Positions 1-64,000 of a stretch of 64,000 nt of DNA are shown here, in pieces (within the stretch, counting starts at the first letter, position 1; every line of letters starts with the position of its first letter). A program made the translations under genes and the position numbers. This DNA comes from a virus: the IMG/VR virus record IMGVR_UViG_3300009441_000008, positions 1-64,000 of that record. One strand, 5' to 3'. The notes beneath the pieces are model-generated. The model was not told the DNA's origin, did not search any database, and saw only the letters and a list, made by a program, of their open reading frames with translations.

Positions 1-1760
1 AACCACATAACTCTACCTCCGTTAGGTCCTCTTTCACAAAATGGTAAATCACTTACCATAAAACCTGGAGTGTTAGATGTTTTCCAAGCTAAGTTCTCAA
101 GTGAGAACATATATTTTTTTGCTACATAACCATCCCCCGCTTTTACAATATTAGTTGATGAAGCGAATGCCGTATCAGGGTCACCATTCTGTCCGTTGGA
201 CATTGGTGCAATATTTAAGTTCCACGGTGTACTCATAACACTTGAATCGAACTTTCTAATATTTCCTGTTCTTTTCATTGTATCGGACATATTCATGTAA
301 GACCTATCTTTAGTCCAAACCCGACAATACTCAACACCACCTTCATCACCACTAAATTTATCCACATATTTAATTGCGGATCCTCTTGACATTAAAGTGT
401 TTCCCTCTCTAAAAATTCTACTCGTTTGATCAATTGCGTTTGCAACATGACCTCTTGCAGCACCACCATCTGATGGCATTGAATTAAGAAGTTGTTGTGT
501 TTTATCTAATATAGAATCACTTCTAAAAGAATATGAGTTAGATAAACTCTGTTCGAACTGTGATCTCTCACTGTTAAATTCTTCATTGTTTGCCCCTAAC
601 TTATTTTTTGAATTTCTACTGTACCAAGTAAGTTTACCACCTATTTGACCACCTTCTGATATGTTTCTTTTTATTTCAAATAGTTCTGTTTGAACAGGAT
701 CAAATAATAAACTAAGGTAGTAACTACTTCTAATGACATTTTCATTGAAATCGTTCATTGCGTAGTTTACATCCTCACCTCTATCATCACCAATGTACGC
801 TTGTCCCGCAGGTGCTCCCGCTCCTAATATATCATTAATTGCGTCCCCAATTTGATTAGGAAAATTAAATAGTTTTGATGATTGTTGTGATCTTGCAGTT
901 TTAGTATAGTTTGGTGCGTATGTTGAGAAACTTAAATTATCAAAAAGTACCGCCTTTTGACCACCTCCCATATATTCGATCATTAGATCTGATGGTTTTC
1001 TACTTGGTTTCTGTCTTCTTTGTATTCCTAATAAAGATCCCAACGCACCTGTAATGTCTTGGAATACTTTACCTAAACCTGTTTGTGCTTCAGGTCTATT
1101 AACTATTGGGTTCCTTGGGTTTGTTAAATAATCACCAGGTATTTCACTCCATGGGAATTCAACACCCGCAACTGTTTGTAAGAAATCAATTGCCTTACCC
1201 GCTATTGTTTTAGCGACTGTAATTTTATAATTCTTCTCAATTAAGTCTTCACGACCCGTAATTAAATTAATTGCTGTTGCGGTATTACCATTCAAGGCAT
1301 CAATTAATCTTACTCTACCGTATGTTGCAGCAACTAAGTTCTGTGTAATTCTTGCAAGAACAGGACCTTGTTTGTTATTTTTAATGTTCCAAGCCGCGAA
1401 TTGCATTAGTTTAGACTCCGATTCATAATCCTCGGTAGTCATAATACTAATTAAATTATTGTATGAACCCGCAGTATAATATGGGTATAAACCCAAATCA
1501 TCAAGCCCAACTAAGTTTCTTAAATCCGTAACAGTACTGAAATCATCAGCACCAAAAGTATTGAGGTTCTCAGGAACCGCTAAATAGGTTTGTAAATTAG
1601 TTTCAACGTCCCCTGGATCTACATTTGCGTTGTCTCTTAAAGTTTCAACGGTATATGCTCCACTGTTAAATGTTTGTGGTCCGTTAGGTTGTTGTAGAGT
1701 CCTTGCAAGTATAGAATCTCTAAACACTTTCGTTGAATTAAAATCTAAGTAACTTGGCAT
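1..1760 (-). CDS. Large virion (tail/baseplate) protein, C-terminus beyond window
   Basis: The open frame starts at the ATG at 1760 and runs off the left edge without a stop, giving at least 586 residues beginning MPSYLDFNSTKVFRDS. I do not recognise a named family. It is rich in Asn, Gly and Ser, has no obvious membrane segment, and includes the stretch YMFSLENLAWK near the edge. It is the last visible gene of a minus-strand tail cluster (sheath, tube, chaperone candidate, tape measure), so a tail or baseplate role is inferred from position. A TATTTAT box lies 15 nt before the ATG, as for other structural genes here. The true end cannot be seen. Confidence 0.7.
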   Translation of the reverse strand, partial: MPSYLDFNSTKVFRDSILARTLQQPNGPQTFNSGAYTVETLRDNANVDPGDVETNLQTYLAVPENLNTFGADDFSTVTDLRNLVGLDDLGLYPYYTAGSYNNLISIMTTEDYESESKLMQFAAWNIKNNKQGPVLARITQNLVAATYGRVRLIDALNGNTATAINLITGREDLIEKNYKITVAKTIAGKAIDFLQTVAGVEFPWSEIPGDYLTNPRNPIVNRPEAQTGLGKVFQDITGALGSLLGIQRRQKPSRKPSDLMIEYMGGGQKAVLFDNLSFSTYAPNYTKTARSQQSSKLFNFPNQIGDAINDILGAGAPAGQAYIGDDRGEDVNYAMNDFNENVIRSSYYLSLLFDPVQTELFEIKRNISEGGQIGGKLTWYSRNSKNKLGANNEEFNSERSQFEQSLSNSYSFRSDSILDKTQQLLNSMPSDGGAARGHVANAIDQTSRIFREGNTLMSRGSAIKYVDKFSGDEGGVEYCRVWTKDRSYMNMSDTMKRTGNIRKFDSSVMSTPWNLNIAPMSNGQNGDPDTAFASSTNIVKAGDGYVAKKYMFSLENLAWKTSNTPGFMVSDLPFCERGPNGGRVMW

Positions 1761-1775
1761 ATCTTATTTTATTAG

Positions 1776-1782
1776 ATAAATA
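1776..1782 (-). promoter_or_regulatory. Late-type TATTTAT box
   Basis: TATTTAT on the minus strand, 15 nt upstream of the ATG at 1760. Same orientation as the gene; belongs to the putative late-promoter set. Confidence 0.45.
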
Positions 1783-1808
1783 GATTCAAAAGTAAAATTT
1801 GGTAAGTT

Positions 1809-3596
1809 TTATGTTGTATATCCACGTGGATCACTCTTCATTAAATCGGCCCAATATTGAGGATTACTCTGTATTTGTCTTTGGTATGCTCCCATTGCAG
1901 AGTCCGACTTGATGGTAATGGTTTGGTCTTGAGTTGTATTTGATTGAGTTGTCGCTTGTTCCTTTTCCTTTTTTTGAGATTCTTTAATGTCGTCAGCCGA
2001 TGAACTTGCTTTATTTATTACTTGTTGGAGACCCGACATTCCTTTTTCAATATATGTGGTTAGATAATCTTTACCATCCTCACTCTTACCACTTATTAAT
2101 TTTCCCAAATCTTTAGAGTCCATACCAAATAGTGCTTCAATCCCCGAATCTGCGACACCAGCCGCTTTCATTCTTGCAACCCCTAAAAGCATATTTACAT
2201 CTCTCATGATGTTTTGAACCGCATTTGCTTGTTGTTCAATAATTTGTTCAGGATTCAAGGTCTTAAAGTCGTCTTGGTATTTCTTCAATTCCGCAGCAAT
2301 CTCCGTTGTCATGTCAGTCATCTTAATTTCGGTTTTTCCAAGTTTTTCGGCTACGTCACCTTTAAGAGCAATTGTCATTTCCCCTTGTTCGTTTAATGTA
2401 GCAAGGTTGGTAAGGAATTCTTTTGTTTCTTCAGGTATACTAACCCCTGACATATCATTCATTGCTTGCATTCTTTCGTTACCCGCAATTGCCGAGTTAG
2501 TAAGTTCTTTGTATGATATACCTAAAGCATCTGCCATATCCTTAGCCTTTCTAATGTTAACACCCACAACTTCAAATCTACCCGATTCGTTATTGAACGT
2601 AGCAAGACTTTTTGATGATTCAAGTATTGCGTCTTGTAGACCTTCAACATTGTTAGTTGCCATATACATCATTTCAAGTGGGTTATTTAATGCACCCATA
2701 GCACCACCAACCACTTGTAGGTTAGCCGCCATTTCAAGTGCACCCTCAGGTGAGAATACTTTATCAGCAACTTGGAAGACACTTTCAACACTCATTCTAA
2801 ATTCTGTTGATTTTCTTACCATATTCTCTAAACCACGTATTCCATTTTGGAAACCAAATTCATTTAATTTTTCAACGTTATCTTGTAAACCCTTAATTGT
2901 TGTTTGTGATTGTAAACCAAGCTCTAACGATCTTTTCCCCGCTTCACCGATTGCAGTAGTTGCTCCTCTTGCTCCAATACCAACATTTTCAAACGATTTG
3001 TAAGAACCCGCAAGTTCTTTCATTGTCATTCCAAATGCAGTGGCAATTTCAGCCGCCTTAATCTGTGATTCAGTTGTTATGAATGCAAACTTACCTGAAT
3101 CATCAACCATCTGTTTCGTATGTTCAACAATATCAGAAACACCAAGACCCATTCCTTGTAAGGCTGGAATTGTCTCATTTAATGAATCCCTAAAATCTCT
3201 TGAAAAATCACCAGTCAAACCCATTTCTGCGTTCATCTGACGTAACATATATACTTGTTCTTTGGCGTATGTTTCAGTTTGATTAGTGGCTACACCTTGT
3301 AATCCCGAAAAGAACTTTTCTATAGGGTTACCCCCTTCATTTTTTGCTTTAGTATATAACTCAGCAAATTTCTCGATTGATGTGTTACTACTAACAGACG
3401 CATATTGGTCAGTATTCGCGGATGCTAAAATTGATTTAGCAATTAAACCCTCCTCAGGATTTCCATTACCTGATGTTTTTTGTTTCTCGGCGTTAGCTAA
3501 TTTGACTGCCTTTGCCATTTGTTCCTCTGTTGTCGCATTGGGATTTGCTTCTACCCAATCCTTCAACATCTTAGTTTGCCTACCAATATCTGCCAT
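1809..3596 (-). CDS. Tape-measure protein candidate (T4 gp29 position)
   Basis: A 595-residue protein, very close in length to T4 gp29 (590), the ruler of the T4 tail. Much of it is predicted helical, with Ala/Met/Gly-rich stretches such as GATTAIGEAGKRSLELGLQ and ANLQVVGGAMGALNNPLEM, typical of tape measures. The C-terminal ~50 residues are Ser/Thr/Gln/Lys-rich. It lies directly after the frameshifted tail-assembly-chaperone candidate and the tube gene, the usual tube-chaperone-tape order. The start is set by a TATTTAT box ending 4 nt before the ATG. The family assignment rests on length, composition and position rather than a diagnostic motif. Confidence 0.55.
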   Translation of the reverse strand: MADIGRQTKMLKDWVEANPNATTEEQMAKAVKLANAEKQKTSGNGNPEEGLIAKSILASANTDQYASVSSNTSIEKFAELYTKAKNEGGNPIEKFFSGLQGVATNQTETYAKEQVYMLRQMNAEMGLTGDFSRDFRDSLNETIPALQGMGLGVSDIVEHTKQMVDDSGKFAFITTESQIKAAEIATAFGMTMKELAGSYKSFENVGIGARGATTAIGEAGKRSLELGLQSQTTIKGLQDNVEKLNEFGFQNGIRGLENMVRKSTEFRMSVESVFQVADKVFSPEGALEMAANLQVVGGAMGALNNPLEMMYMATNNVEGLQDAILESSKSLATFNNESGRFEVVGVNIRKAKDMADALGISYKELTNSAIAGNERMQAMNDMSGVSIPEETKEFLTNLATLNEQGEMTIALKGDVAEKLGKTEIKMTDMTTEIAAELKKYQDDFKTLNPEQIIEQQANAVQNIMRDVNMLLGVARMKAAGVADSGIEALFGMDSKDLGKLISGKSEDGKDYLTTYIEKGMSGLQQVINKASSSADDIKESQKKEKEQATTQSNTTQDQTITIKSDSAMGAYQRQIQSNPQYWADLMKSDPRGYTT

Positions 3597-3600
3597 ATCA

Positions 3601-3607
3601 ATAAATA
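3601..3607 (-). promoter_or_regulatory. Late-type TATTTAT box, 4 nt before ATG
   Basis: TATTTAT-TGAT-ATG on the minus strand. If this is a -10 element, transcription would start at or next to the start codon, giving a leaderless message for the tape-measure gene. The box lies just past the end (3608) of the frameshift extension. Confidence 0.5.
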
Positions 3608-3760
3608 TTAAGACTGTGGGTTTTTGAGCTCTATAATTTTTTCAATGTAGTACTTTCGTTCAAAAACCGGCATATCAAGAATATCTGCGTGTGTAAACCC
3701 GTTTTGAACTAAGAATGTGATCTCCGTAAGCCTATTACTCCTATAATCCGTAGAAAGGAC
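3608..3760 (-). CDS. Frameshift extension of tail assembly chaperone (3' ORF)
   Basis: An open frame of about 50 codons continues downstream of the 252-residue gene in the +1 (equivalently -2) frame and ends at TAA 3610-3608. Between the preceding in-frame stop and an internal ATG near 3670 there is no ATG, GTG or TTG, so it cannot be read in full from its own start. The peptide includes LTEITFLVQNGFTHADILDM and VFERKYYIEKIIELK, which looks like real helical coding sequence. It resembles the C-terminal T part of tail assembly chaperones, which is made by programmed frameshifting in many phages. A 21-residue product from the internal ATG is a less attractive alternative. Confidence 0.6.
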   Translation of the reverse strand, partial: VLSTDYRSNRLTEITFLVQNGFTHADILDMPVFERKYYIEKIIELKNPQS

Positions 3761-4499
3761 GAAAAAACTCCACCCCGAAGTTTACGTTGAACGTAACTTC
3801 TTCTCCTGATGGGGCGTAAATTGTTCGGGACAAATCCACCCCAGGTTTATTATCTCTTACATAACGTCTAAACTTTTGAGAATCAGCAATTGGCATTGTT
3901 TCAATAAAATTCCTAATATTCATAGGGTCTTTATTTCCTTTTACCGATTTAATCATCTTCTCTAATCTCTTTGTGACGATTGGTGCGGTACCAAGACCGT
4001 TCCAACTTTTGGTGATTTCATTTAATTCTTTCTCATCATTAGGTGTTAAGAAATTAAATGTAACATCAACCTTACTTTTTTCTAAGAAATATGGATATTG
4101 TCCGTTCTCATCTTCGACTAAGTTGAATTCTTTGTATGTTAGTTCAGATAAATCAATTACCGTTTCAAATTCTTCTTCTGTTTTTGGATCGGTTATTCTC
4201 ATTCCAATCTCAGGTCCGAATGCAGTATTACGTAAAAAGATAAGAATTGCTTGTCTATCTTCTTCAACCATATCTTCAATTGCAATTTCCTTAGTAAGAA
4301 CTTTTCTTTTAAGTAGTTCATTAATTACCTCCCCACTTGCAATTAAGTTTGGTGAAGACAGGATATTTTCATCTGCCGCAGTTAAATAAGCAACTTTGAC
4401 GGATTTTGTTCGATTAGGGTACATAATACCCCGACTCGGCAACTCAACAACATCATAACTGATGTTTGGGTCTATAACATATTCACGTTTATCTTCCAT
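3741..4499 (-). CDS. Tail assembly chaperone candidate (gp26/gp51 position), frame-0 product
   Basis: A 252-residue protein beginning MEDKREYVIDPNISYDVVELPSRG. It lies between the tail tube gene (4597-5085) and the tape-measure candidate (1809-3596), the position of lambda G/GT-type tail assembly chaperones and of T4 gp26/gp51. Frame 0 stops at TAG 3743-3741, just after a run of six T. A well-formed extension continues in the +1 frame to 3608, predicting a second product of about 297 residues. Chaperones of this type coat the tape measure before tube assembly and are absent from the virion. The exact family is inferred from context and the frameshift arrangement. Confidence 0.6.
   Translation of the reverse strand: MEDKREYVIDPNISYDVVELPSRGIMYPNRTKSVKVAYLTAADENILSSPNLIASGEVINELLKRKVLTKEIAIEDMVEEDRQAILIFLRNTAFGPEIGMRITDPKTEEEFETVIDLSELTYKEFNLVEDENGQYPYFLEKSKVDVTFNFLTPNDEKELNEITKSWNGLGTAPIVTKRLEKMIKSVKGNKDPMNIRNFIETMPIADSQKFRRYVRDNKPGVDLSRTIYAPSGEEVTFNVNFGVEFFRPFYGL
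3761..3770 (-). promoter_or_regulatory. Putative +1 (or -2) programmed frameshift site
   Basis: On the minus strand frame 0 reads GAG TTT TTT CGT. The extension requires reading GTC after the T run, skipping the C: +1 slippage of tRNA-Phe from TTT to TTC, or a -2 slip on the T6 run. The frame-0 stop follows six codons later. Confidence 0.55.
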
Positions 4500-4517
4500 A
4501 TTGTTTAATAGTAACGA

Positions 4518-4524
4518 ATAAATA
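4518..4524 (-). promoter_or_regulatory. Late-type TATTTAT box
   Basis: TATTTAT on the minus strand, about 18 nt upstream of the ATG of the chaperone candidate at 4499. Confidence 0.4.
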
Positions 4525-4544
4525 GACTAAAGTAAAGTTTAAAC

Positions 4545-4570
4545 AAAAAAAAAGGGACCATAGTGGTCCC
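4545..4570 (-). terminator. Rho-independent terminator after tail tube gene
   Basis: Seven-bp stem GGGACCA/TGGTCCC with a 3-nt loop at 4554-4570. On the minus strand it is followed by nine U. It lies 26 nt past the tube stop codon and separates tube expression from the chaperone and tape-measure genes. Confidence 0.85.
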
Positions 4571-4596
4571 CTTAATATATTTGACAGATTATTTTA

Positions 4597-5085
4597 TTAG
4601 TAAACTTGGATACATCTATCCATTCTCAATGTACAATCAATTGTTGCAAGTGCATCATTGTTGTAATCTAATTCACCAAAATTCAAATCTTGCATGAACG
4701 TACCTTGAAGAATCCATTTCTCAACCACAACACCAGTTGGGTCTAACATTTCTAATTCAATATCTTTTTTATACCCTGCAGCGTAACCCATTCTACCTGT
4801 TACAGATTCTGCGTGTAATCTAAACCATTCCATTAACGCTTGTGACGCTGATGGTCCGATTGGATCTTTAAATTTAACTCTTAGGGTATCCCATGTAAAT
4901 CTACCAGCAACATAAGTTGAGGTATTTAAAAATGGTATCTCCACCGCGTTTATCTTAGCACTCGGTCTTGCTGCCGACGTTACATACCATTCATTGATTC
5001 CCAATGATGATGGAAATCTAACGATAAATCGGTTAACTCTTTTCGGTTCGTAGGGAACCGGCATTTTCATTAATAAATCTGCCAT
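4597..5085 (-). CDS. Tail tube protein, T4 gp19-like
   Basis: A 162-residue protein; T4 gp19 is 163. The start MADLLMKMPVPYEPKRVNRFIVRFP and the internal pattern of aromatic and charged beta strands, including FMQDLNFGELDYNNDALATI near the end, are typical of gp19 tube proteins. Hexamers of this protein stack to form the inner tube through which DNA passes. It lies just downstream of the sheath gene on the same strand, as in T4, and is followed by its own strong terminator, consistent with very high late expression. A TATTTAT box lies about 36 nt before the ATG. Confidence 0.88.
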   Translation of the reverse strand: MADLLMKMPVPYEPKRVNRFIVRFPSSLGINEWYVTSAARPSAKINAVEIPFLNTSTYVAGRFTWDTLRVKFKDPIGPSASQALMEWFRLHAESVTGRMGYAAGYKKDIELEMLDPTGVVVEKWILQGTFMQDLNFGELDYNNDALATIDCTLRMDRCIQVY

Positions 5086-5121
5086 GTCTTTATATTTGTT
5101 TTCTTTTAGTTATTCTTTATT

Positions 5122-5128
5122 ATAAATA
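5122..5128 (-). promoter_or_regulatory. Late-type promoter GATATTTATAATAAA for tail tube
   Basis: Extended form of the TATTTAT box, about 36 nt upstream of the tube ATG. The same 14-mer core ATATTTATAATAAA occurs upstream of the sheath gene and of the plus-strand gene at 24859. Confidence 0.55.
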
Positions 5129-5379
5129 TCTCTCTTAGTGAAATATTTTAAAATTTATTGTCAATTAAGTTGACTTTGTCAATTTTATTACGTATTTTTT
5201 ATTTACCCAGTAATACTGGTAGCAAACTTTAAAAGATTTATAAGTTAATTATATAATATATATAATTATTATTTAAATATCAATTATTACTTGCATTATT
5301 CTGGCATTATACTGGGTGTCATCTCAATTTTTACTTAGAGGGGGAAATACTACAATGTATCTCCCCTTCTTTTTTTTTA
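5129..5379. other. Sheath-tube intergenic region with dyads, no gene
   Basis: A very AT-rich gap of about 250 nt with no credible ORF. It contains an inverted repeat GTCAA-N5-TTGAC (5160-5174) and a near-perfect palindrome CCAGTAATACTGG (5207-5219). A partial second copy of the latter (TTATACTGG) lies at about 5307-5315. A stem of ten pairs with one mismatch at 5341-5366 is followed on the plus strand by a T run. The palindromes could be regulator sites or RNA processing hairpins between two highly expressed genes; neither is established. Confidence 0.4.
5341..5378 (+). terminator. Hairpin plus T run after sheath gene
   Basis: Stem GGGGAAATAC/GTATCTCCCC (one mismatch, 6-nt loop) followed on the plus strand by a T-rich run. 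On the minus strand, where sheath transcripts arrive, the hairpin lacks a U run and may act as a 3' stabiliser instead. Confidence 0.5.
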
Positions 5380-8202
5380 TTATATATTCTCAAATGATGC
5401 TCCTGTTGGAGTTATTAAGAATTCAACATCTATAAATTCAAGTGCTCTTGTTGGTTTGATATAAATCTTACCTCTAAGTGTGTTAGCATCGATATCTTCT
5501 GGATCATTCGATACAACTACACGGAATTCATAAAGTCCTCTTTCTTTTTTAATCGACTCCAAAATAGGATTAACCAATCTTAAGAACTCATTTCTTACTT
5601 GTTCGTCATTTTGTTCAAATAACAATCTAACTGCAACTGCTGAAATTAATTTTCTTGCTCTTAACAATAATCTCCTTACGTTGATTCTATCAAGTGCTGA
5701 TTCTCTAACCTGTAGAGTTTTGTTACCCCAAATAATAGTACCTGTGTCTGAGAATGTTGCAATTGGATTAATTCTTGCTTTATATAAGTCATCTCTATTC
5801 TCTAAAGTAAGTTTTTTCTTCGCTTTAATCGCGTTTACTAAACCTCTTGAGTAACCCGCTACTGCGAACCATGGGTAAGATACATTATCTGTTAGTGCAA
5901 TATTCTTTAGAACCTCACCTGTTGGTGGTAAGTATATCTGTGTTGCATTATCAGTATCACGTATTTGAATCCAAGGCCAGTAAGTGGCTGAATAGTTAGT
6001 ATCCATTTCTACAGTATCCAATTGATCAATAATTTCATCAACTGTATCTGTGTTAGGTGGGTTCATAATATAAAGTGAATCCGCTCTATCACCTTCAATC
6101 ATCTCTATTGTGTTGTTAACCAATGAACTGTGGTTCAAAAAGTCAATACCTGGTGTTGCAAATATGTTAATATCAACCGACTCAGGATTAGAGAATGTTT
6201 CAATTGCTTGTAAGTAAGCGTAGTAATCAGAATTTCCAATATCAGTACTAAATACACCACTATTGTTCGTGTCACCACTTACGTATGTATTTTTACCGTA
6301 GATGTAACCATCACTATTAGTTCTCGTACCTCTATAGATATCCCAACCATCAAATCCACCACCCATTGCTAATGTGAATTTTCTATATTGTTTAGTTTCC
6401 AATAAACCTTTATTAGTACCTTCTAAATCATATGATGTAGTTTTGTACGTAGTATCTCCCGTAATGGTTGATGCGTTTGTTGATAAGTGAAAACCGTAAG
6501 TTACATTAGAGGTTGTATTACCTTTATATTCTAAGATATCACTATCGAAACCAATCTGTGACGATATACCAAGAGAAACTTTTCTTATTTTATCTCCGTT
6601 CGAGATTTTACTCTCACCGTTAGCAGTATAACCTGTTACGGTACCCGCTACATTGTAATCTGTTTTATAAAGTATACTACCTTGAATTGTATTACCTTGA
6701 GAATGGGAAGTATATCCCTTGAATCCCGCTGGTACTGCATCTACAGGTGGGTTTACCGATAAGTTTAACATTACGAATTTAGACCTCAATTCATATTCAC
6801 CATCTGAAGTTCCAATTTTTCTCGCTACATAACCTGGTAATTCAGGATTCATAGTACATCTTGTGAATTTCTCAAGTACATTTAAATTATCGTCTTTATC
6901 GTTGAAGTCTCTAATTACAATATCAAAGTCTCCTGTTTCAAGGTCAATGTTTTGAAATGTAATTTTAACTTGTGTGTTAGCCGCGTTACCATCAGAAATA
7001 CTAATGAAGTTAAATAAATCATTAACTGTTCCACCTCGTACTTCAGATACAACAACTGGTGATGCCGGTGTTTCCCACTGACCCACAAAACTATTACCTT
7101 CTGATGTGTATGTTAATGGTGATATCTTTAAACCTCTTACTAACCCTTTTTCATTTAGAGTTTTTAATGTTTTAGAATAAACCTCATGTACATAAACAGG
7201 AATGTCTTTTTTATCTTTTCCAAATACCGTAGTACCTAAAACTTTAGTTACATATTTGTTAGATGATTGGTCTAAACTCAATGTGAATGTTTTTGCACCA
7301 CTCGTTGAACCTGTCACATCTAACGTGAACTCACCTAATGGGTTACTTGAAATTTCTGAACCTGACGCCAATATGTTTGCAGATGCAGTAACTTCTAAAT
7401 TAAGTGTCTGTCCAGCATATGAACCTCTTGATCTTAAACATGCCACTACTTGACCACCATATTCGTTTTCAACCGCAGCGTATTCATACTGTGTAATTTT
7501 CCATCCTGCATTTACTCCGTCATAGAGAAAAAGATATCCATAAACACCATCGATAGTACCTAAACTATCTTTAAAGAATACGTTATACCAATTAGTGGTT
7601 GAGTTACTTCCAATAGGTCCCGTAACTTGATCCGATGTTACTAATCCTGCCGTGTCCGAAGACTCAACATGTCCAATAGTGAACCACTTACCACCAGTAA
7701 CTGCAATATTTTCAATAAACGACTGTACTGTTGAACCGTCAGTAGCGTTCTTACCATTAAGATCTCCAATAAATGAAGATGTTGAAATGTTGTTAGTTGC
7801 TCCTGTAAGTGTGTGAGATGTTCCTGCTCCACCCACTAAGTCATCGGTGTCTACCGTTATACCACCTAATGTTTTTATCGATACAGATTGACCTGGTTTG
7901 TACCCTGTTAATCCTAATACTCTCGTTACGAAAAGTTGATTTGATTCTTGTAAATACGACTTCGCAACATACCCTAACTCATATTTTGGATTTCCATCCG
8001 AATATTTAGTCGGAGAAGTTGGTCCGAAATATGTTTTGAATTCGTCAAAATTTCTTATTAGTATTGGTTCGAACGCTGGACCTTGTATGGTCTCTCCCGC
8101 TAATCCCAATGTAGTTACCCCCACACTTTGAGCTACGAACGTTAAATCTTTCTCTGATGTATAAACACCTGGAGAAACGAATACTCTGTTTGAATTTGCC
8201 AT
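5380..8202 (-). CDS. Contractile tail sheath protein, T4 gp18-like
   Basis: A 940-residue protein, much longer than T4 gp18 (659). The N-terminus VFVSPGVYTSEKDLTFVAQS matches the sheath pattern VSPGVY-E-D. The C-terminal ~250 residues carry the conserved sheath core: VEMDTNYSATYWPWIQI, RINPIATFSDTGTIIWGNKT and RRLLLRARKLISAVAVRLLF. It ends in a beta-rich ALEFIDVEFLITPTGASF. About 300 extra residues lie in the middle (roughly 130-620), probably surface insertion domains facing outward. Subunits form the six-start sheath that contracts on infection. Late promoter GATATTTATAATAAA lies about 34 nt upstream of the start. Confidence 0.93.
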   Translation of the reverse strand: MANSNRVFVSPGVYTSEKDLTFVAQSVGVTTLGLAGETIQGPAFEPILIRNFDEFKTYFGPTSPTKYSDGNPKYELGYVAKSYLQESNQLFVTRVLGLTGYKPGQSVSIKTLGGITVDTDDLVGGAGTSHTLTGATNNISTSSFIGDLNGKNATDGSTVQSFIENIAVTGGKWFTIGHVESSDTAGLVTSDQVTGPIGSNSTTNWYNVFFKDSLGTIDGVYGYLFLYDGVNAGWKITQYEYAAVENEYGGQVVACLRSRGSYAGQTLNLEVTASANILASGSEISSNPLGEFTLDVTGSTSGAKTFTLSLDQSSNKYVTKVLGTTVFGKDKKDIPVYVHEVYSKTLKTLNEKGLVRGLKISPLTYTSEGNSFVGQWETPASPVVVSEVRGGTVNDLFNFISISDGNAANTQVKITFQNIDLETGDFDIVIRDFNDKDDNLNVLEKFTRCTMNPELPGYVARKIGTSDGEYELRSKFVMLNLSVNPPVDAVPAGFKGYTSHSQGNTIQGSILYKTDYNVAGTVTGYTANGESKISNGDKIRKVSLGISSQIGFDSDILEYKGNTTSNVTYGFHLSTNASTITGDTTYKTTSYDLEGTNKGLLETKQYRKFTLAMGGGFDGWDIYRGTRTNSDGYIYGKNTYVSGDTNNSGVFSTDIGNSDYYAYLQAIETFSNPESVDINIFATPGIDFLNHSSLVNNTIEMIEGDRADSLYIMNPPNTDTVDEIIDQLDTVEMDTNYSATYWPWIQIRDTDNATQIYLPPTGEVLKNIALTDNVSYPWFAVAGYSRGLVNAIKAKKKLTLENRDDLYKARINPIATFSDTGTIIWGNKTLQVRESALDRINVRRLLLRARKLISAVAVRLLFEQNDEQVRNEFLRLVNPILESIKKERGLYEFRVVVSNDPEDIDANTLRGKIYIKPTRALEFIDVEFLITPTGASFENI

Positions 8203-8236
8203 TGATTACTTTAGTTAAATATTTTTATTGTTTATT

Positions 8237-8243
8237 ATAAATA
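8237..8243 (-). promoter_or_regulatory. Late-type promoter GATATTTATAATAAA for sheath
   Basis: TATTTAT box on the minus strand in the long consensus context, about 34 nt upstream of the sheath ATG at 8202. Confidence 0.55.
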
Positions 8244-8310
8244 TCCTGAATTTTAGTAAAGAGACCGACAGTTTTCTATTTGGGTATATTTAAGGATCCT
8301 TTTTTATCTA

Positions 8311-8317
8311 TATTTAT
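8311..8317 (+). promoter_or_regulatory. Late-type TATTTAT box, 4 nt before ATG
   Basis: TATTTAT-CTTT-ATG on the plus strand. The N4 spacing supports the ATG at 8322 as start of the small gene. Confidence 0.45.
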
Positions 8318-8321
8318 CTTT

Positions 8322-8480
8322 ATGGGGAATAAAAACAGTAAAAACCTTAAAATAGGTGAAGAACATCATAATAAGTTAAAAAAATATTGTGATGTCAACG
8401 GATTTAAAATGTACAGAGTTGTTGAAAAGTGGATAGATCAACATTGTAAGGTTAAAAAAGACGACCTTTACGGGGAGTAA
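8322..8480 (+). CDS. Small ribbon-helix-helix-like protein
   Basis: A 52-residue protein starting MGNKNSKNLKIGEEHHNKLK. The pattern of a short strand (NLKIG) then two helices (EEHHNKLKKYCDVNG and KMYRVVEKWIDQHC) fits the ribbon-helix-helix DNA-binding fold of Arc/CopG-like repressors. The match is by secondary-structure pattern only. It is the only plus-strand gene inside the minus-strand tail cluster and abuts the convergent gene 8481-9713 without a gap. An upstream TTG in frame at 8280 is rejected because the promoter box falls inside that longer reading. Confidence 0.5.
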   Translation: MGNKNSKNLKIGEEHHNKLKKYCDVNGFKMYRVVEKWIDQHCKVKKDDLYGE

Positions 8481-9713
8481 TTAGTGGAGATAAACCACAC
8501 CTACAATAGTACCAACACGTGGTGTACCTAATAAGGTTAGAGTAGTTCTACCTGAAACTTCAAATGCTTCACCTTCTAATTGTGTCAAACCATTTAGGTC
8601 AAAACTAACCACACTATCAATTGCATTTGTTGTTGTGAACGTTAAAGACTCTCCCGTATATTCAAAATCTTCCGTAGAAACTTGTCTTGGGTTACCCGAA
8701 CTGTCAATAAAAACATTTGATTTACCTTTATAATATTTTATTGTAATTATAGATCCCTCACCTGGTGGAGACGCAAAAGATATTTTTGAAGTATACCCAA
8801 CGTGGAAAAAATCATCATCTCTTGTTTGAACAATACCGTTAATCTCAACAGTAAAAAGAATACCAATTGTTTCACCCACACTAAACACAGTATTGGTCCC
8901 GTCCGCAGTAAACTTAGCGATCGTGATCTCAATGTTTTTAGTCATAAATTTCTTTTCGTAGTTATTTGACTTTATGAATTCATTCATAAGGAAAAGTCGA
9001 CTAACTGCGGGTTTAATTTCAAACTCTTCTTCATCGATTAAGAAACCGAGTAATGTGAATTTATAATTTTGTAAATAAAACCTACGTGATTCAATATCAA
9101 CAGGTGTGTTGTCTTCAACAGTGTCTAATACAATTGGAACATAATGTCCTTTAACCGTAGTATATGATTGTCGAGAAGAAAACTTTTGTAAAACAATTTG
9201 ATTAAATTTATTTAAATCTCTAAAACGAGTACATAATATTGTTACTTCGTATGATATGTCAACCGCAACGGGTTGTGGTATTCTATATATGTCAGCACCC
9301 ATCTGAGTACCATTCCATGTTGGTACAGATGCGTAATGAAATTGCTGTCTATCGGGTATTGTTCTTTGTAAACTTGGGTTAGTACCTGGTTGTACATCGG
9401 GTTTTCTTATTACACTAATAAATGGTATTTTTATATTACCATCTAAATCCGAAATATCCCACGTATTTGTGAATTCACCCCATCTTTGTAATGTGAGTAT
9501 TTTTGGTATAATAGGTATTTCATCACCGTCAGAAACAACTTTAAAATTATTCTTAACAAATTCCAACATACCCAAATCTAAATCATCGTGTAAAACGGAA
9601 TCTGGTAAATACGAATCCCCTTGGGTTATCTTATCTAAAAGTTCCTGTCTTCTGTCAACCAATTCATTTCCTTGGTAAACACTAATATCGTTTTTCTTTT
9701 TTGGGGTTGCCAT
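8481..9713 (-). CDS. Virion structural protein, neck/tail region
   Basis: A 410-residue protein beginning MATPKKKNDISVYQGNELVD. The first ~250 residues (FVKNNFKVVSDGDEIPIIPK, VDISYEVTILCTRFRDLNKF) look like one alpha/beta domain. The last ~140 are beta-rich and read as one or two Ig-like modules (TIGILFTVEINGIVQTRDDD, SVVSFDLNGLTQLEGEAFEV). I do not recognise the family. It sits between the sheath gene and a 170-residue gene whose stop codon overlaps its ATG by 1 nt, so the two are translationally coupled. By T4 gene order this is where neck and tail-completion proteins (gp14, gp15, gp3) occur. Confidence 0.6.
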   Translation of the reverse strand: MATPKKKNDISVYQGNELVDRRQELLDKITQGDSYLPDSVLHDDLDLGMLEFVKNNFKVVSDGDEIPIIPKILTLQRWGEFTNTWDISDLDGNIKIPFISVIRKPDVQPGTNPSLQRTIPDRQQFHYASVPTWNGTQMGADIYRIPQPVAVDISYEVTILCTRFRDLNKFNQIVLQKFSSRQSYTTVKGHYVPIVLDTVEDNTPVDIESRRFYLQNYKFTLLGFLIDEEEFEIKPAVSRLFLMNEFIKSNNYEKKFMTKNIEITIAKFTADGTNTVFSVGETIGILFTVEINGIVQTRDDDFFHVGYTSKISFASPPGEGSIITIKYYKGKSNVFIDSSGNPRQVSTEDFEYTGESLTFTTTNAIDSVVSFDLNGLTQLEGEAFEVSGRTTLTLLGTPRVGTIVGVVYLH

Positions 9714-10225
9714 TATACTCCTCTAAATTCTACTTCTTGTGCCGGAACACATGTTATGGTTCTATAGAATGGTTTAAAACCAAACATATTATGTTTACTG
9801 TCGGACGTTACCTTCCCATCGTTAGTTACCGTATAATACCTTACTTTTTCTTCTGTTTCAGGATAACCAATAAAATCACCGTACTTTAAATCAATACCTA
9901 AATCATTTAAATGTTTTAAATAAACCGACAATGTTAAATTACCAGGTTCATTGTATCGAACCATACCACTTTTATATGTACTGTTCTTTGGTTGTTCTAC
10001 TTTAACTAACGCATTAAACTCCACAGGTGGGTAAAATTTTATTTGATCTTTACCAACTTCAGCATATACTGCATCGGTATCGGTACTATCATGATCAACA
10101 CGATAGAGAACCAACTTCATATTGAGGTCACCATGAAGGTATTCCTCACCCATTTGTATGTTCAGGTCAAAATCTTCAGTTGAGAAGAATTTACTCAGTC
10201 TTGTAATTGGAACCTTTTTACTCAT
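9713..10225 (-). CDS. Probable neck/tail completion protein
   Basis: A 170-residue protein (MSKKVPITRLSKFFSTEDFD) ending KPFYRTITCVPAQEVEFRGV. No diagnostic motif is visible. Its size is near T4 gp3 (176), the tail completion protein, and it opens the minus-strand operon that continues into 8481-9713 and then the sheath. An in-frame ATG exists at 10231 but lies inside the TATTTATG promoter box. The ATG at 10225 sits 4 nt after TATTTAT, the spacing seen at five other genes, so I chose it. Function is inferred from position and size only. Confidence 0.5.
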   Translation of the reverse strand: MSKKVPITRLSKFFSTEDFDLNIQMGEEYLHGDLNMKLVLYRVDHDSTDTDAVYAEVGKDQIKFYPPVEFNALVKVEQPKNSTYKSGMVRYNEPGNLTLSVYLKHLNDLGIDLKYGDFIGYPETEEKVRYYTVTNDGKVTSDSKHNMFGFKPFYRTITCVPAQEVEFRGV

Positions 10226-10229
10226 ACAC

Positions 10230-10236
10230 ATAAATA
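10230..10236 (-). promoter_or_regulatory. Late-type TATTTAT box, 4 nt before ATG
   Basis: TATTTAT-GTGT-ATG on the minus strand, supporting the start at 10225 over the ATG inside the box. Confidence 0.5.
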
Positions 10237-10237
10237 G

Positions 10238-10268
10238 TTTAAAATGTCATTTGATTTCGTTATATTTA
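10238..10268 (+). promoter_or_regulatory. Early-type promoter for SNF2 helicase
   Basis: TTT at 10238-10240, exactly 20 nt, then TATATTTA at 10261-10268. The ATG follows 9 nt later. Same spacing as the TTG-N20-TATATTTG promoters of DNA polymerase and nuclease; the -33 element is weak (TTT). Confidence 0.45.
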
Positions 10269-10277
10269 ATATATTAT

Positions 10278-12035
10278 ATGGAAAGACAGATACCTGAAAT
10301 AGAAGCGAGGGAAATTGTGACGGGATACACAGGTTACAATAACCAAATACTATCGTGGAAGAGAAAGTTTGAAACAAGTAAAAATCATACACTTACTCGA
10401 CCACAATCCGATTACGTACTCAAACATTGGGAAACAGTACCTAAAATTGCACGCAAATATGTTGAGATTTCTGAACACTTTGGGAAGAAAGTAATGGAAG
10501 ATAGATTACTACCTGAACCAGTACGGCACATTTGGGTGGAAAAACTCTTATGTGAGAGTGATAAAGCATTTAATATATGGGGTAACATCAATGTAGATTT
10601 ACCACACATGTCTATGTGGGTACCAAAGGCTGCTATTATACAGGAAGAAAAGACATTGGACAGAGAAGTTGATTACTCACCATATGACCACCGACCACCA
10701 ATGGAACACCAAAAAACCGCAATTGAAAAACTACTTGCAAATAGTCATTTTATTTTAGCGGATGATATGGGTCTTGGTAAAACAACAAGTACTGTTATTG
10801 CTTCAATGGAAAGTGATGTAAAAAAAGTATTAATTGTTTGTCCTGCATCTTTAAAAATTAATTGGAAGAGAGAGATTGAATTTTACACTAAGGAAGAGGT
10901 TTTAATTGTTGAAGGTAGAAAATGGGGAGCACAGTACAAGTACTATATTATAAATTACGATATTTTAAAAAATTTCCACACTACGGAAAATAACGTAGAA
11001 AGTGAGGGTTACCAAACAATAGTGAATGAAGGTTTTGATTTGGCAATTGTTGATGAGGCACATTACATTTCAAACTCAACAGCACAAAGAACTAAATTAT
11101 TAAACGATATTTTAACTAAAATCCCTAAAGTTTGGTTACTTACGGGAACACCAATGACATCAAGACCTATTAATTTCTATAATCTTCTTAAGATTGTTAA
11201 ATCACCTTTAACAATAAATTGGAAAACGTACGTAATAAGGTACTGTAAAGGATATCAATTTAGAGTGGGAGGTAGAAAAATATGGAATACAAGTGGTGCA
11301 AGTAATCTTAATGAACTTAGAGACCAAACGAAAGCGGTGGTTCTACGAAGATTAAAGACGGACGTTCTTGATTTACCAGAAAAAATTATCTCACCAATAT
11401 GGTTAGAGATGAAGAGTTCATTCTACGATGACGAATTAACGGAGTTTTTAAAGATCACAGAGGAACAAAAAACAAAAGAGAGTATAACGGTAACCCTTAA
11501 TCGTTTAATGAGGTTACGTCAGTTAATTGCAATTGATAAGGTGGAACATACCTGTGAGTTAATTGATAATGTATTGGAACAGGACCGTAAAGTGATTGTT
11601 TTCACTAATTTTACAGTTTCATTAGACATGTTAAGGGAGAAGTACAAAAAGAAATGTGTTGTCCTTGATGGTAGAATGTCAAAGGATGGTAGACAACAAG
11701 CGGTTGATAGATTTCAGAATGACCCTAAGGTAAAGATTTTTATTGGAAACATTAAAGCGGCGGGTGTGGGTATTACACTTACGGCTGCCGATGTTGTTAT
11801 TATGAATGATTTATCGTTTGTACCCGCAGATCACTCACAAGCGGAAGATAGAGCATATCGTTACGGTCAAAAAAATAGTGTATTGGTTTATTATCCTGTT
11901 TTTGAAAATACTATTGAAATGACAGTCTACAATATTCTACAAAAGAAGAAAAGTGTAATTGATCAAGTTATGGGTGATGGTGAATATTCCGAAACTTTTG
12001 CTTCGGAGTTAATCAAGTCGATTGGTAAAAAATAG
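10278..12035 (+). CDS. SNF2-family superfamily 2 helicase (UvsW-like role)
   Basis: A 585-residue ATP-dependent DNA translocase or helicase. Motif I ADDMGLGKTT is at residues 161-170, motif II DEAH at 259-262 and motif III LLTGTP at about 294. The C-terminal RecA-like half has VIVFTNFTV, GRMSKDGRQQAVDRFQ and the SNF2 motif VI region QAEDRAYRYGQ. It resembles SMARCAL1/RapA-like remodellers; in T4-like phages such enzymes act in branch migration and replication restart. A 40-codon-longer reading frame begins upstream within the divergent gene. The ATG at 10278 is preferred because it follows the promoter and matches the A-rich start context. Its 3' end overlaps the convergent nuclease gene by 27 bp. 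Confidence 0.9.
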   Translation: MERQIPEIEAREIVTGYTGYNNQILSWKRKFETSKNHTLTRPQSDYVLKHWETVPKIARKYVEISEHFGKKVMEDRLLPEPVRHIWVEKLLCESDKAFNIWGNINVDLPHMSMWVPKAAIIQEEKTLDREVDYSPYDHRPPMEHQKTAIEKLLANSHFILADDMGLGKTTSTVIASMESDVKKVLIVCPASLKINWKREIEFYTKEEVLIVEGRKWGAQYKYYIINYDILKNFHTTENNVESEGYQTIVNEGFDLAIVDEAHYISNSTAQRTKLLNDILTKIPKVWLLTGTPMTSRPINFYNLLKIVKSPLTINWKTYVIRYCKGYQFRVGGRKIWNTSGASNLNELRDQTKAVVLRRLKTDVLDLPEKIISPIWLEMKSSFYDDELTEFLKITEEQKTKESITVTLNRLMRLRQLIAIDKVEHTCELIDNVLEQDRKVIVFTNFTVSLDMLREKYKKKCVVLDGRMSKDGRQQAVDRFQNDPKVKIFIGNIKAAGVGITLTAADVVIMNDLSFVPADHSQAEDRAYRYGQKNSVLVYYPVFENTIEMTVYNILQKKKSVIDQVMGDGEYSETFASELIKSIGKK

Positions 12036-12881
12036 TAAGGAAGAGTCAAAAATGAAATATACATTATCACTATGTATTCTTTCAACTAAATCCATATCAA
12101 TTTTAAAAACAATTATATCACCTCTATGGGTAAATGAAATATAATCAATATCCTTATATTGACTTATTGATGTGGTAACTTTTACTTTGTAATTACCATC
12201 TGAAGTAATTGACCATCCACCACATGATTTAACTTGATTCGTTTCGTTTCGATCTGTAAATTTTATTACACCATCGATACCTTTGAAATCTTGTGTACTT
12301 CCACCTGTTAATATGTCGTCATCTTCATATCCAATTGAATCTGTCCATATTAATTTATGATTTGATTCTACTAATTTTTGAGACTTATTTCCTGCACCAA
12401 CATTCTTCGTTTTAATATCATCTAAAGAGTCCTTTATTTTTCCATCTTCAAAAATCTCGAATCTATGATTATATAAATGTTCAGCAAATTCATTTATTGT
12501 ATCAATTACAGTGTCCTCAATAAAACCTCCGTCAGAATCTCTCTCATATGGTAACTCGTAACCGTACAATTCTTTTAGTTTCTTCTCTAAATATTTATGT
12601 TGTGTGTAACTTGTGTTTGTGTAGTTTATTCCACTCCTATGATCGTATTTGTCATTTTCGGGGTTATAATCATAAACACCCACTTCAGATGTACTCCCAT
12701 CTGATTCAATAATTTGACCGTATCGTGGTAATCCCCGATCTTCCCAAATAATTCTAACAATACCCATTATCTTCCAACTTAGTTTCTTTCTTAATGGACT
12801 TACACTGTTAATGTATCTCCATATATCTAACTTAGATTTGTGTTTATTTCTGATTTTTTGTAATTGTTCTTCTGATACCAT
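12009..12881 (-). CDS. Putative PD-(D/E)XK-type nuclease
   Basis: A 290-residue protein. The C-terminal half contains STQDFKGIDGVIKF followed about 10 residues later by NQVKSCGGWSI, the D-x(n)-(E/Q)-x-K arrangement of PD-(D/E)XK nucleases, here with Gln in the middle position. Upstream residues 90-130 are helical and could supply the conserved Glu. No membrane or DNA-binding motif is obvious. It is transcribed from a TTG-N20-TATATTTG promoter, like DNA polymerase, suggesting early expression, and converges on the helicase gene. Possible roles are host DNA breakdown, recombination or defence; sequence alone does not decide. Confidence 0.5.
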   Translation of the reverse strand: MVSEEQLQKIRNKHKSKLDIWRYINSVSPLRKKLSWKIMGIVRIIWEDRGLPRYGQIIESDGSTSEVGVYDYNPENDKYDHRSGINYTNTSYTQHKYLEKKLKELYGYELPYERDSDGGFIEDTVIDTINEFAEHLYNHRFEIFEDGKIKDSLDDIKTKNVGAGNKSQKLVESNHKLIWTDSIGYEDDDILTGGSTQDFKGIDGVIKFTDRNETNQVKSCGGWSITSDGNYKVKVTTSISQYKDIDYISFTHRGDIIVFKIDMDLVERIHSDNVYFIFDSSLLFFTNRLD

Positions 12882-12901
12882 AATTAAATGTGTGATTATT
12901 C

Positions 12902-12932
12902 CAAATATAAACTATTTATATTAATAAATCAA
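12902..12932 (-). promoter_or_regulatory. Early-type promoter TTG-N20-TATATTTG for nuclease
   Basis: Minus strand TTG (12932-12930), 20 nt, TATATTTG (12909-12902), then 20 nt to the ATG. Full match to the Bacteroidota -33/-7 type. It overlaps the divergent late box of the neck gene. Confidence 0.6.
12913..12919 (+). promoter_or_regulatory. Late-type TATTTAT box for neck gene
   Basis: TATTTAT on the plus strand, 20 nt before the ATG at 12940. It lies inside the spacer of the divergent early promoter, so the two cannot be occupied together. Confidence 0.45.
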
Positions 12933-12939
12933 GTAAGAT

Positions 12940-14058
12940 ATGCCAAGCACAATTATAACACCAACAAACAAAGAGAAGTTATACTCACAGGTTTTTCATC
13001 TTTTAGGTATGCCGATTCGTTCTATCGAGTTGACGGAAGAACAGATGGATACATTCCTTGAGTTAGCACTTGACGAATATGAACAATATGTAAGTGATTG
13101 GTTAATCGAATCACAGTGGTCATCATTAGCTGGGTTAAATGTTGATACACAATCCTTAACAAGAGCGTTCACTACGAGATCGGTTGACTATGAAACACAA
13201 TATTCACATGCATATTCTAAAATTGTGGGTCTTCAAACAGGTGGTGAGTCGGAGTTGAAGTTAGATAAAATACAATTGGTTGCCAACCAACAAATGTATG
13301 AAATTGCTGCGGGAAGAGAAATAAACGAACTTCTTTGGTTTACAAGAGCAGAATTAACCGATTCAATCGTGGATCCATTTTTAGGTGGGTTTGGTGGTCT
13401 TGGTGGTGTAGGTTCTGGTGGTGTTGGTGGATTTGCACAAATGGGAACTTCAGGTTCTTACTTTATGATGCCAGCTTATGATTTATTGGCAAGAATGCAA
13501 GATAGGGGTTTAAAAAATCGTTTAATCGGTGGTGAACTTACGTATCGTGTTACTGCGGGTCCTGAAGGAAAAAAACACGTCCATCTTTATAATACACCAG
13601 GTGGTAGGTTTGATTTTGGTTCTGTACAGAAACATAACTATTATGTGTGGTATTGGTATTATGATACCCACGATCGTGATGACTGTTTAGCAAAAAACAA
13701 AGATATTATAAAGTTACCTTCTGATATTGAAACAGAAGAACTTACATGGGAGACACTTAACAGACCAGCACAGAATTGGGTACGTAAGTATCTAATTGCA
13801 TATTCTAAAGAAGGGTTAGGAAGAGTATATTCTAAATTTTCAGGAGACTTAAGAGTTCCCGATAGTGAAGTTAAATTAGATTATAACTCACTTTTAACTG
13901 AAGGTAAGGATGAGAAAACAAAACTTGTTGAAGAACTAACACAACGATTGGAAAGATTACGTCCTGACAAAATGTTAGAGAGAAAAGGTAATGAAGCAGA
14001 AAACTTAAATAAGTCACTTAAGTATAGACCATTCCAATCTCCATTCCTTGGAATCTAA
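12940..14058 (+). CDS. Neck protein candidate (T4 gp13-like)
   Basis: A 372-residue protein. The N-terminus LLGMPIRSIELTEEQMDTFLELALDEYEQY follows a pattern seen in neck and adaptor proteins that bind the portal ring (short loop, then LGxPxxxxELTxEQ and a long helix). A Gly-rich stretch at residues 148-165 (GGFGGLGGVGSGGVGGFAQM) is probably a flexible loop. Aromatic clusters (YYVWYWYYD) follow, and the C-terminus is a charged helix. Its likely job is joining the filled head to the tail. It stands alone on the plus strand between minus-strand genes and is followed by a bidirectional terminator. Confidence 0.5.
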   Translation: MPSTIITPTNKEKLYSQVFHLLGMPIRSIELTEEQMDTFLELALDEYEQYVSDWLIESQWSSLAGLNVDTQSLTRAFTTRSVDYETQYSHAYSKIVGLQTGGESELKLDKIQLVANQQMYEIAAGREINELLWFTRAELTDSIVDPFLGGFGGLGGVGSGGVGGFAQMGTSGSYFMMPAYDLLARMQDRGLKNRLIGGELTYRVTAGPEGKKHVHLYNTPGGRFDFGSVQKHNYYVWYWYYDTHDRDDCLAKNKDIIKLPSDIETEELTWETLNRPAQNWVRKYLIAYSKEGLGRVYSKFSGDLRVPDSEVKLDYNSLLTEGKDEKTKLVEELTQRLERLRPDKMLERKGNEAENLNKSLKYRPFQSPFLGI

Positions 14059-14065
14059 AAAATAA

Positions 14066-14086
14066 GGGGGTATTATTTCAACCCCC
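14066..14086. terminator. Bidirectional terminator between neck and DNA polymerase genes
   Basis: Stem GGGGGT/ACCCCC with a 9-nt loop, in the 34-nt gap between two convergent genes. A or T stretches lie on both sides. Confidence 0.7.
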
Positions 14087-14092
14087 ATAAAT

Positions 14093-16861
14093 TTATTCCT
14101 CTATTTCAAAATCTAATAGACTTCTATTGTGTTTAACCCAATGTTGGTCAATATGTTTAAGACTATCGTCTAAGTATAGGAAGAACGGATCCCTCTTTAT
14201 TTTATTCCAAAAAATCACCTCAGTTTCAGATAATGTCATCACATCATCATAGTTGTCTTGACCACCCTCTTTCATGGGGTTACCCGAATCTAACTTACAT
14301 TGTGTAGGTGTGAAGTATTGTCTTTTCTCAGGATTATCTACCATTATATCGTTACGTATGTCAGGACTAAAGACAACCATAAGTGGTTCTATTCTTTTGT
14401 TAAATGTATTTACGTATCGAGCAATGTTATATTCACCTTTCATTTCAGGATTGTCAGACATTTCTTTTTCAGTAATCATGTAACAATTAATTCTCACTTC
14501 ATCGGTCTTTGGTTTCTTTGAAACATCACCGTGAGATTTAGCGGTACCATTATTAACATAGAATATTGTTTCACCAAGACCCGCATTATAACCATTAACC
14601 ATAATTAACTCCATGTGTGCCTTTCGAGACATTAAAGATCCACTTTTGGTTCTTTTCTGTATGTGTTTTTTATAATCATCTATTGATTGTTTAACTCTCG
14701 ATTTATTAGCAATCTTCGCTAATGGTATTTCTTGGTTGTATATGACTTCAATGTAACTGTAGTAATACTCAATAAATTCATGTCCTTTACCATCAAGTAA
14801 TAACCTTAAACCCTTATCAAGAAAATCAACAATATAACCTGAAAGATTTTTTGATTTAATTGTGTTACCTGTTAATTTAACACCACCATTTGGTTTCTTT
14901 AATACATAGTTTTTCCTTGCGAGATTAATGGTTGCGGGACAAACATAATCAATATCAAGACCCATCTCACCTCTCATAAAGATATCGTTAAATTCCGCAG
15001 TGTCCGCTTCAAGACCCTCATATTCTTTATCCTTGACTACAAGACCATTTAACCCCTTACCTATGTACTTACGACTTTCCATGTCTTTAGGTGCAGAAAA
15101 GTTAACACCATCCGTATCCATTACAAGTGGTTTATACCCAATACCTTGGAAATACATGATCATCATTCTAAGACTTTGTCTTCCGACACATGTGATAGTT
15201 TCACCCATATCCATATCACCCCATGGGAATACGTGAGGTGCTGACAATGAACCAAAGTATGCATTAATGAAAATCTTAATTGGTAATTGTTTTCTGTTGT
15301 ATTTTTCTGATAGTTCGGGATTTGTCTTATAGTGTTCAGCCGCCAATAATTTGTAATTTATACGAACATCTCGGAAGTACTTTAACATCGACTTCTGAAC
15401 ACCCATCACATCACAATCGGGAAACACATCATACACTAACTGTATTGATGGATATAGTGAAGAGTAATCAAACTTAACTACGTTAGTCTCATAACCAACG
15501 TTTAGTAATCTTGACAAACCACCCGTTATTGGTCTACGTTCATCTTTTTTAGGTACTGCTAAATCATGTTTATATGACCACGCTAACATTATTAACTTCC
15601 ATAGTGTTGCTGTTCCCATGGTAGAGACTCTTTCATAAGTTGCGGGTACAACCTTAGATAGTAAAAATGTTGATTGACTAAATGAATCGTCAACAACCAT
15701 AGTCTCATATAAATCATCTTCAAGGTACTGTTCTACTATTTTTCTACCTGTCCAAACCTCATAAACATTTGGAAATCTTTCTAATAGGTTTTCAGTGCCA
15801 GGTGACCCAATCTTTTTATACTTACCTGTTTCAGGATTCATATAAAAACTTTCATTATCAATATAGATGTTTGATATCTGTGATCCCTCAACATATACAC
15901 GATTCTTCTTTTCGGCTCCAAGATATTTTGTGATATACTTTAACCCCCACGATTTAATGTCCGAGTTAATTGCTTGAGATCGACGAACAGAATGTGCAAT
16001 ATCAAGAATGTTCATTCCCCAAATAATGTGTTGTGTGTAGTATTCAACCTCATTGGCTAATTTTAACATTCCTTCACGTTCTTTAATTCCTTGAGCGTGA
16101 AATATCTGAGTATGTTCTTTAGGGTTAATACCTAATATCTCACACCTCTTTAAAATAAAAGGAAAATCAAAGAATGATGAGTTATATCCAGCAATGGTTG
16201 TTGGTTTTAATTCCCTCAAGTGTTTAAAGAACTCTATGATACACCTCGCCTCACCATCTTCACCGAAAGCATCAATAATCTGAACAAAATCTCGATTATC
16301 CTTCATCCCAATAAGAATTATCTTATCTACCTCAGGATCAAGACCTGTTGTTTCAATATCAAACACTAAACGATGAACGTCGTCATAATCTTCTAATCCC
16401 TTAAAGAGTCTTTTTTCTTTTTGAATGAGAAATTGTTCTTTTGGGTTTAACAGAATAAAATGGTTTCTTACATCTTCATCCCACGGATTAATACCACCTT
16501 GTCTGAAAAAATCCAACAAAGGTCCATAACCTTTGGTACTTTTCACGATGTAATTATAACCCTCCATAAGTCGTTGGTGACCTTTATCCTCTAACTTTTC
16601 GATCTTAATACCATATTCAATCATCTTTTTACGTTGTCGAGCTTTGTCTCTTCCGTAAAAATTTAAACTACTAATGTCATTAACCCAAAGAAATGGGGTT
16701 AGAGTATCCTTACGAATAATCTTACCTTTTTCAGGATCTTGGATAATTTTGTAAATTGTGTTTGTTTTGTACTCGTACTCTATACCTACGATATACTTTT
16801 CGGGATCGGAACCATTGAGAAATTCCTCGATTACCTCCTGTGAGATTATCTCTTTAATCAT
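14093..16861 (-). CDS. Family B DNA polymerase with 3'-5' exonuclease (T4 gp43-like)
   Basis: A 922-residue protein; T4 gp43 is 898. Exonuclease motif I is FDIETTG with D168 and E170. Exo II is YNSSFFDFPF near 230 and exo III lies further on. Polymerase motif A is KFDYSSLYPSI near 465, motif B is IFINAYFGSLSAP, and motif C is MDTDGVNFS near 590, with Met-Asp-Thr-Asp in place of the usual YxDTD. The thumb has RKNYVLKKPNGGVKLTG. This is the replicative polymerase. It is driven by a TTG-N20-TATATTTG promoter about 70 nt upstream, unlike the structural genes around it. Confidence 0.96.
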   Translation of the reverse strand: MIKEIISQEVIEEFLNGSDPEKYIVGIEYEYKTNTIYKIIQDPEKGKIIRKDTLTPFLWVNDISSLNFYGRDKARQRKKMIEYGIKIEKLEDKGHQRLMEGYNYIVKSTKGYGPLLDFFRQGGINPWDEDVRNHFILLNPKEQFLIQKEKRLFKGLEDYDDVHRLVFDIETTGLDPEVDKIILIGMKDNRDFVQIIDAFGEDGEARCIIEFFKHLRELKPTTIAGYNSSFFDFPFILKRCEILGINPKEHTQIFHAQGIKEREGMLKLANEVEYYTQHIIWGMNILDIAHSVRRSQAINSDIKSWGLKYITKYLGAEKKNRVYVEGSQISNIYIDNESFYMNPETGKYKKIGSPGTENLLERFPNVYEVWTGRKIVEQYLEDDLYETMVVDDSFSQSTFLLSKVVPATYERVSTMGTATLWKLIMLAWSYKHDLAVPKKDERRPITGGLSRLLNVGYETNVVKFDYSSLYPSIQLVYDVFPDCDVMGVQKSMLKYFRDVRINYKLLAAEHYKTNPELSEKYNRKQLPIKIFINAYFGSLSAPHVFPWGDMDMGETITCVGRQSLRMMIMYFQGIGYKPLVMDTDGVNFSAPKDMESRKYIGKGLNGLVVKDKEYEGLEADTAEFNDIFMRGEMGLDIDYVCPATINLARKNYVLKKPNGGVKLTGNTIKSKNLSGYIVDFLDKGLRLLLDGKGHEFIEYYYSYIEVIYNQEIPLAKIANKSRVKQSIDDYKKHIQKRTKSGSLMSRKAHMELIMVNGYNAGLGETIFYVNNGTAKSHGDVSKKPKTDEVRINCYMITEKEMSDNPEMKGEYNIARYVNTFNKRIEPLMVVFSPDIRNDIMVDNPEKRQYFTPTQCKLDSGNPMKEGGQDNYDDVMTLSETEVIFWNKIKRDPFFLYLDDSLKHIDQHWVKHNRSLLDFEIEE

Positions 16862-16932
16862 TGTTATATGTGTTTTTAATTAGTTGACACATTATCTTAC
16901 ACCATCATTGGATGATGTAGTTAGTCTTGCTA
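16862..16932 (-). other. 5' leader of DNA polymerase with hairpin
   Basis: The leader of about 65 nt between promoter and ATG contains the hairpin CATCA-N5-TGATG. T4 polymerase represses translation of its own mRNA through an operator hairpin in the leader; a similar role here is only a suggestion. The sequence does not obviously resemble the T4 operator. Confidence 0.3.
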
Positions 16933-16963
16933 CAAATATAACAATAAAATACTAAATAATCAA
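16933..16963 (-). promoter_or_regulatory. Early-type promoter TTG-N20-TATATTTG for DNA polymerase
   Basis: Minus strand TTG (16963-16961), exactly 20 nt, TATATTTG (16940-16933). Matches the Bacteroidota housekeeping promoter (TTTG, N19-20, TAnnTTTG). Confidence 0.65.
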
Positions 16964-16978
16964 TTCCCGAAGGACTAA

Positions 16979-17347
16979 TTATATGATATTAATAAATAAT
17001 TTTTCTTTGATTGGAACAATTAGTTTTTCGGTAGGTGCAAGATTTGTATCAAGAAATTGTATTGTTACAATTCCTTCGTACTTACCTTCTTCCGATGTTT
17101 GATCCTCAGTGAATCTATATGTAATGTAGTATTCGTCGGTGGTTTGGTCATACTTTTTGGTACGTGTTGTAAGATTACATATCCCACCCAAAATAACAGG
17201 AACTTCAGTCTCTACCTCAAACATATCGAATGTAATGTCCGAGTTCTCTAAAAGATCGTTAAATGAAGACTTATCATTTCGTCCATCATCAACTAACCTC
17301 ATCTTTAATATTGGATCTGTTGACCCTTTTCTTATAAAAAATTCCAT
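16979..17347 (-). CDS. Small beta-rich virion protein (BppU-N-like pattern)
   Basis: A 122-residue protein starting MEFFIRKGSTDPILKMRLVD. Alternating strands, a segment EVPVILGGICNLTTRTKKYD and a D-x-x-x-x-EGKYEGIVTIQF pattern recall the N-terminal beta-sandwich of upper baseplate (BppU) proteins, which anchor receptor-binding modules. The resemblance is by pattern only. It lies downstream of the protease and fibre genes but has its own TATTTAT box 4 nt before ATG. The start is unambiguous. Confidence 0.45.
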   Translation of the reverse strand: MEFFIRKGSTDPILKMRLVDDGRNDKSSFNDLLENSDITFDMFEVETEVPVILGGICNLTTRTKKYDQTTDEYYITYRFTEDQTSEEGKYEGIVTIQFLDTNLAPTEKLIVPIKEKLFINII

Positions 17348-17351
17348 ATTA

Positions 17352-17358
17352 ATAAATA
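17352..17358 (-). promoter_or_regulatory. Late-type TATTTAT box, 4 nt before ATG
   Basis: TATTTAT-TAAT-ATG on the minus strand, identical through the ATG to the box before the portal gene at 50331. Confidence 0.5.
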
Positions 17359-17398
17359 TTCAATCTATTTTTTTATTTACTATTTCACAATCTGTGTT

Positions 17399-18679
17399 TT
17401 ATATAGAGGGTGGATACGACGTAGAATTAACCAAACCTAACTGCCAATAAGTTTTACCACCTATTACCATACTTATGACTTGTGATGATCCTTCTACTAT
17501 GTGTATTGAATCTCCACCACCATATGGTGTTATTCCGTTCATAGTCCCATCCCAAGATCTAATATTCATTAGACTCTCAATTCTGTCTATTCTATTACAT
17601 AACGTACGGATAGGTTTTTCAATATCATCATCGTTAATTATTATCCCACCATATAAAAGACCAACAATTAACCACTGATTAATATTTTCGTCGTATGTTA
17701 AAACCGCCGAACCCGAGTCTCCCCCACTTGATGGGTAAAAACACGTGTCGCCGGTGGGTGTTGTGGATCCACTTGCCATTAGACTGAAAGTGTCGTTCAT
17801 CTTGGTCGTCACGTCTACCCCTTGTTTTTTATAGTTTATAGTTATTGATGATGCAAATTGATCTCTAAATAATTTAACCACTCCTTCACCTTTACCACCG
17901 GTGGTTCTTCCCGCACTAAAATATTCTCTACCATCTTCTGATAAATATTGATCCAATTCTGGTGTTGTTGCAAATCTTGGAGCTACATTCATTGTGTTTA
18001 TGTTGTGTTGTCTCCATGAAACATTGGGGTCTATCATTCCTTCATTAATTATTGCAATTGCACAATCAATATAGTTTGTGGGGGAACTTAATGGTTGGTA
18101 TCTTATGACTTGACCCACTGTAAAACCTAAATTAGACTTACCTGGTTCGTTAGGTTGAATCACGGGGTCGTTATGTACGTTGGTTTGTACACCCGATAAA
18201 TTTCTCTCTGAAGTAATCCACGCATCATTAACAAGTACATGATTATTACTAACCCCAACCAAATGATTTGTTTCATTATCTACAGCAATAAAACCTAATG
18301 TACCAACATAATTACTTAATTTACTAAAATTAGTTACAGATACACCACCCATTATAGGTCTATGATCATCTCTATTAGTTGGGTCGGTTGTTTGCCAAGT
18401 ATAAAAAGACGCGTCACACATTCCATATCCTTGAGGTCTTACAATACCTTCAACCACATCAGTTTTTAAAATTTCACCCTCATGAGTAATATTAGAAGGA
18501 ATTCTTTCGTCTACAGGTATATCATTTAAATCTTTCTTTTTAGATACGGTATAAACTAATGATTTTTCATTTGTTAATTTACCATTCACGGTTTTAAAAC
18601 CGTATCCCACAGAAACAACGTCTTCAGATGTTGATTCATTTATGGATAATGTTAATTGTTGTAGTTGTTCGTTATTCAT
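17399..18679 (-). CDS. Trypsin-like serine protease in the fibre cluster
   Basis: A 426-residue protein with a chymotrypsin-fold protease core. The likely triad is His147 (VGVSNNHVLVN), Asp205 (TNYIDCAIAI) and Ser322 (SSGGDSGSAV). The ~80 N-terminal residues contain no signal peptide. The last ~60 residues (DSIHIVEGSSQVISMVIGGK) form a small beta domain that could dock it to a virion. The gene starts 6 nt after the stop of the 1187-residue fibre gene, so it is almost certainly co-expressed late. Possible roles are fibre maturation, cleavage of host surface proteins, or release. Proteases of this class are rare in phage tail clusters. Confidence 0.8.
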   Translation of the reverse strand: MNNEQLQQLTLSINESTSEDVVSVGYGFKTVNGKLTNEKSLVYTVSKKKDLNDIPVDERIPSNITHEGEILKTDVVEGIVRPQGYGMCDASFYTWQTTDPTNRDDHRPIMGGVSVTNFSKLSNYVGTLGFIAVDNETNHLVGVSNNHVLVNDAWITSERNLSGVQTNVHNDPVIQPNEPGKSNLGFTVGQVIRYQPLSSPTNYIDCAIAIINEGMIDPNVSWRQHNINTMNVAPRFATTPELDQYLSEDGREYFSAGRTTGGKGEGVVKLFRDQFASSITINYKKQGVDVTTKMNDTFSLMASGSTTPTGDTCFYPSSGGDSGSAVLTYDENINQWLIVGLLYGGIIINDDDIEKPIRTLCNRIDRIESLMNIRSWDGTMNGITPYGGGDSIHIVEGSSQVISMVIGGKTYWQLGLVNSTSYPPSI

Positions 18680-18685
18680 ATCTTA

Positions 18686-21600
18686 TTAAGGTGTATGTAC
18701 ATATATGGTGTTATTCGCTGGTGTAGGATTAGGAGTTGCGTTTGGTGTACTTGTTGGATTTGGTGTTGGTGTTGGACACGTTCCACTCACATTAATCACA
18801 CCACGCATACCTGCGTGATTTACACATTGATACTGATATTGAGTAATTCCCACATCACATGGTACTTCCCATGTCAGTGTGTATGGATCCCCTGCATTCC
18901 ACGTACTCACCACATTAGGGAGTGGTGCTTCGTGCTGATCTAAACCATTAAAGTTAGTTATTTTTATTGGGTGTGTTTCAAGATCTGGTGCACTTCCCGT
19001 AACGTTTATTATTACTGTAGAACCACGATTAACATTGATACAACCAAATAAACCACCATTTCCATCTAAATCACTTGTTATGTATTTTCTGTCTGTGGTA
19101 TTAGTGTTACTATCGTACTCAGTCTCTACGTTTATATTGAGAGGTGCGGCTGATATACAACTTACAGGTTCTACTGTTGCCGTTGGTGTTGGTGTTGGTG
19201 CAACTGTTGATGTTGGTGTAGGAGTAGGTGTTGCGGTTGGTGTACTTGTTGGGGTTACAATTGAAAGGGTGTCAGGGTATATTGAGTCTTGTCGGTCATG
19301 AACCGTGTTCCCACTAATCCCTCTCTGAAGTCCGAACCTAAGATGGTATTCCTGTTGCCAATTCCAATTACACATGGACGTATATCGAGAACCGTATATA
19401 ACAGTTCCATTGGAGTCTCTATATTGTGTTATTACGTAAACGAAATTCGTGATCCCATCAACGGGTGTAGAAACAGTAATACTGAGAGGATTTGAAGAAC
19501 CATTTCCCTGTGAACAATCAGCAATAGGGTTATAGGTACCGACCTCAATCCAGTTCAATGTGTCGTCGTACTGATTTTGTGTGAGACTGTATGATTCTGA
19601 AACTTCAGTATACCATAAAGTTAATCCTGTAAGTGATGGTGTAAAATCTTGAACAGTACTAATATTTACAGTCGTTGTATACCCTGTAGGTGCAACTGTT
19701 GATGTTGGACTCGGGCTTGGTGTTGGTGTAGGATTAGGAGTACTTGTAGGTTCCACCGTTGCAGTTGGATCTGGTACGGGTGGGGTGTTGGTTTCTGTAA
19801 TATACAAATCTACCACGTCACTTGATGACAATGTATAATATTGGTATTGTCCACCAGGACCACTTCTAAGGTCAATCAAATTACTAAATGAGTATGTACC
19901 GAGTTGATTAGCTAAAGAACCGTTTAAGTAATACCACCCATAGTAAACCCCTCCACCTGTGGTTGGAATACTAATTCTTGCATTGTTGTAATCGGTGTCG
20001 AGAGTAATAACAGAATGGTGTGAATCACTATTTGGTTGTATTGTGTGTGTCCCCGAAGAATCAAAACTTAATCTATTAGACATTGCACCGTTTGACTTAA
20101 CCAATTTAAAGTCAGTTATTGAAAATGTTGATGATTGGTTGTAAACGTGTAATTTAAAACTACTGATATCTACAGTTTCCGTTGGTGTGGGGTTAGGGGT
20201 ACTTGTTGGTGCAACTGTTGATGTTGGACTTGGTGTAGCACTTGGATATGGTGTTGGTTCTACCGTACTTGTAGGTGTAGGATTAGGTGTTGCGGTTGGT
20301 GTACTTGTAGGTGTAGAACATGAGAACTGACTTACCGATGTTACTTGACTTAGTGCGTCCACACTAACCCATGTGTGACCTGATGCCACGGTAAGTGGAC
20401 CAGGTGTCATATATAAACAAAATCCTTCATCGGTAAATAGAGTACCTGATGAGTCACGATATATGGTGGCTCCAACTTCTACGGTGTTTCCATTTTCGAT
20501 AAATATATGTGGATACTGTTCATTCCCTTGGTTAGCTAAGACACCTGTAAGGTGTCCATCATTATCACACATCCACTGTGTCATTTCATTGAATGTTACG
20601 GTTTGATTATTAGTTTCGAATCTACCTCCAACATTACCATCTAAACTATTAGACTCAAAATAAGTTGCCACCTTAAGAATTCTTTCTAACGAGAGATTAA
20701 ATGTACTTGACGGTGTGGACTCCGGAGTCGATGTTGGACTCGGTGTACTTGTAGGTGCAACCGTTTCCGTTGGTGTTGGTTCTACCGTACTTGTTGGTGT
20801 GGGTGTTGGATCTGGTTCTACTGTTGGTGTAGGACTTGGGCTTGGTGTAGGACTCGGGCTTGGTGTAGGATTAGGAGTTGCGTTTGGTGTACTTGTAGGT
20901 GGATCAGGTTCTGGTGTTTGTTGTGGTGTTGCATTTGGTGTTGGTTGTGGTGTTGCATTTGGAGTACTACTCGGTGTGGGTGTTGGTGTTTGAGCAATAA
21001 CCTCTAATACCTGCTCGACAATCGGACCGGACGCACTACCTTCTCTAATAATAATTTGGTAAACCTCGTCGCCTTCTGTTAAACCATCTTCCACTGTTGT
21101 TATAGAAATTGAATCAGACATCGATAATGTTTCATTATATGTTGGTATTGTTCCTGAACCTGAAGGAATTACTCCTCCCTCAAAATCAGCAGCTACCGCC
21201 CAAGTCCATGGGTCAACGACAGCAACATCAACAGACCAGAAATATTCTGTTCCTGCAGGTACATGTTTGGTATTCAATATGTGATTAAATGTGGTACCGT
21301 CATAATGTGTTGATGAAAGTATCTCCCAAACCGATGTTGGTCCAGAAGTTGCAATTGGTGTTGGTTGTGGTGTTGCATTTGGTGTCGCAGTTGGTTCTGG
21401 TATATGATATCCCTCTAAGGTGGAAATTCTATCATTAAACGATTGTGAAACAATTAAATATGAAGAGGTAAAAGAATTAAACTCATCTCTAATTGATCCA
21501 CTCTCAATTTCTAATTTGTCTAAACGACCGACAATAAGGGATAGGTCCACTGGTGATTGAGTTGGGTTAGGTGTTGGTTGTGGAGGTAAATCCCCAATTG

Positions 21601-22249
21601 TAATCCATGAACCACTAACACTCTCAATCTTATTTAATCTACTCGAAGAAGAACCACTCTCAATTTCTAAAGAATCTAATCTATCGTTTGTGTTAAGGAC
21701 ATATGTTCCAAATGCGTTGTCATTTTCTGTGTCAACACTATTAATTAAATCAACTATTTCTTTAAATGAATCTTTGTCCGCATCAGAAGATAATAAAATT
21801 GCATCAATCCTACCTTTCTCAGTTTCGATTTGAGTAAGAAGTGATCCCGTCGCAATTTCTAAACCATCTAATGCATCTAATCGTATGTTTTGTTGAGTGT
21901 TAACTGTGTTATTTGATGAACTATAGGTGTTAAAATATTCACGTAACTCAAGTAACTCTTGGTCAGTCGCATAATAATCATTTAATGAACCTGTAAATAT
22001 TTCTATAGAGTCTAAACGACCATCTGCTGATGATGTAAAGGTGTTTAACGATGAAACGTTACCTATCAGAGTATCGACCGAGGATGTAATTGACGAACTC
22101 GCATATTGAGGTGTCAACACAGAATTGATTTGGTCTTTTATTGCATCTAATGTGGTTCCAAAGGTGGTCCCATTTATTACTATTGGTATAATACCACTCC
22201 CACTTGGGGTTAAACTTGAACTTAATTCTGATATTTTTCTAAATGCCAT
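18686..22249 (-). CDS. Giant modular tail fibre with Pro/Thr linkers and cupredoxin-like end
   Basis: A 1187-residue protein. Residues 1-50 ([20 protein letters not shown]) form a typical fibre attachment head. Residues 50-250 repeat [11 protein letters not shown]-type heptads, a likely trimeric coiled coil. From about 280 onward, folded beta domains alternate with low-complexity linkers of PTPT, TPNPTP and TSTVAPT units. One segment before the longest linker looks Calx-beta-like ([20 protein letters not shown]). The last module, about residues 1030-1165, carries H-P-I-K-I-T and then [11 protein letters not shown], the C-x-x-H-x-x-M copper-ligand pattern of cupredoxins. Its role is probably host recognition. 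The 11-nt gap from the upstream gene places it in an operon. Confidence 0.85.
20715..20993. repeat. Low-complexity repeat encoding longest Pro/Thr linker
   Basis: About 280 nt of degenerate GTTGGTGT/GGACTCGG-type units coding, on the minus strand, for tandem (P-T/S)n blocks of the fibre. Similar shorter blocks occur near 18730-18770, 19170-19260, 19690-19770, 20175-20310 and 21350-21400. The shared units make intragenic recombination and domain shuffling likely. Confidence 0.8.
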
Positions 22250-22259
22250 TGTATTGTTA

Positions 22260-23264
22260 TTAAAAAATTATAATGTCGTTATTTTCTGTTTCCATTATGT
22301 CGGAACTTACTCCATCAATTATTAGACTTTCATCATTGTATGGTAATATTGTTTCCTCACACTTTTCTTGACACTCAATAATGTCGTACATTGGTTTGGT
22401 TGACACAATATAGTGGTGTCTAACCTGTAATGCGTTTAGAGGTTCCTCAATATATTTGATTCTTTTTAAATTAAAACTCGTCACACCTTGGTGTACTCCA
22501 CCTGAACCTGTGGTTCCACCACCCCATGATTGGATAAATGGTTGAAAACCTCTTTTAGATGGTATGACTTCTTCCCAATTATCAATTTTATAGATAGGTC
22601 GACCATTTAGGTATATTTTTAATACACCCAATCTTGCATATCTTTCATCATTCCAATCTTTGTTTAACTCTTCAATGTATTGGTAATTTTCTGTCGCTCC
22701 TGAAAGGGTTACTGCTCTTGGATTAGTTATCGTAGATCCTGTTATCAAATCATTCCACCCACCAGAATTTTCAATTTCACACTCGGTGTGTCTTAAGTGA
22801 CGATCAAATACAATTGTTATGTTAAAATCCTTAGAGGTACCATTTTCACAAAGAATTGGGGTTACTCCCGAATCATGATAAAAAGTTTCTTTATATGATT
22901 CGTTAACACAACTACCCGAATATCTATATGCGTTCCATTCAATTTTTCCATCAGAAGTAAAACCAAAGGAAAGGTTATTATCGGCATATAAAGATTGTTC
23001 ATATTCGTCTCTTACACCAAAAAAATAAAACACACTACCAACGGACCACGGTAAGTCATCTCTATTAAAAACAAAATCAAGTGTCCACCCTTTTTCAGGT
23101 CGTCTTTCGATTATGTAATCACATAGATCCGTCCCACCATGTTTGTTTATCTCATACGCCCACGGCCTTACATCTAAGGTACTGTCGATAGGACAACAGT
23201 CACCCGCGAGTTTACTACTGCACTCAATTAAATTAGTTGTAAAACCTGTGATATCTAATGGCAT
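22260..23264 (-). CDS. Lectin/LamG-like virion protein
   Basis: A 334-residue protein with many Cys residues in the first 50 ([14 protein letters not shown]) and in the C-terminal part ([12 protein letters not shown]). The middle has a concanavalin-like beta-sandwich pattern: [41 protein letters not shown] and [16 protein letters not shown]. The last of these is a typical LamG-like final strand. It probably binds surface glycans as a tail-fibre or baseplate component. It lies directly upstream of the giant fibre in one operon. No enzyme motif is visible. Confidence 0.55.
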
Positions 23265-23278
23265 TTTTACTTTTCTAT

Positions 23279-23285
23279 ATAAATA
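23279..23285 (-). promoter_or_regulatory. Late-type TATTTAT box for lectin-fibre-protease operon
   Basis: TATTTAT on the minus strand, 14-15 nt upstream of the ATG at 23264. Likely drives 23264 through 17399. Confidence 0.45.
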
Positions 23286-23335
23286 GTAAAAACATTAGTT
23301 ATCTTCAGATAAAGAATTAAAATTATGTGTGGTCG

Positions 23336-24805
23336 TTACGTTATTGAATACCATACACGATCGACTACCAATCCAGTGGTCAAATCTACTCTCGTCAAAA
23401 GAAATCTATTTTCATCAATAGTTAATGCACTGTTTGAGAATTGTTGGTTAGTACCTTCTGTTTCTGGTTCCAAAGTATATCCCGATAAATATTCATGATA
23501 AACAAGTCCTACATTCTTTCCGGCGGTTCTTGTTAATATGGGAGTACCTATCGCACCAATAATTCCATTAGTGTATTGGAATGTTCTTCTGTACGCCATT
23601 GTTCTTGAAGGACTATTAGAGTAATTTACCATTACAGTATTTGCGGAGTCATTAACTTTTTCATCGAACCAAGTTTGATACTCAGTCCAACCCTGAGGAG
23701 TGTTGTCGTAAGGTACTGTTACTATTCCAACAGTGTAAAGTTCTTGATATTTAAGATAGTTGGTGTCCTTAACAACCTCAATGTGGGTTACAATTCCATC
23801 AGTACTTCTTATCAATGTCCATTCTCCATTTTGATTCTTAGCTATAAAGTGATACCTATCCCAAGAACTACCTTGTACGGGAGACATTCCGTCTGATGTA
23901 ACTACACCATCCATAATAGATGTTCCTATTGAGTCTTTATATATACTCATACCGACTGTCCAATCAGATATTGAATCCTCTTTAAATATAGATACGTCAC
24001 CAATAACAGATTCCCCAAACTCATCTTTGATAATTAAATCAATAATTTTCTCACTTGCTTGTTTTGATACACCACCAGCAAAGTGATAATGATTTCCTTC
24101 TAATTCGGGTGTGTTTGATTGAAGGGTTGGGTGCCACCCTGTTACGTTTCCGTTATTTTTATCATACAAATATGAATGAACGACAACTTCTTCCAAACTA
24201 CTTGGGTTTGTTTCGAATGTACCATATTCGGCAGTTCTAACTTTAAAGTCACCCCAAACTGTTTTGATGCTTTGACTTAATGTCCCATATCCGTTGTTGT
24301 AAATTTCCCCTAAACCATTATTGTCTAAGTCAAATTTTATACTGTAAGTTGAAGATGAAGGTGGTGAATCGGTTTCCCCACTAATGGTACTATGATCACA
24401 TATCATAAAGTAATGTATTTCGCCAGGAATTCCTGTGTATGTGAAAAGGTCGTTATTTAAAATAAAATTTTCATAATCATGGACTACATTTCCCTCACTG
24501 TCTAAAATATTAAAATGATCGGTAAATTCGTCATAGTTAAATGTCACCGTTAAACTTGAATAAATGTAATTTATATCATTAATTCTGTTATCAAACTCAC
24601 AAAGTTTAATATTTTCTATTGTAGAATCGTCATCACTTAAATCTTTTAATATAGGGGTATCAAACGTTATTGAATTAGTAAAATCCAACAATTTAGGGTC
24701 ATAGTCGTTATTAAACCCCGCAATTTCGTAGTCATAAGTCTCTGAATTATCGAGCTCTACGTCCACACTTATACCTAAATTCCTTAAAATATCCTGACTA
24801 TTCAT
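23336..24805 (-). CDS. Virion adhesion/baseplate protein, unknown family
   Basis: A 489-residue acidic, beta-rich protein (MNSQDILRNLGISVDVELDN). It contains repeated aromatic-Gly strands (IYNNGYGTLSQSIKTVWGDF, GNHYHFAGGVSKQASEKIID, RYHFIAKNQNGEWTLIRSTD) typical of fibre-like virion domains. An in-frame TTG 21 nt upstream would extend it, but that reading runs through the TATTTATAAG promoter box, so the ATG at 24805 is preferred. It is divergent from the plus-strand gene at 24859, with paired late boxes between them. Function is inferred from the neighbouring fibre genes only. Confidence 0.6.
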   Translation of the reverse strand: MNSQDILRNLGISVDVELDNSETYDYEIAGFNNDYDPKLLDFTNSITFDTPILKDLSDDDSTIENIKLCEFDNRINDINYIYSSLTVTFNYDEFTDHFNILDSEGNVVHDYENFILNNDLFTYTGIPGEIHYFMICDHSTISGETDSPPSSSTYSIKFDLDNNGLGEIYNNGYGTLSQSIKTVWGDFKVRTAEYGTFETNPSSLEEVVVHSYLYDKNNGNVTGWHPTLQSNTPELEGNHYHFAGGVSKQASEKIIDLIIKDEFGESVIGDVSIFKEDSISDWTVGMSIYKDSIGTSIMDGVVTSDGMSPVQGSSWDRYHFIAKNQNGEWTLIRSTDGIVTHIEVVKDTNYLKYQELYTVGIVTVPYDNTPQGWTEYQTWFDEKVNDSANTVMVNYSNSPSRTMAYRRTFQYTNGIIGAIGTPILTRTAGKNVGLVYHEYLSGYTLEPETEGTNQQFSNSALTIDENRFLLTRVDLTTGLVVDRVWYSIT

Positions 24806-24811
24806 ACTCTT

Positions 24812-24818
24812 ATAAATA
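24812..24818 (-). promoter_or_regulatory. Late-type TATTTAT box, 6 nt before ATG
   Basis: TATTTAT-N6-ATG on the minus strand. Forms a back-to-back pair with the plus-strand box at 24836. Confidence 0.5.
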
Positions 24819-24835
24819 TCTTTCAAAACATTTGA

Positions 24836-24842
24836 TATTTAT
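24836..24842 (+). promoter_or_regulatory. Late-type promoter GATATTTATAATAAAA
   Basis: TATTTAT on the plus strand, 16 nt before the ATG at 24859, in the same long context as the sheath and tube promoters. Confidence 0.55.
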
Positions 24843-24858
24843 AATAAAAGTATATTCT

Positions 24859-25590
24859 ATGAATAATTTTATAAAAGGGATAATTGAGGAGAAATTTACC
24901 TCTAAAAAACAACAACGTTTCTTCTACGCAAAGGCCAATGACGAGAGTTTGAGTAAGAAAGAAAGGGCTAAGTGGAAGAAAATGGCTGATAAACTGTCAG
25001 ACGACACTAACTTTGAAAAAATTCCTGAAGTTGCCGAAGAAGAAGGTGATGTGGATGAAATTGTTGATGCTAAAGGAAATATTCAACGAGGTGGTAAAGC
25101 AAGTGATGCAAATACAAAAGGTATAACATCAAGAAAAACCTCTAATCAAACAGCAAAGGGATATGCTGGTCAAATGGGAACACACGGTGTTCACGGAACT
25201 CACACATCATTAAGATATTGGGCGGAATCAGATATGAGTAAGTCTCTTGGTTATGACGACACATTAGGCGATGACGATAATTTTAAAGAAGCATACAAAC
25301 ATTTTACGAAGGAATTGAAACTTACCCACGAAGATGCGATGGTAAGACTTGAAAAAATGGGATATGACCAAAAACTACCTGAAGATAAGGTTAGGTTAGT
25401 TGAGAACCCAAAGAAATTCATGAAGGACTATATGGAAACCGTCTTAACAAAGAAAAATAGTGATGATGAAATTTTAACTAATGAAAAAAAAGACATTAAC
25501 CCAATCATTAAGAGACAGTTAAGTTCTTTGAAAACGACACTCGGTAAACATAAACTTACAATTGATGACATAAAAGAATATCTAAGTTAG
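24859..25590 (+). CDS. Virion-associated protein, probably head-internal
   Basis: A 243-residue, highly charged protein. The N-terminus MNNFIKGIIEEKFTSKKQQR is a short amphipathic helix like the capsid-targeting leaders of T4 internal proteins, and IIE-E fits the prohead-protease site pattern (I/L)xE. It is followed by RFFYAKANDESLSKKERAKWKKMADK, a Lys-rich helical motif common in phage structural proteins. A Gly/His-rich segment GQMGTHGVHGTHTSLRYW lies in the middle. The family is not recognised. An 8-codon upstream extension without ATG is rejected. The next gene starts 1 nt after its stop. Confidence 0.55.
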   Translation: MNNFIKGIIEEKFTSKKQQRFFYAKANDESLSKKERAKWKKMADKLSDDTNFEKIPEVAEEEGDVDEIVDAKGNIQRGGKASDANTKGITSRKTSNQTAKGYAGQMGTHGVHGTHTSLRYWAESDMSKSLGYDDTLGDDDNFKEAYKHFTKELKLTHEDAMVRLEKMGYDQKLPEDKVRLVENPKKFMKDYMETVLTKKNSDDEILTNEKKDINPIIKRQLSSLKTTLGKHKLTIDDIKEYLS

Positions 25591-25591
25591 A

Positions 25592-26083
25592 ATGAGTAAC
25601 AGTAAACTACAAAATAGAATTTTTAAATTACCCGATAACGTATTCAATTACATTCACGGTGTGATAACGTCGTTGAAGGACAAATCTGTTGTGGGTGTTC
25701 AAAGAGCGAAAGGTTTAATTAAAACCAGAAATGTTAGTTACAGTCAGTTAAAATCAATTATATATGATTTAAAGAAACCCGAACTAAAAGATAGTATCCA
25801 ATTTAAACTTATGGGTGGTGATCTAATGTTACAATGGGGAGAAACACATTTAAATGGTGAAAGAACTTTAATTAAGAATAATAAGAATTCTCAAAAGAGA
25901 GCAAATGAAATTGGTCAACTCAACGATATTAGACAAAATAGTTTTTTAAAGAAACACACAAAAAAAACAAGTGGTCGTGTTCCTACTAATATGTTGAAAT
26001 CTAATTCTGATAAAACTTCCGTCTCTTCAATATCATCACTTGGTATTTTTGAAGAGGTAGAAAGAATAAAAGGTTTATTATAA
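25592..26083 (+). CDS. Conserved-looking phage protein, unknown
   Basis: A 163-residue basic protein (MSNSKLQNRIFKLPDNVFNY). The first 100 residues form a helical domain with SYSQLKSIIYDLKKPELKDS. It ends in the amphipathic helix EEVERIKGLL, similar to INRIKELL at the end of the 248-residue protein two genes on and to FSRMKELMSKIK of the scaffold. This shared C-terminal helix may be a docking element for head assembly. The stop codon overlaps the next ATG by 1 nt (TAATG), so the two are coupled. Confidence 0.55.
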   Translation: MSNSKLQNRIFKLPDNVFNYIHGVITSLKDKSVVGVQRAKGLIKTRNVSYSQLKSIIYDLKKPELKDSIQFKLMGGDLMLQWGETHLNGERTLIKNNKNSQKRANEIGQLNDIRQNSFLKKHTKKTSGRVPTNMLKSNSDKTSVSSISSLGIFEEVERIKGLL

Positions 26084-27024
26084 TGGCAAGTCAAATACAA
26101 TCAATATCTGATAAATTTAGGGAAGACGCATTGGCAAGGAATGAGTATAAAAGTCTTAAATCCTATAACACAACACACCCCAACGCACTATCTGATGGTG
26201 ATGAATCGGGGAAAGGTGATAATAATGGAAAAATAGGTAGTAGTGTTGATATCCAAAGTAGGTTAGATGTTTTAGGTAGAAACACATATACAGAAACAAA
26301 TGGATACGGTACATCTCATGAAAACGCACTGTCTGATGGTGACGAATTAGGTCGGGGTGAAAACAACGGTAAAATTGGTACAAAATCAGACAATATCCAA
26401 AGACAAGAAAACGTTAAAAGAAACTCTTATAATATCGATAATGGTTATAGTGTTGGTCATCCCAACGCAATATCCGATGGTGATGAATTAGGTAAGGGTG
26501 AGAATAGTGGTAAAATCGGTGGTTTGAGTGATATTAACACCCGAACAGACAATACAGGTAGAAACACATATACTGAGGCGAATGGATACGGTACTTCTCA
26601 TGAAAACGCATTATCTGATGGTGATGAACTGGGTAAAGGAGAAAATAACGGAAATGTTGGTGGTTTAACAGATATTAATACTCGAACAGATTTAACCAAT
26701 AGAAATACATATAACGACTCAAACGGATATAGTTTGGTACATCAAAATGCATTATCGGATGGTGATGAATTAGGTAAAGGAGAAAATACAGGAAATGTGG
26801 GTGGTTTAACAGATATCAACACAAGAATAGATAACACAGGAAGAAACGCTTACAACGAAAGTAATGGATATGATTCCACACACCAAAACGCATTGTCTGA
26901 TGGTGATGAGTTAGGTAAAGGTGAAAATAACGGTAAAATAGGTAGTTTAACGGATATCAACACTCGAGTTGACGGTGTTAATAGAAATTTCTTTTCTGAA
27001 ACTAAAACATACCCCGATTTTTAA
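26083..27024 (+). CDS. Virion protein built of six ~47-residue tandem repeats
   Basis: A 313-residue protein. After a 20-residue leader it consists of six repeats of 46-47 residues, each running roughly (N/S)YN-x-x-NGY-x-x-x-H-x-NALSDGDELGKGENNGKIG-x-x-x-DI-x-TR-x-D-x-x-x-RN. The core NALSDGDELGKGENNG is nearly invariant and rich in Asp, Glu, Asn and Gly, as in metal-binding or beta-solenoid turns. It ends FFSETKTYPDF. No enzymatic motif. It is translationally coupled to both neighbours and probably a structural or decoration component. Confidence 0.65.
   Translation: MASQIQSISDKFREDALARNEYKSLKSYNTTHPNALSDGDESGKGDNNGKIGSSVDIQSRLDVLGRNTYTETNGYGTSHENALSDGDELGRGENNGKIGTKSDNIQRQENVKRNSYNIDNGYSVGHPNAISDGDELGKGENSGKIGGLSDINTRTDNTGRNTYTEANGYGTSHENALSDGDELGKGENNGNVGGLTDINTRTDLTNRNTYNDSNGYSLVHQNALSDGDELGKGENTGNVGGLTDINTRIDNTGRNAYNESNGYDSTHQNALSDGDELGKGENNGKIGSLTDINTRVDGVNRNFFSETKTYPDF
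26140..26990 (+). repeat. Six tandem ~140-nt coding repeats
   Basis: Direct repeats within the gene at 26083, unit about 138-141 nt, most conserved over the codons for ALSDGDELGKGEN. Wobble positions differ, indicating old repeats under protein-level selection. Confidence 0.75.
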
Positions 27025-27770
27025 TGAAATTATTTAAAGACATATACAAATTCTTACTTGGGGAACAAGTTGCAACAAACAAAGATGGTGTACCTAAGTA
27101 CTTAAACAACTCATCATCAAGACCGGGTTCTATTGCTAATGCAGTTAAAAAAAGAAACCCAGTGTCATTTTTTTATAACGGACCAAGAAATACGGTTCAA
27201 GCGGGTAAAAGAGTAAAGGCTGAGTTAGTCGCACTTGGTTTATCCAAAAAAGGGAATATGGTTGTAAGAGCGTGGGTTGACCAACCATCAAAATCAAAAA
27301 CAGGTTTTCAAAAAGGTAATTGGAGAACCTTTATGGTTGGACGAATGAATCAAGTAGAAATATACGATGAAGAGACCTTCGACCAAAAAAGAGAAGGTTA
27401 CAAAGAAGGTGATGATAAATCAATGTCTGTAACTTACGTTACTTCAGATTGGTCATCTACACCTGAACCACAAACTCAAGAACCTGTACAAAGAGAACCA
27501 CAAACTCAAGAACCTGAAGTGGAACCAACACAAAGAGAACCACAAACTCAAGAACCTGAAGTGGAACCAATACAAGGGGAACCTGAAGTGGAACCAATAC
27601 AACAAAGAACATCTACGGATCTACCAGAACCAGAACCTGATAACACACCAAGTATTGAACCTCCAATTGTTGACGATAATGATGACGATGAGGATCAAGA
27701 AGATAATAATTACGATAATTTGAATGAAAGTATTAATAGAATTAAGGAATTACTTTATAATTCAAAATAA
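27024..27770 (+). CDS. WYL-like domain protein with acidic repeat tail
   Basis: A 248-residue protein. Residues 1-15 (MKLFKDIYKFLLGEQ) look like a T4-type capsid-targeting leader ending at LGE. Residues 45-120 (NPVSFFYNGPR, KRVKAELVALGLSKKGNMVV, RTFMVGRMNQVEIYDEETF) follow the pattern of WYL ligand-binding domains. Residues 148-205 are EPQTQEPEVEP tandem repeats, then a run of Asp/Asn, and finally the helix NLNESINRIKELLYNSK. The start overlaps the preceding stop by 1 nt. Probably a head-internal or core protein; the WYL match is by pattern. Confidence 0.5.
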   Translation: MKLFKDIYKFLLGEQVATNKDGVPKYLNNSSSRPGSIANAVKKRNPVSFFYNGPRNTVQAGKRVKAELVALGLSKKGNMVVRAWVDQPSKSKTGFQKGNWRTFMVGRMNQVEIYDEETFDQKREGYKEGDDKSMSVTYVTSDWSSTPEPQTQEPVQREPQTQEPEVEPTQREPQTQEPEVEPIQGEPEVEPIQQRTSTDLPEPEPDNTPSIEPPIVDDNDDDEDQEDNNYDNLNESINRIKELLYNSK

Positions 27771-27800
27771 TATACTTATATTCTATATAAAATAGAACAC

Positions 27801-28439
27801 ATGGCAGAACCAGCAAGAATTAACGAGAATGACTTAATGAGAAAATTGGTCGGTGCAAAAAAAGTAATGAATAAAGTTGATGGTAATAGTTTCACAACAG
27901 GTAATATTGACCCAAAGAGTTACTTATCATCACCTGAAGACCTCATGAAAGATACTACACCACAACAAACGAACTCATCTCAAACGAGCGCACCTCGTAC
28001 AAATTCAACACCCGTTAACACTGACAAGATCAGAAACTCTAAACTACCAAAGGCAATACAAGAAGCAATGATCAATAACCCAATACCACAAGCGGATGCA
28101 ATTAGTTTAGATTCGACGTTAAACATGTCATTCCTTGATGGTGCAAAGAAACTAATGGAAAAAGAAGGTTTAACTAAATCAACTCAACTTGCACAACCAC
28201 AACAACCAACGGTTCAAAATCATGTTACAACTCAAACATCTACCCCACCAACATACAATGGTGATATTGCTTCAATCATAAGAGAAACAATCAAAGACAC
28301 TTTAGAAGAAATTGTAGATAGAAAATTAGACCTACTTTTAAATGCGTCTAAAACGGCGTCAATTAACGAGAATCTCGTACTAAAAGTCGGGGATTCCATC
28401 TTCAGAGGTAAAATTACAGGAGTAAATAAAACCAAGTAA
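27801..28439 (+). CDS. Virion protein, unknown, with C-terminal coiled coil
   Basis: A 212-residue protein. The N-terminus MAEPARINENDLMRKLVGAK is helical and a Ser/Thr/Gln/Pro-rich linker occupies residues 50-75. SKLPKAIQEAMINNPIPQ follows, then a second linker, and a C-terminal region DIASIIRETIKDTLEEIVDRKLDLLL plus SINENLVLKVGDSIFRGKIT. This build recurs in large T4-like phages of Bacteroidota but I cannot name a family. Two INEN motifs match possible prohead-protease sites. Confidence 0.5.
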   Translation: MAEPARINENDLMRKLVGAKKVMNKVDGNSFTTGNIDPKSYLSSPEDLMKDTTPQQTNSSQTSAPRTNSTPVNTDKIRNSKLPKAIQEAMINNPIPQADAISLDSTLNMSFLDGAKKLMEKEGLTKSTQLAQPQQPTVQNHVTTQTSTPPTYNGDIASIIRETIKDTLEEIVDRKLDLLLNASKTASINENLVLKVGDSIFRGKITGVNKTK

Positions 28440-28493
28440 AGGATTGATTTCCTAAGTTTTTTTCTTTATCTTTTGATATATAACTATTAATAT

Positions 28494-29723
28494 ATGTCAA
28501 AGATTAGGATATTAGCTATCCCCTCAGATAATCACGGGGTTGGTAAATTTAGAATGTTGGATCCATTTACGTACATTGGAGATAAGTTTTCATCAGACGT
28601 GCACGTGGATATTGTTTTCAACGTACCTAACGAGGACAATTACTTTTCAAACTACGACATTGTCGTATTTCACTCATTTATACATAAAACAAGTCACGAA
28701 GAAAACGTGAAAAGGATTAAGTGGTTAAAGTTAAACGGAATCAAAGTCATTGCAGATACTGATGATTTTTGGAAAACAGACCATAGACACCCCAACCACG
28801 AAACTTTCAAGAAAAATCAATTAGCTCGTAAGAGATCTGAACTATTGAGACTTGCTGATTATATAACAACAACAACACCTGTTTATAGAGATACTATAAA
28901 AAAATTATTAGGTGTGGATAATGTTATGGTATTCCCCAACGCAGTTAACGAAGAAGATAAACAATTCCAACCAAAACCACTTGAATCTGATATGGTTCGT
29001 TTTGGATGGTTAGGTGGTTCATCACACGAACATGATTTATCATTAATGGGTGATGGGATCTCGAGAGTTCATAGGGAATTTAAGGGTAAGGCACAATTTG
29101 TTCTATGTGGGTTTGATTTGAGAGGAACAATGAGAGAGTTAAATCGACACACTGGTGAGACTACTGAACGACCAATACGTCCTGACGAAACTGCATGGTC
29201 GAGATATGAGAGTTTATTTACGGGTAATGACACTTCGTTGTCACCCGAATATAACGCATACCTTAAAACCTACACTAAGGGATCTTTTGAAGGTGAATTA
29301 GACCAACCATATGTTAGAAGATGGACAATGGATATAAACAAGTACGCAAATAACTACAATTACTTTGATGTTTCACTTGCACCCCTTGTTAAATCAGACT
29401 TTAATGTTAATAAATCACAACTAAAGGTTATTGAGGCGGGATTTCATAAGAAAGCAATCATTGCATCCGAAGAAAATCCGTACCTTATAGACCTAATCTC
29501 GTCAATTGAGAAAGGTGGTGGAATTAACCCAAAAGGTAATTCTCTATTAGTGTCATCAAATAAAAATCACAAACAATGGCATCAACAGATGAAAAGGTTA
29601 ATCAACAACCCTAACATGGTTACAGATTTAGGTGAAAAATTATACGAAACAGTGAAAGACAAATATTCCCTCTCCACCGTTTCTAAAAATAGAGTGGAAT
29701 TTTTTAAATCAATTATTAATTAA
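28494..29723 (+). CDS. GT-B glycosyltransferase (family 4-like)
   Basis: A 409-residue protein. The N-terminal domain opens KIRILAIPSDNHGVGKFRML, with VIADTDDFWKTDHRHPNHET near residue 85. The second Rossmann domain opens VRFGWLGGSSHEHDLSLM near 172 and ends in the donor-binding region LAPLVKSDFNVNKSQLKVIEAG and KKAIIASEENPY, the E-x7-E-like pattern of GT4 enzymes. It transfers a sugar from a nucleotide-sugar donor; the acceptor is unknown (modified DNA base, virion protein or host envelope). It is one of four glycosyltransferase-like genes in the window and is followed 13 nt later by the next gene. Confidence 0.8.
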   Translation: MSKIRILAIPSDNHGVGKFRMLDPFTYIGDKFSSDVHVDIVFNVPNEDNYFSNYDIVVFHSFIHKTSHEENVKRIKWLKLNGIKVIADTDDFWKTDHRHPNHETFKKNQLARKRSELLRLADYITTTTPVYRDTIKKLLGVDNVMVFPNAVNEEDKQFQPKPLESDMVRFGWLGGSSHEHDLSLMGDGISRVHREFKGKAQFVLCGFDLRGTMRELNRHTGETTERPIRPDETAWSRYESLFTGNDTSLSPEYNAYLKTYTKGSFEGELDQPYVRRWTMDINKYANNYNYFDVSLAPLVKSDFNVNKSQLKVIEAGFHKKAIIASEENPYLIDLISSIEKGGGINPKGNSLLVSSNKNHKQWHQQMKRLINNPNMVTDLGEKLYETVKDKYSLSTVSKNRVEFFKSIIN

Positions 29724-29736
29724 AAACAGATAAATT

Positions 29737-29970
29737 ATGCATTATTTAGCAACAGTAGGTTACGAAATGGAACAATTAGACCGTGAAGGTAACCCAAGAA
29801 TTACAAAGGTTAAGTACGTCGTAGAAGCGGACTCAATAGAAGAAGCAACTATTGTATTAACAAAGTATCGTTCCGAAGATACAAGATCAAGTCAGAGTGT
29901 GGCAATTGCAAAGATGGCAATTGAATGTATTCTAACTTCAGAACTTACACCACAATACTATAAAGGATAA
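29737..29970 (+). CDS. DUF4494-like small protein
   Basis: A 77-residue protein, MHYLATVGYEMEQLDREGNP. The pattern of strand, ITKVKYVVEADSIEEATIVL, then a second strand resembles the DUF4494 proteins of Bacteroides and its phages (KVTEEYLVDALSFTEAE). Function unknown. The gene is tightly packed between the glycosyltransferase and the HD-like gene (3-nt gap), so it belongs to the same operon. Confidence 0.5.
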   Translation: MHYLATVGYEMEQLDREGNPRITKVKYVVEADSIEEATIVLTKYRSEDTRSSQSVAIAKMAIECILTSELTPQYYKG

Positions 29971-29973
29971 ATT

Positions 29974-30534
29974 ATGATATCTAAAGAACAGATTGAAAAA
30001 AACAAATCGAAACTTATTGAGACTTCTGAAAAGTATGGTGTTTTAAGTACACCACTTTTAGAGTTTTTAGGTGAAGATTTATTCGTAGCACCCGCATCTA
30101 CTTCGTTAGATATGTATGGTGCTTACCCAGGTGGTTTATTGGAACACATTTTTGTGGCATCCAAATACGCCGTTAAAATCAACAGTATATTACCTGAGTC
30201 GTTACAACAAGACATTTCAAGTCTTCTTAAGTGTACCATTCTTTCACAAATTGGTAAGGTATTTTTATTCAAACCAAATGAGAGTGAGTGGCACAGAAAT
30301 AAACTCGGTAAAATGTATGAGTTTTCTGATGATTTAGTATCAATGAAAGTCGGTGAAAGATCAGCATATTATTGTTCAAAGTACGGAGTGTCTTTAAGTG
30401 AAGAGGAATATCAAACAATTGTAAACTCAGACAAAGGAGATAATGACTTACAATCAAAATATCATTCCACACCATTAGCTCAAATTGTTAAACAAGGGTT
30501 TGAGTTGGCAATATTTGAACAAAAAAATGGATAA
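29974..30534 (+). CDS. Degenerate HD-domain-like protein
   Basis: A 186-residue helical protein. SLDMYGAYPGGLLEHIFVAS matches the first metal-binding His region of HD phosphohydrolases and YhaM-like exoribonucleases (GGLLEH). The second motif, normally LHDIGK, reads ILSQIGKVF, so the central His-Asp pair is replaced by Ser-Gln. It may be catalytically dead or use other ligands. Its 3' end overlaps the dUTPase start by 8 nt. A regulatory or nucleotide-binding role is possible. Confidence 0.55.
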   Translation: MISKEQIEKNKSKLIETSEKYGVLSTPLLEFLGEDLFVAPASTSLDMYGAYPGGLLEHIFVASKYAVKINSILPESLQQDISSLLKCTILSQIGKVFLFKPNESEWHRNKLGKMYEFSDDLVSMKVGERSAYYCSKYGVSLSEEEYQTIVNSDKGDNDLQSKYHSTPLAQIVKQGFELAIFEQKNG

Positions 30535-31201
30535 GAAGAGCTTAGAGGAATACCTCAAAAAATTAGAAGGGTTTGAAAAAACACTGAGTCATGATGAAGA
30601 AAATGTAGACGACGCATATATTAATGAAATTGCGAAAGTACTATCTGACTTATCAATGGACTCATTATCACACGATGAAGAAATCGGTAAAGAATTTAAA
30701 AACAGTGGTTTTACAGTCCCAAATAAGGACACAATCACTTTTAATCCCGAGGATGAATTCATGCACGCAACATTAAGGTGTAAGATTAAGTTAACACACC
30801 CCGACGCTGTTGTACCACAGTATAGTAAAACAGGTGACGCTGGTCTTGATTTACAAGCAACCACAATGGTTATTGATAAAGAAAAAAACCAAATTACATA
30901 TGGAACAGGAGTGTCGTTAGAGATACCTTTAGGTTTCGTAGGATTAGTTTATCCCCGTTCTTCAATACGTAAAACAAAATTATCCCTAACAAATTCTGTT
31001 GGGGTTATTGATAGTGGGTATAGAGGTGAAATAATGGCAACCTTTAACTACTCAAATTCGGAATCCGATGAAACATATTCAGTAGGTGATAGAATTTGTC
31101 AATTAATGATAGTACCCTACCCCAAGATTGATTTCATTTTAAGTGATAACCTATCAGAAACTGAAAGAGGTGATGGTGGTTTTGGGTCAACAGGAAAATA
31201 A
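30527..31201 (+). CDS. dut: dUTPase with N-terminal extension
   Basis: A 224-residue protein of which the last ~150 form a trimeric dUTPase. Motif 1 is GDAGLDLQA, motif 2 YPRSSIRKT, motif 3 NSVGVIDSGYRGEI, motif 4 VGDRICQLMIVP and motif 5 RGDGGFGSTGK. It hydrolyses dUTP to dUMP, keeping uracil out of phage DNA and feeding dTMP synthesis with the dCMP deaminase at 42625. The first ~75 residues are an acidic helical extension with LSHDEE twice (near residues 20 and 47), not part of standard dUTPases. The ATG at 30527 is preferred over an upstream in-frame start inside the previous gene. Confidence 0.92.
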   Translation: MDKKSLEEYLKKLEGFEKTLSHDEENVDDAYINEIAKVLSDLSMDSLSHDEEIGKEFKNSGFTVPNKDTITFNPEDEFMHATLRCKIKLTHPDAVVPQYSKTGDAGLDLQATTMVIDKEKNQITYGTGVSLEIPLGFVGLVYPRSSIRKTKLSLTNSVGVIDSGYRGEIMATFNYSNSESDETYSVGDRICQLMIVPYPKIDFILSDNLSETERGDGGFGSTGK

Positions 31202-31226
31202 AGAATAAGATTAATTAAAATTATTA

Positions 31227-31922
31227 ATGACGAAAAGAAATACAACAGTTAAGAAATCACACAAAGATCGGATTAGAGAAATCTTTAAGAAACCCCGAGA
31301 AAAATTTCTTAATGACTCCCAAAAGGATTATTGGGATATTCTCGGTAATAACGAAATAACTCTTTGTTTTGGACCCGCAGGTGTAGGTAAATCGTTTATC
31401 GCAATGAAAAGAGCGGTCGACTTACTATGGCAAGAAGATAACAAGTATGAAAAAATTCTTATCGTTAGACCAGCTGTTGAAGCTGAAGAAAAGTTAGGTT
31501 CGTTACCTGGTGGACTTGAAGAAAAACTTGATCCGTATATTTTTCCATCGTATTACCTTTTAAATAAAATTATAGGTAAGGAACAACGAGAGAAATTAAA
31601 AGATGAGGGTTATATTGAGGTTGCGGCACTTGCATATATGAGAGGTTGGAACGTAGATAATACTATACTTGTTTTTGAGGAAGCTCAAAATGCATCACCA
31701 GCACAAATTAAATTACTTCTGACTCGTATCGGGTATAATTCAAAATTCTTCCTTTCGGGGGATTTAGATCAATCGGATAAATTTAGAGATAAAACTAAGA
31801 GTGGTTTATACGACGCAAAAAAGAGATTAACTGATTTGAATAATGTTGGTGTGTTCGAGTTCTCAAATAAAGATATTGTAAGGAATCCTATTATTGGTAA
31901 AATCCTAAAGAGGTACGAATAA
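31227..31922 (+). CDS. phoH: PhoH-like ATPase
   Basis: A 231-residue protein. Walker A is GPAGVGKSF (residues 49-57), followed by IAMKRAVDLLW. The PhoH signature VRPAVEAEEKLGSLPGGLEEKLDPY is followed by Walker B TILVFEEAQNASPAQIKLLL and a sensor-like FFLSGDLDQSD. PhoH proteins are cytoplasmic P-loop ATPases, often carried by phages and thought to act in RNA metabolism or stress response. It lies 25 nt after dUTPase in a plus-strand metabolic operon. Confidence 0.92.
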   Translation: MTKRNTTVKKSHKDRIREIFKKPREKFLNDSQKDYWDILGNNEITLCFGPAGVGKSFIAMKRAVDLLWQEDNKYEKILIVRPAVEAEEKLGSLPGGLEEKLDPYIFPSYYLLNKIIGKEQREKLKDEGYIEVAALAYMRGWNVDNTILVFEEAQNASPAQIKLLLTRIGYNSKFFLSGDLDQSDKFRDKTKSGLYDAKKRLTDLNNVGVFEFSNKDIVRNPIIGKILKRYE

Positions 31923-31927
31923 TAGAC

Positions 31928-31958
31928 TTTACTTATAACATCAATATTATTATATTTA
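31928..31958 (+). promoter_or_regulatory. Early-type promoter TTT-N20-TATATTTA
   Basis: TTT at 31928-31930, exactly 20 nt, TATATTTA at 31951-31958, only 4 nt before the ATG at 31963. The box alone also resembles the late motif in position, so the class is uncertain. Confidence 0.4.
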
Positions 31959-31962
31959 GTAT

Positions 31963-32613
31963 ATGGAAATTTACATTAGTATAGACGGAGTCTTACGTAA
32001 CACAATTGCAAAGTTTGATTATCATTATAAAGATCATTATTTAGATTCTGATCCTGAGGATTTACCTGAGGATGAAAAGGGGTATAAATATGACATAATT
32101 GAACCTGTAAGAAATAATCATTTAATGGAGAGTTATAATTTCCAATCTAAAGACGAATTTGAAAACTTTACGTTTATTGACTACGCAGTTGAAATATTTG
32201 GTCACGCAACTCCTTCATATGCAAAAACGTTCTTTGATTTAAATAATTTTATTTATACCAATAAAGAACATAACATAACAATCGTGGGATTGGATGAATT
32301 AGGTAAATCAAAAGCGTCTACTTTGTTCTTTCTATCGAGAAACGGATTTATGGGAAATAACATAAAATTCACTATGTCATCTGAGATATCGAATTTATGG
32401 AAAAAGTGTGACATATGGATAACAGATAACCATTCAGTGGTTGAACAATGTCCTAAGTCAAAAAAGGTTGTTAAGTTCAATACTGAGTACAATCAACACT
32501 TTACAAATCCCTTAGAAATACATAACTTAACAGAAATAGATAACAAATGGTTGAAATATTCGGAGAACTTTATTATATCGACTTGGACAAAGTTACTGAG
32601 ACGAGTGAGTTAG
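31963..32613 (+). CDS. HAD-like protein with altered nucleophile position
   Basis: A 216-residue protein. MEIYISIDGVLRNT fits HAD motif I (DxDGxL) except that the nucleophilic Asp is Ser6. TIVGLDELGKSKASTLFFLS covers motif II/III and CDIWITDNH resembles motif IV (DIWVTD). With Ser at the nucleophile position, normal phosphatase chemistry is unlikely; it may be inactive or a binding protein. The next ORF starts inside its 3' end (67-nt overlap in another frame). Confidence 0.55.
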   Translation: MEIYISIDGVLRNTIAKFDYHYKDHYLDSDPEDLPEDEKGYKYDIIEPVRNNHLMESYNFQSKDEFENFTFIDYAVEIFGHATPSYAKTFFDLNNFIYTNKEHNITIVGLDELGKSKASTLFFLSRNGFMGNNIKFTMSSEISNLWKKCDIWITDNHSVVEQCPKSKKVVKFNTEYNQHFTNPLEIHNLTEIDNKWLKYSENFIISTWTKLLRRVS

Positions 32614-32849
32614 AGGTTGAGACTGTTGAACCCAAAGAGGGGGAAGAGGATTCAATACCAAGACATGATCAGACAATAAATGTTTTTAAGTACGACATTG
32701 TAAAACAATGTATAGATACTTTATTAACTGAAGGTGGTGGAGGTGATGATATGATGGGTTTACTCGCATCGGATATATCAATACCATTTAAATTTGCATT
32801 TAACACCCTAATAAACTACGGAATTTTAGTAAAAAACGAAAATGAGTAA
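32547..32849 (+). CDS. Small acidic phage protein, unknown
   Basis: A 100-residue protein, MVEIFGELYYIDLDKVTETS, with an acidic linker, then INVFKYDIVKQCIDTLLTEG and a helical C-terminus. It overlaps the upstream HAD-like gene by 67 nt and the downstream gene by 8 nt, the compact packing typical of this plus-strand operon. No family recognised. The second half looks like a folded helical domain. Confidence 0.5.
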   Translation: MVEIFGELYYIDLDKVTETSELEVETVEPKEGEEDSIPRHDQTINVFKYDIVKQCIDTLLTEGGGGDDMMGLLASDISIPFKFAFNTLINYGILVKNENE

Positions 32850-33912
32850 TCAAATACAAGAAAATATTGAAAAATTAGAAAGTGCTTTCAATAGATTGGA
32901 AAATAACCAATACAAAATTTACTTTCTTACTTACGACACAAAGAATAATGCAAGAGCGGCAGTTAAGTATATTTACGACACAGTACTAACCTTGAGAGAG
33001 GAAGGTCTTGATGCACATATCTTAGTCGAAGACAAGGCTTACATTGGTGTTGAATCATGGATGGGAGATAAATATAAAGATCTACCGATCGTTACAATAA
33101 AGGAAGATCAAATTGAAATGGGTATTGACGATGTAATTGTTGTACCTGAATATTATTCCAATGTTTTAGAACAGTTGAAAGATGTAAAATGTACTAAAGT
33201 GATGTTAGTTCAACAGACTGAGTATATTTTTGAAACTTTACAGGTTGGTAGTAGATGGAGTGACTATGGTTTTGACAAAGTAATTACAACAACTAAATCA
33301 TCTAAACAATATATACAGACAGTATTTCCAGAATCTATCATTTATATTAATCCACCAAAAATTAGTGACATATTTAAACCAACTGAATCGTTGACTAAAC
33401 CATTCATTGCAATTAGTGCAAGGGATAGAGGACAACACCGAAGAGTTATTTCTGAATTTTATCTAAGATACCCACAATTAAGATGGGTTACATTTAAAGA
33501 CATGGTTCAAATGTCTCACGAGGAATTTGCAAAACAACTACAAGAGTGTATTTGTTCTGTGTGGTTAGACGATGATTCAACCTTTGGGACTTTTCCACTT
33601 GAATCTATGAAATGTCAAGTACCTGTAATTGGTAAGATCCCAACCACCGAACCTGAATGGTTAAGTGAGAATGGTCTATGGACGTATGATTTAAACAAGA
33701 TTGTTGAACTACTTGGAACCTATGTTTTGGCATGGTTAGAAGGTGTAACAATCAATGATGAAGTTAAGTCTAAAATGTCTGAAACATTAATCCCATATAG
33801 TGCGGATATAATCGATAGTAACGTAATTTCTATATTTAATTCACTAAAGAACTCAAGAATTAAAACAATTGAAAAAGGGTTAACTAATTTAAAATCAAAA
33901 ATAGAAGCATAA
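32842..33912 (+). CDS. GT-B glycosyltransferase-like protein
   Basis: A 356-residue protein with a helical N-terminus (residues 1-25), then a Rossmann-like domain (KIYFLTYDTKNNARAAVKYI, TKVMLVQQTEY). The second domain runs KPFIAISARDRGQHRRVISE to TFGTFPLESMKCQVPVIGKI, matching the donor-site E-x-M-x-x-x-x-P-V-I pattern of GT4 enzymes. Its stop overlaps the following GT2 gene by 1 nt, so the two glycosyltransferases are made together and may act in one pathway. Acceptor unknown. Confidence 0.7.
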   Translation: MSNQIQENIEKLESAFNRLENNQYKIYFLTYDTKNNARAAVKYIYDTVLTLREEGLDAHILVEDKAYIGVESWMGDKYKDLPIVTIKEDQIEMGIDDVIVVPEYYSNVLEQLKDVKCTKVMLVQQTEYIFETLQVGSRWSDYGFDKVITTTKSSKQYIQTVFPESIIYINPPKISDIFKPTESLTKPFIAISARDRGQHRRVISEFYLRYPQLRWVTFKDMVQMSHEEFAKQLQECICSVWLDDDSTFGTFPLESMKCQVPVIGKIPTTEPEWLSENGLWTYDLNKIVELLGTYVLAWLEGVTINDEVKSKMSETLIPYSADIIDSNVISIFNSLKNSRIKTIEKGLTNLKSKIEA

Positions 33913-34700
33913 TGAAGAATATTACAGTAATACTACCCGTACACAAATTAGACGATTTATATCACGAAATGTTATCTAAAGCAGTTGAGTCTGTTGAACA
34001 GTTTTTTGATGATGTCAAATTAGTAATTGTAGCACCTAAAGATGTGGTTGGAAATATCACATCAAAAGGTTTATCAGACAAATTAGATATAAACATAGTA
34101 ACAAATAGTGGTGACACAGGATTCTGTTCTCAAGTAAATCTTGGGATTGAAAATTGTGATACCGAATGGTTTTCAATCTTAGAGATTGATGACGAATTAA
34201 CTGGTAATTGGTTAAGACCGTTTTTACAATATAAAGAGGTACACTCAGATGTTGATGTGTTCCTACCAATTGTGAAGGATGTTGATACTGAAGGTAAGTT
34301 ATTAAATTTAACAAATGAGTCCGTATGGGCTTATGGGTTTACAGAGACACAAGGTGTGTTAGAGAATGAAGTTCTTTTGGATTATCAGAACTACCAAACG
34401 AGTGGTGGTTTTTATAAAACAGAAGTTATAAAAGAAAATGGACAGTTTAAGGACAATATTAAACTAACCTTCAGTTACGAGTTTCTTTTAAGATTAACAC
34501 ATAACGGAGTCAAGATTATGTCAATCCCACAGATAGGGTACAGACATGTCAACTTCAGAGAGGATTCACTATTTTGGTCATATAAAAATGATGAGAAAAG
34601 TAAGTTAGCAACCAACGAAGCAACATTTTGGTTAGATACCGCTAAAAAAGAATTCTTCTTTAAAAATAAACGAGATGTAGCTTACGTTGAAAATAACTAA
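33912..34700 (+). CDS. GT-A glycosyltransferase (family 2)
   Basis: A 262-residue protein. The N-terminus ITVILPVHKLDDLYHEML is the GT2 nucleotide-sugar fold. GFCSQVNLGIENCDTEW precedes the DXD-like site LEIDDELTGNW (around residue 93). The C-terminal part has the acceptor loop ENGQFKDNIKLTFSYEFLLR. Coupled by 1-nt overlaps to the GT-B gene before it and the sigma factor after it. Confidence 0.85.
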   Translation: MKNITVILPVHKLDDLYHEMLSKAVESVEQFFDDVKLVIVAPKDVVGNITSKGLSDKLDINIVTNSGDTGFCSQVNLGIENCDTEWFSILEIDDELTGNWLRPFLQYKEVHSDVDVFLPIVKDVDTEGKLLNLTNESVWAYGFTETQGVLENEVLLDYQNYQTSGGFYKTEVIKENGQFKDNIKLTFSYEFLLRLTHNGVKIMSIPQIGYRHVNFREDSLFWSYKNDEKSKLATNEATFWLDTAKKEFFFKNKRDVAYVENN

Positions 34701-35401
34701 TGCCAAGAAAAAGAACCCAAAAAATGTACTTTGGGGAGGACCAAGAAAAAGCGGTAGTACGATACTTAGAATCCGAAGACGATGATGAAAAAAATAAGAT
34801 ATTCAACGAATATTTAAGAGAACCTCTCAAAATAATGGTGGAAAGTATAATCCGTCGTTACAAACTTTATAGAAAAGATATGGAATTTGAAGAAATCCAT
34901 ACCGATACAATGTCATTTTTAATCACTAAGATTAATAAATTTGACACAACTAAAGACTATAAGGCATATTCCTATTTTGGAACCATCTGTAAGAACTACT
35001 TGATGGGTGCAATACAAAAGGACCATAAAGAACAAAACCGTTCTGTTTCTTATGAAGATATTTCTTCAAGATTAGAAGACCGTGCGGATTTATCTTATAT
35101 AATTGATGAGGACATTATTGATTATAAAAAAGTCGTTATTAAACTAACAACCGACCTTGAAGAGTTTGTTGAAAAAGAGGAACTTAACGACAACGAAAGA
35201 AAGTTAGGTTACGCCCTTATTGAAGTGTTCTCAAATTTCGAACAAGTGTTTCAAGTTGGAGAAGGTAATAAGTTTAATAAGAACTTAATTCTTTTAGCAC
35301 TAAGAGAAATGACATCATTAAGTACTAAAGAGATAAGAGTTGCTATGAAAAAGTATAAAAAACTCTACGAAGTACTGAAGATCGGTTTCATAAATAATTA
35401 G
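34700..35401 (+). CDS. Late-transcription sigma factor, T4 gp55-like
   Basis: A 233-residue protein, longer than T4 gp55 (185). Residues 35-115 match sigma region 2: EPLKIMVESIIRRYKLYRKD (helix binding the beta' coiled coil), FDTTKDYKAYSYFGTICKNY (promoter-melting and -10 recognition) and LMGAIQKDHKEQNRSVSYED. No region 4 is visible, so it should read only a -10-like element, as gp55 does. This fits late boxes here being a lone TATTTAT with no -35. The C-terminal ~70 residues are helical and basic and could contact the sliding clamp or coactivator. Coupled to the glycosyltransferase gene upstream. Confidence 0.75.
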   Translation: MPRKRTQKMYFGEDQEKAVVRYLESEDDDEKNKIFNEYLREPLKIMVESIIRRYKLYRKDMEFEEIHTDTMSFLITKINKFDTTKDYKAYSYFGTICKNYLMGAIQKDHKEQNRSVSYEDISSRLEDRADLSYIIDEDIIDYKKVVIKLTTDLEEFVEKEELNDNERKLGYALIEVFSNFEQVFQVGEGNKFNKNLILLALREMTSLSTKEIRVAMKKYKKLYEVLKIGFINN

Positions 35402-35408
35402 AAACAAC

Positions 35409-35415
35409 TATTTAT
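35409..35415 (+). promoter_or_regulatory. Late-type TATTTAT box, 4 nt before ATG
   Basis: TATTTAT-TGGT-ATG on the plus strand, immediately after the sigma factor gene. Confidence 0.5.
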
Positions 35416-35419
35416 TGGT

Positions 35420-35803
35420 ATGAGAAGAAGTAAAAATTTATTGTCTTTAGACACCGATTCCGCACTTGCATTGATGCAGGAAATTTACAATGACATTGTA
35501 GAACAAAAACAAACCGCAAGTTTAATAACTAAAAAGATGTTGAGTTTTATGAAAGAGGCTGAGGACATGAGTGTTCTTGGACCCGTTATTAAAGAACAAC
35601 AAAAGATTTTAAACGACTGTACTGAGAAGAAAATTTCTTTAGTGAAATTACAAAGTACACTGTTAAAACAATCAGGAGGATCGAATCCTGCGTCAGGTGG
35701 GGGTGGTAAATTAGACCTAACCGACGACGATAGAAAACTACTCGAAAAACTAATGAAAGAAGATGATGAACCAAGTGGTGAATCACAAAAATATCAGATG
35801 TAA
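35420..35803 (+). CDS. Small helical protein, unknown
   Basis: A 127-residue protein, MRRSKNLLSLDTDSALALMQ, mostly helical with heptad spacing (residues 15-85). A Gly/Ser linker SGGSNPASGGGG and an acidic C-terminal helix LTDDDRKLLEKLMKEDDE follow. Its own late box and 1-nt overlap with the large virion gene downstream suggest a structural or assembly role. T4 gp33 (112 residues) is comparable in size, but no specific similarity is visible. Confidence 0.5.
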   Translation: MRRSKNLLSLDTDSALALMQEIYNDIVEQKQTASLITKKMLSFMKEAEDMSVLGPVIKEQQKILNDCTEKKISLVKLQSTLLKQSGGSNPASGGGGKLDLTDDDRKLLEKLMKEDDEPSGESQKYQM

Positions 35804-37707
35804 TGAGTGGTAAGATCAAAAAATTACGGAACCAGATAAAGTCCAAAATTGAGGTAATTAAAAAAATCAACGACACACCAGTAGATGGTGGTGAACTTTA
35901 TGATTTATACCTTGATGCGAAAGTAGACGATCTAAGTAAAAAATTCTCTTCTAAAAAAGATGCATTACTTGGTAAGTTCTCAAAAAAGAAAAAAGATAAC
36001 CAAGGGGATATCTTTAGTTCTGTAATTGATATTGCATCTTCATTCTTAAATGATACAAATGCTAAAGTAGAATCCAACGATAAATTATCATCAAAAAATA
36101 AATTAAAAAAATACGCATTAGAATCTGCTGATATTACGGTGAAAGACTCTAAAAGAATCGTAAATGATGCAGTAAGAGAAGTGTTGTTTGTTAATACAGA
36201 AACAAGTATTTGTGGTGTTGAAACAGGGTTCCCAAGTGACACAATATCTATATCACCAAAAGAGTTTGATTTCTTAGAAGTCTTACAAGTTGATCCCTTA
36301 AGTGATTTGGGTACGATTATGTACGAACAACCATCACCGTCAGTTGGTAAGGTTAAAATGAACCGAGATTTGTATGGTGCGTTTTCATCACCATATACAT
36401 TTTCAGCGACAAATGGTAAGGATCTGTTTGATCTAAATTGGAATACGGCATCTCAAGAATACGATGTGTCGGGACTTAAACAAGGTTTGTCAGCACTTAA
36501 GGTGGGTGAATTTACTAAAGATTATTATTCGAGTATAGAAGGTCCAAATATGGACGACATTATAAGGAACACAATGCTTTTAACATTAAAGGGTGGTGGT
36601 GATAATCCACCAATCGTAGACGAAGCCCTTAGTTTTCTAACTGAGTTGTGTGAAAAGTTATTTGGTTTGTGTGGGTCTCCTGATGAATCAAATCTTATAC
36701 AAACGACATCAAAAATGTTTAATGAGAACGATGTAGATGTGGAGTCTTATTTTGATTTTAATGATGTGGAAGGTATTGATGTTGATGATAGAGAAACTCG
36801 GCTTAGAAAAGTATTGAAGTTTGTGGATTGTGGTAATTTTGAAGTTCCTACATCAACTGAGAATTTTGAGGACTTTGTGTACTTATCGACGGAAACAAAT
36901 AACCTAAGTGAGTTGTCCGATTCAATACTTGCAAATGCGGCGGCTAACGCAGCATTAAATTCGGGTAGTGATGTTCCACCCATACAATTTCAACTCGAGT
37001 TAATTAGTGGTTTTATATTAAACCTACCTAAAGCGATTATAGGTAGTATTATATCTCCAAAATACATACTTCCAATTGTCCTTGCGTACAAGGCAGTTCA
37101 GAACGTGACTTTGGATGATGTTAAAGACTTAATGAAGAAGTTATCCAAATTATTCTTTAAAATAATAAAGGATATTTTTTGGAGGTTTATACAAGAATTT
37201 TGGAAGTTAATCAAACGAGATCTATTATTGTTTGTTGCTGAGATTGCTGCAAAAATATTAGGTAAAAAATATAAGAGATTAATTGCAATCTTACTTTCAA
37301 TTATTTCTATTCTTAGAAAGATTTTAGCTAAGAATTTCGATAATTGTCTTGAGTTGTTCACTACCATAATACAAGCAATTACAAGTGCATTAAATCTTAG
37401 AGGACCTTCGATTAATATCCCCGGTATAATTTTATCATTTTCTGATATCTTACCAGGGTATAGTACTGATAGGGCATATATGAATGCCGCTGAACGAATG
37501 GCCAAAGCGGGTTTAAATACCGGTGAAATCTATGGTGAAGCAAATGAACTGTTGGCATTTGGTAAAGCGCTCATTGATGGTAATTCTGAAGAGATTGATA
37601 ATAATTCATATATAAAGGCAGCAAGTAAATTTGTAGTAATACCGACACCCCTTGGTCCCGTACCATTACCGCCGGGTTACATAAGCGTAGCAGGAAAAAT
37701 ATTCTAA
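35803..37707 (+). CDS. Large virion protein with hydrophobic segments (baseplate/tail)
   Basis: A 634-residue protein. The first 120 residues are Lys-rich and helical. The middle is mixed. Residues 395-525 contain several long hydrophobic helices (FILNLPKAIIGSIISPKYIL, LIAILLSIISILRKILAKNF). The C-terminus VVIPTPLGPVPLPPGYISVA is Pro-rich. The hydrophobic helices could insert into the host membrane during injection or pack in a baseplate core. Adjacent genes (coiled coil, gp5-like hub) support a baseplate location. Family not recognised. Confidence 0.55.
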   Translation: MSGKIKKLRNQIKSKIEVIKKINDTPVDGGELYDLYLDAKVDDLSKKFSSKKDALLGKFSKKKKDNQGDIFSSVIDIASSFLNDTNAKVESNDKLSSKNKLKKYALESADITVKDSKRIVNDAVREVLFVNTETSICGVETGFPSDTISISPKEFDFLEVLQVDPLSDLGTIMYEQPSPSVGKVKMNRDLYGAFSSPYTFSATNGKDLFDLNWNTASQEYDVSGLKQGLSALKVGEFTKDYYSSIEGPNMDDIIRNTMLLTLKGGGDNPPIVDEALSFLTELCEKLFGLCGSPDESNLIQTTSKMFNENDVDVESYFDFNDVEGIDVDDRETRLRKVLKFVDCGNFEVPTSTENFEDFVYLSTETNNLSELSDSILANAAANAALNSGSDVPPIQFQLELISGFILNLPKAIIGSIISPKYILPIVLAYKAVQNVTLDDVKDLMKKLSKLFFKIIKDIFWRFIQEFWKLIKRDLLLFVAEIAAKILGKKYKRLIAILLSIISILRKILAKNFDNCLELFTTIIQAITSALNLRGPSINIPGIILSFSDILPGYSTDRAYMNAAERMAKAGLNTGEIYGEANELLAFGKALIDGNSEEIDNNSYIKAASKFVVIPTPLGPVPLPPGYISVAGKIF

Positions 37708-37910
37708 TGGATAAAGAAAAATTAGTAGAAATAGTATCAAGTCCCGATGTTAAATCTAATAAAGATTTAAATGAATGTTTGGAAATTTTAAATGATGAGT
37801 TTGAAAAAACTAAAACATTAATATTATCTCTTACAAAACATTTAGATGCGGTAGAAGAAGCATATGATAAAATCAATAATGAATTAAACGAAAGATTTAA
37901 AACAATATGA
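37707..37910 (+). CDS. Small coiled-coil protein
   Basis: A 67-residue protein. From ECLEILNDEFEKTKTLILSL to the end it is a single heptad-patterned helix. It overlaps the previous gene by 1 nt and the next by 4 nt, between a large virion gene and the hub-like gene. Probably an assembly factor or small baseplate part. Confidence 0.55.
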   Translation: MDKEKLVEIVSSPDVKSNKDLNECLEILNDEFEKTKTLILSLTKHLDAVEEAYDKINNELNERFKTI

Positions 37911-39427
37911 AGTTAGTAAATTTAGGTATTGTTACGGATAATATAGATCCAAAAGGTATTGGTCGTGTTAGGTATAAAGTATTAGGTAATCAAACCTCAC
38001 CATCACAAGGTGCCGCTGCGTTTGAAGAGTGGGAACCACTTGATCCTTTTTGTGCCTCACCATTCCTACCAAACAATCTAAATTTCATACCAACTGTAGG
38101 TCAAACAATTAAAATAGTACAATACGACCTTGAGAATGATTTAATGAACCAAGAATATATACCTGGTCCATTTACAACTATACACGATTGGAATTCACAG
38201 AGTAATTCAGGACAACTTGAAAACACATCATTTGGTGTTGCAGTAAAACAAACGGGTAATATCTTTAATGGGAATGGTACGTATGTAAAATCTAATGCTA
38301 AAAATTCGTTAGCTAAACATGAGGATTCCGCAATTTACGGTAAGTACGGTTCGGACGTTTTATTTACTGAGAACGGAGTTAGTTTAAGGGGTGGTAAACT
38401 ACTATCAAAAGATTCTGCAAATGCAAGGGAAAGGTCTGACTTAATAACACACCCATTAAGAGGTAAAAAACAAGCAACCTTAAGTCTTAAAAAATTCTCT
38501 TCTAAACAAGAGTTTAAAGAAGAAAAAGAAATTGTAGTTAGTATACCAACAAACAAACTTAACTACGTTATTGAATATGATCTTGATGATGTTACTAATC
38601 CAACTAAAGTTAGTTGGTATATATATCACGTTAGAGAAGTATTTGGTGACGCATTTGCGACTAATGTGTTTACATCATCACACACACCCGATTTGACAAG
38701 TATTGAAAGTGTGACTTTAATAAATGAAGATAACACAACAACAACACCAACTTTCGTACAAACAGTTGATTCTAAGAAAGGTGCATATATCAAAATACGT
38801 AAGACACTTTGTGATCTTCACGATGATGGATTAAAGATTAAGGATATTAAGATAAGTACAGATAGGTCAAAATATATCCATCCGTTTTATTTTCGTCCAC
38901 GTCAATCATTGGTAAGTTTAATTAGGTGGATGCCACCGTCTGATAGTGATTTTTTAGATAATATTAAACCATCATGTAACACGTCAGTATCTGAAGGTTC
39001 TGGTTTGTTTTGGAGTATTTCCGAACCATCACCAAAACCAAAAAGTGAGGAAAAGAAAATAACGGTTTTAAAAACTATTAGTTCAAGTGCAGAACAATCA
39101 TTTGGTACTCTTGTTTCTGATAAAATCTACCTACTATCGACAGACGCAAACGAGGTGGGAAGTAAAACAGTTCCTTTCGATAAGTTAGACACCTATGAAT
39201 ACACTCAAGAAGATCTTTTAACACGTATAGAACCTAACACATATGCAACGGTGCGTGGTGAAACTCTATTAGCGTTTTTAGATCAATTATATGTTGTTAT
39301 GGCTGGTCACGCACACCAACCAACGAAACCAATGGTAAAAGATGCGTACGGTGATTGGAAAAAATTAGAAGTTTTACGAAATACTTTGAAAAATGACATA
39401 CTAAATAAGTCGATAAGAATAAACTAA
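37907..39427 (+). CDS. Baseplate hub candidate with gp5-like OB fold
   Basis: A 506-residue protein. The N-terminus KLVNLGIVTDNIDPKGIGRVRYKVLG followed by FIPTVGQTIKIVQYDLENDL fits the OB-fold domain at the start of T4 gp5/VgrG-type hub-spike proteins (G-x-G-R-V-x-V and a G-x-x-V-x-V strand). No lysozyme domain is visible. The C-terminal part has YATVRGETLLAFLDQLYVVMAGHAH, typical of gp5-like hub proteins with a conserved His cluster. It would sit at the tube tip. Confidence 0.55.
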   Translation: MKLVNLGIVTDNIDPKGIGRVRYKVLGNQTSPSQGAAAFEEWEPLDPFCASPFLPNNLNFIPTVGQTIKIVQYDLENDLMNQEYIPGPFTTIHDWNSQSNSGQLENTSFGVAVKQTGNIFNGNGTYVKSNAKNSLAKHEDSAIYGKYGSDVLFTENGVSLRGGKLLSKDSANARERSDLITHPLRGKKQATLSLKKFSSKQEFKEEKEIVVSIPTNKLNYVIEYDLDDVTNPTKVSWYIYHVREVFGDAFATNVFTSSHTPDLTSIESVTLINEDNTTTTPTFVQTVDSKKGAYIKIRKTLCDLHDDGLKIKDIKISTDRSKYIHPFYFRPRQSLVSLIRWMPPSDSDFLDNIKPSCNTSVSEGSGLFWSISEPSPKPKSEEKKITVLKTISSSAEQSFGTLVSDKIYLLSTDANEVGSKTVPFDKLDTYEYTQEDLLTRIEPNTYATVRGETLLAFLDQLYVVMAGHAHQPTKPMVKDAYGDWKKLEVLRNTLKNDILNKSIRIN

Positions 39428-39431
39428 CAGA

Positions 39432-39438
39432 TATTTAT
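39432..39438 (+). promoter_or_regulatory. Late-type TATTTAT box
   Basis: GATATTTATATAAG on the plus strand, 19 nt before the ATG at 39458. Confidence 0.45.
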
Positions 39439-39457
39439 ATAAGAAATACTTATAGAG

Positions 39458-40831
39458 ATGTCATACTATCGTTCATATTTTGAGAAAAACAACACAGTAA
39501 TTAAGAACAGTCAGACTAACACTGCAAAGAATCCAACAACTGAGATTTTTTATGGTTCAGGGTTTTCTAAGTTCATTTTTAAAGTTGATTTCACCTCCCT
39601 TACAGAAAGAGTTGTTGGTGGTGATTACGTTATAGATAATAACTCAACACATAAACTACATCTTACAAATACCATTTTTGGTGACGAAACTTTCTTAGGT
39701 GCTAAAAGAGGCACTGGTAGAGAAAGAACAACGTCATTCTCATTAATTATTTTTAAACTAACAGAATCATGGGATGAGGGTGTTGGTTTTGATTATGAAG
39801 ACTCAGAGTATGATTATACCACAGGTAATGACACTTACGATAAACGACCATCAAACTGGTTTAATCGAACAACCGCCGATACGTGGTCACAAGAAGGAAT
39901 ATATTCAAATAATCCTACAATAATTGATACTATTACGTTTGACAATGGTGATGAGAATCTCGTTGCCGATATAACCGAATATGTTAATGGTATTATTGTT
40001 AGTGGTGATACGGATTATGGTATTGGTATTGCGTTTGCTACTGAGTATGAAGATTTAACTCAAGAAGTTGATCAATCCGTTGCGTTCTTCAGTAAATACA
40101 CACAGACATTCTTCGAACCTTATGTTGAGACTTATTTTGATGATAGGATTCTTGACGATAGAGATAACTTCATTGAAAAGACAAATCAAAATCTTTATTT
40201 ATACGTAAATAAGGAAACCAATTTCTTTGACTTAGATAACGTACCAACAGTTGATATATTAGATTCTACAAAATCATCCATCTCAGGATTGACAGGTTTA
40301 ACCGCTAAGAAAGTCAGAAAAGGAGTTTACGTTGTAACCTTCGGAATTGACGGATTAGTTTGTGATGGTAAAAGATTCTTCTATGATGTTTGGAAAGGGA
40401 TCGGTGTTGAAAACAATGTATTTCCTGATATTACACAAAAGTTTGTACCTAAACCATATTCTTCTAAATTCAGTTTAGGTGAAAATCAAACAGAGGTGAA
40501 TAAGTACGTTGTACAATATTCAGGTATTAAACAAAATGAAAAAATACAGTCGGGAGATGTAAGAAAGGTTAGTATAATATTTAGAACAATATCACAATCA
40601 ACAAATATTCTTTTTGATGAAGTGTTCTACAAAATATACATAAAAGAAGGTCGTACAAATGTCAACGTATTTGATTGGACCTACGCTGACGTTACAAATG
40701 AAAATAGTTTTATGTTAAATACATCTGTCTTAATACCAAGAGAATATTACTTGGAAATAAGAGGTGTGAAACATAACGAAGAAATTACATACCCAAATGT
40801 AATAAAATTTGAAATTATCTCAGAAAAATAA
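39458..40831 (+). CDS. Virion protein with DNRLRE-like beta domain
   Basis: A 457-residue protein. TSFSLIIFKLTESWDEGVGF, then DKRPSNWFNRTTADTWSQEG and ENLVADITEYVNGIIVSGDT, follows the order of DNRLRE/CBM-like domains (beta strand, W-x-E-G, W-x-x-x-G, V-x-x-W/I). The second half is beta-rich with repeated YVVTFGIDGL and YKIYIKEGRT strands. Likely a baseplate or tail-fibre component placed after the hub gene. No catalytic motif. Confidence 0.55.
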   Translation: MSYYRSYFEKNNTVIKNSQTNTAKNPTTEIFYGSGFSKFIFKVDFTSLTERVVGGDYVIDNNSTHKLHLTNTIFGDETFLGAKRGTGRERTTSFSLIIFKLTESWDEGVGFDYEDSEYDYTTGNDTYDKRPSNWFNRTTADTWSQEGIYSNNPTIIDTITFDNGDENLVADITEYVNGIIVSGDTDYGIGIAFATEYEDLTQEVDQSVAFFSKYTQTFFEPYVETYFDDRILDDRDNFIEKTNQNLYLYVNKETNFFDLDNVPTVDILDSTKSSISGLTGLTAKKVRKGVYVVTFGIDGLVCDGKRFFYDVWKGIGVENNVFPDITQKFVPKPYSSKFSLGENQTEVNKYVVQYSGIKQNEKIQSGDVRKVSIIFRTISQSTNILFDEVFYKIYIKEGRTNVNVFDWTYADVTNENSFMLNTSVLIPREYYLEIRGVKHNEEITYPNVIKFEIISEK

Positions 40832-40842
40832 TACTTATTAAT

Positions 40843-41202
40843 ATGGACTTAAGACAAATCATTAAAAAAGAACTTAGTATTCTAAAAGAGAACAATCCAA
40901 AATCGGGAAATTACATGTTCTTCTCTAATCTACAACAGATTCACAGACAATGTGAAATTCTATTAAAGATGGATCAGTCAATGATTGATAATACATTATC
41001 AAATGGTCATGATTGGGCTGATGATCACGTTTCAGTTGCAAAAGAAAATATGGACCAAGTCCTTGACTTCTTTATGAACGACAAAGAAGGTGAAATTGCG
41101 GAAGATGAAGATCCATGTTGGGATACACATAAAGTGGGTTCACCCAAAACAAAGATTTCTTACAACACAGGTAAAAGAGTAAATAATTGTGTGGAAAAGT
41201 AA
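40843..41202 (+). CDS. Conserved phage protein, unknown
   Basis: A 119-residue protein. The N-terminus MDLRQIIKKELSILKENNPK is an amphipathic targeting-like helix ending at LKEN. The core MFFSNLQQIHRQCEILLKMD and NGHDWADDHVSVAKENMDQV is a pattern I associate with proteins encoded next to structural genes in large phages. The C-terminus has two Cys. The stop overlaps the next ATG by 1 nt. Confidence 0.55.
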   Translation: MDLRQIIKKELSILKENNPKSGNYMFFSNLQQIHRQCEILLKMDQSMIDNTLSNGHDWADDHVSVAKENMDQVLDFFMNDKEGEIAEDEDPCWDTHKVGSPKTKISYNTGKRVNNCVEK

Positions 41203-41849
41203 TGATCAACGAAGACAAAATAGTTGGTTTAGTTATCAATAACCTTTTGGTTAATGATATTCATTTAAATGCACCTAAATTAAAGTCTTTATCCGAATCA
41301 AATCAAATAAATTTAAGTGAGGGTCTTAAACACCACTTAGACAACAACATTCCGATCACAGAAAACATCTATAGGGTCTATTCTAACGAATTCTTTGGTA
41401 TATACAATGAATCACGTCAGTTATATAATGAAGGTGTCTTAGAAGTCACCGGTGTGGATTTAGATCTAATAAAAACAGATTTAGGTCAAATAGGAATATT
41501 TGAAGGTGAAGAAGTGTACTTAGACATTCCATTCTTGGATAATGTTGAGGAATATCTTGTGGAAGTTAAACATAGAGGAAAGAATGTTAAGTTAAACAAA
41601 CCATTCAGAACTCCAAGTGGACCTAAAAAATTCGCGGTATACGTGAAGACACCTAAAGGCACTATTAAGAAAGTAACGTTTGGTGACCCAAACATGAGAA
41701 TAAGGAATAATGATAAAGCGGCCGCTAAATCTTTTAGGGCACGACATAAGTGTAGTGAAAAGAAAGATCGTACAAAGGCGGGTTATTGGAGTTGTAATAT
41801 TACAAGATATCGTAAAGCATTAGGAATAAAATCTTCAAACCCATGGTAA
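41202..41849 (+). CDS. DUF5872-like protein with C-terminal Cys/basic domain
   Basis: A 215-residue protein. The first ~100 residues contain several (L/I)xE sites (LSESN, LSEGL, NESRQ). The C-terminal 75 residues, KKFAVYVKTPKGTIKKVTFG, then RARHKCSEKKDRTKAGYWSC, match a widespread phage domain (FRARHxC, YWSC) of unknown function resembling DUF5872. The basic, Cys-containing end suggests nucleic-acid contact. The ATG at 41202 is used because it overlaps the previous stop by 1 nt. Confidence 0.65.
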   Translation: MINEDKIVGLVINNLLVNDIHLNAPKLKSLSESNQINLSEGLKHHLDNNIPITENIYRVYSNEFFGIYNESRQLYNEGVLEVTGVDLDLIKTDLGQIGIFEGEEVYLDIPFLDNVEEYLVEVKHRGKNVKLNKPFRTPSGPKKFAVYVKTPKGTIKKVTFGDPNMRIRNNDKAAAKSFRARHKCSEKKDRTKAGYWSCNITRYRKALGIKSSNPW

Positions 41850-41850
41850 T

Positions 41851-42357
41851 ATGAAATTATACGACTTAGTGGAGGATTATAATGATCCACCAGAATATCC
41901 TGACACACATGAAGGTTTCGTTGATTCGGAATTAGATGATGTTACAAACCTTTTTAATCTTGTGGGTTACGACCCATATAAAGTTAGTAGAGGTAGAGAA
42001 CCTGGTTTTGGTTGTGCAATTGTAGAACACAAAGAAACTAAAGAAAAATACGCCTTACATGAGGATGATATTGACACTGATTATTATGTAGATGATTTTG
42101 AGGAATTAAGTGACCGTGATGAGGATGGTCAATATTCTTATAAAGAATCAACAGATAATTCTCGTTTAGAATCTGATAGTTTTACTATGTACTCAACTAT
42201 CTGTTATATGGACGGTAAGATTGCAAGTACATTTGATGAATACACTGAGGGTGAAAAAATACTTAAGTTAAAACAAGGGGTCTATGGTCAATTAAAAAAT
42301 GGAGATTCCGATTTTTATAAGTCAATAATAAAAATTTTTTTAAATAAAACATCTTAA
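41851..42357 (+). CDS. Acidic protein, unknown
   Basis: A 168-residue strongly acidic protein (MKLYDLVEDYNDPPEYPDTH). A compact beta-like core FGCAIVEHKETKEKYALHED is followed by an acidic run and a C-terminal helix. No family recognised. One nt overlap with the next gene. Confidence 0.5.
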   Translation: MKLYDLVEDYNDPPEYPDTHEGFVDSELDDVTNLFNLVGYDPYKVSRGREPGFGCAIVEHKETKEKYALHEDDIDTDYYVDDFEELSDRDEDGQYSYKESTDNSRLESDSFTMYSTICYMDGKIASTFDEYTEGEKILKLKQGVYGQLKNGDSDFYKSIIKIFLNKTS

Positions 42358-42665
42358 TGAAAGACAAATTCCCATTTCGTGAAATCGTGAGCTCTGACCA
42401 CAGTGTTAGGGTATTCCCACAAACAACTAAAAAGACTGAATTAAAATGGCACTTCGATAATGAAGATAGGGAAATAACGTTTTTACACGATAGTGATTGG
42501 AAATTTCAAATGGATGATAAACTTCCCATTAATATACATGAAGGTCTAAAGGTATTTATACCTGAAGGTGAATATCATCGTATTATTAAGGGTACTGACG
42601 ATTTAAAAGTCAGAGTTAAGAAACTTAATAAAACTCGACTACTACCCCACACTCAGAAAGCATAA
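42357..42665 (+). CDS. Small cupin-like phage protein
   Basis: A 102-residue protein. ELKWHFDNEDREITFLHDSD, WKFQMDDKLPINIHEGLKVF and IPEGEYHRIIKGTDDLKVRV match a conserved small phage protein with a double-stranded beta-helix (cupin) pattern. The metal-type ligands would be W-H and Y-H-R. Function unknown. Its 3' end overlaps the convergent dCMP deaminase gene by 41 nt. Confidence 0.65.
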   Translation: MKDKFPFREIVSSDHSVRVFPQTTKKTELKWHFDNEDREITFLHDSDWKFQMDDKLPINIHEGLKVFIPEGEYHRIIKGTDDLKVRVKKLNKTRLLPHTQKA

Positions 42666-43065
42666 GTAAAGAACGTTTTTGTTGTTCTTCCCACTTTCCT
42701 TGATTTTTAGTAGTACACACTTCTTTACATACTATTTTTACAACCCCCGATTGTACTAATCCTCTTGCACAATCCATACAGGGTAATCCTGAGGTTAGAT
42801 ATGCGGTAGATTCTTTTAAAGATACACCAATACGTGCCGCGTTGTAGATTGCATTCCTCTCAGAGTGTTCAAACCAAAAGTATTTCTCAGGTCGTTCTTG
42901 TCTCTCATCTAATTCGTCATTTAAACCACGAGGAAATGAATTATAACCTGTACTGAGGATCTCTTTATCCTTTCCGACTATAACTGTACCAATTTTGGTA
43001 TTAATGTCCTTAGACTTCTCCTTTACTTGTTCCGCGATATTAATAAAATAGTCTGTCCAATCCAT
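42625..43065 (-). CDS. dCMP (deoxycytidylate) deaminase
   Basis: A 146-residue zinc enzyme that makes dUMP from dCMP for dTMP synthesis. Zinc and catalytic motifs are EHSERNAIYNAA (His-x-Glu replaced by H-S-E-R-N) and SGLPCMDCARGLVQSG (PCxxC). The N-terminal WTDYFINIAEQVKEKSKDIN and KIGTVIVGKDKEILSTGYNS are typical. An upstream in-frame start 45 nt earlier gives a hydrophobic leader and overlaps a terminator; the ATG at 43065 (MDWTDYF) is preferred. It complements dUTPase (30527). Confidence 0.88.
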   Translation of the reverse strand: MDWTDYFINIAEQVKEKSKDINTKIGTVIVGKDKEILSTGYNSFPRGLNDELDERQERPEKYFWFEHSERNAIYNAARIGVSLKESTAYLTSGLPCMDCARGLVQSGVVKIVCKEVCTTKNQGKWEEQQKRSLLMLSECGVVVEFY

Positions 43066-43092
43066 AGTTAGAATATACAGAAAATAAAGCAT

Positions 43093-43120
43093 AAAAAAAA
43101 GGGAAGACAATGTCTCCCCC
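43093..43120 (-). terminator. Terminator after major capsid gene
   Basis: Minus-strand hairpin GGGAGAC-ATT-GTCTTCCC followed by eight U, 27 nt beyond the capsid stop codon. Confidence 0.85.
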
Positions 43121-43146
43121 TTTTAGTATTAATAAATCCGTAAAGA

Positions 43147-44865
43147 TTATCTTAAAGTATCCAAACTGAAAGTTTGTAAACCTGCTACGTTGATTACACC
43201 AAAGTAACGGTTATTAACCATCTTCTTAGCATATCTCGTCATGATACCCTTTATCGGAGTAAAGTTGAACGGGTTATACATTGTAGGTGTTAATTGTAAA
43301 GGTACGTAAGGTGCGTAGATATATCCAGCATCTAATAACGATTTTCCTTTATGTCCTACTAAGATTTTCCCAGCTGGGAAATAAGGATCTCTAAACACTT
43401 GGTAACGTCCAGCTAAAGTACCAACTTTTTCAATACCCATATTGTATTGATCTTGTTCAGCACCAGCGTTAGATACGTGGAAGTACTCTAAATCATCGAA
43501 TACTGCAGAAACTTCTGAAGAAACTACGATCCAGTTAGCACCACCTCTAAGTGTTGTTTTATGGATTTGAGCCGATAATTGGTTAATTTTAGTAATTAAC
43601 GTTTGGTTCCAATCCTTTTGAGTGTATCCTTGTAGTGTTGCGTTTCCGGCTCCACCATATTTCCACTCATTGTAATCCCATTTAAGGTTCCAAGCTGCTC
43701 CTTTTCTTAAGTCTCTTAAGATCTCTCTATCAACCTCAGCTGCAATTTGCTCAGATAACAATGCAGTTAACTCAGCCTCAGCGTCGATATTATGGAAAGC
43801 AGATACATCTTGTGCTAATTCTGGAGACCAGCTAGCTCTTAATTTTCTCTCCGTTACAGATACAGTAACTGACTCTAAATCGAAAGATACTTCTCCGATT
43901 TCGTCTTCGAATTCTAAAGATTCGTAAGTTCTGTATGATACAATGAACTCAGTGTTTTGAACTCCATCAGCACCGTTAGTGGCGTCATTATAAGGTACAA
44001 ATCCTGTTGTTCCGTAACTTTCTAAATCAACTTGTACGAAAATAACTCCGTTTTCATCACAAATGTCATTAAATTTTCCTGTAAGTCCATCTGATTTTTT
44101 ACCGTAATCAACAATACCACTTCCGTATTTCTGAGTTACAACGTTGATTCCTCTTGAAACATTATCAAAAGTTATTTCAAAAGATGCTAAAAATTCTTCA
44201 GTATCCATAACGTTTCCTGTAGGTCCCGCTAATTTACCAGCTCCTGCATTTGTGAAACCTGAAACAGCAATTATTACGTTAGATACAGCTGTATCACCTG
44301 CAGCAATTACTTCAGCCGTAGTAGTTGGAACTCCGTCAGCGAATGTTATACCACCGATACATACTCCATTACCAGCAACAACTTTACCTTTAGAATAGTC
44401 AAATAGACCTTCATCAGCTCCGTCACCTTCTTCGTAGAATCTATCATAAAGATTTCTTCCTGAGAAGTCTCCGTTTACATCTTGTCCTGGTGATTTGAAT
44501 GGTGCTCTGTGAGCTCCTCCAGCATCTCTGTCGGAAATGTTAGGTACGAAGTAGAACAATTTACCAATTGGTAAGTTCATAGCTTGTACAGAAACGATAT
44601 CGTTAGCCAATAACTTAGAGAATACTCTACGTATAATTGGAAAAACAACTGTTTCGAATGAACCTGATGCATCTGATACAGCAGCTTCGTTTATTAAATA
44701 AGACGCTTGGTTTTCATATAACTGTGCGATATTATCTTTTTGGTGACCTTCAAGACTTTCTAAAAATCCTAAGTCATCCCATTTTTTGATGGTATCTTCC
44801 TTGATAACTCTTAGGTGTTTTAACCCAATGTTACCAACCATACCTGATTCTAATAATGCTCCCAT
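43147..44865 (-). CDS. Major capsid protein, T4 gp23-like
   Basis: A 572-residue protein; T4 gp23 is 521. Typical features: an N-terminal propeptide ending YLINE-AAVSDASG, with the predicted prohead-protease cut after Glu60 (T4 cuts after Glu65); VFPIIRRVFSKLLANDIVSV; and PIGKLFYFVPNISDRDAGG. Also EVSFDLESVTVSVTERKLRA with WSPELAQDVSAFHNIDAEAE, and a C-terminal TPTMYNPFNFTPIKGIMTRY. It forms the HK97-fold hexamers of the head. It follows the scaffold gene on the minus strand, in T4 order portal-protease-scaffold-capsid, and has its own terminator. Confidence 0.96.
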   Translation of the reverse strand: MGALLESGMVGNIGLKHLRVIKEDTIKKWDDLGFLESLEGHQKDNIAQLYENQASYLINEAAVSDASGSFETVVFPIIRRVFSKLLANDIVSVQAMNLPIGKLFYFVPNISDRDAGGAHRAPFKSPGQDVNGDFSGRNLYDRFYEEGDGADEGLFDYSKGKVVAGNGVCIGGITFADGVPTTTAEVIAAGDTAVSNVIIAVSGFTNAGAGKLAGPTGNVMDTEEFLASFEITFDNVSRGINVVTQKYGSGIVDYGKKSDGLTGKFNDICDENGVIFVQVDLESYGTTGFVPYNDATNGADGVQNTEFIVSYRTYESLEFEDEIGEVSFDLESVTVSVTERKLRASWSPELAQDVSAFHNIDAEAELTALLSEQIAAEVDREILRDLRKGAAWNLKWDYNEWKYGGAGNATLQGYTQKDWNQTLITKINQLSAQIHKTTLRGGANWIVVSSEVSAVFDDLEYFHVSNAGAEQDQYNMGIEKVGTLAGRYQVFRDPYFPAGKILVGHKGKSLLDAGYIYAPYVPLQLTPTMYNPFNFTPIKGIMTRYAKKMVNNRYFGVINVAGLQTFSLDTLR

Positions 44866-44893
44866 TTTAAAATTTGTTTTTTTGTTTAATTTA

Positions 44894-46165
44894 TTATTTT
44901 ATTTTTGACATTAATTCTTTCATTCTCGAGAATTGTGGACTTTCATATGCTTTTGACTCTGAAAGTACATCTTGAGATGAAGATGTTGTCGGATTATTTG
45001 AAGTGATCTTGTTTACCACTGATTCTGTTACGTTCTTAGACGAGTCTAATTCACCCTTAATTGTTTTATAGGTTGATTTAGATTCTGTTAAAGTTCCAAC
45101 AGTATCGAATCTCTTCAAAATATTTAATTTCTCATTACGAGTAGTTGAATGTTCAGTGAACAATCTTGTTGAATATGCTAAATTAGCATTAAACACAGCC
45201 ACCTCATTAAGTTTGTCTTTGAATAGAACTAACGCCTTTTTATATTCGCCGTTTTGTTTTCTCAAAGTCTTAACTTCTTCGTTGATTGATTTTGAACCAG
45301 ATTTGTATTTTGTCTTAGACTTAATACCCGCTCTAACCCCACCATGTGGATTAGATTTTGTTCTTGCCGCTTCGTCAACTTCTCCTTCTTGAGTGTCTTC
45401 CTCAGGAACCTCTAACTCAATTTCTTCCTCTTCAGAAAGGTCTTCGTCAGAAACTTCTTCAGAAACTTCTTCATCAGCAACTTCGTCATCACTTTCATCT
45501 AAGTCAATTTCATATACAACGTTGTCTTCTTCAGAATCATCTTCTTTGATTTCAGAATCATCACACCCTTCGGTACAATCTTCTTCTTCAGCAAGATCTT
45601 CATCAGCAACTTCGTCAGATACTTCATCTTCTAATTTGATAATGTATTCGTCGTCACCATCTTCAAGCTCAACGTTATCACCGTCTCTCTTAACTACTAT
45701 TCCATCCTCAGGTTTCATTGATTTGAATACCTTAAGAACTTCTTCGTCAGATGCGTCGGTCATATCAAGAACGTCTTGATCATCTTCTTCAGAATCAATT
45801 GCATCAAACACATCATCCACGTCAGAATCTAATTCATCCTCTGTGTCTAATTCGTCATCTACAACTTCATCCTCTAAATCAGGATCTTCGTCGTCCGCTG
45901 GCTCGTCGTTTATCGAAGTTTCGTCATCGTTTTCCTCATCTTCACTGTCAAATTGTTCTGCAGCTACTTCAGGTATACCTTGTTCGTCTTCTTTATTAAG
46001 ACTCAGATCTTCATCTGACTCTTCTTCTTCCATTGATTCTTTTAGCAATTCGTTTAGTTCTTCCTTCATGGTTGAAGCAAGTATACCTTTTGCGTTCGCT
46101 TTAACTGCCTCTTCAAGATCTTGTACTTGAAGCAATGCTTGTTCTAAAATGGATTTTTTACTCAT
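44894..46165 (-). CDS. Prohead core/scaffolding protein (gp22 position)
   Basis: A 423-residue protein, about half of it Asp/Glu/Ser (residues 40-265). A basic hinge follows (KSNPHGGVRAGIKSKTKYKS) and then a long helical region EEVKTLRKQNGEYKKALVLF. Sites fitting (I/L)xE recur toward the end (LTESK, LSESK), as expected for a core protein degraded by the prohead protease. It ends in the amphipathic helix FSRMKELMSKIK. It lies between protease and capsid genes as T4 gene 22 does. Confidence 0.75.
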   Translation of the reverse strand: MSKKSILEQALLQVQDLEEAVKANAKGILASTMKEELNELLKESMEEEESDEDLSLNKEDEQGIPEVAAEQFDSEDEENDDETSINDEPADDEDPDLEDEVVDDELDTEDELDSDVDDVFDAIDSEEDDQDVLDMTDASDEEVLKVFKSMKPEDGIVVKRDGDNVELEDGDDEYIIKLEDEVSDEVADEDLAEEEDCTEGCDDSEIKEDDSEEDNVVYEIDLDESDDEVADEEVSEEVSDEDLSEEEEIELEVPEEDTQEGEVDEAARTKSNPHGGVRAGIKSKTKYKSGSKSINEEVKTLRKQNGEYKKALVLFKDKLNEVAVFNANLAYSTRLFTEHSTTRNEKLNILKRFDTVGTLTESKSTYKTIKGELDSSKNVTESVVNKITSNNPTTSSSQDVLSESKAYESPQFSRMKELMSKIK

Positions 46166-46186
46166 TTGTTGTTTTTTTATTTATTA

Positions 46187-46193
46187 ATAAATA
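46187..46193 (-). promoter_or_regulatory. Late-type TATTTAT box for scaffold/capsid
   Basis: AGTATTTATTAATAAA on the minus strand, 21 nt before the scaffold ATG. No separate box is seen before the capsid ATG, which follows 28 nt after the scaffold stop. Confidence 0.5.
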
Positions 46194-46248
46194 CTTGTTA
46201 TTTAAGAAAAAATTACTTTTATGGTGTTCTGATCAATAATAAATTGAA

Positions 46249-46932
46249 TTATTTATTTAAAAATGTATCCATCTTACCCATTAATCTCGACATTCTATCA
46301 TCTACTATTGGTTTTTCCTCTATACTCTCGGCGTATTTTTCTCTATCTGAAGGATCGTTAAACACATAAGCACCAGGTGTTGATGGTGATGACACTAAGT
46401 CAAAACACACCAATTCGAAATCTTCCTGTACTATATTCTGTCCTCTTTCTGATTTTAATGACCCAACACCTCTTGAAGATATTCCCAATGTCACTCCATT
46501 CATAAGTAACATTGCGGCTTGGTCACCTTTAGTACTTACAATACCTGATTTTTTCCATCCAGGTGAAAGAAGTAATTTAATTTTTCCCATAAGTATCTTA
46601 CCGTCCCACCAAGTCTCGGTGATCGTGTGTGATACTCTATCTAAATCTATAAGTGAAGATGATGGGTGGTTTAGTTCGTTTAACGCACTCCCTTTGTCAA
46701 TAACATCCTTATACTTTTCCATTTCTCGTTTGAGAAGTTTCTCAGGATATATTCTACCGTTTTTATTTGGAGTGTCGTATTTCTGTAGAACAGCAAAAAG
46801 GATAATGTCTTCTGAGAAGTCCACACCCTTCATTTCTGTTATTACTGTTTTATTTTCATCAGGAGACACGAAACCCGCATCATATTCGATGAGAATTCCC
46901 CTACCTGTTTCTTTTGGACCTAATACTTTCAT
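46249..46932 (-). CDS. Prohead protease, T4 gp21-like (peptidase U9/S80)
   Basis: A 227-residue serine protease. The catalytic His is in GSALNELNHPSSS (His89) and the Ser in GVTLGISSRGVGSL (Ser152/153). VLQKYDTPNKNGRIYPEKLL and VSHTITETWWDGKILMGKIK are typical of the family. It cuts core proteins, capsid and itself at (I/L)xE sites during prohead maturation, and many neighbouring proteins carry such sites. Its own C-terminus may be trimmed. A late box lies about 20 nt upstream. Confidence 0.92.
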   Translation of the reverse strand: MKVLGPKETGRGILIEYDAGFVSPDENKTVITEMKGVDFSEDIILFAVLQKYDTPNKNGRIYPEKLLKREMEKYKDVIDKGSALNELNHPSSSLIDLDRVSHTITETWWDGKILMGKIKLLLSPGWKKSGIVSTKGDQAAMLLMNGVTLGISSRGVGSLKSERGQNIVQEDFELVCFDLVSSPSTPGAYVFNDPSDREKYAESIEEKPIVDDRMSRLMGKMDTFLNK

Positions 46933-46952
46933 GTATGAATAGTTTTATTACT

Positions 46953-46959
46953 ATAAATA
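46953..46959 (-). promoter_or_regulatory. Late-type TATTTAT box for prohead protease
   Basis: GTATTTATAGTAATAAAA on the minus strand, 20 nt before the ATG at 46932. Confidence 0.5.
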
Positions 46960-46973
46960 CATCGGTATCGAAG

Positions 46974-47399
46974 TTATTTTTTGTTTTTGTGAAAATTATA
47001 CAATAAATCGTTATTTAAACACTCGTCGATTATTCCAACCATAAGTGATTTCATATACAATTTAAGATCGTCGCTTTTAATTGATAAGTCTTTTAGAACA
47101 TATAATGTACATTCTAAATTCATAAACGATCTCTTTTCTTTTTTTATACCTTTAGTTCTAATGTCTAAATCGACAATAGACTGTGGTCGGAATGAATCAC
47201 TGTTCAATCCACTTATTAATCTTTTTATGCCATTTCTTGATGACCTAACTACTGCGTCGTAATCCGTACATTCCTCATCAGGTTCGAGCCAAGAATTTAA
47301 TTTTAAATATATAGTCTTTAAATCTTTGTGATTTATAGTTCCGTATCCAATCTTAACATCTTTGTAAGTACCTAAAGGAATAAATCTTCCTAATTTCAT
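46974..47399 (-). CDS. Conserved-looking structural gene neighbour, unknown
   Basis: A 141-residue protein (MKLGRFIPLGTYKDVKIGYG) with SFRPQSIVDLDIRTKGIKKE and NLECTLYVLKDLSIKSDDLK. Basic C-terminus. It lies between the protease and the 243-residue gene in the head module; a head assembly role is inferred from position only. Confidence 0.5.
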   Translation of the reverse strand: MKLGRFIPLGTYKDVKIGYGTINHKDLKTIYLKLNSWLEPDEECTDYDAVVRSSRNGIKRLISGLNSDSFRPQSIVDLDIRTKGIKKEKRSFMNLECTLYVLKDLSIKSDDLKLYMKSLMVGIIDECLNNDLLYNFHKNKK

Positions 47400-47472
47400 T
47401 TAACATGTTTATTCTTATTTATGGTGTTACTAAAATATACACATTTAAATTCGTAATAACAAATTTTTTCAT

Positions 47473-47481
47473 TATATTTAT
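47473..47481 (+). promoter_or_regulatory. Promoter box TATATTTAT upstream of bS21
   Basis: TATATTTA at 47473-47480 with TTC 20 nt before it (weak -33), overlapping TATTTAT at 47475-47481. It could be early, late or both. The ATG follows 14 nt downstream. Confidence 0.4.
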
Positions 47482-47495
47482 GTATATATCAAAAT

Positions 47496-47684
47496 ATGCT
47501 AATAATAAAAGTAACGAACAACAACATCGATCAGGCGATCAAGAAATTACGTCGTAAAGTAAAGAATGTGAAACAATTAAATTCACTTAGGAATAAGAAA
47601 CAACACATAAAACCTTCAGTCAGTAAAAGATTACAAAAACAAAAGGCGGTGTATATTCAAAAAATAAAAGATAAGGAGCAATAA
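47496..47684 (+). CDS. rpsU: Phage-encoded ribosomal protein bS21
   Basis: A 62-residue basic protein. MLIIKVTNNNIDQAIKKLRR matches the bS21 start (I-x-V-x-x-x-x-x-I-D-x-A-L-K-x-x-K-R-K). KQHIKPSVSKRLQKQKAVYI matches the conserved (Q/R)-x-x-x-KPS-x-x-(R/K)-x-x-x-x-KA-x-Y half. Length and spacing fit bacteroidotal bS21. The protein sits next to the 3' end of 16S rRNA on the small subunit; in Flavobacteriia bS21 with bS18 and bS6 hides the anti-Shine-Dalgarno. It is a lone plus-strand gene inside the minus-strand head module. Phage bS21 genes are known in other large phages. Confidence 0.88.
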   Translation: MLIIKVTNNNIDQAIKKLRRKVKNVKQLNSLRNKKQHIKPSVSKRLQKQKAVYIQKIKDKEQ

Positions 47685-47758
47685 AAAACCTCCACGATTG
47701 ATTATGATATTTCAAAAGTGAAGGTTTACACCTCTAAGGTAGCAACCGTCAAGGAAAT
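47685..47758. other. Short gap after bS21 with imperfect hairpin
   Basis: Contains AACCTCCAC and GTGAAGGTT about 25 nt apart (one mismatch), able to pair as a long-loop stem. No U run follows. Could be the bS21 mRNA 3' end or a processing site. Confidence 0.3.
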
Positions 47759-48490
47759 CTAATTTAAGTTCTCTAATAATTCTTCTAAACGATATAAGTT
47801 GTATTTCGTTTGTGTCATTTCGTTTATCTCCTTTTTTACCTCATCAGACTTAGATGTAAATCCATTGTCCACTTCAACTAAGGAATCTAAAGTACCGTTT
47901 ATTGATTCTTTTAATTCACCAAATTTAGTATTCAAATCCTCATTACTTATTGAGAGTATATCTTTTAATTTAGTTTTATCTTCTTCACTTAATGTTTTAT
48001 CAAAACTAATATTGAAGTTGTTTGTCAATACAGAATTTAGTAAACTTTCATTTACCCCTGTTTCTACTTTTAGTGTATCCGACACTTTACTTGTAGTTAA
48101 ATGTTCAACTAAGAATTTCTTAGCAATTACCTTTTCAGAAATATTACCTAACTTATCTTCTGTTGAAAGTCTATCTAAAGACTCATACAACTTATTTGAT
48201 TCAACGTTAGTATCAGTTAATGATTCGTTCATTTGGTTAAGTACAGTACTTACCTCAGAATGTCTTTCTTTTAAAACTTTAGATAGTTCTTCCACATATA
48301 ACTGTGCAGTTTCTTTATCGTCAAACGTTTTTGTTTCTAATTCCTCATAAAGGGAGTACATTTCTTTTAAAATCTCGTTCCCCATTATTGGTTTGAAGTG
48401 TTCCTTCAGGTTAGTTTTAAATTCACCCTTACCATAAGAGTTAGATAGTTTGTTTAAAACTTTGTTTTTTATATGTCCAAATGTTGTCAT
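47759..48490 (-). CDS. Helical head-module protein, unknown
   Basis: A 243-residue protein, nearly all helical with heptad patterns (residues 45-110 and 160-240). It has MNESLTDTN and VNESLLNS (xNES) sites and ends NLYRLEELLENLN, similar to other C-terminal helices in this module. It follows the portal gene by 2 nt, so it is co-transcribed. Candidate core or assembly protein. Confidence 0.55.
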   Translation of the reverse strand: MTTFGHIKNKVLNKLSNSYGKGEFKTNLKEHFKPIMGNEILKEMYSLYEELETKTFDDKETAQLYVEELSKVLKERHSEVSTVLNQMNESLTDTNVESNKLYESLDRLSTEDKLGNISEKVIAKKFLVEHLTTSKVSDTLKVETGVNESLLNSVLTNNFNISFDKTLSEEDKTKLKDILSISNEDLNTKFGELKESINGTLDSLVEVDNGFTSKSDEVKKEINEMTQTKYNLYRLEELLENLN

Positions 48491-48492
48491 AA

Positions 48493-50331
48493 TTATTCTT
48501 TTAATATGTCATTGAGTTTATTCTCTACCTCATAAATATTGCGTTGAGCCTTATCGATATCAAAAAGATCATCAAAATCTTTTGTTTCATCACCTAACAT
48601 ACCCAATATTTTAGATTTCTTACTTTCCGTTAATGTAGATTTACTTTTTTTCTTGTCTTCACTTAATGGTGCATCATCCATTGGAGGTGCGTCTGCACCA
48701 CCCATAGGAGGAGCTCCACCCATATCATCTCCACCACCATCCTCAGGTGCCATTGAATCGTCCATTGCTTGTCTATCCTTTTCAGGGATACCGTACTTCT
48801 TATCTACCTCATCAAACACACCAGTTCTCTTGATAATGTTTTGTGTGATACCTAATTCAGCACCAAGTGCTCTTTCAAGTCTTTGTTGTTGTAAATCAAG
48901 TACAACGTCATTATCACTCATACCAAGAATATTCTTCTTACCCCATGTGTGTGACACTGGTTGGATACCAATCTGAGATTGATCAGAAGTAGCATCTTTG
49001 TATAACGTAATCTTCTCTTTCCATTGTTCAATCCTTAATAAATCAGATTGTGCGGATGGATTGGTTAATGATAATGTAAAATTAGTAAGTTCATCTTCTA
49101 AACCTAAAAGATATAAATGTACTAATGCAATTTTATTTAACTCTTGAACAAGTGACTTCTGTATTCTATTAATCGTCCTTGCAAAACGTATATCCATTAA
49201 TGCTAATGTTTTACCATCACCAACAATTTCCTCAAACCCTAAGAACGCCTTTGGTATTCTTAGTGCCGCTAATAATTTCTTTTGAATGTACTCAATATCC
49301 GCAATCTCACCTAAGTTCTGTGCTCCTGGTAATGTTTCAATTGGATTTGTTTGAGATGGATCCCTTACAGGTATAAAATAATCTTGATCTACCGCCATTT
49401 GGTTGTATCTCATATCAACCTGTCCATTCGCAGGATCAACTACTTGATCTCTTTTGAATTTGTTTGCAACACGTTGTACATACGCCTCAATATCCTTATC
49501 GTCCATGTTACCCACGAACACTTTAAACACTCTTCTTTCGGGTGCTCTTGAAGTTCTATAGATTAACATCGCATCTTCTGCAAGAAGTAGTTGTTTCCAT
49601 ATACGTCTTACCTTATCCAACATTGATGTACCATATGGTAACTTTCTATCATCACCTAATAATCTGAAATGTGCAACTTCCCATGCTTGGAATTCCATAT
49701 CCTTATTTTTCCATGCAAAACGTAATTCACGTGTTTTCATGTTTACAGGTGTCTCGGCTTTGTGTACGTGAGACGCAGCACCTTCATGTCTTTCAATTTC
49801 AATGTTAGGTAACTGTTGACATCCAACAATTCCTTTTGATGGGTCAATCTTTAGATATACAAAGTTGTCACCGTACTTGGCAACTCCTCTACACCACATC
49901 TGTAAGTTTGTGTTAATGTCAAGTACGTTTTTAAATAAGTCATCTAAGATGTTAGTTACTCTTTTTGATTCAGAGTATATTGTTAGAATTTCTCCTTTTT
50001 CTGAAAGGGTTGTTGACTCTTCAGAATAGATATCTAACGATGCAGATATCTCAGGTGTGAACTCCATTGATTCGTAATCATAATATGCTGCCAATCTATT
50101 TGGTTCGTAATAAACCGATTGATTATATAGTGATTGGTCCATCTTGGCCCACTTGTCGGCAACGTATGTTGATTGTTTTGCTTGGAGTAACTCTCTTTCG
50201 TAGTCCTCTTTACTGTCTGTTTTTAACAGAGTATCTTTGTCGAAACGATATTGCGGTGGATTAGGGACATCATTTTGAAATCCGAACACCTTTGTTAACC
50301 TTTGATAAACTGTTAAGTTTTTGTTTGCCAT
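48493..50331 (-). CDS. Portal protein, T4 gp20-like
   Basis: A 612-residue protein; T4 gp20 is 524. Portal core features: LAAYYDYESMEFTPEISASLDIYSEEST near residue 80, MWCRGVAKYGDNFVYLKIDP, LPYGTSMLDKVRRIWKQLLL, MLIYRTSRAPERRVFKVFVG and EIADIEYIQKKLLAALRIPK. The last ~100 residues are a Gly/Pro/Asp-rich linker and a charged helix with LTESK and LSEDK sites. Twelve copies form the packaging vertex. A TATTTAT box sits 4 nt before the ATG. Confidence 0.94.
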   Translation of the reverse strand: MANKNLTVYQRLTKVFGFQNDVPNPPQYRFDKDTLLKTDSKEDYERELLQAKQSTYVADKWAKMDQSLYNQSVYYEPNRLAAYYDYESMEFTPEISASLDIYSEESTTLSEKGEILTIYSESKRVTNILDDLFKNVLDINTNLQMWCRGVAKYGDNFVYLKIDPSKGIVGCQQLPNIEIERHEGAASHVHKAETPVNMKTRELRFAWKNKDMEFQAWEVAHFRLLGDDRKLPYGTSMLDKVRRIWKQLLLAEDAMLIYRTSRAPERRVFKVFVGNMDDKDIEAYVQRVANKFKRDQVVDPANGQVDMRYNQMAVDQDYFIPVRDPSQTNPIETLPGAQNLGEIADIEYIQKKLLAALRIPKAFLGFEEIVGDGKTLALMDIRFARTINRIQKSLVQELNKIALVHLYLLGLEDELTNFTLSLTNPSAQSDLLRIEQWKEKITLYKDATSDQSQIGIQPVSHTWGKKNILGMSDNDVVLDLQQQRLERALGAELGITQNIIKRTGVFDEVDKKYGIPEKDRQAMDDSMAPEDGGGDDMGGAPPMGGADAPPMDDAPLSEDKKKSKSTLTESKKSKILGMLGDETKDFDDLFDIDKAQRNIYEVENKLNDILKE

Positions 50332-50335
50332 ATTA

Positions 50336-50342
50336 ATAAATA
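50336..50342 (-). promoter_or_regulatory. Late-type TATTTAT box, 4 nt before ATG
   Basis: TATTTAT-TAAT-ATG on the minus strand, before the portal gene. Confidence 0.5.
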
Positions 50343-50383
50343 TTATACTTTATAATATAAGGAAAATATATTAGTAAATAAAG

Positions 50384-52165
50384 TTATCTTGATCTATATG
50401 TTGATTTACCAAATAACCAATTATGTTCCATGTACTGTTCCTTACTCGCATCTTTCTGTCCTATTGGGTATGGTGACGGGTCAGTACTCATAGAACCAAT
50501 CGCGTCAAACGCAGTGCCATAGGAGTAAAACGACTTTTGAGTGTCATAAGTCCTTTCACTAAATACCCACGAATCTAACATTGCTTTGTTCGCTGTGTCG
50601 TTACGTTTTAACTGTGTAAAACAAATATCTCCAACATACATCGCAATTGACATCGCCATAATTGCGTCATCATGTGCTCCTTTCATGTGGTCAGGTCTAC
50701 CATTAACGTAAACAAATGTATTCAATTCATTTAATAGACGAGATGATTTTACTTTAAAACCATGTCTTAAGTTCTCTTCAAAACTTGCAACAATCTGAGT
50801 TCTCTTATTATTAAAACTAATACCAGGTATCTTCTCCTGTGCCTTTTTATTGTACTCCCACTTGTTTTGTGAGTTAACACCATCAATGTATTGGTCTTTG
50901 TAACCTAACTCCTGTAATTTACGAGATGTTGCAATACCCATACCACCTGTTATATCAGTTGCTACGAACGCATTATATAGTGTTCCCCATTTATAAACAA
51001 TAGAGGCTAAATCATCTGGTGGTATCATACCGACATATTCTAACACTTGTTCACCCTCATCAAAATCAATAATACATATTGAAGATGCATCGGCACTATC
51101 TCCACGAGAAACGTCAACACCCATTATATAACGATGTCCCATTACAGGTTCTTTCCAAACCCATAATGTCGCTTGCATATATTTCTCAATTGGTTCGGTA
51201 ATCATTGTTTTCCTAATCTTCTCTTGTACGGTATTTGATATAACACCATCACCCGAACCTAAGAAATCACATTCTAATTCCTGTGCAATTTTTCTCTTAT
51301 CGTACTTAAATTTCTTTGCCATATTCTCAAACCAATGAGAATAAGGTTTGTAACCTAATTCTTGTAATTCTTCGTATCGTTCCCAACCTTCATTAAGTGT
51401 AATGTCCTCATCAACATACTGTTCTCTATTTAACATGTAATGAATAACGTCATCAACCTTTAACCATTTAAGGTCACCAGCATAACGAGGATCTTTAAAC
51501 CACCTTAAATCGGTAATTTTAAAATCATTCATTTTTCTTAATGCTTGATCATATACACCGTAGTATATTGGGTCATAACCGTTAGGTGTTGAAATAAGTA
51601 TTACTTTACCACCCGTAGATAAGGATGCCATACATGCTCCCCAAAAATCATCACCAGCATCAATATACGCAGCTTCATCAAATACTAATACCGTTGGAGT
51701 GTATCCACGAAGTGCATCTGATGAGGTAGCAACCGCTTTAACTTCACAACCGTTATTCATTCTAAAACGACTCTCTGAATTCTTATCAGGTGAAAACCCA
51801 ACATTCATCCACTCGGGCCATTGATCTAAAAAACCTCGAACCTTATTAGCCATCTCAATCGCAGTATCACGTTTGTTGGCAATAATTAGAATTCTTTCGG
51901 GGTTGGTGGGTTTTGCGGTTTGAATTCTTTTAGATAACCAAGCTGCGGTTACTGTAGATACACCCGCTTGTCTGTACTTACGGGTAATGTTTTCATTATA
52001 GTTATCGTAATCATGTATAAGTTCAATTTGATCTGGAAATAACTCTAACGGCACATACTTTTTCTGTGTATTGTCAAATGTTTGTAAATACGTTTTAAGA
52101 GCATAAGGAGTATCCTTCATGATCTTAGCGTATTCCTTAAGTTGTATTAGTTTATTCTTATCCAT
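50384..52165 (-). CDS. Terminase large subunit, T4 gp17-like
   Basis: A 593-residue protein; T4 gp17 is 610. The ATPase has Walker A RKYRQAGVST (residues 63-71), Walker B VLVFDEAAYID (Glu164) and a coupling motif ILISTPNGYDPIYYG. The nuclease domain opens IMGVDVSRGDSADASSICII near 345 and continues with ATDITGGMGIA and the late acidic site HDDAIMAMSIAMYVG. It pumps and cuts DNA at the portal. It lies upstream of the portal gene on the minus strand. A strong bidirectional terminator separates it from the head-protein genes further upstream. Confidence 0.96.
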   Translation of the reverse strand: MDKNKLIQLKEYAKIMKDTPYALKTYLQTFDNTQKKYVPLELFPDQIELIHDYDNYNENITRKYRQAGVSTVTAAWLSKRIQTAKPTNPERILIIANKRDTAIEMANKVRGFLDQWPEWMNVGFSPDKNSESRFRMNNGCEVKAVATSSDALRGYTPTVLVFDEAAYIDAGDDFWGACMASLSTGGKVILISTPNGYDPIYYGVYDQALRKMNDFKITDLRWFKDPRYAGDLKWLKVDDVIHYMLNREQYVDEDITLNEGWERYEELQELGYKPYSHWFENMAKKFKYDKRKIAQELECDFLGSGDGVISNTVQEKIRKTMITEPIEKYMQATLWVWKEPVMGHRYIMGVDVSRGDSADASSICIIDFDEGEQVLEYVGMIPPDDLASIVYKWGTLYNAFVATDITGGMGIATSRKLQELGYKDQYIDGVNSQNKWEYNKKAQEKIPGISFNNKRTQIVASFEENLRHGFKVKSSRLLNELNTFVYVNGRPDHMKGAHDDAIMAMSIAMYVGDICFTQLKRNDTANKAMLDSWVFSERTYDTQKSFYSYGTAFDAIGSMSTDPSPYPIGQKDASKEQYMEHNWLFGKSTYRSR

Positions 52166-52171
52166 ATCATT

Positions 52172-52205
52172 ATATACAAAAAAAAGTGGTCAATGGACCA
52201 CTTTT
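52172..52205. terminator. Bidirectional terminator
   Basis: Stem AAAAGTGGTC/GACCACTTTT with a 4-nt loop, flanked by A and T runs. It ends transcription of the 52211-55867 operon just before the terminase start, so terminase must rely on readthrough or an unrecognised promoter. Confidence 0.75.
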
Positions 52206-52210
52206 GTACT

Positions 52211-53545
52211 TTATACGGTTGGTCCGTCATCGTCATCATCAGGAGAAAGTGATATTCCGAGTGAACCTAATAAGTTATCAAACCCACTTGATTCATCGTC
52301 TTTTCCGTATTCTCTTTCGTATTCGTCTTCTTCATAATCTTCACTTTGTAAATCAGTGATGATTTGGTCAACCATGTTACTTATAATCTCTTTACCTAAA
52401 TTACTACCTTTCAATATTTCTCTTGAAACTTTAAAAAATTCATCATTATCTAAGGATGAGAATCTTGAGAATAAGTAATTTTGGATGTGTTTCAATTCCT
52501 CACCCATAATTTTTTCAGGATAAGACTCTCTAAATTTTTCCCAAATAACAGGACCTAACCTTAAATCCCATATCTCCGATGGTAAAGTATCTGTCGAATT
52601 CATAACCATCTCAGCGGCACGAGGATCGTCAGGTAAACCTTTAGTTCCCATAACTTCCATAACACCTTTAATGAGTTCGTGAATTAATGCTGGAAAAAAT
52701 ACTGCAGTTGCTCTAACTGTTGGAGGATCTGTTTCAGTATCAACCTCTTCTTTACCCGCAAAACTTTCACCTTCCATACCTTTTTGTAAAACATCATCAG
52801 GTAATATCCAATACATAAGATCGTTTACTGACATTAATATACCGTACTGAGTAAGGATGTTAGGGTTTTTTTCTTCTAATTCCGTCGCAACTAATTCAAA
52901 CATGTAATGTCCTTTTTTGGATGACCCTTGAATTAATGAATTTATAAATCTTCTTTTAGCCGTCTCTTGATCAAACTGTTCAAATGCGTCGATAAAATCT
53001 TCCACATCATCTTCAGCTTCATCAGCATCAACACCAAATTGTTGTTGTACTTCTTCTTCACTTGGTTCTTCACCTTGTTGTTGGAAACCTTCAGGTGAAA
53101 TTTCACCCATACCAACTAACTTAGCATCAAATTGTAATGATCCTTCAGGTAATGCCATTTCTTTCTTGACTAATTCTACCGCTAAATTCTCTAAATATTC
53201 TTTGTGTTCTGATTCGAACTGTAAAACACTACTTAACATTTGTTGCATAGTACCTACAAGAGACATGAATGTACCTTGATCGGTAACATTACCTTCGGTA
53301 CCCGTATATCGTTTTACCTTCTCCACAACGTCTTTAAATCTCTTAGACGCCAATAACTCTTCCCAATTAGATGGTAACCCATCAGGGGTATCTTGTGGAA
53401 ACGCAGGGTTATCTTTATAAGGTGTGTCTTGTGTTGAAAGTTTATCCTCAAGACCTGGTTCTATTCTTTCAGGGTTATTACCATAATCTACTGGCATTTC
53501 CTTAATGTTTTTAATTGTTTCTAAAAGTGATTTTTTATTAATCAT
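52211..53545 (-). CDS. Head-module structural protein, unknown
   Basis: A 444-residue protein. A targeting-like N-terminus MINKKSLLETIKNIKEMPVD, an acidic Gln-rich stretch (residues 150-195), a helical core (GHYMFELVATELEEKNPNIL, AVFFPALIHELIKGVMEVMG) and an acidic tail. No family recognised. It overlaps the next upstream gene's stop by 4 nt. Position upstream of terminase and portal suggests a core or virion protein. Confidence 0.55.
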   Translation of the reverse strand: MINKKSLLETIKNIKEMPVDYGNNPERIEPGLEDKLSTQDTPYKDNPAFPQDTPDGLPSNWEELLASKRFKDVVEKVKRYTGTEGNVTDQGTFMSLVGTMQQMLSSVLQFESEHKEYLENLAVELVKKEMALPEGSLQFDAKLVGMGEISPEGFQQQGEEPSEEEVQQQFGVDADEAEDDVEDFIDAFEQFDQETAKRRFINSLIQGSSKKGHYMFELVATELEEKNPNILTQYGILMSVNDLMYWILPDDVLQKGMEGESFAGKEEVDTETDPPTVRATAVFFPALIHELIKGVMEVMGTKGLPDDPRAAEMVMNSTDTLPSEIWDLRLGPVIWEKFRESYPEKIMGEELKHIQNYLFSRFSSLDNDEFFKVSREILKGSNLGKEIISNMVDQIITDLQSEDYEEDEYEREYGKDDESSGFDNLLGSLGISLSPDDDDDGPTV

Positions 53546-54147
53546 TCCGCCGCTTGTTTTAATTCAATACCTAATGATGCAAAACTTAGTTGTTTTGGTA
53601 ACACCGCTTTAGGTTTTGGTTTATGTTTTGGTTCAAACGGATTTTCTCTTTTTGGTTTACCTGGTTTTGTTGTTGGTTTCTCCCTTACAGGAGCATCCGT
53701 ATCAGGTTCGGATGGTTGAGGTGATTGTTCATCAACTATATTACCATCTGAACTAAACATTCTTTTAGAGTCTCCTAACGCATCTGCACTATCAGATAAT
53801 GAACCAATCATTTCATACATCTCTTTCTTTGTTGTTACTTCAGGGTGGTAGTTAGATTTAACTAAACCTTCAACCCATTCGTTCACTTCATTAGTTTCGC
53901 AACAACATGGTTCTTTTTCACACACTTCACATAATTCACCAACAGAATCTTCTTCGTAAGTAACAAATGCTTGTCCACCTTTTTTAGCTTGATCTATTGA
54001 TGGTTTATCGTCTTTAGGTATGTTAAGTGTTTCTTCCGATAAAACTCTCTCAGATAGGTCTTTTAGTTGTTTATCTGTTAGGTTTGAAAGTAATTTCTCA
54101 CTTAAACCTTCATTCATAAGTTTTTTTACTAATTCTGGTCTTTTCAT
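53542..54147 (-). CDS. Protein with Cys cluster and Pro/Lys tail
   Basis: A 201-residue protein. The N-terminal helix (MKRPELVKKLMNEGLSEKLL) has LMNEG and LSEK sites. A Cys cluster ELCEVCEKEPCCCETNE at residues 70-87 could bind zinc. The C-terminal third is low-complexity Pro/Lys (KPGKPKRENPFEPKHKPKPK). Translationally coupled on both sides (4-nt overlaps). Function unknown; likely head-associated. Confidence 0.5.
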   Translation of the reverse strand: MKRPELVKKLMNEGLSEKLLSNLTDKQLKDLSERVLSEETLNIPKDDKPSIDQAKKGGQAFVTYEEDSVGELCEVCEKEPCCCETNEVNEWVEGLVKSNYHPEVTTKKEMYEMIGSLSDSADALGDSKRMFSSDGNIVDEQSPQPSEPDTDAPVREKPTTKPGKPKRENPFEPKHKPKPKAVLPKQLSFASLGIELKQAAE

Positions 54148-54548
54148 ATCCCCATTTTAAATTTTAAATCTTCTTTTATAAGTTTGTATCCACGTCCATC
54201 TAATTTTTCGGTTACCTTTTCAAATTTCTCACCAAAAGAAAAAGTGAGACGTTCAAACTCACTCTCATAATCAAACTTTTCCCACCCTAAGGCTACAACA
54301 CCATCTACAGAATCTATAATACCGAAGTAATCAGATTTTTGTATAAGGTCGAGGTTAATGTCGGTGTTCTTCAACACTCCAACAGAATCCACATATTCTA
54401 AATCGGGTGAAAGTGATTCGGGGTATGTTGATGCTGGTACATGGTACCATTCCTCTATATCAAATTCTGTTTGACTACTGAAAATGAATTCATATTGTTT
54501 CTGACCTTTATAGTCAGCTCCAATCTCATTGATATAGATTAATCTCAT
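54144..54548 (-). CDS. Conserved phage protein, unknown
   Basis: A 134-residue protein, MRLIYINEIGADYKGQKQYE then EFIFSSQTEFDIEEWYHVPA. This start is one I associate with a conserved gene beside head genes in large phages. The C-terminus is a basic/aromatic strand-helix (GRGYKLIKEDLKFKMGI). The gene is packed between two others with 2- to 4-nt junctions. Confidence 0.55.
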   Translation of the reverse strand: MRLIYINEIGADYKGQKQYEFIFSSQTEFDIEEWYHVPASTYPESLSPDLEYVDSVGVLKNTDINLDLIQKSDYFGIIDSVDGVVALGWEKFDYESEFERLTFSFGEKFEKVTEKLDGRGYKLIKEDLKFKMGI

Positions 54549-54550
54549 AT

Positions 54551-55867
54551 CTACTTAAAGTATTTACTCAAAGTTGCGTCAACATGTTTGTTAATTTCAC
54601 CTTTAAGTTCATCCAAATCAAGCTCAACATCCTCATCTAAATCAGAAACAGTTTCCGCCATTCCAAGATCATTTAATTTATTAATGTCAAATTCTCTTTT
54701 TTCCTCAATATCTTCTTCAGTATCTTCACCACCACTTTGGAATAGACTTAAAATAACATCACCATATTCCATTTTAAAAAGGTCATATAGGTCCTCGTAT
54801 TGATCATGATCCACATATTCATCAAGTAGTTGACTTATGAAGTTGTCACCAAATTCAAACTCATCACCATACTCTTCAGGGTTCATTTCATCAACAACTT
54901 CGGAATATTTACCCGATAATGCTATCGTCTTAACTAAATTCTCTAAATTTGTTGAGTTATTTCCTTCTGACTCTTCTTGTTCGTCAACAATTTCGTCAGT
55001 ATTAACAAAACTTTCAAGTTTACCCATGATTTCGTCAAGTTCAGTGTCTTCATCTGAAGGAATTTCTTCATCACCAAATTCATCATCTGACACACCATCA
55101 ATTGGTTCACCATCTTCGTCAAAATTATCAACAAAGTCTTCGTCATCTTCTGATACAAACTTTTCTGCAATATCTTCTCTATCGTCTTCGTCCAATGCAT
55201 TTAAATCGACAGCAGAAAGAATCATATTAATAACATACTTGATGTCATCACTTTCCATGTTGTCTTTAACATCTCTTAATGCTTGACCTAATTTTCCTGA
55301 GAACTTTTGAACCTCTTCCATGTAATCAGATTTCTTACCTTCTTCATCTTCTAAATCGTCAGTTGGTAAGTCTTCAATTGGTTCGTCACCATCTACTGAG
55401 TCCATTTCAGGTCCTTCAACAGGTGCATCATCAATTGGTGCGTCCATCTCTGGTTCTGCAGCAACTGGTTCAGCGGGAATATCTTCAACAGGTGCTGATG
55501 ATTCACCACCTTTAGATTTTAATACGTATTTTTTTGCTTCATTAAGTGTTTCTTGACCACTTATAAGTTCTAATCGTTTTAATGCTGATGAATAAGACGA
55601 AAACCTATTTTTGTCTTTCATGAACATACCACCGATATAATCAAGGGATGATTCGTTAATACCTTTTTGTACATAGTACGAAGATCCTTCTTTAACAATA
55701 CCATACATACCGTTGGTAGACTCCATAAGGAATTCCACTTTTTTGTGTGATTTGTTTTCGTTAATTGTGGACTTAGGGGTTCTACCATAGTTGGCAATTT
55801 CCATAATCCTTTTTAATTTTTCATCTACAGGTAATTTTTCACTACCCAATGGTCTAAGTTTTGACAT
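54551..55867 (-). CDS. Acidic head/core protein with several protease-type sites
   Basis: A 438-residue protein. Residues 1-115 form a small folded region with INENK, LMEST, INESS and LNEAK, four matches to the (I/L)xE prohead-protease site. The rest is Asp/Glu-rich with Pro/Ala linkers (EDIPAEPVAAEPEMDAP) and a C-terminal helix LKGEINKHVDATLSKYFK. It heads a four-gene operon (55867 to 52211) driven by a late box. Probably a processed core or internal head protein. Confidence 0.6.
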   Translation of the reverse strand: MSKLRPLGSEKLPVDEKLKRIMEIANYGRTPKSTINENKSHKKVEFLMESTNGMYGIVKEGSSYYVQKGINESSLDYIGGMFMKDKNRFSSYSSALKRLELISGQETLNEAKKYVLKSKGGESSAPVEDIPAEPVAAEPEMDAPIDDAPVEGPEMDSVDGDEPIEDLPTDDLEDEEGKKSDYMEEVQKFSGKLGQALRDVKDNMESDDIKYVINMILSAVDLNALDEDDREDIAEKFVSEDDEDFVDNFDEDGEPIDGVSDDEFGDEEIPSDEDTELDEIMGKLESFVNTDEIVDEQEESEGNNSTNLENLVKTIALSGKYSEVVDEMNPEEYGDEFEFGDNFISQLLDEYVDHDQYEDLYDLFKMEYGDVILSLFQSGGEDTEEDIEEKREFDINKLNDLGMAETVSDLDEDVELDLDELKGEINKHVDATLSKYFK

Positions 55868-55901
55868 ATTAGTATATTTGATTTTAACTTATTCTTTTAT
55901 T

Positions 55902-55908
55902 ATAAATA
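55902..55908 (-). promoter_or_regulatory. Late-type TATTTAT box for head operon
   Basis: GTATTTATAATAAAAG on the minus strand, 34 nt before the ATG at 55867. Near-identical to the sheath and tube promoters. Confidence 0.55.
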
Positions 55909-55937
55909 CAACAATAACAGGAAAAATATTTAGTTTT

Positions 55938-56705
55938 CTATTGTTCTATGGATAATTTCTTATCGGTGAGTTTAGTTTGGATCCCCAACAACTCCCCTAT
56001 ATAACCATTTCTCCTTAAAAGTTTGAAGGCTAAATTCTCATATGAGTATTCACCACCTTTGTCCAAACCACACTGTCTAAATGATTTTAATTTCTTTTTA
56101 ACCTTAGATATGTCTTCAGAAACGTCATCTCCTTTCTCAAAAGATGATTTAATACCATCGATTAAATCCTCAAATACCTCCGACTTTTTAATAATCAATT
56201 CTTTATCAATTGATTGGATTGTACGTTCAGGGGTAACCACCCATTCATCATTTAAGACAGAATAGATACCCGACGCTAAATGTTTTTCATTAACATCCTG
56301 TACATATATCTCACAGTCGAACCCTTTTATTAATATCTCATGTTGTTTATTCCACAAACTTCTCTTACTATCAAAGAATTTCTTTAATAAGTCGAGGTTG
56401 TACTCTGTTTCGTTATAATCAATTAGAATGTGTAAATCAACGTCTGAGAACTTGGACCAATTGTAGTTAGCCAATGAACCTGTTAATATAATGTCATGTA
56501 CAAAGAAGTCAATGTCAATAAAATTCATGAATTCTTCAGTAACGACCATTAATCTTTTTTTGATTTCATCAAGCATAAAAAATTCACCATCCTTTTCTCC
56601 GAATATGTCGGTGGACAGTGCATCTCTAATTTCAAATGATTTAACAATATCTTGATTGTTGCCAATCTCTTCGATTAACTCATCAACTAATTGAATGTTT
56701 TTCAT
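55938..56705 (-). CDS. Nucleotidyltransferase-fold protein
   Basis: A 255-residue protein. FFVHDIILTGSLANYNWSKF then SDVDLHILIDYNE is the GS-x(n)-S-D-x-D motif of the Pol-beta/MNT nucleotidyltransferase fold. A third Asp is probably in FDCEIYVQDV. Such enzymes transfer nucleotides to small molecules, RNA or proteins (antibiotic adenylylation, toxin silencing, tRNA ends); the substrate here is unknown. Its ATG overlaps the stop of the KTSC gene by 1 nt. Confidence 0.75.
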   Translation of the reverse strand: MKNIQLVDELIEEIGNNQDIVKSFEIRDALSTDIFGEKDGEFFMLDEIKKRLMVVTEEFMNFIDIDFFVHDIILTGSLANYNWSKFSDVDLHILIDYNETEYNLDLLKKFFDSKRSLWNKQHEILIKGFDCEIYVQDVNEKHLASGIYSVLNDEWVVTPERTIQSIDKELIIKKSEVFEDLIDGIKSSFEKGDDVSEDISKVKKKLKSFRQCGLDKGGEYSYENLAFKLLRRNGYIGELLGIQTKLTDKKLSIEQ

Positions 56706-56947
56706 TATAATTTCTTAAACTCATAAGTCTTTGCAATACTAAGATTGAAAAACCTACCCTGTGATTCTGCGAGTCTTAATTTAGTAAACGCTTCCCACGG
56801 GACTTTATAATACTCATAACTTCCACCACTTTTAAACGTGACGACTAATGTTCCACCTTCCGTATTGTAAGATGCAGACTTTAAATTAGATGAATCGATT
56901 TCAATTAAAATCTCTTTACCGTTGATTTTCTCTGATAGTATTGCCAT
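56705..56947 (-). CDS. KTSC-domain protein
   Basis: An 80-residue protein. DSSNLKSASYNTEGGTLVVT, FKSGGSYEYYKVPWEAFTKL and AESQGRFFNLSIAKTYEFKK match the KTSC domain, where the lysine of K-x-Y/F is thought functional. KTSC domains occur near lysyl-tRNA synthetases and in many phage genomes; role unknown. First gene of a two-gene unit with the nucleotidyltransferase. Confidence 0.8.
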   Translation of the reverse strand: MAILSEKINGKEILIEIDSSNLKSASYNTEGGTLVVTFKSGGSYEYYKVPWEAFTKLRLAESQGRFFNLSIAKTYEFKKL

Positions 56948-57013
56948 AATTTTTGTATTTTAATTTAATATAACAATTTATCACGATTTAATCAAGTCAG
57001 TCTGATGTATATT

Positions 57014-57020
57014 ATAAATA
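57014..57020 (-). promoter_or_regulatory. Late-type TATTTAT box for KTSC-nucleotidyltransferase unit
   Basis: GATATTTATAATATAC on the minus strand, about 66 nt before the KTSC ATG and just past the Hsp20 terminator. Confidence 0.45.
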
Positions 57021-57036
57021 TCTAAGAAATGATAAA

Positions 57037-57050
57037 CCCCCTTACGGGGG
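57037..57050 (-). terminator. Terminator after Hsp20 gene
   Basis: Stem CCCCC-TTAC-GGGGG, extended by flanking GAT/ATC bases, 6 nt beyond the Hsp20 stop. On the minus strand it is followed by UUUAUC. Confidence 0.65.
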
Positions 57051-57055
57051 CTATC

Positions 57056-57427
57056 TTAATTAACTGAAATTGTTCTTTGTGACTTTTTCTTCTTGGTTTT
57101 TGGTAGTAACACCCGTAAAACACCATCTTCAACCTTAGCGGTTATCTTCTTATCGTCTACATTTTCAGGTAAATCAAATACCCTACCAAATGAATTAACA
57201 TACTTTGAGGTCTCTTCCGTCTTTTCGTGTGAAATTTTTAATTGGTTTTCCTCCACAACTATTGATATGTCTGATTTACTCAAACCAGGTACAATAAATT
57301 CAACTAAATGTTGATTATCATCATAAGATTGATTCCACATAACTTGACCGTGTGTTTCACTTTCCTCTGCAATATCAAAGAAATTGTCCACCATTTTAAA
57401 GAATGGGTCATTTTTAAATACTAACAT
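57056..57427 (-). CDS. Hsp20-type small heat-shock protein
   Basis: A 123-residue alpha-crystallin-domain chaperone. QHLVEFIVPGLSKSDISIVV, then NQLKISHEKTEE and the conserved A-x-x-x-x-G-V-L motif AKVEDGVLRVLLPKTKKKKS followed by RTISVN. The last part gives the I-x-I/V tail that holds oligomers. It binds unfolding proteins without ATP. It is divergent from the Clp-type unfoldase, with a 38-nt dyad between them. Small Hsps also occur in T4-like cyanophages. Confidence 0.9.
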   Translation of the reverse strand: MLVFKNDPFFKMVDNFFDIAEESETHGQVMWNQSYDDNQHLVEFIVPGLSKSDISIVVEENQLKISHEKTEETSKYVNSFGRVFDLPENVDDKKITAKVEDGVLRVLLPKTKKKKSQRTISVN

Positions 57428-57481
57428 AATTTAACGTTTTTTTTATTTATTATTAATTCTCCTATTACAATATGAGTACCA

Positions 57482-57519
57482 TTTTATGATATATGACATT
57501 TTGTCGGTATATCATAAAA
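57482..57519. promoter_or_regulatory. 38-nt dyad between Hsp20 and Clp genes
   Basis: Perfect 12-bp arms TTTTATGATATA and TATATCATAAAA, with inner GACA/TGTC also pairing. It lies between two divergent chaperone genes, about 55 nt from the Hsp20 ATG and 32 nt upstream of the Clp promoter. It is AT-rich and lacks a terminator's GC stem, so a regulator binding site is more likely. Confidence 0.5.
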
Positions 57520-57550
57520 AATCATGACTAAATGTCTTTTTAAAATAGAT

Positions 57551-57581
57551 TTGACTTTTTGTATGATTTTCGTTATGTTTA
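57551..57581 (+). promoter_or_regulatory. Early-type promoter TTG-N20-TATGTTTA for Clp ATPase
   Basis: TTG at 57551-57553 (in TTTGACTTTTT), exactly 20 nt, TATGTTTA at 57574-57581, 18 nt before the ATG. Confidence 0.6.
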
Positions 57582-57599
57582 TACAAAACCTTATAATAT

Positions 57600-59615
57600 A
57601 TGTCTGTAGAATTTTTTGAAGAGGGAGCACCTCAACAACAACGTAAAGGAAAGAAGGGGAGTTCAACTCCTATTTTAGATAATTTTTCAAGAGATTTAAT
57701 TAAACTTGCTGAACAAGGTTTAATCGATCCAATAATCGGTCGTGATAAAGAAGTTAAACGTATTGCTCAAATTCTCTCAAGGAAAAAGAAGAATAATACC
57801 ATTATTGTTGGAGATGCGGGGGTTGGGAAATCAGCGTTAGTAGAAAAACTTGCACTTATGATTAATGATGGGACATGTCCCACTAATCTAATAGATAAAC
57901 GTATAATGTCCCTTGATTTAACATCATTAGTTGCGGGAACTAAGTACCGAGGTCAGTTTGAGGAAAGAATTAAGGCAATATTAAATGAATTACAAGACGC
58001 ACCAAATGTAATTGTATTCATAGATGAAATTCATACAATGGTCGGTGCGGGAAATGCATCAGGATCAATGGACGCCGCAAATATTCTTAAACCAGCATTA
58101 GCGAGGGGTGAAATACAATGTATCGGAGCAACTACATTTGATGAATACAAGAAGAATATTGAAAAAGATAGTGCATTGGTTAGACGATTTCAAAAGATCA
58201 TCCTAACTGAACCAACTACAGATGAAACAATAGATATTCTAAAAAACCTAAAAGATTCTTATGAGGATTATCACATGGTCGAATACCAAGATAATGTCAT
58301 TGAAACAATCGTTAGTTTATCTAAAAGATACATTACAGATAAACAGTTCCCTGATAAGGCAATAGATATTCTTGATGAATTAGGTTCTGAAAAGAAAATT
58401 AATGTGAAAATTCCCGCTATTATCGAAAAACTGAGAAACCAATCAGATCTAATTAAGTTGGATAAACAAGAAATGGTTAGGAATCAAGATTATGAGAAAG
58501 CGGCGGAACTAAGAGATAATGAGAAAAAGGTCATTAAGAAATTAGAGTCCGAAAAGAAAAAGTGGAGTGTTGAACAAAAGTTAAATAAGAAACCTGTTAT
58601 TATTGATGATGTATATAATATCATAACCGAGATGACGGGTGTCCCAATCACTAAACTTGACACAAAAGAGACTAAGAACCTTCTATCATTAGAAAAGACA
58701 ATATCTAAGAATGTTATAGGTCAGGATAATGCGGTTGAGATTATCTCCAAATCAATTAGACGGAACCGTGTCGGTGTTAGAGGTTCTAACAAACCAATTG
58801 GGTCATTTATGTTTTTAGGATCAACAGGTGTTGGTAAAACACACTTAGCAAAAACATTAGCTAAAACCTTATTTGGTGATCCTGATAAAATTGTTAGGGT
58901 GGATATGAGTGAGTTTATGGAGAAACACAACGTTTCTAAACTTATTGGGTCTCCTCCTGGTTATGTTGGATTTGATGAAGGTGGACAACTTACTGAGAAG
59001 ATTAAGAACAACCCATTTTCTGTTGTCTTATTTGATGAGATAGAAAAAGGTCATAAGGATGTCTTCAACCTATTACTACAGATATTAGATGAAGGTCACC
59101 TAACAGATTCGTTTGGTAGAAAAATTAATTTCACGAACACATTAATAATCATGACATCTAATATAGGTGCTAAGAAAGTTTCTGAATTTGGTGGTGGAAT
59201 TGGATTTAGTGATGATAGTAATAACGAAAAGATTAAAGATTCAATTATTAGAAAGTCTTTAAAGAATCAATTTTCACCTGAATTCCTAAATAGAATTGAC
59301 GATGTAATTGTTTTTGACAAATTAGATAATAAATCACTAAAGAAAATCGTTCAAATTGAATTAGACCATTTAGGTAAAAGACTTTTGGAGAGTAACTACG
59401 AAATTACATTTCATAAATCAGTCGTTGATGAAATCATAAACCGTAATTCTGAGGAAGAGTATGGTGCAAGACCCATAAAACGAATTATTCAGAACCTATG
59501 TGAGGATTTTATTAGTGATAAAATTTTAACGGGTGATATCACGAAAGAGATGGGTATTATATTAAAAATAAAAGAGGGTAATTTAGAAATTCTAAAAAAT
59601 ACCCCCCTTATTTAG
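57600..59615 (+). CDS. ClpC-type AAA+ unfoldase lacking N domain, with IGF loop
   Basis: A 671-residue two-ring Hsp100 ATPase. D1 has Walker A GDAGVGKSAL (71-80) and Walker B VFIDEIHTMVGAG. A short middle region with EKAAELRDNEKK is of ClpC/UVR type, not the long ClpB coiled coil. D2 has GSTGVGKTHL, RVDMSEFMEKHNVSKLIGSP, LFDEIEKGHKDVFNLLLQIL and sensor FSPEFLNRIDDVI. Ile534-Gly-Phe536 occupies the loop where ClpA, ClpC and ClpX carry (I/L/V)GF/L for docking ClpP. The usual N-terminal Clp_N repeats (about 150 residues) are missing, so adaptor and substrate choice must differ. It probably feeds selected proteins to host ClpP. Confidence 0.9.
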   Translation: MSVEFFEEGAPQQQRKGKKGSSTPILDNFSRDLIKLAEQGLIDPIIGRDKEVKRIAQILSRKKKNNTIIVGDAGVGKSALVEKLALMINDGTCPTNLIDKRIMSLDLTSLVAGTKYRGQFEERIKAILNELQDAPNVIVFIDEIHTMVGAGNASGSMDAANILKPALARGEIQCIGATTFDEYKKNIEKDSALVRRFQKIILTEPTTDETIDILKNLKDSYEDYHMVEYQDNVIETIVSLSKRYITDKQFPDKAIDILDELGSEKKINVKIPAIIEKLRNQSDLIKLDKQEMVRNQDYEKAAELRDNEKKVIKKLESEKKKWSVEQKLNKKPVIIDDVYNIITEMTGVPITKLDTKETKNLLSLEKTISKNVIGQDNAVEIISKSIRRNRVGVRGSNKPIGSFMFLGSTGVGKTHLAKTLAKTLFGDPDKIVRVDMSEFMEKHNVSKLIGSPPGYVGFDEGGQLTEKIKNNPFSVVLFDEIEKGHKDVFNLLLQILDEGHLTDSFGRKINFTNTLIIMTSNIGAKKVSEFGGGIGFSDDSNNEKIKDSIIRKSLKNQFSPEFLNRIDDVIVFDKLDNKSLKKIVQIELDHLGKRLLESNYEITFHKSVVDEIINRNSEEEYGARPIKRIIQNLCEDFISDKILTGDITKEMGIILKIKEGNLEILKNTPLI

Positions 59616-59623
59616 TTAAAAAC

Positions 59624-59654
59624 TTGACTTTTTCGGTTTTTATATATATTTATA
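59624..59654 (+). promoter_or_regulatory. Early-type promoter TTG-N20-TATTTATA for small RNA
   Basis: TTG at 59624-59626 (in CTTGACTTTTT), exactly 20 nt, TATTTATA at 59647-59654. No coding sequence follows on the plus strand, only a structured segment and terminator. Confidence 0.55.
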
Positions 59655-59660
59655 CATTCA

Positions 59661-59768
59661 AGGTTATCTTTGCCGATACACCTTTTCGTTTTTCACGTTA
59701 ATATCGGTGGTGTTGAAACCACTGTAGACCAAAAACCCCAGCAACCTTGTTGGGGTTTTATTTTTTTA
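59661..59768 (+). ncRNA. Candidate small RNA (three hairpins and terminator)
   Basis: About 105 nt between promoter and terminator with no ORF. Predicted stems: GCCGATA (59672-59678) with TATCGGT (59702-59708), then GTGGT-N6-ACCAC (59707-59722), then the terminator stem ACCCCA...TGGGGT. The first two overlap by two bases and could be alternatives. The segment lies between the Clp gene and the convergent endolysin gene. Confidence 0.45.
59736..59768. terminator. Bidirectional terminator
   Basis: Stem CCCCA-g-CAA/TTG-t-TGGGG at 59736-59755, with five A before and a long T run after. Serves the plus-strand small RNA and Clp transcript, and the minus-strand lysis genes whose last stop codon is at 59766. 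Confidence 0.85.
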
Positions 59769-60647
59769 TAGACTTAATAACATATCAATAAGTTCCTGTT
59801 GTGGAAACATATCGGATTTATCTTTACGTGTATTGGTGTGTGTCCACAATCCTTTGACTCTACCATAATAAGCATCATCTTGAAATTCAAATGCCGACAC
59901 ACCTATCTTACGAATAAGATCAGGTAAACCTTTACGTACGTCAATACCGTCTCTTTCTGATACCCAAAGAATCCATTTATGTAGTGACTCAATTTGTTTG
60001 TCAGAATATCTGTGCCAATCCTTATAACCTCTAAATGGTTGTGATAATGTAACTATTTGATCATCAGCAACTCTTGTTCCTGCGTATGTTTTACCATTCT
60101 TTACGTATCCAAAGTTACATGTTTCGATAGCAACTGAATGTTCGTGCATGTACTGTGATCCATTTTTACCTAAGTGCCAACCATATGACCCCTCAGGAAA
60201 TGATTGTACAACTTCACCATCGTATTTGTTGTCATTCCCTTTAACGGATTGTCCACCTAATACGAATTCAGTAGCCACCGCACCTCTATTGTCTCGACCC
60301 CAAGAATCAATACAGTTATATGGGTTATTCCAACCCGCAGTGTGATGTATGAATACATACTCCTTATTTGTTGGTCCCGTTTTATATTGACCCACAGGTA
60401 AATGATGTCTATTAATTATTAATCCGTTTTCTGTTGTGAATACCTTCTCCGAATTGTCAGTAGTAGCCAAACCCATAGCATCCCAAGTGGCAGGACCGAC
60501 AATACCGTCAGAGTCCAAACCATTATCAGACTGCCATTTTTTAACAGATCCCTCAGTTCCTTTACCAAAGACCCCATCTGCATGTATACCCAAGTATTCT
60601 TGTAGGTCTTTAACTTCATTCCCTCGTGTTCCATTTTTTAATAACAT
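59766..60647 (-). CDS. Endolysin: PG-binding domain plus N-acetylmuramoyl-L-alanine amidase
   Basis: A 293-residue protein. Residues 1-60 are a PG_binding_1 domain (GTRGNEVKDLQEYLGIHADG, DGIVGPATWDAMG). Residues 95-280 form an Amidase_2 domain with zinc His101 or His102 (FIHHTAGWNN), a second His in LWTHTNTRKD and a third ligand probably Asp in KSDMFPQQ. It cuts the amide bond between MurNAc and the stem peptide. No signal peptide, so it needs the holin, whose gene lies 25 nt upstream on the same strand. Confidence 0.9.
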   Translation of the reverse strand: MLLKNGTRGNEVKDLQEYLGIHADGVFGKGTEGSVKKWQSDNGLDSDGIVGPATWDAMGLATTDNSEKVFTTENGLIINRHHLPVGQYKTGPTNKEYVFIHHTAGWNNPYNCIDSWGRDNRGAVATEFVLGGQSVKGNDNKYDGEVVQSFPEGSYGWHLGKNGSQYMHEHSVAIETCNFGYVKNGKTYAGTRVADDQIVTLSQPFRGYKDWHRYSDKQIESLHKWILWVSERDGIDVRKGLPDLIRKIGVSAFEFQDDAYYGRVKGLWTHTNTRKDKSDMFPQQELIDMLLSL

Positions 60648-60672
60648 GTTCTTTAATTATTATACCTTAAAT

Positions 60673-60918
60673 TTATTGTTCTCCTTGTTCTCCACCTTTT
60701 TTCCCAAAGATTTTACCTACCTCAGCAATACCGAAAGATCCAAGAGTAATAACAACGAACGAATTATAAATAAATTCGTTTATAACAAGGTCCTTACCAA
60801 AGTACCCCGTTAATAAATCTGCAACTGCAAATATTACCATAATTGCAAATGATGCGAAACCAACCACCGACTTCTCGTTGATATTATTCTCATCTTTAAA
60901 AATGTCTTTGAATGCCAT
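60673..60918 (-). CDS. Holin-like two-helix membrane protein
   Basis: An 81-residue protein. Transmembrane helices are VVGFASFAIMVIFAVADLLT (about 19-38) and FIYNSFVVITLGSFGIAEVG (about 49-68), followed by a charged Gly/Glu/Lys tail. A short size, two helices, a charged C-terminus and direct proximity to the endolysin fit a class II holin that opens the inner membrane. First gene of the lysis pair, preceded by a TATTTAT box. Confidence 0.7.
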   Translation of the reverse strand: MAFKDIFKDENNINEKSVVGFASFAIMVIFAVADLLTGYFGKDLVINEFIYNSFVVITLGSFGIAEVGKIFGKKGGEQGEQ

Positions 60919-60956
60919 AACTTTTAAATTTTAATTAATTTTATTTTTACTTACTA

Positions 60957-60963
60957 ATAAATA
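60957..60963 (-). promoter_or_regulatory. Late-type TATTTAT box for lysis pair
   Basis: CGATATTTATTAGTAAG on the minus strand, 38 nt before the holin ATG. Confidence 0.5.
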
Positions 60964-60989
60964 TCGTAAGATTTTGAAATATCATAGGA

Positions 60990-61020
60990 TTGACTATATC
61001 AATTTTTTTGTTTATACTTA
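60990..61020 (+). promoter_or_regulatory. Early-type promoter TTG-N20-TATACTTA
   Basis: TTG at 60990-60992, exactly 20 nt, TATACTTA at 61013-61020, about 45 nt before the ATG at 61066. A second TTTGACA lies further down the leader. Confidence 0.5.
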
Positions 61021-61065
61021 CTATACTATCGTTCTTTGACATAAATTAAATTAAAACTATAAATT

Positions 61066-61389
61066 ATGGAAAATTTAGAATTCATTTTGGGTATGTTTAC
61101 ATCAATTGGTGTGCTCGGTTTAGGGTATGTTATAGTAGGTATATTTAAGGTAAAACAACGTTCCAATAACTTCGAGGAAGTTATAAATGGAACACAATTA
61201 AATTTAGAAAGTGACCGTGCAGAATTCCATCTTAGGATGGACGGTATAACAAGAGACTTACATAAAGAAGTCGAAGATATCTATCGTCATATTGACAGTA
61301 GGTTTGATAAGTTCGAGAATAGGTTAACTAAGATCGATAAGGATGGGTGTGAACCCGTAAAAACATCTAAACAACTATTGACTGATTAG
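61066..61389 (+). CDS. Membrane-anchored coiled-coil protein
   Basis: A 107-residue protein. One N-terminal transmembrane helix (FILGMFTSIGVLGLGYVIVG, residues 6-25) is followed by a basic KVKQR turn and a long charged coiled coil (FHLRMDGITRDLHKEVEDIY) to the end. The positive residues after the helix suggest the coil faces the cytoplasm. It is divergent from the lysis pair but has an early-type promoter. A lysis-control, exclusion or spanin-like role is possible; none is shown by a motif. Confidence 0.55.
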   Translation: MENLEFILGMFTSIGVLGLGYVIVGIFKVKQRSNNFEEVINGTQLNLESDRAEFHLRMDGITRDLHKEVEDIYRHIDSRFDKFENRLTKIDKDGCEPVKTSKQLLTD

Positions 61390-61417
61390 TCATAAATAAA
61401 GTTAAAGACGATAGTAG

Positions 61418-61445
61418 ACCTCACAGAAATGTGGGGTTTTTTTGT
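61418..61445 (+). terminator. Terminator after membrane protein gene
   Basis: Stem ACCTCAC-N6-GTGGGGT (one G-U pair) followed by a T run, upstream of the tRNA promoter. Confidence 0.8.
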
Positions 61446-61460
61446 TTTATATGGGGAGGG

Positions 61461-61491
61461 TTGATTCAATAGATTTTTGTTCTTATATTAT
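61461..61491 (+). promoter_or_regulatory. Early-type promoter TTG-N20-TATATTAT for tRNA/RNA cluster
   Basis: TTG at 61461-61463, exactly 20 nt, TATATTAT at 61484-61491. The expected start site falls at or next to the first base of tRNA-Leu (61498), implying little or no 5' leader. Confidence 0.55.
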
Positions 61492-61497
61492 AATTAT

Positions 61498-61583
61498 GCC
61501 GTTGTGGTGGAATTGGTAGACACGAGGGACTTAAAATCCCTTGAACAGTAATGTTCGTGGCGGTTCGATCCCGCCCAACGGTA
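61498..61583 (+). tRNA. tRNA-Leu (UAA)
   Basis: An 86-nt class II tRNA. Acceptor stem GCCGTTG/CAACGGT, anticodon loop CTTAAAA giving anticodon UAA, long variable arm, and T arm GGCGGTTCGATCCCGCC. Discriminator A; CCA not encoded. It reads UUA, a leucine codon frequent in this AT-rich genome. Confidence 0.95.
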
Positions 61584-61587
61584 CTAA

Positions 61588-61682
61588 TGAGAGAGGTAGT
61601 GAAGCTACAATGATATAGAAAAAGGTAAGGGTTAACCTCTATATCGTAGTAACCCCGAAAGACCCGAAACCTCTCTTTTTTA
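61588..61682 (+). ncRNA. Structured RNA between the two tRNAs
   Basis: A 90-nt segment with several supporting pairings: outer stem AGAGAGGT (61590-61597)/ACCTCTCT (61669-61676); hairpin GTAG/CTAC (61596-61599, 61605-61608); 8-bp stem GATATAGA/TCTATATC (61612-61619, 61638-61645); and a 6-bp pseudoknot GGGTTA (61629-61634)/TAACCC (61650-61655). A T run follows the outer stem. It is not a tRNA: there is no T arm or anticodon arm. T4 also encodes stable RNAs C and D of unknown function inside its tRNA cluster. Confidence 0.65.
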
Positions 61683-61684
61683 AT

Positions 61685-61758
61685 GGACGAGTAGCTCAGC
61701 TGGATAGAGCATCTCCCTTCTAAGGAGACGGTCATAGGTTCGAATCCTATCTCGTTCA
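61685..61758 (+). tRNA. tRNA-Arg (UCU)
   Basis: A 74-nt tRNA. Acceptor stem GGACGAG/CTCGTTC, D arm AGCTCAGCTGGATAGAGC, anticodon loop CTTCTAA giving UCU, T arm with GGTTCGAATCC. CCA not encoded. It reads AGA, the main arginine codon in these genes. Confidence 0.95.
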
Positions 61759-61786
61759 CAATAAAATTATTTTAATACTTATTTTA

Positions 61787-61945
61787 ATGGGACTTATAAA
61801 CAGAAACGGAATTATGGAACTACGGAAAAAACAACTAACATCTGAAATACTTAAATTAAAGAGTGATAAAACTCAAGATTCTAAATTAAGGATTCAGAAA
61901 TTACAACAACAACTTGACATAATCCAAAATGGGAAACACAAATAG
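61787..61945 (+). CDS. Small charged helical protein
   Basis: A 52-residue protein, MGLINRNGIMELRKKQLTSE, continuing as a Lys/Gln-rich helix (LRIQKLQQQLDIIQNGKHK). It begins 28 nt after tRNA-Arg and overlaps the next small gene by 17 nt. No family recognised. Confidence 0.45.
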   Translation: MGLINRNGIMELRKKQLTSEILKLKSDKTQDSKLRIQKLQQQLDIIQNGKHK

Positions 61946-62108
61946 TGAACAATTAGAAGAACTATTATATAGAGCTCACAGGTTAGACATATTTGACGAG
62001 TTACGTGATCGTGTGTCCGAACTATCCACCAAACCCACACCAACTAATATGTTAGAAAGATATGAGACGTGTTTTCGTCAAATTGTTGAGGAGAGATCAC
62101 AACAATAA
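61929..62108 (+). CDS. Small conserved-looking phage protein
   Basis: A 59-residue protein. EQLEELLYRAHRLDIFDELR resembles a small helical protein seen in many large phages (E-x-LL-x-RA-H-x-L-G-I-x-D-E-V). It ends MLERYETCFRQIVEERSQQ. The 17-nt overlap with the previous ORF suggests coupled expression. Function unknown. Confidence 0.5.
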   Translation: MGNTNSEQLEELLYRAHRLDIFDELRDRVSELSTKPTPTNMLERYETCFRQIVEERSQQ

Positions 62109-62110
62109 CC

Positions 62111-62141
62111 TTTTTTTATCTTTTTATTTTTCGTATATTAA
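62111..62141 (+). promoter_or_regulatory. Possible early-type promoter TTT-N20-TATATTAA
   Basis: TATATTAA at 62134-62141, 5 nt before the ATG at 62147, with TTT exactly 20 nt upstream inside a T-rich tract. Weak -33. Confidence 0.3.
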
Positions 62142-62146
62142 TCAGT

Positions 62147-62812
62147 ATGAATACAATTACAGTTGTTTGTTCAACAAGATCAATAAACCAAGATTACGTT
62201 GACCACGTCAGGAAATTCTTTTCCCACCCAAAAAACCAATATATCTTTGTAGAGAATAATGGTGATAAATCATTAACCGAAGTTTACAACCAAGGGATAG
62301 AAGAATCTGAGAATGATATTGTTGTTTTCATTCATGATGATCTTGAGTTTGAAACTAAGAACTTAAACCCCAAAATAATTAAACTGATCGACCGTAAGCC
62401 TGAATACGGGATAATCGGCTTAGCAGGTACGGACAATTTGATAAGTGGTATGTGGTGGAATGATAAGGACTCTATGCAAGGACAAGTTGGACACATTAAT
62501 CGTGGTAAAAGGTACATGTCTAAGTATTCACCGTCGTTTGGTGATGACTTAAAAGAGGTTGTGGTAATCGATGGACTATTTATGATGGTACATAAGAGAA
62601 GGATTAAACATCTTTTCAATGTAGATTTCGACGGTTTTCACTTCTACGATTTACCTATATGTTTGTTAAATTACATGGAAGGTATAAAAATTGGGGTGAC
62701 AACTAAAATAAAACTATACCACCTTTCAATTGGAGAGGTAGATAAAAAATGGAAAAAGAGTAAATTATTCTTTGAGGCACTCTACGAGAAGTATTTACCT
62801 CTTAAAGTTTGA
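62147..62812 (+). CDS. GT-A glycosyltransferase-like protein
   Basis: A 221-residue protein. TITVVCSTRSINQDYVDHVR is the nucleotide-binding start; SLTEVYNQGIEESENDIVVF ends at FIHDDLEFETKN, the DXD metal site of GT2-type enzymes. A later acidic site lies in VIDGLFMMVHKRR and FDGFHFYDLPICLLNY. The acceptor is unknown. It stands apart from the other glycosyltransferases, just before the tmRNA. Confidence 0.8.
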   Translation: MNTITVVCSTRSINQDYVDHVRKFFSHPKNQYIFVENNGDKSLTEVYNQGIEESENDIVVFIHDDLEFETKNLNPKIIKLIDRKPEYGIIGLAGTDNLISGMWWNDKDSMQGQVGHINRGKRYMSKYSPSFGDDLKEVVVIDGLFMMVHKRRIKHLFNVDFDGFHFYDLPICLLNYMEGIKIGVTTKIKLYHLSIGEVDKKWKKSKLFFEALYEKYLPLKV

Positions 62813-62839
62813 CTTTCCATTCCTTTATGTGTATATTAG
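62809..62839 (+). promoter_or_regulatory. Early-type promoter TTG-N20-TATATTAG
   Basis: TTG at 62809-62811 (in TTTGACTTT), exactly 20 nt, TATATTAG at 62832-62839, 17 nt before the ATG at 62857. Likely also transcribes the tmRNA. Confidence 0.6.
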
Positions 62840-62856
62840 AGTATAAAACAATTATT

Positions 62857-63123
62857 ATGAAAAAAATCATCGCATTCTTTAAAAGACTATTTGGTGTTAA
62901 GGCAGAGGTTATTGTAATCCCCGAACCAACTAAAAAGAAAAGAAAACCAAGGAATAAAAGAAAACCTAAACCTAAGGTAACTGAGGATATGAAAAAACCA
63001 ATCCTTAATGAAGAACCTAAGAAAAAAAGGAAACCAAGACCAAAAAGAAAACCAAAACCAAGAACTGATGGTGGAGAACCTTATGTGAGTGGTAGTGGAA
63101 GACAACATCACAACAAAAAATAA
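62857..63123 (+). CDS. Small very basic Lys/Pro/Arg-rich protein
   Basis: An 88-residue protein. MKKIIAFFKRLFGVKAEVIV is an amphipathic helix. It is followed by two runs of KKKRKPR-N/P-KRKPKPK, similar to AT-hook-like or histone-tail sequences that bind DNA or RNA, and a Gly/Ser/His end. The ATG at 62857 is used; an upstream reading passes through the promoter. The stop codon lies 2 nt before the tmRNA 5' end, so both are probably on one transcript. Confidence 0.55.
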   Translation: MKKIIAFFKRLFGVKAEVIVIPEPTKKKRKPRNKRKPKPKVTEDMKKPILNEEPKKKRKPRPKRKPKPRTDGGEPYVSGSGRQHHNKK

Positions 63124-63125
63124 AT

Positions 63126-63524
63126 GGGGGTGAGTTGGCATTGATTGGCGTTGTCAATCGTACGGGGCACGTAGTCAAACTTCATCTATGACTTTAATCC
63201 ATGATGGAAATTTTCAGACGGCAACGTTTATAGTGAAATGGCAGTATTAGGTCTTGTATCTGATAATGTCGCAGTTAACGCATAACTAAGTTAGTGTTAA
63301 CAACGGGTCGGTGGACATATACCTTGGAACAGAAGTCCTTAAAGTGTGACACCACTTAAAAGTGTTAGAGGTGTAAGGTCGTCTCTTTAAATAAGGATTG
63401 GACCGAGGATGTTAGTTTCCTCTAAATAACTTTCTATTTCGAAGTGTTAGAAAATACTGTTCTAAACGTGTAGTCCTTTATGGGTGAGACGAACAAGACG
63501 CGGGTTCGACACCCGCCACCTCCA
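63126..63524 (+). ncRNA. ssrA: tmRNA (ssrA), one-piece
   Basis: A 399-nt tmRNA that rescues stalled ribosomes. Acceptor stem GGGGGTG (63126-63132)/CACCTCC (63517-63523) pairs fully with one G-U. The T arm is GCGGG-TTCGACA-CCCGC (63500-63516), as in bacterial tmRNAs. Discriminator A; CCA not encoded. The tag reading frame ends TCT GAT AAT GTC GCA GTT AAC GCA TAA (stop 63283-63285). The stop lies in the hairpin GTTAACGC...GTGTTAAC, as in known tmRNAs. The tag end SDNVAVNA aligns with the canonical NDNYALAA. The resume codon is uncertain (tag up to EMAVLGLVSDNVAVNA). Confidence 0.9.
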
Positions 63525-63526
63525 CA

Positions 63527-63555
63527 AAAGGGAATCGTAATGGTTCCCTTTTTTT
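63527..63555 (+). terminator. Terminator after tmRNA
   Basis: Stem AAAGGGAA/TTCCCTTT (9-nt loop) followed by seven T, 3 nt past the tmRNA discriminator base. Confidence 0.85.
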
Positions 63556-63570
63556 ATGTATTTAAAAGTA

Positions 63571-63855
63571 ATGAAGTTACCTGTAGTAGTAGTTTATAAA
63601 ACAACATACCGTAAAAAAGAAAAGTTTCACTTAAAGGTGTTTAGAGATGTGTACGTTGATGATGTCATTAGTACGACCAAAAGAAAACCTTTAATACCTG
63701 AGGATTCCGAAATAGTTGAAATTGGGGTGGGAAGTATTTTTGAGGAACGTTATATGAAAAAGTATAAGATCACTAAAACAATTAAAGAGGAAACGACCGC
63801 GGAGAAAACAATGAGAGAATTACAAACTATTGTAAACAAACAAAGAGGTCAATAG
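63571..63855 (+). CDS. Small basic protein, unknown
   Basis: A 94-residue protein, MKLPVVVVYKTTYRKKEKFH, continuing FEERYMKKYKITKTIKEETT and a helical end. An ATG at 63556 would add five residues but lies directly on the terminator T run. The ATG at 63571 has the A-rich upstream context usual here, so it is preferred. No family recognised. Expression may come from readthrough of the tmRNA terminator. Confidence 0.5.
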   Translation: MKLPVVVVYKTTYRKKEKFHLKVFRDVYVDDVISTTKRKPLIPEDSEIVEIGVGSIFEERYMKKYKITKTIKEETTAEKTMRELQTIVNKQRGQ

Positions 63856-63940
63856 ACCTCTCTGCCGAGATAAGTTTCACTCTCCTTTCCGTTAATAATC
63901 GTTTATCAGTTTTAGACCGACCAAAGTCCCAACCTCTTCT
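63844..63940 (-). ncRNA. Possible small minus-strand RNA
   Basis: Downstream (minus sense) of a TATTTAT box lie about 95 nt without an ORF, ending in the hairpin GACCTCT... read on the plus strand as AGAGGTC-AATA-GACCTCT, then UUUGUUU. The 3' end overlaps the stop codon of the plus-strand gene. The terminator is weak; low confidence. Confidence 0.25.
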
Positions 63941-63941
63941 T

Positions 63942-63948
63942 ATAAATA
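63942..63948 (-). promoter_or_regulatory. Late-type TATTTAT box facing left
   Basis: GATATTTATAAGAAG on the minus strand with no minus-strand gene downstream. Same sequence as the box at 24812 over 12 bases. Confidence 0.3.
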
Positions 63949-63958
63949 TCAGTTAGAT

Positions 63959-63986
63959 CAAAAAAAAACCCCACCGAAGTGAGGTT
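63959..63986 (-). terminator. Terminator for a minus-strand gene to the right
   Basis: Stem AACCCCAC-CGAA-GTGAGGTT (one mismatch); on the minus strand it is followed by ten U. It closes a gene beyond the right edge. Confidence 0.75.
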
Positions 63987-64000
63987 ATTTGTTAAATTTT

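Follow-up and report, generated by a model that had tools for sequence, protein, structure and literature searches.

Why phages carry tmRNA genes is an old question; phage tmRNAs are known and, to our knowledge, their purpose is a guess. The question is raised again by one locus in the window analysed here, a 64,000-nucleotide stretch (positions 1 to 64,000) of the IMG/VR virus record IMGVR_UViG_3300009441_000008. A sequence-only reading had recognized a phage tmRNA there and had proposed that its tag, ending SDNVAVNA, gives proteins a fate other than the one given by the host's tag, with the replacement of a final LAA by VNA as the key change. The observation of a phage tmRNA is confirmed, and is larger than first stated.

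A complete tmRNA gene

A search with tmRNA models upholds the proposed fold. The Rfam model RF00023 matches with 72.8 bits (gathering score, 47; E = 2.2 × 10−26) over its whole length, model positions 1–374 of 374 (Table 1), and no second RF00023 match occurs in the 69,004-base virus record; ARAGORN, run on the same locus, called no tmRNA. Both halves of the tRNA-like domain are present and pair, as claimed from the letters, and the third pair of the acceptor stem is G.U (63128 with 63521), a mark of alanine charging. The mature 3′ part stops at the discriminator A (63524); CCA is not encoded, and ACAA comes next. The consensus scan that gave the terminator-like hairpin found 2 such sites in the region, compared with 0.7 expected. 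Directly 5′ of the tmRNA lies a 104-aa open frame rich in Lys, Pro and Arg (62809–63123, plus strand) with no Pfam match, and a similar frame is found in the related record L010 (11525–11824).

Table 1 Coordinates in the window of the tmRNA features and of the upstream unfoldase gene
Feature	Position	Strand	Basis
ClpC-type double-AAA unfoldase, 671 aa, no Clp_N; proposed tag reader	57600–59615	+	Pfam and PDB matches
tmRNA gene	63126–63527	+	Rfam RF00023; relatives L010 and L012
Acceptor stem, 5′ strand GGGGGTG	63126–63132	+	Sequence reading; paired in RF00023 alignment
Tag reading frame, GGC...GCA TAA, encoding GNVYSEMAVLGLVSDNVAVNA, then stop	63220–63285	+	Translation; resume context; in-frame selection
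Hairpin round last tag codons and stop (63274–63281 with 63294–63301)	63274–63301	+	Fold of window stretch
Acceptor stem, 3′ strand CACCTCC	63517–63523	+	Sequence reading; paired in RF00023 alignment
Terminator-like hairpin with T run, 3′ of tmRNA	63526–63552	+	Consensus scan

Frame and length of the tag

Translated from GGC (63220), the complete window tag is GNVYSEMAVLGLVSDNVAVNA, 21 residues in length. We placed the start there, and with it the length, because GGC in similar surroundings is where the tmRNAs of Bacteroidota cells resume: GGC is preceded, for example, by TTTTAAAC in those cells and by TTTTAGAC or TTCAAAC in the phages. Start and frame are further supported by relatives, which keep the peptide through synonymous change; between the tag of L010 (GNVYSQMELMGLVSVDSKVAVA) and that of the window, a serine codon differs in all three bases (AGT to TCA) and the residue is the same. 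The sequence-only reading had the right frame and the right end, SDNVAVNA (63259–63282, before the stop at 63283–63285), and that frame is upheld by resume context and selection; what had been seen was the last third alone, and a 12-residue extension had been missed. It is almost certain that the window encodes a tmRNA with a 21-residue tag. As in other tmRNAs, there is an internal frame with a stop, and this frame is conserved and selected; its translation we infer from sequence. A canonical ssrA tag is short and ends in LAA or close to it, whereas this tag has 21 residues and ends in VNA.

Two other readings of the tag region were rejected. The +1 frame gives ATFIVKWQY and then a stop, and is ruled out because selection tracks the GGC frame; the short tag that ARAGORN proposes for L010 (VDSKVAVA) is ruled out because the conserved peptide begins at GGC. 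The hairpin round the last tag codons, when required to centre on the stop, is found in 92 of 100 tag-family members compared with 1,007 of 2,000 mononucleotide shuffles, a clearer result than that of a looser count (98 of 104, compared with 70% of shuffles).

A family of long tags selected as peptides

Homologous tags of 20–23 residues occur at 121 of 240 loci among the matches listed in two scans of viral DNA. The first scan (pattern TAAACGTGTAGN{15,44}GGGTTCGA) gave at least 120 stretches and, among the 120 listed, 98 have a long tag, 7 have another tag, 12 are incomplete loci and 3 were not classed. The second scan (TAAGCATGTAG with the same arm) gave at least 120 further stretches; the 120 listed comprise 23 long tags, 57 other tags, many of them host-like, 30 incomplete loci and 10 that were not classed. 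A first probe returned 12 stretches, with a tmRNA in 2. Together with loci found through linkage to Clp genes (see below), the scans define a long-tag set of 155 loci, some sharing a contig; their tags come in 101 distinct nucleotide versions, which encode 92 peptides. The tag has 21 residues in 75 of the 101 distinct versions, and 20, 22 or 23 in the others.

Among the 75 distinct 21-residue tags, heterozygosity is highest at the third codon position (0.39, 0.29 and 0.53 by position), and pN/pS is 0.37–0.63 in frame compared with 0.74–0.84 and 1.16–2.39 in the shifted frames. Selection therefore acts on the tag as a peptide. The most constant positions are 1 (G), 6 (K), 7 (M/L), 11–12 (GL), 18 (V) and 21 (A), where position 11 was fixed as G by the motif search and has independent support from all 7 of the tags that were inspected by eye. 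According to the position table, 16 of the 21 positions are limited to few residues.

These comparisons shift attention away from the VNA ending, which is found in 2 of the 101 distinct tags; 64 end in VA and 18 in AA, and a hydrophobic, Ala-ended C-terminus is present in 98. E. coli ClpXP accepts tags that end in LVA, so the loss of LAA by itself says little about a change of fate. The novelty lies instead in the 12-residue extension, which a group of phages shares and conserves, with the VNA ending a minor variant.

The family is probably under-annotated, because ARAGORN fails at most long-tag loci (no tmRNA in 83 of the 155, and a different tag in 32). We found no description of it in the open-licence literature searched. 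Pfam gave no match for the window tag and one weak match among 36 tags (E = 0.14). A tblastn search of deposited phages with the consensus tag gave no match, the query being too short to be informative. Three phage tmRNAs, compared with deposited phages by blastn, matched in pieces of at most 9% coverage (among 60 of 233 matches listed), and further runs at E = 1 × 10−4 gave no match. A search for tag-like C-termini in 22,504 open frames, drawn from the window and the 155 loci, found none; its 13 weak matches (E from 3 to 41) are to non-tags.

Other viral tags are of different kinds. Host-type Bacteroidota tags occur on some viral contigs (L288, L314, L322 and L369 among them), which are outside the Clp counts given below. 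Long tags of another sort have about 30 residues (L015, L297, L310 and L311) or 33 (L053); the first four form a separate group with 29–31 residues by ARAGORN, for example ANDQSFAMTVAEADALLNSFEFEAAEALAA.

Cell tmRNAs and the probable host

A scan of cell genomes with the pattern of the first viral scan gave at least 117 loci, many from Bacteroidota. The Bacteroidota tags have 8–10 residues, for example GENNYALAA, GNNSYALAA and GNTQYAMAA, and the long phage tag was not seen in the 117 cell loci listed; stray motif matches in nine loci were judged by eye to be non-tags. ARAGORN reports tags of about 20 residues, of different sequence, in some non-Bacteroidota cell loci (L215 and L223 among them). 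The proposal that the phage tag is unlike that of the host holds for the cell tags sampled, a set of Bacteroidota that may not include the host.

The GGC resume type, the few Shine–Dalgarno cores (2 of 41 larger open reading frames) and the GC content of 34% suggest that the host is probably a member of the Bacteroidota; few such cores and a GC content of this order are usual for Bacteroidota phages. A blastn search with the window tmRNA leaves the host unsettled, as the 12 best matches listed are just T-arm matches of 29–31 nt, one of them (L165) to a non-Bacteroidota sequence.

A ClpC-type unfoldase without its N-domain

The window phage is T4-like, with gp23, a gp20 portal, a T4-type terminase and a tail sheath. 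The sequence-only reading had referred to a Clp protein of the phage, and such a gene exists; in this phage, as in its relatives, it lies upstream of the tmRNA on the same strand. Pfam resolves two AAA modules, a middle UVR motif and a D2-small domain, and the best PDB relative is ClpC (705.9 bits). Clp_N (PF02861) was sought in the window record without a match and is found in 1 of 48 long-tag records, L039, in which the unfoldase keeps this domain and the tag has an unusual 23 residues; this is a single case. In ClpC, a [LIV]GF tripeptide loop docks ClpP. The window unfoldase has IGF in the loop that holds this VGF in B. subtilis ClpC, but the two tripeptides are two residues out of register when the proteins are aligned; in an alignment of 15 phage unfoldases, all 15 have [LIV]GF. 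An HSP20-type small heat-shock gene (57056–57427, minus strand) adjoins the unfoldase gene and is divergent from it.

A profile of 36 tags searched against PDB chains matched ClpC N-domains only (15 sequences; best E = 1.8). The match is striking because the phage ClpC is without that domain. We do not count it as evidence, because control profiles do no worse: unrelated proteins were matched at E = 0.67, 1.1 and 1.6 by one reversed and two column-shuffled profiles, and when the 26 real tags behind these controls were themselves made into a profile, it matched no PDB chain. Mimicry of the ClpC N-domain by the tag was rejected on these grounds. A more speculative idea is that the tag may mimic the ClpP-docking IGF/IGL loop.

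Linkage of the long tag to the unfoldase

To what extent do tag and unfoldase occur together? The Clp D2-small domain is present in 44 of 49 long-tag records and in 8 of 8 more (52 of 57), compared with 1 of 29 viral records whose tmRNA has a different tag. The five long-tag records without it have no above-cut-off gp23 either, and may be fragments. The gp23 protein scores over the cut-off in 41 of the 49 and in 8 of the 8, and all 41 of the former have the Clp domain; of 6 records in which gp23 accompanies a different tmRNA tag, 1 has it. These counts include records that nearly duplicate one another in size and tag (L023, L059 and L070), and L002 is the sole tmRNA-less phage record in the comparison. 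In all 47 loci that hold both genes, the tmRNA lies 1.2–5.2 kb downstream of the unfoldase gene on the same strand; in some other records the two are farther apart, by about 20 kb in those of L080 and L125 and by far more in L039.

Viewed from the unfoldase, 21 of 80 viral Clp loci show a long-tag tmRNA within flanks of up to 10 kb per side, often shorter. Nineteen larger Clp records have no tmRNA nearby; 12 of them have one elsewhere, with the long tag in 12 of 12, and the remaining 7, some of which may be fragments, have no tmRNA over the cut-off. The link is not exclusive: no Clp D2 match was found in the records of L015, L053, L297, L310 or L311, the phages with long tags of another sort. 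Given the 3′ RNA part, distances between tags correlate with those between unfoldases (partial r = 0.42, permutation P = 0.001, 32 loci), a correlation in which shared ancestry remains. The co-occurrence itself may reflect shared ancestry, because the gp23-bearing long-tag phages form one T4-like group.

Other components of the proposed pathway are less regularly present. ClpP is found in 21 of the 49 long-tag records and not in 28, the window's record among the latter; one phage ClpP that was scored has 252 bits with the ClpP model (curated cut-off, 361) compared with 74 with a head-maturation model. SmpB has a match in 2 of the 49 and none in the window record. Because these two phages (records of L071 and L116; G022 83981–84397 and G043 262496–262912) encode SmpB too, a fuller phage trans-translation set exists.

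Possible fates of the tagged proteins

The reading that we prefer is that the tag is a phage degron for the phage's own unfoldase working on ClpP, and for the mechanism as a whole this preference is tentative, somewhat short of an even chance. A T4-like phage with a probable Bacteroidota host would make its own tmRNA, which would be charged with alanine and served by host SmpB. The RNA would enter ribosomes stalled on broken mRNAs, switch them to GGC 63220 and append Ala plus GNVYSEMAVLGLVSDNVAVNA to the unfinished proteins. The long tag would then be read mainly by the N-domain-less ClpC-type phage unfoldase, which would dock through its IGF loop on host ClpP or, in many larger relatives, perhaps on phage ClpP. 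Tagged fragments would be destroyed, and ribosomes and amino acids would be freed while the phage dismantles its host. Use of the tag by the phage's own unfoldase, which the sequence-only reading had suggested, is plausible.

A host protease, ClpXP or another, might still read the tag, with the extension tuning binding or providing a longer unstructured start, and with the unfoldase co-inherited for assembly or disaggregation. The VA or AA ending of 82 of the 101 tags is consistent with this, as are the lack of a Clp D2 match in phages whose long tags are of another sort, the 28 records without ClpP and a T4-related group with predicted Bacteroidota hosts that has a core Clp ATPase and for which tmRNA is absent from the main text of the describing paper (PMC12619734). 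We nevertheless consider it somewhat unlikely, since it explains neither the conserved and selected 12-residue extension nor why the unfoldase is present in 52 of the 57 records with a long tag compared with 1 of 29 others. The same linkage might arise by common descent if the tmRNA mainly frees ribosomes and the tag is loosely constrained. Membership of one T4-like group and a pN/pS that is moderate rather than very low fit such an account, which the clear frame signal and the 16 restricted positions make improbable.

The tag could serve something other than degradation. Conservation takes in the internal [LIV]-G-L and the K/E-rich part as well as the C-terminus, and an HSP20 gene adjoins the unfoldase gene, as might be expected if the tag protects, solubilizes or localizes rescued proteins or passes them to the phage unfoldase for refolding; the degron-like C-terminus of 98 of 101 tags and the invariant [LIV]GF of the unfoldases argue against this and make it, too, an improbable account. 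That the RNA is an untranslated decoy, titrating SmpB or blocking host trans-translation, recalls a DS6A phage sequence with a tRNA-like domain only that has been discussed as a possible inhibitor (PMC4131195, in the sections consulted). Here the family model matches the whole RNA, selection acts on the encoded peptide, and a decoy needs no tag; we regard this as highly improbable.

A wider form of the preferred reading is unlikely as a whole. It holds that a widespread group of T4-like, probably Bacteroidota phages would run a host-orthogonal channel, with a private 20–23-residue degron that is ignored by host ClpX and read by phage N-domain-less ClpC, and that the private tags of other lineages would be independent; if true, proteins cut short during the takeover would be recycled on the phage's terms. 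What these phages rewrite is the part of the tmRNA on which a tagged protein's fate depends; it is kept under selection in many viruses, mostly together with an unfoldase gene. Because of this pairing, the old question of why phages carry tmRNA is now testable, and it could yield a tag–protease pair orthogonal to those in use.

Comparison with known systems

The window tmRNA shares its full fold, the GGC resume codon and a like context with the Bacteroidota cell tmRNA (ssrA, GENNYALAA type); the cell tags have 8–10 residues and end in LAA, MAA or FAA, whereas those of the phage family have 20–23. Phage tmRNAs are established in mycobacteriophages, Bacillus phage G, Streptomyces phages, Melnitz and huge phages, and for Melnitz a use in degrading host proteins has been proposed; in the accessible parts of these accounts, no conserved long tag is described and no phage unfoldase is discussed (PMC4131195, PMC7162821, PMC9004378). 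Streptomyces phage tags, as deposited, have 11–13 residues and end in ALAA.

Deposited phages also include permuted tmRNAs. One (RF04321, 64.7 bits; L472 8995–9219) is in the cultured Chryseobacterium phage MA9V-3 (PV245944.1), with the 17-residue ARAGORN tag GNVIDINKYVAKLEVAA and, upstream, a 279-aa AAA protein that is deposited as ClpX and scores far under the ClpX cut-offs. Another (RF04321, 70.6 bits; L473 2977–3166), absent from the deposited annotation, is in a crAss-like Bohxovirus (PV686213.1), with a tag read by eye as GNFNVVDYTCVA. Staphylococcus and Listeria ‘phage’ records (OR844998.1, OR847363.1 and others) have long Clp matches at about 50% identity and could derive from contaminating bacteria.

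The Moraphages, large aquatic T4-related phages with T4-type structural genes, a core Clp ATPase (VOG02072) and predicted Bacteroidota hosts, resemble the window phage in the structural genes and the ATPase, a likeness by description; the word tmRNA is absent from the main text of that paper (PMC12619734).

A long tag with its own reader has a counterpart in cells. The tag of Mesoplasma florum has 27 residues. It is paired with a cognate Lon that is orthogonal to the E. coli protease (PMC9097571, in the part available), a precedent that counts for a tag with a cognate protease. The M. florum pair is cellular and read by Lon, whereas the window presents a phage tag with a Clp-type unfoldase as its putative reader.
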